The notes below the pieces were generated by a model that saw only the letters and a program-made list of their open reading frames with translations, searched no databases and was not told the origin of the DNA. The position numbers and the translations under genes are program-made. This document shows positions 1 through 64,000 of a stretch of 64,000 nt of DNA, one piece after another. Each line of letters begins with the position of its first letter. Within the stretch, counting starts at the first letter, position 1. The stretch comes from Citrus sinensis. Lineage: Eukaryota; Streptophyta; Magnoliopsida; Sapindales; Rutaceae. The stretch covers positions 27,381,501-27,445,500 of the forward strand of contig NC_068557.1 of the NCBI RefSeq assembly GCF_022201045.2, in the 5' to 3' direction.

Positions 1-2763
1 GTAAGATATGGGGTGCCCGGATTGCATAAGCACAGCCCCTATACCCACATTAGATGCATCAATTTCAAGGATAAAGTCAGCATCAAAATCTGGTAGCCGC
101 AGCACAGGGGCTTCCACCATTGCCTTCTTAAGAGCGTCAAACGCTTCAGCTGCTGTTTGTGTCCACTGGAAGGCATCTTTACAAAGTAAATCAGTAAGGG
201 GGGCTGCTAAAGACGCATATCCACGAATAAACCGCCGGTAATAACCCGTTAAACCCAAAAAACCTCGAAGTTGTTTTGTAGTCTGAGGAGTCGGCCAATA
301 AACCATAGTTTTAATTTTCTGAGGGTCTGCTCGCACACCAGAGGCCGAAACAATGTGGCCCAAGTAATCAATCTTTTCTTGGCAAAACAAGCATTTTGAG
401 AGCTTGACAAAGAACTGGTGAAAATTAAGGCACACCAATACTTACTGAAGATGCCGCAAATGATCCTCTGCTGTAGCACTGTAAACCAAAATGTCATAAA
501 AAAAAAACAATCACGAATTTATGCAAAAAAGAAGCGAAAATCTGGTTCATAATAGCTTGGAAGGTAGAATGTGTGTTCGTTAAACCAAATGGCATGACAA
601 GGAACTCGTAGTGGCCCTCATGAGTGCGAAAGGTCGTTTTATAAACGTCGCGGTGGTGCACGCGAATTTGATGGTAACCAGCCCGTAAATCCAACTTGCT
701 GAAAACCGCTGCCCCGCCTAACTCCTCAAATAATCGTCGATAGTCGGAATGAGAAATTTATCTTTGATTGTCACGGCATTCAAAGCCTTGTAATCAACAC
801 AGAAGCGATAAGTTCCATCTTTTTTTTTAACCAACAAGACTGATGACGAAAATAGACTTTGACTCGCTTGAATGATGCCTTGTTCTAACATTTCACGGAT
901 AAGCTTTTCCATCTCGTTTTTTTAGAAATGAGGGTAGCGATAAGGGCAGACATTTATTGGAGTGATATTTGGGAGGAGATGGATTTTATAATCAATTGTG
1001 CGATGCGGCGGCAGTGTAGTAAGTGGAAGAAATAAGTTGCGGTAGCTGTGTAGGAGGTCGATGAAGGGTTGAGTTAAATTTGCAGGTAATTCGAAGGAAG
1101 AACTCTCTGGATTACTTGCCGATTCCTCCCCAAATGTAGGTACCTGTTGCAGAGCAAACACGCTATAAATATCAGTATGGTGGACTAGAGATTGCAACTT
1201 ATTAAAGGTGATTAGGGAGGGAGTAGTGGCTAAATCACCTCGAAGAGTCACTGGTGCCCCATTCCAACAAAATTCTATAGATAAGGCAGAGTAATCATGT
1301 GAGACACAGCCCAAGAGTTGTAGCCATTGGATTCCCAGCACCACATCAAGCCTTTCAATTGGCAGAACAAAGAGATCTAAGGTGAAAACAGTCCCCTGCA
1401 ACGTGAGAACAATTTGAGGGCAAAAGTATTTGCCCACCAGAAAATTCCCATTGCCAATATAAACACGGAAGGGTGCTGTTGGTTGTATCGGTAAGCCCAT
1501 ACGCTCTGCCATTGTTGGTTTGATAAAGTTGTGGGTACTCCCACTATCGATCAACACTTGAAAACTGTGAGAGCGAACTTCACCAATCAAACGGAGTGAG
1601 CGGGGATTGATCTGACCCGCCAAAGCATTCAAACTGGAAATATCCCCTGTTATGACCTCTTCAACCGACTCTGGTGGCAACTCTTGCTCAAAAGAAGCAG
1701 GTTCATTATCATCCATACCCATAAGGAGCAAAAACTTACTACGACAGCGATGATTAGCGCTATTTTTCTGATCACAGTTATAACACAAGCCTTTTTCACG
1801 CTTGTCACGGAGCTCCGCAGGAGTGAGGCGACGAATCGGTAAGTTGGGTGTGGGAAGAAGTGGTGGTAACATGTTTAGTTTAGGGGGTGGAGGAGTATTT
1901 TGTGAATGAGATGGTACGTGGACCATACCAACTGAATGATTCGGTTGTGTTAAAGCAAGAGGATACGGTTGAGGCTGAAATTTGTGTGACATGGAGTTTG
2001 TGGTAGGTGTGGGTGTTGTGTTATTCCATTTTGTCAAAAAGCGGTGTCCTTGTTTGGCCTCTTCAGCACGTGCTTCATAGGCCCGAGCTAATGCAAATGC
2101 TTCCATCAGAAAAGAAGGCCGAGCAAAAAGCAGCTCACGACGAATATCGGGTTTCAATCCCATGATAAAAAAACTTATCAAAAGTGGCTCAGAGATTCCA
2201 GTCACTCAATTCATTAAATCTTCAAAGGCAGTCTGAAATTCAGCCACCGTTGTAGTTTTGGATAACTTGGATAAATTTCCTTGAGGATTTTCATAGAGAG
2301 AGGCACCAAAACAATGTTTAAGATTATGCAAAAATGCTTTCCAGGTTGTAAGCAAATTATTCATCTTCATCCATTGATACCATGCTGCCGCTCGTCCTTC
2401 AATATGAAAAGAAACAATCCGCAAGCGAAGAGTTTATGGTGTACCATGAAAATCAAAGAACTCCTCAATTCGAAAAACCCACTCGTTTGGGTCAGATCCA
2501 TCAAACTTAGGAACCTCCATCTTCATAAAACGGAGCACTGGGGATATCTCAACACCACTGGAATTTGCCTCAGTAGAAGAAGATATTGGGTGTGGTTGAT
2601 TAGGAGCTCGACCCATGTTATTTGAAGACCCTTGGATCTGTGAACGCAAATCGTCAAGGCGAGAATATATTGTTGCCATATATTGTTGCAGCGTTTGATG
2701 CAACGACAATGTTTGGCTCTCGAACTGTTCTTGAATTGTTTTTAACAGTTCAGAGTCCGTCAT
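1..2763 (-). pseudogene. Decayed Ty3/gypsy retrotransposon gag-pol (5' half)
   Basis: Read on the minus strand from 2763 down to the window edge, this is Gag, then protease, reverse transcriptase and the start of RNase H. Gag begins MTDSELLK and carries a zinc knuckle CYNCDQKNSANHRC (CX2CX7HXC) near 1795. The aspartic protease active site VLIDSGSTHNF lies near 1530-1560. RT blocks follow: [18 protein letters not shown] (about 780-830), [13 protein letters not shown] (about 650-690) and MPFGLTN (about 590). The RT tail and RNase H start (EIDASNVGIGAVL) lie below 250. The copy is dead. There is a stop after 2206, a stop and frame change near 922, a frame change near 735, and a frame change in an A-run near 500 that destroys the catalytic DD pair (reads FFYDIL). 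The rest of pol lies left of the window. Gypsy identity is certain from the domain order and motifs; the clade was not assigned. Confidence 0.93.
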
Positions 2764-2800
2764 GATGATAGCAATGAACAATGAAAGCACCAATGATACA

Positions 2801-3125
2801 CCTCTACGCAACCAAGGATGTATCAGATTAAACTTGCACTCTTCGAGTGAGTGTTGACTCCAAAAATAGAAAGATCATAGATGAATATTAAGAATGGAAA
2901 GACAAGTTGTGAAAGAGAGAAGAGCCAAGAGAAATAGAAAGAGATGTTTTATTTCTTCATACCCCACACGAATTCGTTCTGCTCTACATATATTCCTCTG
3001 TCTAAGACGTTAGCAAAAATATTACAGCTCAGCAACTTCTAACAGAAAATATGACAGCAAAAACAAACCAGCAATCATAAGGTACTAGCAATTTCACTAC
3101 ACGATATAATCCTTAAACCACCCAG
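2801..3125 (-). repeat. Probable 5' LTR and leader of the gypsy element
   Basis: This sequence lies immediately upstream, in element orientation, of the gag start. On the minus strand, TGTATCATTGGTGCTTTCATTG-like sequence around 2779-2800 resembles a degenerate plant primer-binding site (initiator-Met type, TGGTATCA...). The block beyond it has an LTR-like AT-rich, transcribed character. The exact ends could not be fixed because the partner LTR lies outside the window, so the boundaries are approximate. Confidence 0.35.
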
Positions 3126-3130
3126 GGGCT

Positions 3131-6100
3131 CTTCTAACTCATGTGCTTGCGTACCATTCCTCATGAGCTGATTCTTCCTCAACCTGTGATGTGGCTTCCT
3201 TCATGGGCTGTTCATAATTGGACTCGTTGTTGGGCTGCCCTTCTTGTAAGTAATCCGGTTGATCCGACTGAATATGGAAGGTTGTATCAGATTCACTTAA
3301 GAGTTTAGAATCCCTTTCCATTTTGAGAGTAGGGGTTAATTGTTTTAGACTAGTGGGTTTTACTTTCATATAAATTTTCCATCAAATTATGCAAATTCCA
3401 CTTGGAATAGGAGGATGACACGACGTATAAATATATAAATAAATAAATAAATATATATATATATATATATATTAGCCGAATTTTGGCGATAGCCCTAGCT
3501 AGCCAACAAGAAATATATCCACGTTGCATCATCCATCAAATTAAAAGTTAAAAATATCCACAAACAAAAATTCTTTTTTCATACCCCAGCTAATTTCACA
3601 GGTGAAGAAAGAATTAAATAAATAAAAGGAACAACTGGATACACCGAATATATAATAAAACATCTAATCTTTCTTTGTCAATAGTGTCCGAGAAACGTCA
3701 AATATGAACTTGGCCATCAATAATAATACGTACCTTATGCAAAAGCTTGGACTGTGATAGTCAGATAGAAAATCCTTGTAGGCCTTCATAAGATGCGGTG
3801 GTTGCTACTATTGCTTCCCCCACCACCCCCCCAATATATATTATCATAATCTTCTGCTCTAATCACTCTCAATGGGGATAAAAATAAATTGACCCTAACT
3901 TTGGATTGTTGTTGTGAGTATATATTAATTTATTAAAAATTTTTATAGCAGCTTAAGAACCCAACAATTGGACAATAATAACAAATTTAGTGTAAGCACA
4001 TGGACCGTGAATGTAGTAAAGAATTGACAACCAAACGAGTGTTTGGCAGAATAAAATTGAGAAATCTTAAGATAGAAATTGTTAATTAACGTCTCAACCA
4101 TAGCTGTCCGATAAATTATTAAAGCTTAATAATCAATCACAATTCTAGCTGAATTGGAAAAAAATAATTTTTTAAAAAAAATATTTTTTGAGGTGCGAAA
4201 GAGTCCGTGGCACAGTGCGTGTACGGCTGTACCGACACCCAATGTATCGGCAAATATGTTGTAATTTTAACCTCCAATGAATATCTCGACTTGGACTAAA
4301 TAACAGGATAAGATAAAATCAACCACAATCCAAAACAAATTTGTCATAAATGAGTGAATCTCCTTTTGATATTTGCATCGTACATCCAAGAGAAAAGAAA
4401 AGAGATGCGGAAGACGACGTGGGAAACCTAATAATAAATGTGACCAAAGTCTCGAAGTTTTCAATCACAGTTGTCCTTCCGATCCAGTGGTTCCGTACCA
4501 ATCAAAGTTTTTGCCAACCTGTTAACTATGCCTTTTCGATTCGTACCCCAGGCCCATATTTAGTTGGTTTTATTATCCTGGCCATTTCGTTCGTCGTTGC
4601 CATTAATTTCTCAACGTACTGAAGAAAAAAACGCAAAATGTACAAGCAAAATAAAAAGCAAAGCTGTGTGATTCATGAGTGAGAATTGGTTCAACATAAA
4701 TGGCTTTGCTTACACGTTACTCGATCGATTTGATTTAAGATAGGGTTTGTTGTTTGCAGATTCTATATAATCAAATCGATCAAATATTATAATTTTATGA
4801 TACTAGTTGGAACGTTTTTTTTTTTTTTTTTTTAGTATTTCATTCATTATAATTACATACCAATATTATAATAAAAAATTTATTGAAACCCATCTTGGTG
4901 AGCACAATAGCGATGATACCGTAAGTAGACTTGCACTAATTATTTTTATTAATTGTCTAGTTAATGTGTTTGTATCCTAACTATTTCATGAAGAACTTAT
5001 GTTCAGACTTATAGAACAATTTTATACATGGAGAAATTCTACTAAAAATAAACAACCATTTAATATCATGACAAGTGCGATATTATTTTAATCTCAAATC
5101 AATGCACATAAATCAATATGCGATTTAATTGTGCCGTAGTAACTTTAATATATAAAATATTATTCTAAAATTAAGTTAGTACAAACTATAATGTCGCTGC
5201 CTATAAATAATTTCTCTATATTTCCTTGTATATTCTTTACATACCCCAAATTTTTCAGTATTTTCATCATACATCTCTTGTTACATATCCTTTTTTTTTT
5301 TATTGGATTTCTCAATTCATTCATAGTATTTACTTTAAGATAACTTAATAAGTAAGTTGATAAATTTTCAGCAGAGAATTTGAGAAATTTAACATCGTAA
5401 TGGCCATTTAATCCATGTGTGTGGAATCTACGTACAGTGGTTAAATTACATCAAACATTCTGGCGGCACTCTTCTTTTGACTTTTTAACTGAAAAATGAA
5501 CTCAAATTTAAATCAAACAAGAGCTCAATCTCTACTTTTTGACCATAACCCAAAAAGAAATGGCAAAATATATATATATATTAATTGAAATTGATGGAAA
5601 CGGAATTTGCTTGGCTGAGTTGACCACATTTTCATTAAAAGATCACCATTCATTGACTGGTCCAGATAGTTACCGCACGGGCTTCCCGCCAAATGAGCCC
5701 CACCTTGGTGATGGTCCTCACGATCCATTTCCTCGCCGATGTTTTGAACCCGTGCAGCTTCCTGCCATCTTCCCTCGCAGATCACCGACGTTTTTCTTTT
5801 ATTATTGTATGTGCATGCTTCAGAAAACGACATCATTTTATTAACAAAATAAAAAATATTACTCAGAGCGAATCAGCACCCGATATTTGTCAGCTGAGCG
5901 TGCCGGGCCTCGTGGGGACACCGCCAAATATAAGCGTTGGGTGGTGGTGATCATAAAATTACAAAATTAAATTAAAAAAATGAAACAAACAAAATAAAAA
6001 ATATTGTCGCCCACGCATTGTTGTCGGACCACTCCCACTAACTAATTACCTCATGTTAATTAATTTATTAAAACGTTTTAATTACTCAATTTGTCCGACA

Positions 6101-6599
6101 ATTGGATGGTCCTTCTTTTAATCATGTCTCGACTACTTTAATCATTCCGTTAGTTATGTACGATTACATAATTTTACTAATTAAATGATAATCTTTTTTA
6201 TTTTTATTTTTATTGTTTTATCTGTCTGAAGGTCTGGAATGGTAGATAGAGGGGAATAATCTCAAAATATAGTTATATTTTAATTTTTGCATGGTATGAT
6301 AAAAAAATGCTATACGGCGCGAATAAGTTAAGATGCACACGTGTGGGAAAGAGACAGGAACAGGATGTCAAGTAGGAGGACTGCAGAAAAAATGAATTTA
6401 TTTTATTTTATTTTTATTTTGGGTCGAAGTTAATAGAGAAGTGGGCGAACCAAGTCTTGAGGGCCACCAAACGGACAATGTCATTGTGTAGTACATTATT
6501 TGTGGCCGACACTGCTACAGAAAGATCTGTGTTTATCAGCCGTCAGATCAGCACGTTTTGAGATTGAGCAAAGGCATTTCTTGTGATTCATTTATTTTA
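3131..6599. other. Intergenic, AT-rich, no recognisable gene
   Basis: This stretch holds poly-A/T runs, a TA-type microsatellite (about 3450-3472) and short open frames. A 76-codon minus-strand frame at 3139-3369 is acidic and Gln/Glu-rich and abuts the putative LTR; I recognise no family. Sequence at about 5640-5940 is less AT-rich and open on both strands (for example 5525-5836 minus), but shows no domain. Low-complexity peptides elsewhere are not credible genes. Confidence 0.6.
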
Positions 6600-7255
6600 G
6601 GGAAAATATACACCGTTCATCCGTTTTTTTTTATTTTTTTAAAAATATATAATTATTTTTTTTTGGTACTGAAATCCACCTAAAGTTATATTTTATTTTA
6701 CTTTTTTACTTCCGTTTGTAATCTGTTAAGAAAACTAATAGAAACTTTAAAAAATGATTATTTTACCCCCAAAATAAAAATTATAATTTCACCCTAAAAT
6801 GCCAAAAATAATCAAATTCAATGATGAATATCATTATTGATACGTTAATGAAGTACAAAAAAATCTTAACTATTAGAGATTATAATTCAATGAATAATAA
6901 AATTCTACTTATCTTAAATTCAATTGATGGCTTGTGAGATTGAGCTATTTTTAATACTACTGTTATAATTTAGCATTCTAATTACAAAAATATTTAAAAA
7001 AATAAACTCTACATTTGATGGTTGTGGAATTCATTTCTTTATTGACCGATTTGGCAATTTTAGGGTGAAATTATAATTTTCGTTTTGGGGGTAAAATGGT
7101 CATTTTTTATGTTTCCGTTAGTTTTCTTAACGGATTCCAAACGGAAGTGGAAAAGTGAAATAAAATGTAACTTTAGGTAGTTTCCAGCAAAAAAAAAAAG
7201 AATTGTGTATTTTTTTAAAAATTGAAAAAAACAGGTGGACGATGGATATTTTTCC
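6600..7255. mobile_element. Mutator-type MITE with long terminal inverted repeats
   Basis: The left end starts GGGAAAATATACACCGTTC. The right end, reverse-complemented, starts GGAAAAATATCCATCGTCC. The two arms stay alignable for about 200 nt: the left arm ...TTACCCCCAAAATAAAAATT... at 6760-6785 is mirrored by ...AATTTTCGTTTTGGGGG... at 7075-7095. A perfect 9-bp direct repeat, TTTATTTTA, flanks the element at 6591-6599 and 7256-7264. Long TIRs with a 9-bp target duplication are the signature of non-autonomous Mutator-like elements. There is no coding capacity in the loop of about 250 nt. The flanking repeat is low-complexity, so chance similarity is possible, but the mirrored arms are clear. 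Confidence 0.82.
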
Positions 7256-7264
7256 TTTATTTTA

Positions 7265-9089
7265 TTTAATTAGTAAACTTGGGGTTTGGGTAAGATAGAT
7301 TTTGTACATGTTAATCCTAGTCTTGAAACGAAAACATGTGATGTATTTCATATTTTTATGTTTATTGGTTGAAAGGAATTTTCTCATAAGTGGATGGTGA
7401 TTGTGACTGTTTAGAGAGAGATGAGAGAAGAGAGATGAATATGTATTATTTGATTAAATTTTTAAGAAGAAGGCATATTAAAATGTACTGGAATTGAAAA
7501 TGATAAAAAATAAATAAAAGATCTATCGGCCAGAGCTCCCTGGCTAGAACCCTTTTTGTACTACTTTCGGGTGTAGTGAGGTGCAGTTGATGGCGCATTG
7601 GCTGGTGACGGCGGGTAGGCGCAAGTTGGTTCGCGGTTACAACGGTTGGAAAATAGAATTTGAAAAGCGGATCTGAAGGTTTGGAGGTTTGAAAATCATG
7701 GAGTGATGCCTACGTAACTTAATGGTCGGTGATTGATCAGAAAATTTTAGCCAGTAGCAGAATGAGTAGAAAGAGCCAGTTTTTTTTTTTTTTCTATTTT
7801 CTTTAGTTTTATTTTTGTATCTACACATCTTATTGTACTTGTTTATATGCCGTGTTGTTTTGTATGATTTTACACTGCACAAACAGTGGTTCTAGTGGTC
7901 TACATTAATGGTTTTGTTTCAATGTTCGAATCGGAATCGTATCCGTGTTTGGATCAGAATGATATGCATGTATTGAAGCTATTGAGGGCAGAGGGCTTTA
8001 ATAGTGCTGCATCAAGGTTTCTATGATCTGGGATGAGGTTATGATGACCTAAGAATTGAGATAAGGGCTCATCGAGGGATTTTTTTGTTGAATATTAGGG
8101 ATGAATTTTGGTTGATCTTTTGTGGGTTCTTATTTTTGTTCGTCTGTGTTCTGTTGGTATAATTGTGTTGTGTAGTATTATTGGACACTACGAATTTTCT
8201 ATTTTTGATTGAAATGGGGTTTTACCTGCAGTAATGGAGGTGGATTCGTCCCATACTTTATTAGATCTTAATGTGTGAAACTATTTAGTCTCATTTCGGT
8301 TATTAAAAATTTGGTTTATAGTTGTGTACTATTGTTAGGCATTACTCTAGCTTGAGTTTTAAGTTTTATCATATGTATTATACTTAAGCTTACTAAGATA
8401 ATATATTTACTCCTATGTGATATATATATATATATATATATTAACCATTACTAGTCTTTTAATAAAATGTGCACTTTTCTATCTAAAAAAAGGAAAAAAA
8501 AAAAAAAGAACTTGAATCAAGTTAGGGCTAAGGTTTGATGAAAAAGGATTTGGGTTTGAGTTAAAAAATTGTAAAATTTATAAATGAGCGGTGATATTTG
8601 ACTTACTCATTTTCTCTCACCAACCACCAAAATTCTTAATTATCTCTATTAAAAATTTCAAAATAATCGTTATTTCTAAATATTACCATCTAATCTACAT
8701 TTTATCCTTATTATAATTTCAATCCTCTTTTACACTCCTCCACTGTATAAAACTTAAAAAGACATAGTTTTTTTTAAAAAAATTGATAATCTTTCTTTTT
8801 ATGCTTTTTTTTCTTGTTACCAGTGCATCTGTGGTTCCATGCCGTGCAGGGTTGCATTTAGAGTGCGTTTGACACATTATATTATATTATATTATATTAT
8901 ATTATTTTAATACATGTGTATTATATTATATTGTATTGCATTAGCATTGTATTATAACAATGATGTATAATATTTAGTGTTATATTGTATTGTACTAATT
9001 TATAATTATGTTATGTTTGGTGTTGCACCGTATTGTGTTATTTTTTGTGATTAATTTAAATTATATATTTAGAAAATAATATTTATTAG
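7265..9089. other. Intergenic, AT-rich, microsatellites only
   Basis: No gene is recognised here. There is a TA dinucleotide run near 8421-8442 and an (ATATT)n run at 8876-8905, followed by degenerate TATTGTATT-type sequence to about 9050. A minus-strand frame at 7637-7882 is Lys/Tyr-rich low-complexity peptide and is not supported as a gene. Confidence 0.55.
8876..8905. repeat. (ATATT)n microsatellite
   Basis: Uninterrupted ATATT pentamers run directly after GTGCGTTTGACACATT, and degenerate ATT-rich sequence follows. This is simple sequence. Confidence 0.9.
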
Positions 9090-11344
9090 TACTTAGTACA
9101 TGTAATACATTTTATTTAAAATATTTTTTTTTTTCATCATACCAATATACTCGAATAAGAGACAGTTTATAAAATTGAAAATTGAAAAACCATTGGCTAA
9201 ATCAGACCAAAATAAAATCAAAGTATCACATGTGTGCCGAAATGCTCTTTCTCTTATTATTATTATTTAAAAAAAAAAAACTTGTGCTTTGCAAAAAATT
9301 GACTAAGAAAAACAAAGACCATTAAGTTTGCTTGTCTATTTTTCCTTTTCACAAAAAAAAAAAAAGAATAATGTCCAACTTCAATTTAGACATAAGAAGT
9401 CGTCTATTTGTCAACAAAATTACATCAAATACTTCAAATTTTAAAATTTTGTAGGCAAGTCGAAGATGAGACATTGTTTGTCATTTTACAAGGTAATGAC
9501 ATGACGTTTCCCTTATTTATGATGGAATGACTTTCATTTACATAAACAACAAAGTGTGAATAGAATGTGATGGCACATATTGTTTATATCGTTTGGACTT
9601 TTTATCGAAATGACATGTCATTTATCTTATCTATGAGCAAACAACACTACATATGTGTACCTCATCCTACAACGACAGGTCATATAATAGTTAGATTTCA
9701 TGTGATTTTTAAGGAAAATAAGAGATTGTTTGTTTCTTAACAATTAAGAATAATAAGCTATTCAATTATTTATATATTTTTACATATTTGGTTTCTCCAA
9801 CATTGAAAATAAGTTGTTTGCATATTTGGTAAACTCTTTAATTTGAAAATCACACTCAAATACAAATACACATTATGTTAAAAAAAAAAGTACATGTATT
9901 ACAGTATTTGTGTGTATATAAGAAAATGATCCCTTGGCCTCTCCTTAGGTTTAGTCAAAATTTGGTCCAATATATAAATATCATACTTGATACATGCGGG
10001 TAATACATTTTATTTGAAATATATATTTTTTTTTCATTACACTAGTATATATGGATAGAGAGGCCATTCATAAAATTGAAAATCAAAAGACTAGCTAAAT
10101 TAGACCAAAATAAAATCAAAGTAGCGAAATGCCCTATCTCTCTTTTTTTTTTAATTGTACTTTGCAAAAAATTGACCCAAAAAAAAGACAATTACATTTG
10201 CTTTTCCTATTTTTCCTTTAAAAAAAATGAATAATGTAAAATTCCACGTTAGACATGACATGTAGTATATTGTCAACGGTATTATATCAAATATTTAATA
10301 TTTAAAAAATTTACGGAGTCGAAAATGACACGTCGTTTGTCATTATACTAGGAAACGACATGATGCTTCTTAATCTAAAGTCGGAACACATGTCATTCTC
10401 CTCATTTACATAAACGGAAAATCATAAATAGTATGCACTGGCACATAATATTTATGATACATCCTTTGGACTTTCCACGCAACCGATATATCATTTATCC
10501 CATCAACGTGTAAACGACATGTCATATTTGTACTTCACCCTGCAATGACAGGACATACAATATGTTGAATTCCACGTTATTTTTAAGGGAAGTAAGAGAT
10601 CGTTTATTTCTTAACAATTAGATAGAATAATAAGCTATTTCAATTATATATATTTTTTACACGTTTGTTTTATCTAACACTAAAAATAAGTTATTTATAT
10701 ATTCTTTGTATATATATGTTGTGCTTTATATATGAACTTGATCCCTTAGCCTCTCGCTTACTCAAAACTTGGTCTAATAATATAAAAATGTAGATGATAC
10801 ATGTAATACATTTTATTTGAAATAGTTTTTTTTTTTGTAACATTAATATTCGTGGATAGAGAGACTGTTCATAAAATCAAAATCGAAAGACCATAAGTCA
10901 AACTAGACCAAAATAAAATCAAAGTAGACATTTGTCTCGAAATGCCCTTTCTTTCATTATTTATTTATTGTTTTTCTAAAAAAACTTGTACTTTGCAAAA
11001 AAAAATTGACAAAAAAAAGGACCATTAACATTAAGTTTGCTTTTCTATTTTTCCATTTTAAAAAAATGAATATAATAAAATTTCACTTTAGACATGACAA
11101 GTCGTTTATTTGTCAATGACATTGCATCAAATGTTTTTATTTTAAAATTTATTGGCAAATCGAGGATGACATGTTTGTTATTATGAAACAATAGAATGTT
11201 TTTGTTTCTTAATTTAGAATGACATGTCATCCTCTAGTTTACATAAACGACAAAGAATAGATAGTATGCGCTGGTGCATACAATCTACGATATGGATTTC
11301 CATAGAAATGACATGTCATTTACCTTATTGATGCTTAAATAACA

Positions 11345-11628
11345 TGACGGATTTATATTTCACCCTCCGACAATAGGTCATAGAATATGTTGGAGTCCAT
11401 GTGATTTTTTAGAAAAGTTAGAGATCGTTTGTTTCTTAGCAATTAAATAGAATAATATATAAGCTATTTCAATTATTCATATAGATGACATGACATATTT
11501 GTACTCCACCCTCCAGGACAGGTCATATAATATGTTGGAGCCCACATATTTTTTAAAAAGTAAGAGATCATTTGTTTCTTAGCAATTAAATAGAATAATA
11601 TATAAGCTATTTTAATTATTCATATTTT
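11345..11628. repeat. Tandem duplication of about 143 bp inside repeat copy 3
   Basis: GAGATCGTTTGTTTCTTAGC at 11421 recurs as GAGATCATTTGTTTCTTAGC at 11564. The upstream landmark CACCCTCC...AGGTCATA..ATATGTTGGAG also occurs twice with the same 143-nt offset. This accounts for most of the extra length of the third repeat unit. Confidence 0.85.
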
Positions 11629-12435
11629 TTTACATGTTTGTATCTCCAACACTGAAATTAAGTTATTTATATATTTGATAAAATCTTTCATTTGAAAATC
11701 AACCTCAAATATGAATTCGCATTATGTTTAAAAAAAAAATGTACATGTATTTTTGTGTTTATATATGTTGAACTTTATATGCAAAAATTATCCCTTGGCC
11801 TCTCCTCAAGCTCACTTAAAACTTGATCCAATAATATAAAAATCGCATATGATACATGTAATACATTTTATTTGAAATGTTCATTTTTTTTATTACACTA
11901 ATATATGTGGATAGAAGGACTGTTTATAAAATTGAAAATCGAAAGAACATTAGTTAAACCAAACCAAATAAAATCAAAGTGGCCTGTTTGTGCCGAAATG
12001 CCCTTTCTCTTATCATTTATTTAAAAAAAAATTGTACTTTGCAAAAAATTGACCAGAAAGAGACCATTAAATTTGTTTTTCTATTTTTCTTTAAAAAATA
12101 GAATAATGTAAAATTTCACTTTAGATATCACAAACTGTCTATTTATCCACAACATTAAATCAAATATTTCAAATTTTAAAAATTTGCAGCACGTGAAAGA
12201 TGGCACACTGTTTATCATTTTACTAGGAAATGGCATTACTTTTTCTATATTTACGTCGGGATGACATGTCACCCTCCTCATTTACACCAAGGACAAAGTA
12301 TAAATCGTATCCAATGCAAACTATTTACAGTACATCGTTTGGACTTTCCATTGAAAGAACATGTCATTTATCTTATTGATGCTTCGACGACACATCTGAT
12401 TTATACTTCACCCTGCAACGATTGATCATATTATA

Positions 12436-12586
12436 GGATAAAACTGTGGTGCAACTGTGGTACCGTGCCATAGTTACACCCAACCGTTGGATTCTCACTT
12501 ATTCAAGTGGACCCCACTCATTTGAGTGGATCCAACAACTGGTGTAACTGTGACACGATATCACAATTACACTGTAACCTGACCCC
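12436..12586. mobile_element. Small hAT-like MITE with 8-bp target duplication
   Basis: A 151-bp near-palindrome interrupts the fourth tandem repeat copy. The left part GGTGCAACTGTGGTACCGTG is mirrored by the right part read in reverse (TTACAGTGTAATTGTGATATC...). ATATTATA occurs exactly at 12428-12435 and 12587-12594. The other repeat copies read straight across the site, which confirms an insertion. It is related to the element at 51415-51532. Confidence 0.8.
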
Positions 12587-12650
12587 ATATTATATATTGG
12601 ATTCTACGTGATTCTTAATGAAAGTAAGAGATTATTTGTTTCTTAGCAAT

Positions 12651-15224
12651 TTTGTAAAATAAAGGCTTAGCTAGAGTTTTGAACGCCTTATGAGTGTTGG
12701 GCTAGTTATGGATTTGCTTAATATGGGCCCATAATAACCCAAGTTCGAATAACAATAGTGATTAGTGCTTATTGACAAAGTTTCTCATTCCCTTTTTTTG
12801 TGCTTAAAAAAAATATAAAATTGATGAAGTAAATAGTTGCTTAGTTACATTAATGGTTAACCCCTTTAATTGTCCCATTCCCTCTTCCTCTCCCGGCCAC
12901 CCCACTTCCCACCACAATAAACGTGTGGTGTTTGCTTGAAGTAATTAATTTATATTCAAGGTAAATTTTTTTTTCAAGAAATATGTCAACTAATTAATTA
13001 AAAACAAACCTTAAACATCATTCTTAGTCATTTAATTATTTATCTATTAGAAAACGAGAATAGGCTTTTCCTAATTTAATATAAGCCTATAACAATTGAA
13101 AACGATGGGTAATAGAAATAAAAGTAAAATGAAAAGCAAAAGCAAAAGCAAAAGCTGAAAGGTAAAAAAATTAATTTGAAAACCCGGACCACGATGAGGA
13201 AGCAAGATTGGACTTCTGTCCTTTTAATTATTTCCACTAAGTAAGTAACGAAACTCTTTTCACTTTCACGATAGGAGATATCAAAATTCGAAAACACTTC
13301 CACCACACTTTCATCAACTTGCTTGTTTCATTTTGCCTCCAATTGTTATGAACACTGTATAGGACTGAGTATGAAATTAAAATATGTATGATTGATTTGT
13401 TAATTACCAATGAAAGAACGCCCATCTAAAGTTTATTTATTTATTATTTAAAATAATTAAGAAGGCAAAAGCTAATTAAAATTTTTAGCTGTTATCTCTT
13501 TTTAAAATTTGTATTCGGGTGGCAATCAAGTAAAACTTATTCAAAAACACCTAGTCAAGCCCCTAGGACCTAACCAATGCTTTAAATATGTGGCTTGTGA
13601 AAAAAGTATGATCCCCTAGACACGCTTCATTGATCTTTATGTCATGTTTGTACTTTGTTATGTTTATCAAGGTATTAAAGTATAAAAAGAAACTCTTAAA
13701 AAATTTATTATAATCCTTTATTCAATCTCACAAGGCTTTTCAAATTAATTTTTTCTATCCTCTGAATTTGAAAATTTAATCATAAATTTCTCAAAGAAAT
13801 ACTAGAGTCGTTAACTGCATGAATATATATGCCAATTAAGAAGAGAGTACTAACAGGAAAATTAAAAAAAAAAAAGTTTGTAGCAATAAACGTAAGTGCA
13901 TTCAATTAATATTAATGTTGATAATTAAATAGAAAACATTAGCATTTAATCTCGTAACAAGCATGTCTTAGAACAAGTTAAACTCCAGGAAGGATTGTGA
14001 TATTATTTTGTTACTGTGAATTCTTGATTACAGTAACATTTTACAGAGCAAAATGAATAAAAGAGCAAGGATTTGATATATATAATCACAGAGATATACA
14101 ATATAAAATCCAAGTAAAATACTAAAGCAAGTGCAATAACTGCTGATCAATCGAAATTCTTCTGTAGCAGATTCACGGGATTAATCTTACAAGCTTTGGG
14201 GGTTGGTGTGGGGGGGGTCGTTCTTTTGTCGAAAAATTCCTTTGGAGTGGTGGGAAAGCATCAATAACTCTATATATTTGACGCGAAAAAAGCTGAAAAG
14301 AAAAAAAGAAACAGGCAACGAAAAGAAAACCTTATATGTGAATTTGTAAACCCTAGCTACCTACCTCCTAGTACTACCAAGACCAAATTAGAAAATACAT
14401 TAATTAATTTCAAGAACAGAAATAATCGGAGAAAGATATCACAGTCAGTCAACTTATCTGAAAAGGAAAAAAAATCTTATTAATTAATTAAAGAAAGATT
14501 TTCAGCTCATATCCAAAGTGATGAATGTCTTCTTCTTCTCTTCTTACCTTTTCCGTTTTCCCCTCAAATGGGTTAAGTTTGTAACAATCCATATCTCAAT
14601 ATTATATCACCATCACATATCCCACATTTTTTAACGGTATAAAAGAAAATATAGGATACGAAAGAAGAATGGTAAAAAACGGGACAAATTTAGATACAAA
14701 ACTCAAGAGGAATATGATGCTTTGAAAAGTCTTTGCATGCATTTATACCACATAGATTTTAGAATCAAGAAGCAAAAGGAATATGGAAAGTTGATGCTCA
14801 CATACAGCTATGGATCTCCTAATGGTAAGTAATGAAACCTGTTTTCAAATTCAAATCCCGTTTATTTTTACAGCCCTTTCTGTGTTGACTTGATTTCCGT
14901 GATTTAGGGTGTACTGAGAATACGTACACAAAAAAAAAAAAAAAGCTTTTGACAAAGTTAGTACAAATAAAAACATGTGACGGAAATAAAATATACAATC
15001 TCTCTACTTTCGGAATTCAAAGCGAAAACAGTTCATCATCGACTTTAGAACATTAACAATTTTGATCACTAACAAAAAGATTTAAAACAAAAGGATCAAC
15101 TTATATAGCTAATTATGAATGAACATGCAAACATAAAATACAAAAAAAAAAGCATTAAATTTGTAAACGCAGTTTGTATTGTCTAGTATTATTGTTCATG
15201 CATATAAAGAGAAAGGGAAGGAAG
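12651..15224. other. Intergenic, no gene recognised
   Basis: AT-rich sequence with poly-A runs (for example about 14930-14944) and Lys/Phe low-complexity frames at 13076-13425, which are not convincing genes. The part below about 15200 would be the 3' portion of the MIR160 primary transcript if that runs leftward, but no end signal could be fixed. Confidence 0.5.
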
Positions 15225-15317
15225 AATAGTATGCTTGGCTCCTCGTACGCCACCAGCAACGGCCAATCTCCGGCAGATTGTCGTCTGCTTGCGGCATACA
15301 GGGAGCCAGGCATAACC
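15225..15317 (-). ncRNA. MIR160: MIR160 microRNA precursor hairpin
   Basis: Read on the minus strand, the 5' arm carries the miR160 mature sequence (TGCCTGGCTCCCTGTATG followed by CCG) at 15312-15292. The 3' arm carries the star strand (GCGTACGAGGAGCCAAGC followed by ATA) at 15250-15230. The two arms pair along nearly their whole length around a loop of about 41 nt, the standard plant MIR160 geometry. miR160 directs cleavage of the auxin response factor transcripts ARF10, ARF16 and ARF17 (established knowledge). The 3'-terminal G, rather than the commoner A, is a known class of variant. The reverse complement would not give the miR160 5' arm order, so the minus strand is the transcribed one. 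Confidence 0.96.
15292..15312 (-). ncRNA. miR160 mature 5p sequence
   Basis: This is 21 nt on the minus strand, starting with U as expected for AGO1 loading. It is identical to the canonical miR160 core, with G as the last base. The star partner is at 15230-15250 and leaves the usual 2-nt 3' overhangs when paired. Confidence 0.94.
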
Positions 15318-15507
15318 CATTAATTTCACCTTCTTTAGAAACCTTTATTTTTGTATATATATCCTCTTGACACGTCTATTCATTCACTTAAGACTTGATC
15401 TTTGCTGTCTCTTTGAGAATGAAATATAAAGAAAGAAAAAGAGGTAGACATAGAGGGGAGAGGGAGAGAGGGAGAGGGATCACTGGCTGAGATGTCTATG
15501 GAGACTC

Positions 15508-15517
15508 CTTTATATAG
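15508..15517 (-). promoter_or_regulatory. Candidate TATA box of the MIR160 transcription unit
   Basis: The minus strand reads CTATATAAAG. About 30 nt downstream begins a pyrimidine-rich leader (CCCTCTCCCTCTCT-type, complement of 15455-15480), typical of plant 5' UTRs. The hairpin follows about 165 nt later. A second TATA-like stretch at about 15352-15363 lies very close to the hairpin and is a weaker choice. Placement is inferred from sequence only. Confidence 0.55.
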
Positions 15518-15809
15518 AACTTATAGGTGGGGAATTAAGAGTGGATTTTGTTACCATAAAAAAATGAATCCCCCGATATGCACTTTCCATATAAAAAATG
15601 ATTATTTCTCAAAATTGATGTTTAAATTTAAATGTAATCCCAGTAGGAATATTGAAGCAACCGCATCCGCATATCGCACACCAACCACCACATATACACC
15701 AACACCACCTAATAATCAGAACTAGAAATAAAGTTAACGAGTTAACAAATAATATATATATAGATACATGGTGAGATAATAAGTAATATTGCAATATACA
15801 TGTCCATGT

Positions 15810-15847
<38 letters not shown>

Positions 15848-16531
15848 CTTGAGTATTTACTGTGTAATTCTAATACACCTTTTTTTTATTTATTAGAATT
15901 TATTTGTTTACACAGGGATTTTAGACTTTTAGGATGACATTAGTCACCCCACGAAAAGAAAATAATGGTCCCCCACCTTTCTTTTTCTTTCTCTCCTCCA
16001 TACATGTATAATTCTCATTTTCTTTTTCAAAACAAAAAAGCAAACACAGCACGGCAGGCAAATTTGAATGCATTGGAAGTGCTTTAATTCATTTCTTTAG
16101 TTACCAAAGTGGGAATGCTTTTTCCCTTTTGGAGCCAATCCAATTTTGTCGGTGTGAGTTTTAAACATGGCATTGGCGGAGTTTCACATAATATCAGACC
16201 GAATTCTTTTAATTTACTTTTACCAAACAAATGCCACTTCTCTCAAACGAAACCTACCCGCACTATTTTGCCCCTTCATGTTTCCACTTTCTTTGATCTT
16301 TTACTTGTCTCTCTTGTTTTGCATTGCTCTTTAAATTTAATGCAATTTCATAGAACAATCACAATTTAGCAGACATGATAGTGACGGCCTTCGTTTTCCA
16401 TAAATTTGGTATTTTAAATGCTTAAGCAAGCTTGATATTTGTAACGTCTTAAGTTGCTTTCTCAAACATTAACAAATTTTCTCGGAAAATTATTAAGAAG
16501 TAAAGTTAACCACGTCTTTTCTAAAACAACA
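15518..16531. other. Intergenic; promoter-side sequence and (GA)n run
   Basis: No gene is recognised. It contains a (GA)n microsatellite at 15812-15845, which on the minus strand is a CT run upstream of MIR160. The plus-strand frame at 16109-16369 has no recognisable domain. Confidence 0.5.
15812..15845. repeat. (GA)n microsatellite
   Basis: About 17 uninterrupted GA units. Simple sequence repeat. Confidence 0.95.
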
Positions 16532-17013
16532 GAGAAATTATTCACCGACCACCTTTTTTTTCGGATTTTTTCAAAAATACACAATTTTTTTCGGCTGAAT
16601 TCCACATGAAGTTACATTATTTTGCACTTATCTATCCCCGTCTTCAAACTGTTAAGTCGTTAAGAGAACTAACAGAATTTTATGTAAATGGTTTTTTAAC
16701 CCTCAAATGTAAAAGGTAAATTATCCACCGACCACTTGATTTTTTTAGATTTTTTCAAAAATACACAATTTTTAATTTTTTTTTTGTTGAACTCCATTTG
16801 ACGTTATATTGTTTTGGACTTGTCCACTTCTGTGTCGTTGTGAAATGACAATTTTACCCTTATGATGTCAGTAAAATTCTAACAGTGTTATAACGGGAGT
16901 GGACCAATAAAAAAAATGCTAACTTTAGGTGGAGTGCTGTATAAATTTTTTTTTTGTGTATTTTTTTAAAAAAAAAAAGTAAAAAAAAATAGGTAGTCGG
17001 TGGATAATTTCCC
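16532..17013. mobile_element. Mutator-type MITE with duplicated left end
   Basis: The left end GAGAAATTATTCACCGACCACC is mirrored at the right by GGTAGTCGGTGGATAATTTCCC. The flanks are AAAACAACA (16523-16531) and AAAACAAAT (17014-17022), a 9-bp duplication with two mismatches. Inner sequence (TCCACTTC..., TAACTTTAGGTGGA-type) resembles the element at 6600-7255, so the two are one family. A second copy of the left terminus (GGTAAATTATCCACCGACCA) occurs internally at about 16711, so the element has either a partial tandem duplication or a nested relative. Confidence 0.7.
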
Positions 17014-17022
17014 AAAACAAAT

Positions 17023-20000
17023 TTAGGTTTACGTTGGAATCTTCTTAAATCGGTCCAAGCAAATTTAGGGTTAAGCAGTTAACTAATAAATCATATTAGC
17101 AAATTTAGCATTTTTTATTTAATTTATATTTTATGCTATGCACATGCATGGGGATGCATGGGGATGGATACTTAGTTGATGTTAACAATTCAGTTGGTAG
17201 GTACATTCTGTGAGGCTTTTCCTAGATTTCTAGACCATTTTGTATTGTTAGAGAAATGTCAATCAAAGGAACAACACAATCACATGGCAGGCATGCAACC
17301 CAGAGGGTGACTTTTCACTTTAAATTCTTCTAGGTCAAAGATCAACAACAGCTTCCATGATTAACTTTCACTTTGGTGCTTAACACTTTGATCATTATAT
17401 TAACTTTATTTGGACAGGGAAAATCTTCATGTAGGACCCGTTTTCTGCAGTGGTCGGTCCGTTTACATGATCTTTATCTGCTTCATTTACGCCGATGATG
17501 AGTTTTCTGGTTTTCGTTTGTTGCTTGATATATGATTGATCATGATGTTGCCCACGTTCTTTTAGAAAATTTGCACAATCACAGCACACTAAAATATTAC
17601 ACTTTTAACAGCGCATGAGCATACATGAAGCTGTGGAAAAGTGCCCGTCATTCACTTATGCAGTCAGCGACTCGATTCCACATTAAAGAAAAAAAATACA
17701 ATAGGGAAAATTAGGGTTTACTAGTCCTCGCTTGTATATGCTCATGCAGTCCCGTAAGAAAATAAATATAAGCCATATTTCTAATTTGAGCCTAAATTGA
17801 TGAGGGTTTATTACTTTGGCCTTGGTAAGGATAAAAATGTTTATCTCTTTACCTGCAGGTTTTACGAACTGTTGCAGTTCATAGAACTTTACTACTTCGA
17901 CGGTGGCCCCCCTAGAGGCCTAGAATCCCAATTCTGGCTTTGTCCCTGTTTAGGCGTGAGAGTATGATGATCCCACAAGTCACGGCTCTCGTGTGCACAG
18001 TCTACACAACCCATCTCATGATTAAGATATACTAGAGTTATATTTATCCAGAAATAATGTCACTAAATATGATTCACTGAAATGGCTCATAAACTTAATT
18101 TATGAAACTAACCAAAATGAGCTTACCAAAAAGTAATTCAACTACTTAATTTACACTAATCACATGTTAATAACATTTAACTGTAAAACATGGCAATGAT
18201 TATTCAATGGAAATCTACACGACACTTTCCTCAAAATTGTTAATGAAAGAGTAAGTCTTAGAATTATAGGAATGGTTTTAAAAGGATTTTTTTTTTTAAT
18301 GAATTTATAGAAAACATTTTGGATACTTTTGCTAAAGAGTAACGCTATACTTCTTAACTAGTATTCAACTAGTATCATGAGTTCTCTATAGCATTTATTC
18401 ATTGGATTGTCTAACAAAGTAATAAGTAATTTTGTAGGTTATAAAATTCATGATTTAAGAGATTATTGACATATAGGGTGCGTTTGAGATTGAGATTGGA
18501 TAATTATAACTTAAAAGATAAAGCAGTAAAGTGTTTGGTAAACACTAATAGTTATAACTTAAAAGTTATGTTAATATAATTTTTTACTTGTATAATGAAG
18601 AATTTATTATATCTTTAATAATTTTATTAAAATTATTATTAAAATTTTATATTTACTTTATATTATTAATTTTTATTTAATAATTACAGTTTTTTTTCAC
18701 AGCAGCTGCAACTTAAAAACTAATTAAGGACCGAAATTGCTTATCTTGAAATAAATGATGCTTTATTCCGTAATTAATTCTAAATGTAACCCTGCATTGT
18801 GGGTTTTTGTCAAAATTTTGTAAATTTTTTTTGTTAAAGTCATAAAATCATTAAAAAAAAAAAGAATTAATTGATTTAATTAACAGCAGTACTAATGTTA
18901 TATCTTGTAATGGCTTTATACACCTGACTCTTTACTCATTATACTGTCACTATTTTTTAATCAATAACAGATGCAATTATCATCTTTCCCATAATTAAAA
19001 GATTCCAGAGATCGGAGTGATTTTATTATGCATATAATCAAATAATATTTTGTAGACGTGATATCGTATGCTTTGTGGAACACTGAAAAAGTAAATCTCA
19101 TTAATCTTTAGCCGAACACGTGTCTGACTTAATTTTTACTTTCAGCGATGAAAGCGACTGAAACTCAGAAAGCCGGAAAACAACAACTGAGCCGAACAAT
19201 GATCAACATCCACTGAACAAAGCGAATAAATAATATTTGGCAAAATGTTTTTTCAATTTCGGGTCCATCCACGTATTTTCTTTGGATTTATGTTTAATTC
19301 TTCCACCGCTCATAATCATTTTACCAGCATTATGATTAGCATCGGCCTGAAAGTTAATTGATAAAATAAGCTAGCTAGAGCTAGAGCTAGAGCTAGAGTT
19401 TTGACTGACACCAGAAATCTGAGACAAAGAATCCTCTGGAAAAGCTAACAGTGCTTCGTTTTTTTTGGTCAAAAGATAGAATTCAAAAGACAGCAACTTT
19501 CTAACCGAATGATTAAAGACTAAACCAGCAATTCAAAAACACTATTATTGTTTAACATTATCTTATTTTATATACTATGATCGCTTGTACAGTGGTGTAC
19601 TGGTTCAATTGATTATCTTTGTTTGGACAAAATCATGCTGTGTGGGGATAAAAGATTTCTCAAGTTATGCTGTCCATTCATAAAAGGGGAAAAAAATAGT
19701 TAATGAATAATGAGTTTGAGTTTAAATTTTGCATGGTAAATTACCTTATATTACTTGTAATTTTTGACATTGAAAATTAATGATTTTTTGTTTCTATTTT
19801 TCGGTCTGGTTTAATCCTGATACATAATTAACTATTCATTTAAAATCTTATCAAATTTCTTTTGTTAAATTATTTTTTCTTCCCTTTGGCTATGTGTCAT
19901 CTCCCTGGTGGCCCATTGAAAGTTTTCTCGCATTGAGCCGACAGAGCTCTCTGTTTACGATCCACAATTTATGGGCCCACAGAGGTCTCTGTTTATGGTT

Positions 20001-20136
20001 CACAATTCTAAATACACCCGCAGATATTTTAATCACGCCCATGCAAGATACAAAAAATTATTGGAGCCCACAGAGTTAAGAGGGCAATGAGTCCATCATC
20101 TGGGGTGTCTTTCGAAGTGTCCTTTTATTTATTTAT
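17023..20136. other. Intergenic, no gene recognised
   Basis: AT-rich. A sequence beginning GGGTGCGTTTGAGATTGAG at about 18477 looks like the start of a hAT-type MITE, but a matching right end was not found. A short GAGCTA repeat lies at 19375-19398. A minus-strand frame at 17395-17589 has no recognisable domain. Confidence 0.5.
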
Positions 20137-20442
20137 TTGTTACAACGCTTAGTTCACAGTCCAATATCGCAATCAAAATACAAATTTTTGAGTGACATGA
20201 AATTTTCTTGGTTTCGTAGGAAAAGCTGGTGGAAAGAGAGGGAAACTTTTGTTTGTTGGGCAGCAGTCCGAGGTGACAATATCTACGTAGAGCTACAACG
20301 GCGGAGCCTGCAAAGATTCCATGGCTGTCCTCTTCTCCATCTGCCGTCCAATGCCCTCCTCAAATCTACCACCATCAATACCACTACTTGTTTCCTCTGC
20401 TTTCTCCTCTTCATTCTTCAGTCTCTGAGCCACTTAACATGA
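20137..20442 (+). other. Long upstream open frame overlapping the PRUNE-like start
   Basis: A 101-codon frame lies just upstream of the next gene. Its TGA overlaps that gene's ATG (ATGA at 20439-20442). It is Ser/Leu/Cys-rich with no recognised domain. It is probably 5' leader and could act as an upstream ORF if transcription starts before it. It is unlikely to be a protein gene of its own. Confidence 0.35.
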
Positions 20443-23400
20443 AGTCCCACCGAGTTACCGCTCAGGTTTTGTTCATAATTGTGCCAGCTTTTATTTGTTG
20501 TTACTACTTTTTGATAAGAATTTGTGTCTGCTTTGATGTTATAACTTAATGCTAATACTATCGTTTGATCCTGTATAGCTAGTTATGTTTGGACCTCTCG
20601 TGATTGCAGCAAGCAATGGACTCTGTCTTTGGTCCTTTAATCTTTTTTTTTTCTGGCTTGTTAAAGCTTAGTATTATTCATTGCGGGGAGAAACTACCTT
20701 GTAATAGACTAATAGTTGTATGTATGTTACAACCGTTAAAAGTGCTGTGTTACATAAATAGGTCACAAGTTCTTTGCCGTCATAAGTTTATCGTTGCATG
20801 TAAGAACTTATGCTTTAACTAGGGAGTGTAAAAACAAGATTTGGGATGTGTAGCGAATATATTCCGGGAACCGTAATGAAAAACTTATGACGGGTCACGG
20901 TTGTAATATATAACTGTTGTAAGGTAATAACTTGCCAATGTCGAGTGTTGGAAACGGTGAGGTGCCGCCAGACTGACTTTGATTGGAACTTATTGAGGGG
21001 CGTAATTTGAACTTGTGTGACTGAGCCATTGTTTCTGATCTTCAATGGATGCAATTAACATTGCAAGTTTAATCTTAGATAAGGCTCAACCAATGGGCTC
21101 TAGTTAAGTTTAATTTCTCTGTATGCTTGAGTTGGGCTAAGTAATTTCTGTGATGGTCTATATTTTGGTTTACAGGATAAATATGTTCATGGGGAGGATC
21201 CGTATTTTGATGGTCTGTTAAGAGGTGATGGCACCATAAAGCATCAAGCTTCTAACCCCATCTTTCGAGGAAGTGCCAACAGTGGGAAGATTTACCGTTC
21301 CACATCTGATATTGGTAAGACAAGACATAAGACATTGGATTTAGATGTAACTGAGAAGCCCTTGGACACAACATTTGAAGATTCAGTTTCTGATATTAAT
21401 CTAGAACCTTTTGGGCCGTCTTCGCCTGGGATATTTTCAAAGATTGCAAAAAGAAGCTCGTTTTCATTCCCAAGTGATCATTTGGAGGACTCTAGCTTTG
21501 ATATAGGTGGTGATCTGAGTAATTCAATTAAGGAGCCAATTCCCAGAAATTTGAAAGCACTTGAACAGTATGGTACTTCAGATTTGATGTTACCTGCATT
21601 TTCGAAATCATATAGCACAAAGAGAACTAAACCAAACTTGTCAAAGATTCCACTTCCTCAGTCTGCAGCATCTTTCTATAATGGGTTTTCACCTCAAATG
21701 GAAATTGTGGAATCATGTGAAAGCATTAACAGGCTTAATTCATATCTCAAAGCCAGAAAGGATGAAGTCAGTGCAGGTGTCCCTGGAAGATTATTACATG
21801 TTGTAATTGGACAAGATGTCTGTGGTAATCTCCCTTAATCAACCGTGAACTTTTTTAAAATTCTTCATGTCTGTGGTAAGATGCCTAGAGTGTATGTGAT
21901 CCATATGTGAATCAATCATGAGGAGAATGTCGTGGGTTACATGCAGATGTTGGATCACTTGCATCAACCTTCATGTATGCCTTCTACTTAAACCTAGTAC
22001 AAGAAAATGAATTGTTCTGCACCGTGCCTGTCATCAACATGAAGAGAGCAGACTTAAATACTCGTGCTGAGCTTAAATGGTTGCTGGGTTCATGCCAAAT
22101 AGACCTGTCATCATTAATATTTGTAGATGAGGTATGTTCTAATTCTACAGCGAAATTCTTAAACTGAGGTGATCTACTTAATAATTACTCATGCCACAAT
22201 TGTGATTGTGGACTTACGATTATATATTTTAACCAGTCCACGTAACTGACATTTTTTTTTTCACTTTTTCTGATGAAACGTTGAGCAGATTGATCTTTCA
22301 TATTATGATCTGTTTGGAAGTCTTAAACTGGTTCTGATAAATGGTCATAAGCTCCCAACAAGACAAGAGGTAGAAATATTGGAAAAGCTTGCTTTATTTT
22401 CAGTGAGAATTTAAGAAATATTGATACTTTACTGAGATGCTCCTGGTGCAGGCTCTCAAAGATGCGGTAGTAGAAATCTTCAATTGTAGAAAGGTGTAAA
22501 TAGTTAGCTCCTTGTGATTAAAATTCTTGCTTTTCTTACGATTTCAGAAATCGTGGCAGGAAATCTCTTAACATGAAGTTTCTCTTTGTTTTATAGGGTG
22601 AATCTGTATATCCTTGCGTTGAGACTGTCACCGTGGGTGAGGTATATCAAAATCTAAAACTTTCTTATCTTCACTAAGTTGTTGGGTTATCTTCTTATCT
22701 GTACCGGATTTTATGGTTTTCTGGATGAGCACTTTTGTTATTACAAGCAAGCATTTAGCTGCCTTGTCATTATTGTTAATATGTTCCTTTGTGGTGAATG
22801 TTGATTATCCATTACACATTTACGTGCAGGATTGCTCGTGCTGTACTGTAGTTGCTGAAAATTTTGCACTTACTTCACCTCAGATATTGGCTGGGCAAGG
22901 ATTTAGCAGAATTTTGGTATTTACTGCTGAGTTCTGAGGTTTTCTGAATTTCTTGTATTGCCATTGCTTTTAGATTATAACATCTTTTGTTTAATATGCT
23001 TGTTCAATTATTAAAACTGATTAAATGTAGGGCGTAATGTGACTTGAGCTATCTGATGGAACTTTAAATCCAGCTCGCAAGCCACATGTATGGATGGTAA
23101 TGGGGTGGAGGGGGTGGGGAGGCGTACCCCATTCCCCACCTGCTTAAAAATCGCCTCCACTCTTTACCTCGCTCCCTAATAAATTTAGTGGGATGGAGAT
23201 GAGGAATTCCCATGTGGGGAATGATTTCCTCATCTCCACCCCATTCTCCATATTATATATTGGATAAATGATTGTAGTAAATTAAAAATTAAAGATTTAA
23301 ATAAAATAATTACATATTATAAAATATTTAAAATATTTTAAAAAAAATCTACAAAAGGATGAAACAGTATCTTGAAATGATATTAGAACTAAAAAATATT

Positions 23401-26400
23401 TGAAGAGAGTAACATCTTAAGGGAGAAAAAAACATAACAATATTTAAGGGTTGAATAAGTATTATATTGTAGGATTTTCTTTTAGTTATAATTTATTTAT
23501 ATCAGGTAAAAATAAAATGAAAATTTATTAACCAACATTGTAATCGATAAAATAAAAAATAAAAAAACATTCATATATAATGAGATTGGGGTGGGATGTG
23601 ATTGGAAATACAAAACCAAACTCCACTTATTTAAGAATTTGGGGATTATTTTTCCCTCATTCTGCATCTCATTCTTTAAAAATTATTAAAAATTCACCCC
23701 ATTTGAGATGGGGGTCTAGGAGTTCTAAATCCGTAGAGAATTTTACAATCCCTAGTCACATGAAGACATATAAATTTTTTAATTAACTGGATGATATATA
23801 TTTCATTTCTTTGGCAACAGTAATCAAAAGGGTGCCTATAATTTTTTGTGAACAAAACCAACCAGATTGTTTAAATGAACATACTAATTAATGTTTTTCC
23901 TAATCTACTTCTTTTGTTTTATTTTACTTCGCTTTCCGTTTTAGTGGGTTACAATCCATGATAACTTGGTTGAATATATGAAGTCATATCTGTTCAATGT
24001 AACCCTATGTTTCCCCTTTCCACCTGATTGTTTTATTGTCTTCCTACTGTGTTCAGCTAGCTGGCATCCTGTTAGACACAGGGAACTTAACAAATACTCA
24101 ATGTACCTCCAAAGACAAATACATGGCTACATTGTTGATCAATGGAGCAGGTCGTTTTGGATGCAACGGTCTTTACCAAATATGTAAGGTCTTATCTGCT
24201 TACTTCTGTTTGCGATTCAGAAGGTTTTGGTGTTGCTTCTTTTTTCATTTTCCTTTTCTATATACTTCTAAAGCTCATTTGTGGAGGTAAAATTAACAAT
24301 CTGCAGTGAGATACTTGATGTACGACGTGTCTGACCTCAAAGTGGTGGATATTTTGCGCAAGGATTTCAAAAAGTGGAAAACAGCAGGTATGAACTTGCT
24401 GTAACCTCTGATTTTGATACTCAGAATGCATTTGAATATTGTGAATCTGTTAGAAACCGTTGTATTCCAACTTCATCTTCTAGTACCGGTGATACACTGA
24501 ACTCTCGATATTTATGTGGAACTAAATGGAAAATCCTAAATTCTTAAGCTTCGTGACCAATCACTAACGTGGATATAAACACATTCTGCTTCACATTTAT
24601 GTTCTATTGTCATGCTGTGGCAGGTAAACAAGACAATGTTGCTTCAAGATCAGTATTGGTTTCTCACATTGGGATGAGTTCTATTGGGATTTCCACTCAG
24701 CAGCTTCTTGCACACGAGGATGCTTCAATTCTAGAAATAAAATATTTCCAGCGTGAGTTGCCAAATCCATATCCAAATAGCATATATTAAGAATATATTC
24801 TGTCATGGAATTATTGCCGTCATCTTCTTGTGTCATTTATGAAAAATGCACATATATCATGTTATTGGGATAAAGAAAGGGCAGCATGCAGTAACCATAC
24901 AAGTCTAATTTAGAATTGAGTGACTGAGTCAATAATCTCTCAGCTTTTCCTTATGCTCTAGAAGTACCATAAAGAAAGGGCAGCATGCAGTAACCATGTA
25001 GATGAAGTAATGTAGAGAAGCCGCTAGATTAGCCTTTGTAGCATCCAAAGAACAAAATGTAAAAGGGAGAGCACAACTTAGAGTTAAAAAGTATCTAATG
25101 AAAGGAATTTCATTTCCTTCATTAGCCCTGGCATTTATTTTCTCTTTAGGCCAACAACTTCAATAAAAGTGCTCTCTCTTAAAACATCTTTCTCTTAAAA
25201 CATCTAGGAAGACAAACCGTTGTTCAATTTATTTTAAAAAGATAAAAGGAGGCTCAGCAGCACAATAAGTTTGCAGAATAATCATCCAAAAATAAAAAAA
25301 AAATAAACAGATGGAAAATATAAACTTAAGTTAACCAGTCTTGGTATAAAATAGAAGCATATTAAAGAAGGAAAATCCTACATTTAATTATATACATTAT
25401 ATGAACAAGCTGTACCTATAGGCTCTGACTTTGTGTTCTTTTACAGTCATTTGAACAAAGTTTTGGGTTTTGGATTATTTGCCGAAATTTAAATATTTCT
25501 CTTCAATGCTTCGTTGCAAATTTTGCAGAGTTGGAGAAAGTTCGTTTACTGATGATTGTTTCAGGGTATTATGATTCAGAGAAGAACTTCAAGGTTTGCA
25601 AAAATTTATGTTTTCACATTTATTTTCATAATTACTTTGGCTAGAAAGAGGGGATTGTAACTACTTTCTAGTAGAAACTCAATGCTTCAACTCATGGAAT
25701 CAGGAATGATTTCTAGATAATTTCAGCTTAAGAGGAGCATTAAGTAATTTTTTTTTCCTTATATTTTGCGCATCCTAAAAATGAGATATAGATAATGTTG
25801 TGGTAATAAGACATTTAAACTAAAAGCAGCAGCTTGGAGGAACTAATGTGTAAAAAGTGCTTGTCAACAAAAAAAAAAGTGAAAAAATAGTGAAGCTTTC
25901 CATCTGCATACTCACCAGAATTACTACTAAAATCTTTCCTCATTATCTAAGCGATTATTCATGAAATTTTCATACATTTCTGAATTGTTGCTCACTTCTT
26001 TGTATTTGTACTAATCATTATTCTCATTATTTTGTGATTCAGAGAGAGATTTTGGTCTCTGCTGAATCTGTGGAGCTCATGAGGAATTTGCTCACCTTCC
26101 TCAATTCTAATGCTTCACAACTGCCACTAAAAGTTCTTCATCAGTCAGGTCAGCATCCCTTAAAACAATTCCTATCTACTTAACTAAATTTGCTGTGATT
26201 AACCAAAATAAAATTTGGGATACATTTTCTTTTCTTGATTTAAAAAAGAAAAAAGAAAAACAGAATTTTGTTACAAGATACCTAGGGAGTCTTAAAATGA
26301 CATCTGCATAACTTGTTACACACTGGCTCATATTATGTTGGCCTATTAACTCTTGTAACTCACTGTACCACAAGTAGTAACTGCCATTTGTGAATTATAA

Positions 26401-26575
26401 TCCCTCTTCTGGATTCACTAAGCTCACTTCAATTTGGTGTTGTCATGCAGGGCTCAAAGAGGAGATGAAAGCATTTGAGATTGATAAGTTTACATCGAGG
26501 AAAACAATCGAGCGGCTTTTGGAAGAGTTTGGTGGGACATCAAAGACTGGTGGAATTTCCTTGTTAAGAGATTAA
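20439..26575 (+). CDS. PRUNE-like DHH/DHHA2 phosphoesterase family protein
   Basis: I deduce thirteen exons: 20439-20465, 21176-21824, 21947-22131, 22289-22369, 22452-22493, 22597-22641, 22830-22916, 24057-24183, 24307-24387, 24624-24752, 25529-25593, 26043-26148, 26451-26575. They sum to 1749 nt (582 aa) in one frame. The first ~160 residues are a Ser-rich extension without a domain. Then come HVVIGQDVCDVGSLAS, NMKRADL, FVDEIDLSYYDLFGSL, LINGHKLPT and LLDTGNLTN, which line up with the motifs of PRUNE/family-II pyrophosphatase-like DHH proteins. A DHHA2-type C-terminal part (LVSHIGMSS..., LLMIVSGYYD) follows. Family members hydrolyse polyphosphate, pyrophosphate or cyclic nucleotides using metal-binding Asp/His. 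Here the DHH triplet reads NGH and the first motif has lost an Asp, so activity is doubtful. Intron 7 contains a hAT insertion and the first intron is 710 nt. The first exon is short and its ATG is the least certain part. Confidence 0.85.
23089..23754. mobile_element. Non-autonomous hAT element in intron 7 of the PRUNE-like gene
   Basis: The element starts TATGGATGGTAATGGGG. Its right end, reverse-complemented, starts TAGGGATTGTAAAATT, giving short hAT-like TIRs. The flanking 8-mers are GCCACATG (23081-23088) and GTCACATG (23755-23762), 7 of 8 identical. Subterminal GGGGTGG/CCCCACC-type motifs are typical of hAT ends. No transposase is present. It sits wholly within an intron and leaves the splice sites intact. 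Confidence 0.72.
24871..24997. repeat. Exact 28-bp direct repeat in intron 10
   Basis: TAAAGAAAGGGCAGCATGCA followed by GTAACCAT occurs at 24871-24898 and again at 24970-24997. The 71 nt between the copies show no inverted ends. It is probably a small local duplication. Confidence 0.85.
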
Positions 26576-27748
26576 GAAAAGATCAAAGATATCTTCATAG
26601 TTCAATTTGTAGACAATGATGAACCAACCGAAATATATGTGTGTGTGTATATGTTAGCAGTATAATATATGTCTTAGAATTGTGAGTGAATAACAAATTA
26701 ACAATGCATTTTTTTTGGGTTTGCTCCTTATATGCACAAGAATAAGATAACTACAGTTGAACTTCTAACAGGCTACAGATTTGATGTATACGTTCAAGCA
26801 CATAAGAATGTCAGAGTTATATTGTACTTGACTTATTTTGTAGAAACTAGTGCAAATAGTGGTGTTGTGGTCGACATGAAGCAATGGTTTGTATATTGGA
26901 GAATATCACTTTGTACTCCAAAGTGAAAGTTAGACGACAGTCGTCTACTTGATAATGAACTAAATGTCATGTCGTCAAATATACATAAATATTACTGACA
27001 TGTCTACCTAAAAAATTAGGGATACACATTAGTTATTTGTCTATCTGCTTCACACTCTCAAATATTTATAAATTATAATGTGCATGCTTATGTTGGCTCC
27101 CCACTAGACATAGTTTCTCCTTGAGTATATGAGGTTTCACTTTACTACAACCTAAACTGTATATGATCACATTGTAGCCATTTAATTGTTGTCCAAGCCA
27201 TTGTTGTTGTTACTCATCACTAACAAGCAAACTTTCAAAGCTTAGACAAACATATTTGCCTTTTCAATTAGAGAGAAATTACTTCAGCAGAAGCAACCTT
27301 TGAGTGCTTTTATAGAACTTACAATCCCATAAAATCTTGCATGGATGATAAACTATGCAATAATGTGGAACAATACTAAAACTTTTGAATCAAATATGAG
27401 AAGATAAAAGATCAGGTATTTATTCAAAGATCAAGTATTTATACAAAACCATAAACATCTGTCAATGTCTTGTACCATACAGACTCATATAAAATGTTCG
27501 AGAGATGAAAGAACATCATCAGGCATGAACTCTTAGTTGTTTAAGATACCCTCAACAATGTTAGGGAGAGACTAGGCATTCCCATTATCGACTCCCCTCA
27601 TGCATGCCGAAATACAGAAAATGTGAAACATTGTACTTAAAGCTGAAATTTCCTCTCAAAACAAAAGGTATAAGATTAGTATTTATCTAGACAAAATGCT
27701 TATGTGCAGGCAATACCAGAGAATCACTGCAATCCATACTGCAGAGCA
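26576..27748. other. Intergenic between convergent genes
   Basis: This holds the 3' UTRs of the PRUNE-like gene and the RPI4-like gene. Around 26935-27005 are palindromic GACGACAGTCGTC and ATGTCATGTCGTC motifs that echo those of the tandem repeat at 9090-12650. No gene is recognised. Confidence 0.5.
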
Positions 27749-30034
27749 TCATGATTGAAGCCCCTCTGCTGTGTTTGCTGAAAGATTATCAACAGTGCTC
27801 AAACCACTTTCTGACGCAATCACGACTGCACACCTGTAGTTTCTTGGCAAGAGGAAAACAAATTAGACAATAACGGACAAGCTACACATATTTGGACCAA
27901 AAGAATTAAGAATATTCAAAAACAAATTAGCATTATGACTTCCTCCCTCCAAAACGAGATGTGATGAATCAATAATATTTTTTGAAAATTAGCACATGCG
28001 TAAAAAAAAAAACAGTGAAAATTAGTGATATTATTCACTAGTAGGTGCTACAAATGCAGAATCACTAGTTGGTGTAACATGAAACAGAAGCAGAATAAGA
28101 ATGCCAAGGAACAAGGAAACTAACGGGAACTTGGAAACGACTCCATGATCCACAACTCCATCAATTTTATCAAGACTTTCAGCTACTTTAGCTGCAAGTA
28201 TTAGTTGTGCAAGTCAATACGAAAAATCTTGGAACCTAAAAGCAAGCACTCAAATAGGAAACATTATGATTGCGAGACCAACCAAGGCTTGGTATTGGGG
28301 ATGTGAAGATGATATCGAGAACATGATGACCTTCTTTGGTAACCAATGGGAAGTCACCTCCAAGAGGACCTGCAAGCCCAATTGATGCTCTCCTCCAAAT
28401 CTTCGGTTATTGAGCAATTGAGTGGAAAAATCATTCTAATAGGCAATATATTTTCTTAAAGGATAGTTTTCAAATGCTAGTTCCTTCGATCTGAAGCAAC
28501 ACATTATCTTGCAAGCATAGTTTTGGGCCATGAAAAGACCACTCACAACTCAATTTAATGAAATTTTCAAAGTCTGTTGTACGGAATAGAAAATACCTCT
28601 GCATCACCAATAAACAAATCATCAATCTCTTCTGCAGTTTCCATCCAGTTAACCTGAAATATAGTTCTCAATTTTAATAAGTCAACCTTATCCAAATGTG
28701 GTATTTGCTAATTTCATAAATTTGTTTTGCTGCTTACAGGTTGAACTAGAACTGGAACAGAACCATCTAGAACACCTTTATACTGATTCTCTGATACCAT
28801 GAAAACCAGTTTGTCGGCGGCATTAAGTACAGACTGCAATCAAAACAAAAATAAGTGCGCTGTTACTATAAATGCATAACTAAATATACTAAAAACTATC
28901 AAATAAAACTCACCTTCTCTTGGATTATGGACTCATCACCTTTCGGTTGCTGACGCCCAATGACTGCAACAAGTGTTCCCTCTTCAATAATATCAGCATC
29001 ATCAAATGCAAAATCAATCTACAAAGAAGAAGATAAAGTGATATGTTAATAATAATTCAAACTGAAAGAAAAAATTATGCTATATGCAGTCTGTTGTATC
29101 AAAAACTATTGAATCACTCACATAGAAAACAAATTCATTTCTTAAAAGTAATTTCTTTGCATATCAAACTTTACACGAATCATATAACCACGTAATACTC
29201 ACAAAAAAAAATAAGAAGGAAATTTAATAGATGATTAAAGTCTGTGCACACTTGAGAAGTATCTCGGTACTGATCCAACGGAATCCCAGCCACCGCTGCT
29301 TCATTAGCACTAGCCACAGACCTGCATAAGTCCAAAACAAATAGTACATTTTAATTTGACTGCAAAAAATAAGGCGTCATTGAATAACATTTTCTAATTA
29401 ATTTTCCTAAGGTAGATAGAAAATACATTCAATATAATTGTGGAAAATATACTCTTAAATCTTGACATTACACAATTTTATATGTGAACTTTCGTAGATA
29501 CATCAACTGGAAACAACACAACAAAACTAACTGCTGCATTTTCATAATTAATGTGAATGAGAAATTATATAAGAAGTAAACCAAAAAATACTCACGTGGG
29601 TATCCCTATAACATCTTTTAAAGCACCAGCACGAAGCTGGCGACCCATATATTCTATGGCCATTGCAGAAGCTTGGCCAGACCCTAACCCAACAACCATG
29701 CCACTGGTAATGTAAGTGTCAACCTAAAATTCAACACAAGACAAGAGGAACTCAAAACTCAAGTAATATACATACATGCATAAAATAATAGCATCTGTAT
29801 GAAGAAGCTGACAATGAGGAATGTTACAGTGTGCTTGGCTGCACGGAATAGCACTGATGAGCCATTAGAAAGAGCGCCACTGCTGTCGCTGCTACTGCTT
29901 CCCCGAATCATTGTTTTGTTCATTCTAACTTTGTTGTTGTTACTCTTGAAAGTAATAAATGAACGATGTGGGATTGCAGCTGATGATGATGATGACGACG
30001 ACAATGATGAAGGTGACGTTGAGATCAATGCCAT
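27749..30034 (-). CDS. RPI4: Ribose-5-phosphate isomerase, plastid, RPI4-like
   Basis: Nine exons on the minus strand: 30034-29828, 29723-29596, 29321-29252, 29018-28914, 28833-28738, 28653-28597, 28400-28283, 28191-28125, 27833-27749. They total 933 nt, 310 aa. The first ~70 residues are Ser-rich and basic ([20 protein letters not shown]...), a typical chloroplast transit peptide. The RpiA fold follows: [19 protein letters not shown] (phosphate loop), [52 protein letters not shown] and [19 protein letters not shown]. RpiA interconverts ribose-5-phosphate and ribulose-5-phosphate in the Calvin and pentose phosphate pathways. The usual DGADE and GGG loops are altered here ([15 protein letters not shown]), as I expect for the divergent RPI4 branch, so catalysis is uncertain. 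The start is the only ATG giving a transit peptide. Intron 8 has an open extension (see findings). Confidence 0.88.
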
Positions 30035-31517
30035 ATTTTGCCTTTCTTTTTAGTTCTCCTTGCTGCTCTTTTTGGTTTCCCTCCGTGCGTTATCCATTCC
30101 TCTGGTTTCAGTTCAATAGGGTCAATAACTTCTGGGTCCCTGAATTGCCTTTATTCTTAAAAAGAGTGAGGAACTTATTTGATACAATTTGAAATACTAT
30201 GGATTTATTTAAGAATATTTAATAATTCAGGGACCTGAATGTTATTGACCCAAAATATCAACGACTTGATCGGTTGACCCGACGAGCCCAGTCCAAATCC
30301 TAATGCTGGTCCGTTTGGGGTTAATTTCCTGACTCGAGCCCAATCTGTTTATGAAGTTAATAGAACAAAGCCCAAGCAACATAACTATTTTGCTCCAACG
30401 ACATTTTAGCAATATTTGATATTTTTTTTTTTTTCTCCCAAAAGCAATCTCCATTATTCGAACTCAAAATTTCTCGTGTCATCTCCAAATAATCAATTTA
30501 TGCAGTATTAAAAATGATGTTAAAAAGCTAATAATGTTGATAATTATATTACAATTATCAACACTGTATCTTTTAAAATTTTGGTGAGGCAACGAGACAA
30601 ATGATTCATGCATATGTCATCAAACCCCAAGAGCCACTACAATATTTTTGCATGAAAGATTAAACATTATAAAGAGAGATTTAGCCAAAAAAAAGGGCCA
30701 CACTCGATACTACCATTAAAAAGGATCAAAGCAAAGGAGATGATGATCGAAATCTGAGCTTTGGAACCCACTTGCCCAACACTCTCTTAAAGATTGATGA
30801 AACGCAAGCACCAATTCCACTGATTCAGGCAAAAAGATCACTTTCGCAGATTATTATTATTATTATTATTTTTACCGACTTTAGTTCATTCTTATTCCTT
30901 CCTTAGTTTTCCCAATATCAAACTAAACGACACCGTTTTGGTTCATCATTCTTTTTTCGTGTAATCAAACAAAATGATAAAAAGTCACATGGAGAAGGCC
31001 AGCCATCAATTGAAACCAAAGTGAAAGTGATGCTAATGATTGTAGAATCAACCTCTTTTTATAACTTTATATAAATCACTTCTATTTCCCATAATCAATT
31101 GGAAACAGTAAGAGCATCATCATCCCCCAACGACTCTTACCATAAGAAATAATGAAAAGTGATGAAAACGGTGTGCATGGCCATTGGCAGCATGATAGCA
31201 CAGCTTGACCCACTTATCTTTTCGACAAACAACATTTAATTATGGGAATATTTTTACCGCACGAGATTGAACATTTTTGCGGAGGTAAGTATTTATAAAG
31301 AATAATTTGAGCAAAGAAAGAAGAATCAAATCGATCGAAGTGTATGTAGTTGTTTAAAGAATCCCATATCACTCCCACTCACTTTTGTTTGTTAACTTTT
31401 AATTGGCATGTGCCACCCAAAAACTTAAGTGTCTATATACACACACACACACACGACACACCCCACCGTCCCACAAGACCCCCATTTTATCTTGTATCAT
31501 TTATTAATTTATTTCCC

Positions 31518-31552
<35 letters not shown>

Positions 31553-33281
31553 ACTAGATCTTTCATTTTCTCTGAAACTATATGCTGATATTGTATATAT
31601 ATATTTTTTGGAATTATATGTTAAATTATGAAGTTTTTATATGGGAATTGAAAGAGAATCAAAATCCGTGAGTATATATTTTTCGCATAATGTTTGTGCA
31701 GTTGTATAATAAAGACTATAGAAATGTGTCACTCACGGGGGGTTAGAGCAGCAAAGTGATGACTTTTAAAGAATTAAAACGTTGGGGGAAGAATAGAATA
31801 GAATTAGAAGACAAAAGTTGAAAGAAAGGGGGCCAACACCAACGGCCGAGACCCGTCAATTCCAAACCGTCATTTTCATACTCAGCCCACTATCGCCGAC
31901 CCCCCCTTTTTTTTTTAAATAAAATAAATATTTTTGTGTTATTACTTCTATAGAATGAGAGTTTCTTCACTCTTCATCTCAGAATCATTACGTTAAATTG
32001 CATCATATCAAATGATAAAAAAAAAAAAATGTAAAACTAAAGTTATAAATAAATGACTAAGTTGATTTATAAACAAATTATAAGTTACATGTTAAATATA
32101 AAAGAGAAAATTCATTCTTTTTAGTTATTACGTTGAAACTCCTTTTTTTTTTTTGGGGAGAAATATGGAAATGTCTTATTTATAATAGAAAACAATGATT
32201 TTTAGTACATTTATTAATAATGGTAGATCTTGATTATCTTTAACGTATTTTAAATAAATAATTTAGATAAATTTCAAAATTAATGAAATATAATTGGATT
32301 TTACCCAAATTTCATAGAAGGAGAATTAATGTTCTAGAAATTACTTCAACTTATTTCCAAATAATTTTTCATTCACTTTGTAATAAAATAGGATACTATT
32401 TTATATTCATGTATTTTTTCTTTGATAATGAAGTTGTAAAGTGCATCTGATCACATTTAATTAACTCCCTCGTTTATTTGTAAGGTTAACATCTTTTTCT
32501 TTTTCTTTTTTAAATCTTCATAAAATATTATTATGAAGACTTCTATAGCATCGATGTAGAGAACATCAAGGTGATGATTGATTGGAATATCTAGCATCAT
32601 GTTATGACAATTAAAACATATTAAGACATAAGTTTTTTGTTTTTATATTACTAAGTAATCGGGATAAGCCCAAGAGTTTGCACATATTTTTATGACCAGA
32701 ATTATTTTGATTCTCTCATTAATAATTAAGTAAAAATAACGTCAATATGCTGCAATAATAGGAAAAGAACAAATTGAATTATTGATAAGAAAAAGACGGC
32801 AAAAGTTTCCAAAGACTCCCAACAGTCGAAAATAAGCGGAAGAATCCAAAAGCAAACGTTCATTTTTTTTTCTCGTCATGTTGTACAATTTTTCTCTTCG
32901 TTTAAACAAAACGTTCATATTCACACGGCCCAAGAAAGTTGCTCATTCTCCATCCCACTTCACTCCAGCTGTTTAATTCTCTCTCTCTCTTGCCCTTTCA
33001 CTCTTTAAGCGAAAGATTTCTTATTCCATTCGTTTCTCATTAATAATAATAATAAAATGTTTCACAGCTTTCACTGAGCCATTGCCAGCACAGCTCATAT
33101 CCTGTTGAGGTTTAATGGGCATTTTAGCTTTTTCAGTTCGCAGTCACGGCTTGTTTCCACTTTCTGCAGAAGGGTTTTTCTTCTCGTGGCTGCCAGAGCT
33201 TTGTTGAAACCCTTTCTTTTCTTTTCTTTTTTTCATTTTTCGTTTTTTGGGATTTTTGATTTGGCCTTGAATTTTCAGCAA
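30035..33281. other. Intergenic between divergent genes; both promoters
   Basis: This 3.2-kb stretch lies between the RPI4-like gene (-) and the subtilase gene (+). It contains an AC run near 31438-31454, a (TC)n run at 31521-31551, ATT repeats near 30850 and poly-T/A stretches. A minus-strand frame at 32742-32933 has no recognised domain. The subtilase 5' leader probably begins around 33000-33100 after pyrimidine-rich sequence. No RNA hairpin was recognised. Confidence 0.5.
31521..31551. repeat. (TC)n microsatellite
   Basis: About 15 uninterrupted TC units. A shorter AC run lies about 75 nt upstream. Confidence 0.95.
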
Positions 33282-36200
33282 ATGGGGAGCAGTTGTCGTA
33301 GTTGCAGGTGGCTGCGTTTATTCGTGGTGGTTCTTTTGTTGGGGTTTTTGGTATGCACTAGTTTTTGTCGGGCTCAGGATGATTCAGAACCAGATGATGA
33401 AATTACAGCTGTGTACATTGTTACTCTTAAACAAGCTCCTTCAGTTCATCGCTTTGCTCAGGAGCTCAGAAGAGGAAATAAAAATCACGGCTTTCACAAA
33501 CAGAATGGAACTTCTGGTAGATTAAGTAGGCTCAACAATCCCAGGTACTGAATTTTCACTATTACTATCATTTTTCTTGTATTTAAATGGCTTAATAACT
33601 GAACCAATGCTCTTAATGCTGTGTATTATTTGTAATTACTGTGCTGTTTACTTCTTTTCAGTTTATTACATAAGTGGTTCAACAGTTGGTGATTTGATGA
33701 ACAGAATTTGTCGTATGCATAAGTTTTCTTGAGTTCTTTCTCTTTTTTTTTTTTCAATTGTTTTTGTTGGATAAAAGAATTAGTGTTTGTTTATGATTGT
33801 AGACCAAGTGTGTGATGGGGTCCTCTCGTGTCCCTTTTTGTGGCTTCTTGTCTAATATCTATCACGAAACCATGAAACGTGCATATATGTATCATATCAG
33901 TTTTTCTTTTTAGTATTTCCTCTAAAAAGAAAATCTATATGATGAGTGGTCTTTGTATTGTGGAATTATATTTGGATTCGGAGTGGGAAACAGTGAGTTT
34001 TCATTATTTAAGATACTCTTGTTTAATTATTTGAGCATAATTCACCTGAAAATAGTAATTATAATAGACAATGGTTAATCTCCAACTTGTCTTTTTTGTT
34101 TTTTGGTAAACACTAAATAAAGAGAGTTCATTTGACCAATTATTCTTTTTGTGTATTCTTCCTATTCCTACATTTAGGAACGTTTCAATATCCCATCCAC
34201 GGTCTGGTTATAATATTTCCAGAGTTCATGATTCAATATTGAGGAGGGCTTTTAAGGGGGAGAAGTATCTAAAGCTTTATAGCTACCACTACTTGATTAA
34301 TGGGTTTTCTGTGTTTGTTACACCACAACAGGTATATTATCAGTTGATATTTATTTTTAGCATTCATTATTATGTTGTTATGATGATGATTATGCTGGTA
34401 AAAGTATTGGCATGCTCTCATTGCTAGATTCCTTTCCCTTTTTACTTCTCTTCCTGAATTCTGTATTGTTCAGTTATAGTTGCACAATAGTAGCGTAAGT
34501 CCCCTGAAACTGTTACTTTTTTGTGACTGCAACTTTTTTTCATATTTGGGTAGAAATGTACTTACAAAGTTCATAAACTTGTCCTATTCATCAATTTCTA
34601 AGGCAGAGAAGCTTTCAAGAAGGAGAGAAGTGGCAAATGTGGTTTCGGATTTTTCTGTTAGAACTGCAACCACACATACACCACAGTTCTTGGGTTTGCC
34701 ACAGGGGGCGTGGATCCAAGAAGGTGGATATGAAACTGCTGGAGAAGGAGTAGTAATTGGTTTTATTGATACCGGTATTGATCCAACTCATCCCAGCTTT
34801 GCTGATGATGCATCTGAGCACTCCTATCCAGTCCCCAGTCACTTTTCTGGCATTTGTGAGGTTACCCGGGATTTTCCATCTGGATCATGCAACAGGAAGC
34901 TTATTGGTGCTCGCCATTTTGCGGCATCTGCTATAACTAGAGGAATTTTCAATTCAAGCCAGGACTATGCTTCACCATTTGACGGTGATGGCCATGGCTC
35001 GTGAGTTTGTTTCTGCATTCCTTTATAGTTAGTAGTTATAGTTTTACAGTAGTGGCTTTCAAAGAGTTATAGAAGCTTCTATTTTTTCTTTTAGTTAAAT
35101 GTGTTCAAGACATTATCAGATTTCTGTAGATTATAACCACTTTAAGCCTGCATTAGAACTTGGACAGTGAGAAAATAGTCGGGATGTACTCAACATAGAG
35201 ATTTCTGGATGAAACTGAATTCAGAAATCGAGTTCATTCCCTTATGATCCATTAAAGAAAACAATGCAAAAATAAATAATAAATAAATAAGAATTTTGAT
35301 ACTCGGTTTTGTAATTTCCATGATTAGTTTGTTGAAACACTTAAGAAATTTTTTTTGATGTCTACAATTCTTTCTGTTGCTGGTATATGTCATATTTACA
35401 AATTATAATATTCAATTTCATTCAGTTATCCAGTTCTTCAGAGTGCAACTAAATTGATCTAATTTATAAATACAGGCACACAGCATCTGTTGCTGCCGGA
35501 AATCATGGCATTCCAGTGGTAGTAACCGGGCATCATTTTGGAAATGCGAGTGGGATGGCCCCTCGATCACAGTAATTTTCTATACCAGATTTTCTTTTTT
35601 TTTCCCTATTAAAATTGTCTGATGTGTTTGACAAAATACTACAGCTGGAGTTAAATGCATAAAGCAAATCTGAGAATTATCATCATGCACTGCACACCAT
35701 TTCATTGTCTAGACCAAGATCGAATCATTTCATGTGTAAATCTTTTATATTTGTTATTTAAGTTTTGTTGGTTAACATGTTATTAAGCACCCATCTTTTG
35801 CAGTATTGCTGTTTACAAGGCATTGTACAAAAGCTTTGGGGGCTTTGCTGCAGATGTGGTCGCTGCCATAGACCAGGTATGTATGACTGGTTCAATTTAT
35901 TTTTTCTATCAATCTCTTGTATTAGAACTGATTTTTGTTCAAGGAGGTTCTGCGATGTAAATTGTTCATGTTTCTCTCGAACAGATATCAATCTTTCATT
36001 ATCAAAAAGTCATATACAGAAACAGAAGATTACTCTTAACAGGACCCTATGCGAACGAATATTTGCTTCTTAATAGGGAAGAGAAAGAACCTGTTGGTAG
36101 AGATATTATCCACTCTGATACAACCATTCTATATGAGAACCATTATTGATATCCTTAGTCCATGGAAGTGTAACAGATATGAGTGCACTTTTTGTTGCTG

Positions 36201-39200
36201 GTATCGTTTGCCAGTGCTGATGCAGATTCCCGAGCAATATCTAGTCTGTTGAGATGATTCAGCTTGTTTTGGAATCAGATATTTAGTGTTGCTTTTGGGG
36301 CTGTCACATTTAGTTTAGTAGTATCCTTTCATTAGCTGTTTGTGCTCTTTTGTACTGCTACAGCACAGTTTCTGTTTCCTGTCAAATAAAGAAAATTATA
36401 ATCTTGGACCATTTTGTGTTTGCAGGCAGCTCAGGATGGAGTTGACATTATAAGCTTATCAATTACTCCTAACAGGCGTCCTCCTGGTATTGCAACTTTC
36501 TTTAATCCAATTGACATGGCCCTGCTATCAGCTGCAAAGGCTGGCATTTTTGTTGTGCAAGCAGCAGGAAACACTGGACCTTCACCTAAGAGCATGTCTT
36601 CCTTCAGCCCATGGATATTCACTGTTGGTGCTGCCTCTCATGATAGAATTTACACAAACTCTATAATCTTAGGCAACAGTTTAACAATTTCTGGCGTTGG
36701 ACTTGCACGTAAGTTTTACTTTCAGAGTATGCCTAATCCTTCTGTTTCCTTCATACAAGAATGCTTCATAAATTTAAGTTCTTGCTTTGTTGTATAAGCT
36801 TGAGAGTTTAGCCAATGGGTATCTGAACAGCTTCTAAATAATTGGAAAATTTTAAATAAATCAAGGTCCATGGAGTGAGCTATCAATGCCTTGCAATGTT
36901 AAATTGTAGAACAGCAGATGAAGCTACTGAATTTGGTTTACCATGAGAAAGCAAAAAGGGGAAGAAAGGAAATAGAATTTGAGATACTTAGGCAATTTAT
37001 TTGCATGTTCTGCTGAGCAGTAAGAAATCTTAATTTCAAACGGTGGGTAAAAGGTTGATAATTGCTTTTTATTTTCCTTAAGTAAAGGAAAGTACGTGGA
37101 AAAAACTTCAAGATGCATGACAATGGCATGAAAGTAATTGGTTTTTATATGCACTAAACACTGGCATTTTCTTCTTGTGCCCCCCCAGCTTTCTTGTCTG
37201 ATATCCATATCAGTGCCAGCCTCATCGCACTTCATTTCAGTGACTGTTTTGTTAATTTAATCAATTCCTGCCCCCCCCCCCCCCTCTCTCTTCTTTACGT
37301 TATCAAGCTCTCTGTCTCTTTACTCACTGATATAACCTAGTTTTAGATATGTCAATATAAAATACTTTTATGTTTTCAAGATCCATGACAATGACACTTT
37401 TTTTTTGGCACGACACACTCTTGTGCCCTCCATCCCCTCCCTCCTTTTTTGATCGTTATGTATTTGCAGTCACCATGTAGTTTATGGTGGTTGTATCAGG
37501 GTGCCAATGCTTGCTTCATATGAATGAGCCCTTCAGTGGATGGAGTAGTTGTGTACAATATTGATCTGATATAATATTATACCTTGCTTTAATTCCTTTG
37601 ATCATGTCAACATAGTCTGAACTTTACATCACAAATTATGTACAAAACTGTGAATGCATGCAATTTTGTTTTGGTACAACATTATAATTATTACCTCTTA
37701 TCACCGAAGATAACTAATATACCTTCTTTTTTTTTTTATTTGGGTTCAGCGGGGACTGATAAAATGTACACGTTGATTTCTGCACTTCATGCTTTGAATA
37801 ATAACACAACAACTACCGATGATATGTATGTGGGTGAATGCCAAGATTCCAGTAACTTCAATCAGGATTTGGTCCAAGGAAATCTTTTGATTTGTAGCTA
37901 CTCAATTCGGTTTGTTCTTGGGCTCTCTACTATCAAACAGGCCTTTGAAACAGCAAAGAACCTCAGTGCAGCTGGTATTGTGTTCTACATGGATCCTTTT
38001 GTTATTGGTTTTCAGCTCAATCCAACTCCTATGAAGATGCCAGGCATCATAATTCCATCCCCCGATGATTCCAAGGTTCAGTTTCTGTGTCTGTTGTGCA
38101 GACAACATTAATTGTTTTACTTTATGATTTTATTTTTTAATTAATTTATTTATTTACTTTTTAACCTATCACAAATGGTAGGGCGCCCTCAACCCTTGTT
38201 TTCTGAAAGAAAACATAGCATTTGGCGTTAGTGGGTACTAGCCATTTTGTTTACAGACCTAAGGTCCTCCAGTTCATGCCACTTATTGGGCATTTTATGT
38301 AGTTCGTTTAAAAAATTTCAGTCAACATGGCTCAAATTAGACTACGTTTTGGGAGTGAATTTTCTCTTTCGTACTACTTTCGTACATCCTCACTCTCTCT
38401 CTCTGTCACAATCATACATACCCACTCTCTGTGTCATAATCGTTAAACTTTCATGGTCTGTTCTGCAGATTTTACTGCAATACTACAATTCTTCTTTGGA
38501 GAGAGATGAAGTTACAAAGAAGATAATTAAATTTGGCGCAGTTGCATGCATTTTGGGTGGGTTAAAAGCAAACTTCAGTAACTCTGCTCCAAAGATTATG
38601 TATTACTCTGCTAGGGGACCAGATCCAGAGGACAGTTTCCTTGATGATGCTGACATAATGAAGCCCAACTTGGTGGCTCCTGGAAATTCCATTTGGGCTG
38701 CTTGGAGTTCTCTTGGTACAGACTCAGTTGAATTCCAAGGTATTCATGCCTGTCAATAATTATTTTATATAGGTTCAAAACTTGACAGTACGTAGTAGTA
38801 AAATGCGTCTTATATAATTTTCTGTAAACTTAAAACTTCCAGGTGAGAGCTTCGCGATGATGTCTGGGACTAGCATGGCTGCTCCTCATATTGCCGGACT
38901 TGCTGCACTAATTAAGCAAAAGTTTCCCAGTTTTAGTCCTTCAGCTATTGCATCTGCACTTTCCACATCTGCTACTTTATATGACAAGAATGGTGGGCCA
39001 ATAATGGCTCAGCGTGCTTATGCCAAACCAGATGAAAACCAGTCACCTGCAACGCCATTTGACATGGGCAGTGGTTTTGTAAATGCAACTGCTTCACTAG
39101 ATCCGGGTCTAATTTTTGATGCCAGTAAGTCATAAGCCTATCCTCACTAGTTGGGGTTGATGGTACAAACTCCCTTTTTGTTATTAACCATTTACCAGCC

Positions 39201-39823
39201 TGTAATTTTTTCTTCCCCCAAATGTTTTTGTTCCTTGTTGCAAAAAAATGTCATTTGCTGGCCATATTAGTTGTTTTTAATTGTCTCGAATCATCACAAT
39301 TTTGTGTTGTCAGTCTCTAGTGCTCATAAATAGGATCTAAATCCTTCTGTTGATTTTCTATGCTAATGTTAGTTGCTTGATGATTGTTATAGGTTACAAT
39401 GATTATATGTCATTTCTCTGCGGCATCAATGGTTCAAGTCCGGTGGTGTTGAACTACACCGGTCAAAACTGTTGGGCATATAACAGTACCATCAGTGGTG
39501 CTGACTTGAACTTGCCCTCGATTACGATTGCACGGCTGAATCAATCTAGGACAGTCCAAAGGACATTGACCAACATTGCCGGCAATGAAACTTACAGTGT
39601 TGGTTGGAGCGCTCCTTATGGGGTTTCCATGAAGGTTTCTCCGACTCATTTCTCAATTGCCAGTGGCGAGAAGCAGGTCTTGAATGTCTTCTTCAATGCA
39701 ACCACGAGTGGCACAGCTGCCAGCTTTGGAAGGATTGGATTGTTTGGAAATCAAGGGCACATTGTGAACATTCCATTGTCAGTCGTAGCCAGACTGTCGT
39801 ACAATGCCACTACTAATAGCTGA
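33282..39823 (+). CDS. SBT2.2: Subtilisin-like serine protease, SBT2 subfamily (SBT2.2-like)
   Basis: Ten exons: 33282-33544, 34178-34331, 34603-35000, 35476-35571, 35804-35876, 36426-36708, 37750-38075, 38469-38739, 38843-39124, 39393-39823. They sum to 2577 nt, 858 aa. A signal peptide (LRLFVVVLLLGFLVCTSFCRA) directs secretion. An I9-type propeptide follows (AVYIVTLKQAP... YHYLINGFSVFVTPQQAEKL). The catalytic residues are all present: Asp in FIDTGIDPTHPSF, His in DGDGHGSHTAS (split by intron 3), oxyanion Asn in QAAGNTGPSP and Ser in MSGTSMAAPH. A PA-type insertion lies between Asn and Ser, and a Fn-III-like C-terminal domain (SRTVQRTLTNIAGNETYSV) follows with many N-X-S/T sites. Length and the long propeptide region fit SBT2 rather than SBT1. 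The ATG at 33282 was chosen because it directly precedes the signal peptide; an in-frame ATG at 33105 would add 59 unlikely residues. The SBT2.2 assignment rests partly on gene order. Intron 6 contains a poly-C run near 37271. Confidence 0.92.
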
Positions 39824-40293
39824 GCATTTTAGAAAGTTTGCTTTTTGTTTTGTTTGCTTGGTTGCTCGTCTTAAATCTGTGCCGATTATTTCATTCATTC
39901 TTCTGTAAATGTTGAATGTAGCTGTTTGTAATGCAATGTAAATTCCGCGATAAATAATTGATAACTTATCTGTCTTTGAGAACTCTCTTTCTCTCTAGAT
40001 TTTAGGTTAAATAAAGGGCAGCTGCAAAGTTACGTCGAGAACAGAAAAGCTTTGTTACTTGAGGTTATTAAATTATCAGGGTTTTATGAACATCTAAAAA
40101 TTGAGGAAGTCTTAATTTGAAAGTATATGAATTGAAGTGCATTTACACAACTTCAAGGGAGTCAGCGTAAGTTGACGTCTTGACATATGGGTATTTTGTA
40201 TATTTTCTAAACCTTAAGAGGGTACTTGTTACAATTTTAAATTTCTATGAATAAATCTTTATTTAGAGTACCTTACAAGAAATTCTTGTGGCT
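39824..40293. other. Subtilase 3' UTR and flank of the MULE insertion
   Basis: The 3' UTR includes AATAAA-like signals (AATAAAGG near 40011 and AATAATTG near 39952). No gene is present. Sequence continues normally to the target duplication at 40294. Confidence 0.5.
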
Positions 40294-40302
40294 TCATATA
40301 CG
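40294..40302. repeat. Left target-site duplication of the NLR-carrying MULE
   Basis: TCATATACG, identical to the 9 bp at 46529-46537. It lies directly before the inverted end. Confidence 0.85.
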
Positions 40303-41346
40303 GGCTCCAGCTACCATGCCCCTCGGGGCATGGTACCCGTTTTTTTTGTCAATATCCCGTGTAGCCGTTAGATTATAAATAATTTAATCCAACGGATGGG
40401 TTTGAAAGGGCTAAAAGTGAATAACAGTGGGCTACCGTCGAAACCAGTTTCTTCCAGTTTGTTTGTTCGAAATTAGTTTTAGGGTCTATAAACCCTTACT
40501 GGCCATTTCGGGCGATGACTGCAGTTTGTCGAACGCAAGGAAATTGAAGTGCGCAAGGTGTAACTGCGGTTGGGGTAGCGCTTCCGTGTGCGATTATTGA
40601 ATTGGCTTGCAGTGCTTGCAACTTGTGGCGGCAGTATTGAACGAGGCAGAAGGGATTGGGTTAACACAATTAAAGGTCAGTATAATTTGAATTTCAGATT
40701 AGAGATAGGAATCATGTGTGGGTGATAAAAGTGGATGGTGGAAATTTAACGTGTCGTTTGGACAATTGGAAAATTTGGGAGTAGAGGGCAAAAAATGTAA
40801 ATTTAGATTAAGGATATTTCCTGCACATCGCGATTGGTGATTACGTTGAGAAATTGAACCCAGTTGAATTAATGAAGTGTTGTGCATATAAATGGTTCCA
40901 AAATATATTTTGTACAACGAGTTAAAAATTGAGGGGTTTCGGGCAATAAATATAAAAAATAATTGGGGATTATTTAGCAGCAGTTTAATGTGGCGTATTT
41001 AAAGTAATAGGATGAAGAAGAAGGTTGGTGTTATGTTGTGTAACTTGATTGTGTTGCCGGCAATTGCTGTGCCTTTCTTGAACTTAGTCATGACTATGCA
41101 TTCGAATAGAATTTCATAGAAGCACCAGACATGTGACATGTTAATTATCAATTTCTACTGAATTATTAAGATTTAGATAATAAAAGTTTTCATTTGTAGC
41201 ATAGTAAAGGGATTAATTAATTGATTAGTATTGTATGGTTGTAAGTATAAGCAATGAGAACCCAATGTATGACATTGAATTCCACAGTAGCGTGGGTGTT
41301 AATAAGTTAACATTGAACATGCGTGGACAATTAGTAACAGGAAAAG

Positions 41347-43833
41347 TTGAAATCTACAGCAATAGACGTCGCCAGGGCATGTGGAGGTTTGCCCATTGCC
41401 TTGACTACAGTGGCAAAGGCACTGAGAAGCAAGAGTCTGCATGAATGGAAGAATTCCTTGCGAGAACTACGAACGCCTTCAATGGTAAACTTCGAAGGAG
41501 TATCTGCAGAGACTTATTCAAGTATTGAGCTGAGTTTCAAGTATTTAAAAGGTGGGCAACTCAAGGAACTTTTTCAGCTCTGCAGTCTAATGGGTAACAG
41601 TATCCCTACTTTGAAATTGCTTAAATACTCCATGGGTTTGGGTATATTTAAAGGAGTCAATAAGATGGAAGATGCACGAAACAAGTTATATGCGTTGGTA
41701 CATGAACTTAGAGACTCTTGTTTGTTGCTTGAGGGTGATAGCAATAAACTAGTTTCAATGCATGATGTTGTTCGTAATGTCGCCATATCAATTGCATGCC
41801 GAGACCAACATGTGTTTTCGGTGAGATATGATGAGGATGTGTGGGACTGGCCAGATGAGGATACACTTCGAAAATGCAATGCTATCTCTTTAATAAAAAA
41901 TAGTAATTGTGAATTTCCTGAAGGATTAGAATGCCCAAACCTTGAATTTTTATATATCTCTCTCAAAGATTCTTCTCGTGAAATTAATATTCCTGGGAAC
42001 TTTTTTGTAGGGATGAAAAAGCTCAGAGTTCTAGATTTCACTCTAATGCAGTTTTCTTCTTTTCCATCTTCAATTGATCTTCTAGTAAATCTTCACACAC
42101 TATGTCTGGATCAAAGTGCGTTGGGGGACATAGCAATCATTGGGAAGTTGAAGAGTCTAGAAGTCCTTAGCTTTGTGAGGTCTGATATTAAGAAGTTGCC
42201 CGAAGAGCTAAGTCAACTGTCTAAGCTAAGGCTGTTAGATTTAACCAATTGTTTCCATCTAAAAGTTATTGCCCCAAATGTCATATCAAGCTTAACTCGA
42301 TTAGAAGAATTGTATATGGGTAATTGCTGCATTGAATGGGAGGTTGAAAGAGACAACAGGGAAAGAAGTAATGCTAGCCTTGACGAATTGATGCATTTAC
42401 CTCGGCTAACCACTCTAGAAATTGACGTTAAAAGTTACAATATTTTACCAGCAGGTTTTTTGGCCAGAAAGCTGGAAATGTTCAAAATATCTATTGGAAA
42501 TGGGTTATTCATGCATCCCATGAATGTTGAACAACATTGGTTTAAAAGTCGGCCTTGCTTTTCGATCAACAGTGATCGCAAGAGTTCAAGATCATTGAAG
42601 CTCAAGCTTGATTTTATGGACATTTGCTCCACGAAATTGCAGGGCATCAATAACGTTGAATGCTTATGGTTGGACAAGCTGCAAGGCATCGAGAATGTTC
42701 TTTTCAATTTGGACACGGAGGGCTTTTCACAATTGAAGCTTCTCTGGGTTCAAAATAATCCTGACTTCTTTTGCATCGTCGATTCAAGGGCAATGGTCGC
42801 TTGTGATGCCTTTCCTCTTTGGAGTCACTTATCCTTCTCAATTTGATCAACATGGAGAGGATATGTATTGATCGGCTCAAAGTAGAGTCTTTCAACAAAC
42901 TCAAAACCGTAGAAGCATATAATTGTGATAAGTTAAGCAATATCTTTTGGCTCTCCACTACAAAATGCCTTCCAAGACTTGAGAGAATTGCAGTTGTTAA
43001 TTGCAGCAAGATGAAAGAGATTTTTGCAATTGGGGGAGAAGTTGATAATGCAATTGAGAAGATAGAGTTTGCTCAATTAAGATCTTTGAGTCTGGGGAAT
43101 CTTCCAGAGGTCACAAGTTTTTGCCGTGAAGTAAAGACTCCTTCAGCATCACCAAACAGACCAGCGTCGCAAGAGGAATTGACGACTACGTATAGCTCCA
43201 GCGAAATCACTTTGGATACTTCAACTCTGCTTTTCAACGAGAAGGTGCGTAGGCTAACATTTTCTTTATATATATATATATAACATTTTATTCTATCCTG
43301 AGTTCTCTTTTGATATCATACGTGGAAAATGATTAAATCGTTTAAAGAATTGAAAGAAAATGAAAAAAAAGGGGGGAAAATAATCTCACCCACTCACTAA
43401 TTAAGCTCTTAACAAGTAATATGAATTAGATTGCATACTTATCTGTCAGTTAGAAATTGGTTTTGACTTGCATTAATTTGTAATCGAAGAAGAAAATTTC
43501 AACAAGTGCTTCTCATATGCATATGGGATGTAACAAGAAATTCTTTTTTTTTTTTAGGTAGTGTTGCCTAACTTGGAGGCTTTGGAGATATCTGCAATTA
43601 ATGTCGACAAGATTTGGCATTGCAATCAAATTCCGGCGGCTGTGTTTCCTCACTTTCAGAGTTTAACACGATTGATTGTGTGGTGTTGTCACAAATTAAA
43701 ATACATATTTTCAGCGTCTATGATCGGAAGCCTTAAGCAGCTCCAACACCTAGATATACGCTTCTGTGAGGATTTACAGGAGATCATTTCTGAGAAAAGA
43801 GCAGATCAAGTGATCCCTTATAATGGGTACAAA
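41347..43833 (+). pseudogene. Truncated CC-NB-LRR (RPS2-type) resistance gene fragment
   Basis: The fragment starts abruptly inside the NB-ARC domain: ...DVARACGGLPIALTTVAKAL (GLPL motif). It continues through ARC2 to the MHD motif in KLVSMHDVVRNVAISIACRD (near 41750-41800) and then into leucine-rich repeats (KLRVLDFTLMQFSSFPSSI, LRLLDLTNCFHLKVIA, RLEELYMGNC...). The coiled coil, P-loop, kinase-2 and RNBS motifs are missing. A one-base deletion in the LRR near 42820 shifts the frame from 41347-42846 to the frame ending at 43244. A GT-AG intron (43245-43557) joins NEK to VVLPNLEALEIS. LRR homology ends near 43833 (...ISEKRADQVIPY), where transposase-like sequence begins in another frame. NLRs of this class are intracellular immune receptors; this copy cannot make one. 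It is captured inside the MULE. Confidence 0.9.
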
Positions 43834-44640
43834 TTGGAACCAATGGGCATTGCATTGCATGCCTAACTGGGTTAAAAGTAACCACGTCACACTTATGGTC
43901 ACTGAACGCCTTCACCGATTCATGAAAAGATACTTGCACCTGAGCATTACTCACAAGTTTACTGGATTGACAAATGCAACTGCTTATCTATTTGAGCATC
44001 GAAGACTTCAAGGGTGGGAGTGGATTTACCAGCGAATTACCCCAACTGTCACAAACATAATTCAACATCATCTTATTGAAGCCCGCTACCTGGCCGTGCA
44101 AAATAATAACGGCACTATTTCAGGTGTTACGGATGCTGCTGCTACTTTGTACGAGGTGGACATGCAAAGAAAGCTTTGCAGTTGTGGCTTCTGGCAGAAG
44201 TCAGGTGTTCCATGCGCACACGCATGCAAGTGTATTCTACAAAAGGCTGAAAAGATCGATGACTTTGTTGACAAAATGCGGACAATCTCTCAATATAGGG
44301 ATACTTATGGACCGGGAATGAATTCACTGCCAAATGATTTTCCATGGAAGTCCCATGTTTCCACTGTTTTGCTCCTTCCTCCTCGTGCACATGCCACAAT
44401 TGTACAGGACCCGCCTTACCCTATTCCTCATACAAAACAGGTAAAATTTCCAAGTTTCTTCTAATATATATTCTCCACACTATGCATTTATTTCAAATAT
44501 TTTTCTCAAAACAACCCTTTTGGTTTACTATTTCACATTGTTTAACTGTTTCAGATCAGTCCTTATTCGGCCACAACAGAACTTACTGGACATGACTTCT
44601 TCCACCTACCATCAAGCAGCAGTGATGAAGATTCAATAAG
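43834..44640 (+). pseudogene. MULE transposase C-terminal remnant with SWIM zinc finger
   Basis: The plus-strand frame runs to 44464. It contains ERLHRFMKRYLHLSITHK, the SWIM motif CSCGFWQKSGVPCAHA (CXCX9CXH) near 44178-44225, and TISQYRDTYGPGMNSLPNDFPW, which corresponds to the conserved Y...Y/P...W block at the end of MULE transposases. A possible GT-AG intron starts after 44441 and ends at 44553, followed by a Ser/Asp-rich exon to about 44640. The catalytic DDE domain and the N-terminal DNA-binding domain are absent; the NLR fragment lies where they would be. FAR1/FHY3-type domesticated genes share the SWIM motif, but position within inverted ends and a 9-bp duplication favours a transposon remnant. 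Confidence 0.8.
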
Positions 44641-46528
44641 TAAGTCTTTCTTTTTCTTTTTCATAGTCTGATACTATGAAGTCCAATTTTTAGGGATATC
44701 AATCGACTTTACAAGTTCTTGAGCCAACTATTGCCACAATTTCATTTTAAACAGATATGACTTATATCATTGCAACCCAACTTTCAAGTGCGCACAATAT
44801 TATTTACCCTACATTCATTACTTGGATATTATAATATTCATCATATCCCACCTTCACATTGGCATTTGCACGCGCATTGCTAACTATATACTAAATATAA
44901 TCACTGCAACCGACGATATTTCCTTTACTTCTCTGCATCTTGTACTTATTTTTATGCAATTTTCAGTACATACCCTACATTTATTTCACACAATTTTCTC
45001 CATCACAAGCCTTGCACACAAGCTTCAGCAATTCTTATTTCATGTAAATTCTACTTCTACTGTTTGTCTCCGCTATTCGTATTAATACGTCCTATGCATG
45101 CATAAGGCAATAATTTTAGGGTTTCACGGTAACCAATTGTATTTGTTGGTGTGACAGGGTATTCGATTGGTTGTTAATCCTTACTTATCTTCTGGTTCGG
45201 TTACTTGTGCGAATCGTATTTTTAATTCGTTGTAACACCATGACGTACATAATTTGTCTTCTCATATACAATGATTTAATATTTCACCTTCACGACAAAT
45301 CTCTTAGGGATATGATAAATCGTTCCACCACATTACCTGCTCATTAATTGGTAACATGCACTTCCTCCACGATTGCGGGTCTATTAATATTTCATTCACC
45401 CTATGCATTTCAACATTCAACTCCACGTGAATTATTTACATATGCATGTACGAGCTCTTCCTTTGATATAAGTAAGTTAGTTGCATTGTCATTCATACTT
45501 GACTTCTCATTTAAAGGTTTCCTTTTCTCATGTTGCAGGCCTGTAGCGGTGACTCTAGAGGGACATGGCCTTTTGATACCTACGGTGTGCTGTGTCCTCC
45601 ACAATTGTCGCCATCAAACGAACTCCACCAGCCACGAAACTTATCCATATTTTGTATGCTCCTATATTTAGTTATTGCAAACTTTCATCCACTATAACTG
45701 TATTTTGCTATCAATTAATAGATGTTATTAGCATCCTACAACATTGTGCAAGTTTCACGATAATGTGTTTCCAACTTATGTACTTTACCTCTTATGTCGA
45801 CATTGCAGCTTATATTTTTTTCTCCTCCTGCTAGCACCTGCAATACAATTATTTTCTCCATATTTCAAATTTGTTCCTTCTATTTTCAATATCCCTGATC
45901 CATTTCTCCCTTTCCTTTGTGTTTGTGGCATTATTTTCTTTATTTCGATTATGCTCGCTTCCAGTTTTAATCTTGCTCAACTTTGCTGTTAACTTACTGG
46001 CTTCAACTTGACCATATTGCTTCCATTCTACCATAGGTTATTCTTTAATCAAATAATCTATTTTACTGATGTTGGTCGTTTCCTCCTCTGCGTCTTAACT
46101 GACTACTCCATTTTCTTCATAGTTATGTTTATTTTTAATTAACTCATTACTACTATAATTAACATCAGTTAATCTCATTATTTCTTCCTTGCTGTAGTCT
46201 TACTTTCACATGGCTTCGGTCACAATTGACATTATTAAAAAAGGGGTAATTTTTTAATCGTCTTTTTATATATGCTTGCTACTACAAATACTTCTTCCCT
46301 CAAACGATTTTTTGTTATATACACCAACTTTTCTTCTTTCCTTTAACGCATTTATTGCAACATTAATAGTTCATTTCATCATTTATATTGACTGCCTCTC
46401 CCGGTTTCTTTAATCTGCTGCGTGCCAACTCCTTACACGTCCGATTTTTCTCTTTTTCATCCAACGGCTAGGTCACTACCTGACAAAGCAAGGGGGTTCC
46501 GTGCCCACGGGGCATCGTAGACAGAGCC
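44641..46528. other. Right-hand spacer and inverted end of the MULE
   Basis: Pyrimidine-rich, with many short T/C-rich frames (for example 45348-45671, 45592-45834). No domains are recognised. The last ~75 nt are the right inverted end. Confidence 0.55.
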
Positions 46529-46537
46529 TCATATACG
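46529..46537. repeat. Right target-site duplication of the NLR-carrying MULE
   Basis: TCATATACG, identical to 40294-40302. Confidence 0.85.
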
Positions 46538-47816
46538 ACCTACTTATTACATAAATTAGTAATTTACTAAAATGCAACGAAATTTATAAAAATTATCAAT
46601 AATTACATATCAAAATATAAGGATATTCCATATTTTAAGTCATGCAGAATCCTTTGATTATAGTTGTCAATGGCTACAAGATTGAGTTTATCTCCAGATG
46701 TTACAATGTTCCATGTTGATTTGTTTTGCAGTTCTGAACTTTCTATTTTAGAAAAATAATTAAAAATTTACGAATATTTAATATTCACATGTCAATAATA
46801 TATTCATAGTCAACATTTATATCCAATAATATAAAAATCATTGACTATCTTTCAAGGTAGGCCCATTTTTTTTCTCTCCAATTTTAGCCTAAATGGCTAT
46901 TGTGAAACGTGATTTGATGAAAAATTAATTAGTAATTCACTTTATATGCAACAAAATCCATAAAGATACTCAATATTAAATTACATACCAATAGTGTAAA
47001 GAATATTGAGTACTTTTGAGGTAGCCCGAGTCCTTAGATTTTAGTCTTAATGGCTATTATTTTGACTAAAGCACGTGATGTTTCATGTTGAACACGATTT
47101 AATTAAAAGATAATTAATAATTTACTTAAATACAACAAAATCCTAAAGATAGTCAATATTTATATGCCACCAAAAAAACAGAATGAAATGTGTTGTATTC
47201 GGTAAGCACCATGTTATCTAAACAACAATGTAATAAAGTTTTGTTAAATATACTTTGAATTTGAAAGATGTCAAATGGGTTAGCTACTAGTAATTACAAG
47301 AAATTAATAGAACGTAGATATATATATATAATCCTTAATTAAATGATTGTTTTACAACGAACGAAAGTATATTAAAATTTTCTCGATCGGTATTAATTAT
47401 TAAGAAAGATAAATAAATTAAGTTTAATACTTGCCAAGCTCAAAATGCAATTATTTGAGTAATTGGAGTTGCAAAGACAAATCAATAATGTCAAGACAAA
47501 GCATCCTAATGCAACAAAAATTATTGATCGATCCGCATGCATTTAATTTTCTTGCTTGCAATGTGTGCCTATAATATAGCACATCATTATCAGCTTATCT
47601 AGAAATGTTGCGTAGCAAAACTGCAACAGGCAATTGCTTAAATGCCCGAGTTCTTGTGCTGGCTCAAACTTCACAGTCAGGCATGTTAGACACATGCGAT
47701 TGTGAATTCATGTCATGCACACACGTTTCACAATTTTAAGTTACTTGGGGCTCATTTTACTTGGTTTATAACGTTATAAATTATGAATTAAGATGAGGTG
47801 GTTCCTTTCCTATGCT
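46538..47816. other. Intergenic, no gene recognised
   Basis: AT-rich. Two loosely repeated blocks (...TTAATTAGTAATTCACTTTATATGCAACAAAATCC... near 46925, ...TTAATAATTTACTTAAATACAACAAAATCC near 47110, and a related stretch near 46555-46600) suggest an old local repeat. The right end is the promoter of the next gene. Confidence 0.5.
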
Positions 47817-47823
47817 TATATAA
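47817..47823 (+). promoter_or_regulatory. TATA box of the small secreted protein gene
   Basis: TATATAA lies about 190 nt before the ATG. A leader without other obvious TATA motifs follows. Inferred from sequence only. Confidence 0.55.
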
Positions 47824-48012
47824 TGCACTGAAACTTCTGCCCGTTTTGGTGTTCCCTTTAAGTCTCTCAATCTGGCACGGCCATCAAGATCAATGAGACA
47901 CAAACACACAGAATCCATTTAATACAATAATAAATTTTCTTCCCATACAAAACCGAGTTGGCTTCTACACTATACACAATTAATTCACATCTCTTTCAAG
48001 GTTTCAGCAGCC

Positions 48013-48456
48013 ATGGCTTCTCAAGCTTCCCGTTCATCAGCCTTCGACATCATCTTCATTTTGAGCTTGATCATTTACACGACAACATTTGTAGCTCGAG
48101 TGGATTCTCGCCCACTGCAGAAACCATTAAATGATGGTGATCATCATAGTGAAGGAAATAAGGTGACGAATTCACTCAGTTTCAATGAGAATAATAACGA
48201 TAATGATCATCATAAGGCTAAGGGTATGAAGCAGCCGGTGAATGAAATGAAGGACTTGCCACCATTTCCAAATATACCGGATATGCCATTTGCACCATTT
48301 CCTCCATGCCTATTTCCATTTCCTCCTCCATTTGATATCCCTAACTTTCCCCCACCATTTGATATCCCCAACATTCCTCCACTTCCTGATTTTCCTTTGC
48401 CTCCTTTGCCTCCTTTCCCTAATCTCCCTCCTTTTCCCTTTTCTCCACCTGCTTAA
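48013..48456 (+). CDS. Small secreted proline-rich protein (TAP35/TAP44-like?)
   Basis: A 147-aa intronless ORF starting in good context (GCAGCCATGGC). Residues about 10-32 form a signal peptide (FDIIFILSLIIYTTTFVARVDS). A hydrophilic His/Asn/Asp-rich middle follows, then a C-terminal half built from Pro/Phe-rich repeats such as PPFPNIPD, PPFDIPN and PLPPFPNLP. There is a single Cys in the tail. It looks like a cell-wall or extracellular protein. In A. thaliana the gene between gamma-SNAP and SBT2.2 is annotated as tapetum-specific TAP35/TAP44-like (from memory). Gene order therefore suggests that identity, but the sequence alone does not prove it. The partner gene at 49148-49573 is a diverged relative in tail-to-tail orientation. 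Confidence 0.8.
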   Translation: MASQASRSSAFDIIFILSLIIYTTTFVARVDSRPLQKPLNDGDHHSEGNKVTNSLSFNENNNDNDHHKAKGMKQPVNEMKDLPPFPNIPDMPFAPFPPCLFPFPPPFDIPNFPPPFDIPNIPPLPDFPLPPLPPFPNLPPFPFSPPA

Positions 48457-49147
48457 CTATTGAGTTTCATTTGTTCCTTTTGTGCTTTTCTCTCCTAGCT
48501 AATTGCATGTGTGTTTTGATTTTATTTATCTCCTCTTCCCTCTTTTAAGAAAATAAGAAATGATATATTCCAGTTTCATGTTCTCGTGCAAGGTTGCATG
48601 GAATGTAATGATGTAATAACATCATGTATCTTTACTTCTAGTTTAAAGTAATATGTATGGGAAAATCTAATGTTCTTTTTAAGGTATATTTAATTTATAT
48701 GCTCTCTTTGTTATTATATTCATTATGCCTATGAAGCTATGATTGAAATATTAATAGTGCCTAATTATCCTTGTGTTGATTGATTGGTGGATGTACATGT
48801 ATACGTGATAAATTAAAACAGGTCTTGTTGTGTGTGTGTGTGTACACAAACACACACGATAATTATTTATTAAGATTATAAAGTGTTATGATTAACCTTT
48901 TATTGATATAACAATCAAAATAAAAAAGTACACTGTAAGAAAACACACTGAAGACTACAAGTTCTTGATTCACCACCCGCCCAAGTACTAGTCACTTAAA
49001 AGAGAAAATCACAGAAATACTCGTTTAATAATAATAATAACAACAACAACAACAGTACAAATTAAAGCATTAAATTATCCCTATACATTGTAGCACCATG
49101 TTGCTAATGATTAATTGAACCCTGCAATTAATGAGTAATATTAGTTT
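48457..49147. other. Spacer between convergent paralogues
   Basis: Contains both 3' UTRs, a TG run with its complement (GTGTGTGTGTACACAAACACACAC near 48831-48856) that could fold into a short hairpin, and AAT/AAC repeats near 49028-49053. Confidence 0.5.
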
Positions 49148-49573
49148 TTATGGCTCAGTAATTGGGGGAGGAGGGACAGAGTCAGCTGCTGGAAGAGGAT
49201 CGAATCCAGGGGCAAAAGGCAAAGAGGGAATGAATGGAAAAGGAGGGAAATTTGGAAGAGAAGGCAAGCCAATGCCAGGCAATGGGAAAAAACTGGGAGT
49301 AATGTTGGCCGCAAGCTGCTGCTCCTGCGGCACTTGCGGGCTCGGTATCAATGTTGGTTCTTCAGAATATATAGGAACTGTTAGTAATACGGCATCCCCC
49401 TCTGCTGGTGGTGGTGCGCCGTCGTCTGAACCGAACTGCAGCGTTCTTGATGGCTCTTGAAGGGCCAGCATGCGGCGGTTATGAGCTGAGCACAAGTTGA
49501 AGGGGTGGAGGAAGATTGAAGCTATTATGAGGAAGTGAACGAGGGTTGAAGAGGAAGAATATCTAGAAGCCAT
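49148..49573 (-). CDS. Small secreted proline-rich protein, diverged paralogue
   Basis: A 141-aa intronless ORF. The signal peptide covers about residues 10-30 (TLVHFLIIASIFLHPFNLCSA) and is followed by HNRRMLALQEP, then an acidic middle and a Pro/Phe-rich C-terminal region (PGIGLPSLPNFPPFPFIPSLP). It has the same overall plan, size, start MAS- and tail style as the gene at 48013-48456, with which it converges across about 690 nt. Function is unknown. It is possibly an anther or cell-wall protein by context. Confidence 0.78.
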   Translation of the reverse strand: MASRYSSSSTLVHFLIIASIFLHPFNLCSAHNRRMLALQEPSRTLQFGSDDGAPPPAEGDAVLLTVPIYSEEPTLIPSPQVPQEQQLAANITPSFFPLPGIGLPSLPNFPPFPFIPSLPFAPGFDPLPAADSVPPPPITEP

Positions 49574-49645
49574 GGGTGTTGATCGGGTTTGATTAATGAT
49601 TAATGAAGATTATTCATATGTGATGATTGGTCTCAATTGTGTTCG

Positions 49646-49653
49646 TTTTTATA
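49646..49653 (-). promoter_or_regulatory. TATA box of the minus-strand small protein gene
   Basis: The minus strand reads TATAAAAA about 75 nt upstream of the ATG at 49573. This is close to the ideal plant spacing, with a start site near 49620. Inferred. Confidence 0.6.
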
Positions 49654-50110
49654 CAGGGCGGAAAGGAATGTAAGAACGCAGAAAGTGTGGATTGAAAAGT
49701 TGGCTGCATGGTCGTTGGTGTTCATGAGTTTCATGGGAGTTTCTACTACGAACCTACTTGTTGAGTCGGAGAAATTCTAGAATACATTTATTGTATTACA
49801 ACTAATTAATGCATGTATGACATATGTAATTGCGTTTAATACAACCACCACTTGCATGATAGTTTACAAAATAAATACACATATGTCATGACATTATTTG
49901 TTTATTGTATGGGTGACACGACACAATAGATGTATTCTAAAATTTCTCGTTGAGTTGAGGTTTGTGTGTTTGTGGTTAGAGTGGTTGACCAACTGATGTC
50001 AAACCACGAGATTTCACCGAAATTTAAGATTTTATGTTTGGCCTCTCATAATTGCAGTTATTATACAAATTTGATGCATCTATATATCAACTCATTTAAC
50101 CATAATCTTA

Positions 50111-50722
50111 TGTTGCGTTTACTTCCCAAATTAGGGAATCAGAATCTGAAATCATAATTATTGATAGTGATTATTTCGCAAAATAGAGTCGAAAATTGGA
50201 ATTAAAATCGTGGAACCCACCACAATTTGGGAATGAGAAATGAGAGACTTATTTCCAAGGAAGAGGTGTGAATGAGTCTCCTATTCCCCATATTGACTAT
50301 TTTGACCTCTCCAAAATAAAAAATACCCATATTATCCTCATTGATAATTAATTAATTAATTATAATAATATTAACAATAATTATAGTTTTTAAATAAAGA
50401 ATCACAATAATTAATATATTTAGTTCATATATTATTATTAATTAATATAATTGTTACTATTAATTAATATATTATTAACAATAATTTATTAATCAATATA
50501 CAATTTTAATAATTATTACTATTAATTAATATATGAATAATTATAGTTTTTGAATAAATAATCACTATAATTAAAATATAAAATAATAATTATGATAATA
50601 ATTCATTAAGTATTTTTTAATAATTTATTACAATCTAACTCATTGCAATTTTGATTTCAAGATAAAATAAATATAATAATGAGATTGCAGCCCATTTCAA
50701 TTACTGACAAGTAAACGCAATA
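50111..50722. mobile_element. PIF/Harbinger-like MITE
   Basis: The left end TGTTGCGTTTACTT is mirrored by the right end AAGTAAACGCAATA read in reverse. TTA flanks both sides (50108-50110, 50723-50725), as expected for PIF/Harbinger targets. The interior is AT-rich without coding potential; subterminal GGGAATCAGAAT / GATTGCAGCCC motifs occur. The three-base duplication is weak evidence alone, but the TIRs are clear. Confidence 0.65.
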
Positions 50723-50725
50723 TTA

Positions 50726-51814
50726 GTTCTTGATTTTATATAATTACATTTTTTCGTATGGATCCATATGCCTGTACATTATCCGCCCAAATTCGGGCTT
50801 ACCTATACTCCTTGTCCCTTACCTTTGAATAAAGACGGGCCCAATTTTCCAAAAGAATGGCTTGTTAGATGTGTGTGTTGTATTATGATAGATCCTCAAT
50901 TCATGATCTCAAAATCCAATCATTTTACAGTTTTATTTAGTGTTGAGGTACGCGTAAAAAAAATTAAATTTTTATAATAAAAATTAATAGTATATAATAA
51001 ATATAATTTTAAATATAATTTTGATAAAATAATAAATATATAATAAATATTTTATTATATAAATAGTTGAATAATAATTTTTTATTTATATAGTAAATAT
51101 ATAATAAATTTGTACTGTGTTTGAAAAGAAAAAAAAAAAAAAAAAGAATTGACGTGCAGCATTGCTATTTTGTTACATTCCACCAACCATACTTGTTGCA
51201 AGAGGGAAAAAAAGGGCGCATTTCACTGTACCTTTTCCAAATCTATCCAAAAAAAAAAAAAAAAGAATTCCTAGTCCCAAAAAAATGAGGTTTCCATTTA
51301 AAAAAAATATAAATTTTATTTAATTATATTTTGATACTATCATATAAAAGGATAGTAATTTGATTTGAAATAATGATAACAATGATCTAAATATGACATT
51401 CATGTGTCATTTGACAAAATTATGGTGCAACTGCATCTAGTCATTAGATTTAGCTGCACATATATATTATAACTGAATCTAATGACTAGGTGCAGCTGTA
51501 ATATAGTACCACAGTTGCACCATAACTAGACCTCATTTATCGATAGCATTATTGTTTGATTTATTAAAATAAAATTGAACATTTCAACGTTCGAAAAACG
51601 CAAAAGAGAGAGAGAGAGAAAAAAATCCTTTAAAATTAAAAGAATATTTTAGATAAAAATAGCTTTTTCAAAAAAATTTCTATTATCTTCTTTTTGAAAT
51701 ATAAATTTAAAGAAAAAAAATTGGCCGAATCCAGCAGAGTCAAGTGCCGTGTATGTGATTGAATTGCGCGGAAATCTGAGAAACAGGTGGACTGTTGGTT
51801 CGAAGTGAGCTGCG
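50726..51814. other. Intergenic upstream of gamma-SNAP
   Basis: AT-rich, with poly-A runs near 51128-51145 and 51249-51264 and the small MITE at 51415-51532. The gamma-SNAP promoter and leader occupy the last few hundred bases. No gene is recognised. Confidence 0.5.
51415..51532. mobile_element. Small hAT-like MITE, same family as 12436-12586
   Basis: TTATGGTGCAACTG at the left is mirrored by CAGTTGCACCATAA at the right, with an inner mirrored TAGTCATTAGATT. The flanks are TCATTTGA (51407-51414) and TCATTTAT (51533-51540), 6 of 8 identical. The GGTGCAACTGTGGTAC core is shared with the insertion in the tandem repeat field. Confidence 0.7.
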
Positions 51815-51965
51815 ATGGCGAGTTCCGATCCTCACAAGTTGATGGTCAAAGCCGACAAATTGTAGGCTTCTTTCTCTTTCATATTAAAAATAAATGAAAG
51901 ATCAATTGGAATGAGTCTTCTTATCATTCTTGAATTGAAGCATCAATTGCTTATGCTCAAATGTT

Positions 51966-52003
<38 letters not shown>

Positions 52004-55000
52004 TTTAGGTGAAGATGATTATGAATTGATTCGACTGTACTTAATTTACATTGTCTAATCATTGATGAATCTAGCTAGCCCGATATTCACTTCATTCAAC
52101 ATTAATATTGGGAATGGATAATAAGTTAAATGCAACAATATTCAAGATTTAAAAATCATTTTGTCCTCGAGGAAGAGGCATTTTTTTTTTTTTTAAAGAT
52201 TCTTTGAAGTTATGATACATTTTCGTTTCACAATGTTTGTAGAACAAAACTCAGTCTTACCAGATGGAGTGCTGATTGGAAAAGTGCTACTCAATTGTAT
52301 GAACAAGCTGGTAGGCAAATCTTTCTATTTAGTTTGGTGTTCCTTACTGTTGTTTTCGGGTTTATTGATGGTTAATTAATAATTTGTTTTGGGTGATTTG
52401 GGATTCTGCTTTAGCTAATGGTTTCAGGGTTGCCAAAAATATTGAGCAAGCAAAAATTGCATTTGAGAAAGCTTCGCAAGGACAAGAGATGCTCTCCTCG
52501 TATCCTCGTAATTTTTGAGTAATATAGCTCATGCATTTGTTATTATTCATTATTTTTCTTGGATGCATACGTAATTCTATCAATTCCGTTACATCCTTTA
52601 CAAGTAAATCAGACCATGGGATGCGGCTAAGCACATGGAGTCTGCTGCTGCTTTAGCTAAGGAACTACATAATTGGAGGGAGGTTGCTGACTTTTATAGA
52701 AAAGCATCAGAGTTGTACAATGAATGTGGGAGATCACAACCTGCCTCAGATGCTCTAGCAAAGGCTGCTCGGTAAACAGATAATTAAACCCTCTCATTAT
52801 AATTCTGTACTATTATCCTTGATGTTTTTGTTTATGGTAGTATAAATAAATTATTGTATTACAAACTGGCTGAAATAGTAGTTCTCTCTCTCTCTTTCCA
52901 CCTTTGGTAGTGCATTGGAAGATGCCGTGCCAGAGGATGCTATTCAACTCTATACTGATGCATGCATAATGCTTGAAGAGGATGACAAGGAACAAATGGC
53001 CTTTGATCTATATCGTGCCGCCACTAATGTTTATATAAAGCTTGAGAAGTAAGGGTTTCTTTCTTACTGTTATCTTCATTTCCCTTGACGCTAAGATACA
53101 GCACATATGATATGTTGAATCATTTCTATGATTAAGAATTTGAGATGATGCATTTTTTATTTTTGCTTCTTCTAGACTAGTGAGTTGTTTTTCGCTTTGA
53201 ACCTAGGCCTGGACCTCTTTCCATTGATCTTGTACCCTCTATCTCTGTCAAGTGAATCTGATCAGATCTACCAGATTCTTTTTTCTAGTTTTCTCAATTT
53301 AACTCTGTGGATTTTTCTTTTATTTTTTTATTTGAAGTATTTTAATTGATAATAAAAAGTAGAGAAGCATTTTCTTTATTTGTGTTACAAGTTTTTAGAT
53401 GAACTTAAATTGTTGTCATTGTGTCTTATCCTAATCTCCTAAACTTTTTCTAATAGAAGTTTAAAGTTTGGTTTACGATTCTTTCCCACAGGTATGCTGA
53501 TGCTGCCACTTTTCTGTTGAGATGGGGTTTGGCAGCTGATAAGTGCAATGCTACCAACAGCCAGTGCAAGGTGTGTAACTTAAACCATTTGCCTTTGTTC
53601 CTTTTAATCACATCCATTCCAGTAGTCATTTTATTCCATTTTTTTAAATTGTTCCAAAACACCTCCAATTATTGATCCAATATAGCTCCTGATAAATTAT
53701 TCTGAAGATGTTTGTTGCTCCGTTGTTCCTTGCTCTTCTAATTTTATTGTTTTTGCTTTTTATTTTTCTCACTGATCAACAAATAGTCCAACTCAAGCTA
53801 CTATATATCTTTAGCAATATTTCTTCATGCTAATATGTCTTTTTTTTTAATTTCAGGCATATCTTAGTGCAATTATTGTGTATCTTTATGCTAATGACTT
53901 CAAGCAAGCAGAGAAATGCTACAATGACTGTTCCCAGTGAGTGAAAATTTTATACTGCTTCTTTGGGCAATATTCATGTACTGAGATTTTTTTATTTATT
54001 GTCCACCTTGGAGATTAGCTTCTGGTTTAATCTTCTTTGTTATAGAATTAACAGTGATATATTGCCATATCAAAGGTTGGCTGTTGCTGCTGCAGCTGCC
54101 ACCTTTCTTTCTTAAACTTGGCCCTTTTTAGCTGAATGCATTGCTAAAACATGTTTATATAAGGAGAGTAATTTCTGTTCACTGCTATTGGTTTTGAGCG
54201 ACAAACTTTTTAATTATTTATTTGTTATTATTCTTATTGTTGGTTGCAAGGTAGGGAGGAGATACGAGAAATGGAGAAAGTTAACTTATTTCCTTGGATT
54301 TTCGCAGGGTTGATGCTTTTTTGAGAAGTGACCAGAATCGCTGTGCTACTAAACTTATTTCTGCCTACACTGAAGGTGACGTTGAAGAAATTAAGCGTGT
54401 GGCTCAATCGAGCACTATTTCAAATCTTGATCATGTGGTAAGCATCTTATTGCATGTACCCTGCATTTTGCTTGAAATGCATCAGCCTGTCTTAAGTCCA
54501 TGGGGATGATATGATACTGGGCTTGAGTGGAGATGGCCAACAGGCTGTCCCTTTAAGGAGTGGCCCATTCATGCAATTAGTGGGTGGTGCCGTGCTAAGG
54601 CACGGTAGAAAAATTAATTTTTTTTTTTGGGTCATGTGGGGCTCAATTTTAATTAAAAAATTATTATTATTATTATTATTATTATCTTTGGCTTTTATTG
54701 AGTCTTGGACCTTGGTACAAGCAGAAAGCTAAATTGCCCATATCCACTTGGCTAAACAAATTTAATCTTAAGAAAGCATAATAATAATAATTTAAAGACT
54801 GTAACGTGCTTTTAATTAATTCATTAATTTAAAACATATTTTATATTAGAAAAAATAAGAATTAAAAACATACTATAACCTTAATAAGAGTAATAAAAAC
54901 AAAAACATCATATCATTCAATTTCATTAATAACACAAATGTAATTCTAATTTAACAGCGTAATAAAACCCACAAGTAAACATTTCATTAATAACACAATA

Positions 55001-56504
55001 TATTAAATAAGGTGTGCGAACCCTGCCTCTCCTCATTTGATTAAACTTGTTAATAGATTCAAATCAGGCTAGACAAATATGATAGATAGCTTAGTGAGCC
55101 AACCTAGTTGGGATGTACTGTAAACTATAGTAATGCAAATTATGCCATATTTGTTTTTATTTGTAATTTGTAGCTTTTCATTTCATAAAATCAAAATTTA
55201 TTTTATTTATCTCTCAAATAATGTTTATTTTAATTTAATTGAGTAATATTTCTATTTATTGTTTAAAGTTTAAATTATTAATATTACTCAAATCATTCAA
55301 TACATTTATCAATGTGACTATGTGAGAATGTCACTAATTTTAAAAAAATAAATGTGAAATTAGAAATTTAAAGTGAAATTTCAAATTTAAATTTTTTGTT
55401 TCTAAAACAAAACAAAACAAGAAATAAAAAATATTTAAAAGAATTGGCATGGGCCGAGGGATGAGCCCTTAATTGGCTCGTGGCCTTGCCGTGCCCATTA
55501 CCGGGCCTTGCCTAGGCACAACCCATGGGCCGAAAAGTTGGGCCCGTCAGGGCCTGTTTGCCATCTCTAGACTTGAGCTAGCTAGCATATTTATAGGAAA
55601 CCATCTGATTGAAGAGGTTACTGTTGCTGACTTCTGATATGCCTAATATAATGTAGTTTTTGGTATAACATATGAATTACAGTTCACAAGTTTCTTAAGC
55701 GATTCAGGTACAAATCTGTAATTTTGTTTTGAGTTGTAGCTTTAGAATACCTGTTAGAGCTACTAATTAACATATGGTAAAAGGCACCCTTTCTGGTAAT
55801 ATTTGACTCGTCCATCCTTGTTTACGAGCTCCTGCATGGTGCTCCTCCTAGGAGCTGCAGCTGGATATGCATTTAAATGATTGATCATAGTTATTATGGC
55901 TAACTTGTACTTGAGAAACTACAGGTAAATGCATCTACCTGTAGAGAACTTGTGATGGAGAATCGGGAGTTCTCACATTTACCCTCATTTGTCTTACCTT
56001 TTGGTCTTTTCCAGCTGCCATGATTTCACAGCATTGAGCTTCAGATGCTGCTGTGAGAAGATAAACCAGCATTGTTGTTCGCTAACACTTATACTCTGGT
56101 TTAGCTGGGTTACTACTGGAATGATTGCCCTCTTAAAGTACACTTGCATGATCTTGGCGAACAATCTTGGGTAGAATACACCCTTCTACTAATTTCTTGT
56201 TATGTGAACCTCAGAAGTTCACAACCTATCATGGAAAAGCCAACGCACTCACAACTTTATGTTACAATGTCTAGTTAATGACCGCCAACAAGAAAAATTG
56301 GACAATTTTTCAGAGACTTTTTCTTTTGTCTGAATGAGAACAAAACTGCTCATTGCTGCATTTTTATGCGAATATTTATTTGAAATGAAATGGTTGCAGA
56401 TAATCAAGCTTGCACGAAAGCTGCCAACAGGAGATGTTAGTGCACTGAAAAAAGCTAATGCCGTTCAAGATGAAGAACCACTGGATGAAAACGATCTCAC
56501 ATAG
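51815..56504 (+). CDS. GSNAP: Gamma-SNAP (gamma-soluble NSF attachment protein)
   Basis: Nine exons: 51815-51861, 52243-52310, 52415-52499, 52613-52771, 52911-53048, 53492-53570, 53857-53936, 54308-54437, 56400-56504. They sum to 891 nt, 296 aa, the usual size of gamma-SNAP. The protein starts MASSDPHKLMVKADKL, followed by TPR-like helical repeats (WDAAKHMESAAALAKELHNW, ALEDAVPEDAIQLYTDACIM, YADAATFLLRWGLAADKC, AYLSAIIVYLYANDFKQAEKC). It ends with an acidic tail (EEPLDENDLT). SNAPs recruit the ATPase NSF to SNARE complexes for disassembly after membrane fusion; the gamma form acts in endosomal and Golgi trafficking. It is distinguished from alpha-SNAP by the sequence of the C-terminal helices and tail. 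Intron 1 carries a TA microsatellite, and intron 8 (about 2 kb) carries a hAT insertion. All splice sites fit GT-AG and phases agree. Confidence 0.93.
51969..52001. repeat. (TA)n microsatellite in gamma-SNAP intron 1
   Basis: About 16 uninterrupted TA units. Confidence 0.95.
54528..55569. mobile_element. Non-autonomous hAT element in gamma-SNAP intron 8
   Basis: The left end TGGAGATGGCCAACAGG is mirrored by the right end (reverse complement TAGAGATGGCAAACAGG). The flanking 8-mers are GGCTTGAG (54520-54527) and GACTTGAG (55570-55577), 7 of 8 identical. GC-richer subterminal blocks (GTGCCGTGCTAAGGCACGG at the left; GGCCTTGCCGTGCCCATTACC at the right) enclose an AT-rich core of about 800 nt with an (ATT)n run at 54661-54684. 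No transposase is present. Confidence 0.8.
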
Positions 56505-57602
56505 TTTCTCTTTGTATAATTGAAAATGTTTGTTCCATAAATGAGTGAGCTTTGGTGTGTTTATACCGCAGAATAGAACCAGAAAATTGCACTGGCGGAT
56601 GTTATGGTGTAAGCTTGTTTGCGTTTGTCGCCTTGATGTAAACATTAATATTTAGTTGCTAGTTTTGTCGTGTTAAATGTGCAAATTCTTCAAGTTTGTT
56701 CAGGTTTTCCGTTGTAAGGTTTTTAACTAACAATTTTAAGTAAAATGACAAGGATTCGGAGGAATATTACGTTAGACAAGGTTTTTAAGTAAATATTATG
56801 TAACGTAAAGTTTGTTAAATGTTTCTTTGTGTAAATGAAATGTAACCGTTAAGTATATGTCGTTTACATATAAAGGCATACATTATATGACATGTCATAC
56901 AATTTTTACTATAGGGTCAAAGTTACATCTTTCGTGTGTAAGTCTATCAATTATCTAAATAATATCTCATAAATTTAAGGATAAATCACGACATATTGTA
57001 TGTCTTTTTAGTTGATATGAGAAGCGACATACATGTTTTTCACTCCACAGAGAAAGTTGTATGACTAATCATTTATAAAATATTTACATTGATGATATAT
57101 CGGAACCTTTACTGAATGTATATGACATGCCGTTTATGTTTTAATCACCCAGATGACAAATATGACCTGTCTTGTTATTAACTTGATTGAATTATTTAAG
57201 TAAAATAATTTATGTTTAATGATTTTACAAAAGCAATTAGCGACTATAATTCACAAATCAATATTTTTTATGTTATCAATTAATTACTATTTAATTATTA
57301 ACTGAATAAAAAAGAACTAATAGCTAGACTTAATTTTAAGTTAAATTGTTAGAAGAATATTTTAATTAAATATAAATGTCATTTTTCATTAGTTGTCACA
57401 TAAACCCCCAAATGCCCCTAACAGAATATCATAATTACTTATAACACTGACACTCGACACTAGGCGGGAAAACGTACAAGTTCGTTACAAGTTAGTTAGC
57501 CGTAGCTTCTTCGATCTCTCTACTAATTGCTTTCAACTCTCAAAGCGATCAAACAAATCAAGAAACCAAAACCAAAAGCTAAAGAATCTCCTTCTTGATT
57601 CC
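56505..57602. other. Intergenic between gamma-SNAP and the fasciclin gene
   Basis: This holds the 3' UTR of gamma-SNAP, then AT-rich sequence with scattered palindromic ATGACATGTCATAC, CGACATACATG and GACATGCCG motifs (56860-57170) reminiscent of the tandem repeat at 9090-12650. The fasciclin gene promoter and leader occupy the last part. No gene is recognised. Confidence 0.5.
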
Positions 57603-58319
57603 ATGGCCAAACACCATCCAAATTTTCTCCTCCCTCTCTTATTCCTCGTCACAGCCACCGTCTCCGCCACGTTCCCGCCGCCGAACAACAAGACCAATAC
57701 CCCCCCATTATCAACAATTCCCCAACAAGACGATCGACAACTGAACAACATAATCGATGCCCTGGTCGGCACCGGAGACTTCAACAGCTGGGAAAACATA
57801 ATAACCGCTGCCGACGAATCCACTTCCGCCGTCGTGGCCTTCCCTTTCTCGGCCACCTTCTTCATCCCTTCGAACGACTTTCGTCTCCCATTAGACCCCT
57901 TCATTTTCCCGTATCACATTGTCCCTCAGCGCCTCTCTTTCTCCGACCTTCTTCTCCTCAAGCCCTTGTCTCGTCTCCCCACGTTGCTTCCCAAAAAATC
58001 AATTCTTGTCACCAACACTTCCGCTTCCAACTTTACCCTCGACGATTCTCTTGTGTTTTACCCTGATCTTTATCTTACTTCCACTATTGCTGTTCATGGC
58101 ATACAAAACATTCTTGATTACTCAGTTTATGGGGGCAGCACTCCATCGCCTCCATCTTTGTTTCCGCCACCCCTGCCGCCACCACATTCGAGGGATTCCT
58201 TTGTTGAGGAAGCAGAGGTTGCTGGGGTTGGTCAATGGTCATCAGATGCTGTGCCATCTTTGTGCGGGGTGATTTCAGTAATTTTCTTGGTGGTTTTTGG
58301 TGTTTTTTGGGTGATATGA
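57603..58319 (+). CDS. Fasciclin-like arabinogalactan protein, single FAS1 domain
   Basis: A 238-aa intronless ORF. The signal peptide is residues 1-22 (FLLPLLFLVTATVSA). A short Pro/Asn linker leads into one FAS1 domain (about residues 45-175): IIDALVGTGDFNSWENII, the H1 box as ATFFIPSND, the YHIVPQRLSFSDL block and the H2-like HGIQNILDYSVYG. A Pro/Ser-rich stretch (SPPSLFPPPLPPPHS) suits arabinogalactan glycosylation. The C-terminal hydrophobic segment (LCGVISVIFLVVFGVFWVI) could be a GPI-attachment signal or a membrane anchor. Such proteins act in cell-wall adhesion and growth. The domain is on the divergent side of the plant FLA family, so no member number is given. It converges with the JMJ14-like gene. 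Confidence 0.88.
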   Translation: MAKHHPNFLLPLLFLVTATVSATFPPPNNKTNTPPLSTIPQQDDRQLNNIIDALVGTGDFNSWENIITAADESTSAVVAFPFSATFFIPSNDFRLPLDPFIFPYHIVPQRLSFSDLLLLKPLSRLPTLLPKKSILVTNTSASNFTLDDSLVFYPDLYLTSTIAVHGIQNILDYSVYGGSTPSPPSLFPPPLPPPHSRDSFVEEAEVAGVGQWSSDAVPSLCGVISVIFLVVFGVFWVI

Positions 58320-58995
58320 GCAGGTCTCTGGTTTTCGCTGAAAGATTGAATAATGGCGATCAAGAATTCTCTCATGCCTTTTATTGGCTACGTGATTGTT
58401 TCCTTTCTTGATAAGATTTCGTGTGTTATGTTCTCGTAGTAGCTTTGTATTTGATCGGGTCTGTTTGGATTCTCGGAAAATAATTAGATTCTTTCTCATT
58501 TGTTTGTAAACCCAACTACTGCTCTTGTTTGCGGATGGCGAAAGAATGGAAAATGAACGATTCATTGATATTTTATTTCTTATTTTTAATTTCAAGGGTT
58601 TCTAATTAGACCATTGGGTGTGTAAACCTCTGGTTTCCTCCCGTGTTTATAAAGCAACATCAGTTATTGAATTTTCTTTTCACACATCGCGCCGCTTCTG
58701 GGAAGCTGAATGACATTAGCGTCTGTCTAGAAATGAAGCCAGCAAAGAACTGAAGGGCCAATAATAACTTCCTCGAAAAATACTAAAATCGAATTATATT
58801 TCATCAAAAGTTAGTTACAATGTAGCCCTATGTTTGCAGTCGGTTAATCTATTTGCCTCATGAGTGGCAAACTAAAATTATTTGAGCAAAATTTGCGACC
58901 TTCAGCCGTCTTTCACTTCTACGGATTTCTAAAAGAATTGGCCTAATGAATGACTTGAGTGAGAAAGAATCATTGGACCTACTTCTCTTCTTATT
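58320..58995. other. Spacer between convergent fasciclin and JMJ14-like genes
   Basis: 3' UTR sequence of both genes. A minus-strand frame at 58275-58595 is basic low-complexity peptide antisense to the fasciclin 3' end and is not supported as a gene. Confidence 0.55.

Positions 58996-64000
<5,005 letters not shown>

Follow-up and report, generated by a model that had tools for sequence, protein, structure and literature searches.

The capture of host gene sequence by transposable elements such as Pack-MULEs is a known process. By published definitions, Pack-MULEs are Mutator-like elements (MULEs) without a transposase (PMC4858842 and PMC6446971, in the parts of these papers available), and one screen for them removed MULEs with transposase hits at E < 1e-9 (PMC4858842). 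The available part of PMC8277862 attributes single-copy animal Pack-TIRs mostly to gap filling with template switching, notes that such filling has been proposed for Pack-MULEs, describes a cis bias of gap filling in animals and, for plants, suggests a larger role for template switching with subsequent transposition. In cacao, Pack-MULEs are named among the elements able to duplicate genes, but the abundance of transposable elements showed no link to that of NLR genes (PMC12405883). Among the literature matches listed, none describes, by its title and the start of its abstract, the capture of NLR sequence by a MULE or Pack-MULE; we do not claim that such a case is absent from print.

The element described here lies in the window, the whole 64,000-nucleotide stretch that was analyzed (C2:27381501-27445500), and the genome searched was a 299.7-Mb assembly of 11 contigs. 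It occupies 6,226 bp (40303-46528) between two target-site duplication (TSD) copies, which are as exact as first described; with these copies it spans C2:27421794-27428037. Their length of 9 bp is within the 8-11 bp of MULEs, and the element has inverted ends and a transposase, the latter as its C-terminal part only. It is a Mutator-like element with an NLR fragment, which confirms the observation made in the preliminary description (Table 1).

Table 1. Coordinates of the element and its parts, as positions in the window.
Feature	Position	Strand	Basis
Left target-site duplication TCATATACG	40294..40302	.	9/9 identity to 46529-46537
Left degenerate terminal inverted repeat	40303..40394	+	Aligns with reverse complement of right end
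MULE 5' internal sequence	40303..41344	+	Collinear with C7 sister element
Captured NLR fragment: end of NB-ARC, LRRs, one intron	41345..43821	+	One-block C5 match; Pfam
5' capture junction: AGT	41345..41362	+	Exact in sister and donor, within 18-nt similar stretch
NLR intron retained in piece	43249..43557, boundaries approximate	+	Inside donor-shared block, between two LRR ORFs
MULE transposase C-terminal part with SWIM zinc finger	43822..44461	+	tblastn with L049; Pfam SWIM
MULE 3' region	44462..46528	+	Collinear with C7 sister element
Right degenerate terminal inverted repeat	46438..46528	-	Gapped alignment with left end
Right target-site duplication TCATATACG	46529..46537	.	9/9 identity to 40294-40302

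The inverted ends are borne out as degenerate repeats. They pair imperfectly over ~90 bp, with a gapped local score of 31, whereas none of 500 shuffles scored above 19.5, and they are shorter and more diverged than classical long terminal inverted repeats (TIRs). They are absent from the 11 pairs listed by an ungapped inverted-repeat finder, probably because their pairing needs gaps. In its short degenerate ends, its 9-bp TSD and the SWIM domain of its transposase, the element resembles CitMule, possibly from the same plant genus. Unlike it, CitMule has copies of 6.8-6.9 kb and a five-exon transposase transcript, and the available text mentions no cargo; the likeness is one of description only (PMC4334395).

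Other genomic copies with these ends exist; the preliminary description had named their absence as grounds for refutation. The left 207 bp (40294-40500) have at least 12 matches across the genome, most of them partial, and the right 199 bp have at least 5; both counts include the element's own copy, which leaves 11 further places matching part of the left end and four matching the right end. No paralogous empty site was found in the assembly: the left flank, searched alone, matched itself only, and the right flank, searched alone, matched itself and C2:7398914-7398994 (79%, query bases 224-301 only), which is no empty site.

A sister element (C7:15216521-15220742, minus strand, 4,221 bp) has its own perfect 9-bp duplication, CCCAAACTG, and is collinear with both MULE sides of the C2 element. 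Identity is 89.0% over 40303-41347 (1,041 aligned bases, 6 gap columns) and 88.8% over 44019-46528 (2,321 aligned bases, 256 gap columns). A search for the NLR piece in this sister found none. Part of the MULE 5' sequence is also 83% identical to C7:14422057-14422765. Between the two shared blocks, the sister has ~776 bp that recur wholly or partly in four of the 11 other family loci compared, namely L037 and L038 (89-90% identity) and L040 and L042 (66%); matches of this stretch to L041 and to the window are short and weak (21 and 28 nt). From these comparisons we take it to be MULE sequence. In a Pfam check of family members for other cargo, three of four open reading frames (ORFs) from 3 of the 12 family loci (L035, L036 and L044) gave no hit. 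One L035 ORF has Ty3-type integrase hits and is probably a nested retroelement.

The transposase tail was delimited with an 814-residue relative, L049, which has DBD_Tnp_Mut, MULE and SWIM domains. In tblastn, its residues 527-713 match 43820-44380 (43% identity, E 1e-49); ~190 transposase residues remain in the C2 element. SWIM in the downstream ORF scores 24.7 bits in Pfam (cutoff 19.6), and the same-strand order first noted, with the NLR fragment on the plus strand and the SWIM tail downstream of it, was recovered. The next relatives of the tail in the genome reach at most 44% identity, with one shorter piece at 49%. With L049 as query, matches at E ≤ 1e-3 came from the window and L034, whereas the 11 other family loci gave no match. 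The sister likewise lacks most of the transposase, by another gap, as its L049 homology begins at residue 596 versus 527 in the C2 element. The preliminary description had the NLR sequence replacing the transposase core. The loss is probably larger than the core: judged from relatives, it takes in ~0.8 kb of upstream MULE sequence and the first ~526 transposase residues.

Between the MULE sides lie ~2.5 kb of NLR sequence, an extent that agrees with the preliminary description, although the limits are those of Table 1 and not 41347-43833. The fragment is 5'-truncated, as claimed, since Pfam finds only LRRs and the end of the NB-ARC (profile positions 179-233 of 248, at 19.5 bits below the cutoff of 23.5). 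The plus-strand LRR hits are LRR_14, LRR_4, LRR_8 and LRR_RPS2, and the LRRs are present in part only. The piece has a G+C content of 38.1%, compared with 37.3-37.6% for the MULE parts and 34.4% for the window as a whole. The intron said to be included does fall within the block common to the donors. LTR elements, in pepper and other plants, also relocate NLR sequence; the resulting retroduplicates typically lose introns, although some keep them (PMC5664825, in the part available). The C2 piece keeps its intron at the donor position and so lacks the intron loss of an LTR-mediated retroduplicate, a sign that is not conclusive alone. Helitron-moved NBS genes in grape are a further case of relocated NLR sequence, by an element class other than MULEs (PMC3256180, in the part available).

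Sequence matching the piece is concentrated in NLR clusters on other contigs. At least 49 places match 41340-43860 (40 of 177 first-look candidates were scored, and weaker places may be missing): 34 in C5:16.15-17.35 Mb, eight in C5:26.7-27.0 Mb, six in C6:0.97-1.01 Mb and one in the window. Among the scored candidates (40 of 177), the only copy outside the C5 and C6 NLR clusters is that of the C2 element itself, which has no complete transposase. This lends no support to the preliminary suggestion that such copies can spread NLR sequence. Alignment with full-length NLRs, which had been proposed as a way of finding the donor, led to the first C5 cluster, where the best full-length match (L015) has 92.8% identity over 2480 columns and is collinear through the intron. 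We aligned 20 cluster loci (L015-L033 and L048; L015 and L016 were also cut longer, as L046 and L047). The match forms one block, from 41345-41351 to 43818-43821 with the intron included, in 17 of them, and is interrupted or shorter in L029, L033 and L048. Large ORFs in L046 and L047 have an NB-ARC plus LRR_RPS2, and one in L048 has an NB-ARC. None of the 12 left-end and 5 right-end matches of the element falls inside this donor cluster.

Judged by these alignments, the piece is derived from the RPS2-like NLR cluster at C5:16.15-17.35 Mb. In a FastTree phylogeny of the piece and 16 cluster copies, it groups with L015-L023 and L029, and its terminal branch measures 0.056. None of the donors matches over the whole piece, and we count this against the explanation favored below. 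A best-match mosaic accounts for 2,386 of 2,477 positions (96.3%), with 100-bp steps ranging from 86 to 100% and the best donor switching along the way. Because stepwise identity switches between donors, the donor was probably a cluster member that is absent in intact form from the assembly, or that has recombined since.

Both junctions of the piece can be placed closely. At the 5' junction, exact microhomology is 3 bp with respect to the sister and 2 bp with respect to L037, which has GGT there. The score of the 18-nt stretch was equalled by 1 of 20,000 random 18-mer pairs from the sister and the L015 locus, in a test made after inspection with a single sister and a single donor. At the 3' junction, similarity to the donors ends at 43821 and transposase similarity begins, by protein comparison, at 43820; for the MULE side immediately before 43822, the only guide is the 43%-identical protein. 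We count the short 5' match and the protein-only 3' comparison against the explanation favored below. The piece occupies the place of MULE sequence in the relatives, and transposase homology resumes at this junction with L049 residue 527. At the join, the NLR and transposase parts are in different reading frames, and a stop at 43864-43866 closes the NLR frame. There is therefore no simple fusion protein, and a direct NLR-transposase fusion was rejected.

Given the observed target duplication, the MULE family with its NLR-free sister, the donor cluster, the boundaries of the piece and the 5' microhomology, we consider it likely that the MULE broke internally, that repair switched template to a C5 NLR, and that the piece was copied and rejoined in the transposase gene. 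In this account, the break would have fallen inside a MULE that had degenerate ends and a SWIM transposase, and repair synthesis would have changed template to an NLR gene of the C5 cluster, aided by the short homology at the 5' edge. From that gene, ~2.48 kb of genomic DNA, intron included, would have been copied. The copy would then have been rejoined within the transposase gene, with loss of the sequence in between. Copying of the NLR at the DNA level from elsewhere in the genome, with the intron kept, is supported by sequence comparison. The central claim of a MULE holding a captured NLR fragment beside a SWIM tail is supported, on a C5 donor block that includes the intron and on a tail at E 1e-49.

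Like the animal Pack-TIRs of PMC8277862 (in the part available), the C2 element is single copy, has filler inside a TIR element, and shows breakpoint microhomology and apparent internal loss. Unlike them, it is a plant MULE with a donor on another chromosome. The placement of donor (C5) and captured piece (C2) on different chromosomes counts against gap filling in place. Note that the target duplication dates the insertion of a MULE, not the capture. The capture may have followed or preceded the insertion, as the available part of PMC8277862 suggests a greater weight in plants for template switching and then transposition. The loaded element may have formed elsewhere and then transposed here, as in the FoSTeST model; we hold this variant in timing, which overlaps the main explanation, to be possible, if tentative. 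Both ends are present in the loaded element, and its TSD is perfect; the model was proposed for multicopy Pack-TIRs, and interchromosomal Pack-MULEs are commoner in plants (PMC8277862, in the part available), the donor here being interchromosomal. No second loaded copy was found in the assembly among the scored candidates (40 of 177), although cut-and-paste transposition need not leave one.

It is unlikely that the NLR piece entered the inserted MULE by another mobile element or a translocation, with the MULE a bystander. The TSD would allow this, as it shows the insertion of a MULE and not of its loaded form. However, a look by eye at the junction sequences revealed no poly(A) or direct repeats at 41345 or 43821, and MULE sequence has apparently been lost at the same place, as the gap repair that we favor would leave it.

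The captured piece has neither the complete NB-ARC nor the open frame of a functional NLR. A 1-nt deletion at 42817 is absent from L015-L018. Compared with these four at sites where they agree, and not polarised with an outgroup, the piece also has a 3-nt insertion, a 2-nt insertion and 69 substitutions, of which 30 fall in 41345-42800, 27 within the 309-bp intron and the remaining 12 in other parts. Per site, the intron carries more private substitutions (27/309) than the counted exon part (30/~1,456), a difference not expected from a purely neutral history. The 30 exon substitutions fall on the codon positions as 10/11/9, and this even spread, in the present comparison, argues against coding constraint. 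Still earlier stops in frame occur in 3 of the 16 cluster copies too (L021, L023 and L030), and a broken frame therefore does not set the captured copy apart. Because of the frameshift at 42817, the even spread of substitutions over codon positions and the out-of-frame join, the cargo is probably inert.

We think it improbable that the loaded element is an active regulatory locus, with transcripts or small RNAs of the NLR piece acting in trans on C5 NLR genes. According to PMC8277862 (in the part available), Pack-MULEs are in part transcribed and may encode small RNAs, and 1,499 of 2,454 24-mers and 1,612 of 2,457 21-mers of the piece occur exactly in 22 donor-cluster loci. But such sharing is expected of any recent copy, the element has one copy only, and coding constraint is not seen in the substitutions relative to L015-L018. 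We are very doubtful that the NLR-loaded MULE, with its ends and transposase tail, acts in trans as a dispersed decoy or a source of small RNAs to silence or methylate the large NLR cluster on another chromosome. The difficulty of assembling NLR clusters counts for an assembly artefact, but this and chance inverted ends are hardly credible and were rejected: the ends recur in the genome and pass the shuffle test, no cluster copy exceeds 93% identity across the full length of the piece, and the outer architecture recurs in the sister.

Like a Pack-MULE, the C2 element has MULE ends, a TSD of MULE length and, between its ends, part of a host gene, copied as genomic sequence, whose source lies on another chromosome. 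Unlike Pack-MULEs, which are defined without transposase fragments, it keeps ~190 residues of one (E 1e-49). Because this tail is retained, the element is a gene-capturing MULE remnant, not a strict Pack-MULE. As an example it is well documented but of a kind already known, and it shows neither a new process nor any effect on immunity. What it does show is NLR sequence outside NLR clusters, inside a DNA transposon and with its intron included. The capture event can be dissected, because this single case makes visible its donor cluster, a sister free of NLR sequence and one junction or more.

Scored at positions where the four donors, which are copies from the C5 cluster, agree with one another, the captured intron (window 43249-43557) differs from them by 27 substitutions in 309 nt, a higher density than the 30 in ~1,456 nt of the exon stretch that was counted (window 41345-42800). 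Across window 43295-43594, another cluster copy (L048) is the closest to the captured piece, at 97-98%, and identity taken in 100-bp steps varies there. Viewed through the captured piece, C5:16155686-17350158 is a large RPS2-like NLR cluster whose copies have mosaic relations to one another.

Coding features in the window and in L035, a family locus related to the element
Feature	Location	Strand
Protease ORF, Ty3-type retrotransposon	window 925-2205	minus
ORFs with Peptidase_S8 (under its cutoff) and fn3_6 matches	window 34480-39820	
JmjC and C5HC2 zinc-finger matches; KDM5_C-hel match under its cutoff	window 60211-61934	minus
Integrase ORF, Ty3-type, within related MULE	L035 5963-7099	minus

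The JmjC and C5HC2 matches near the window's right end probably mark a histone demethylase gene. The ORFs with Peptidase_S8 and fn3_6 matches, which stop ~480 bp left of the MULE, are probably a subtilase gene, and the integrase ORF of L035 probably represents a nested retroelement.
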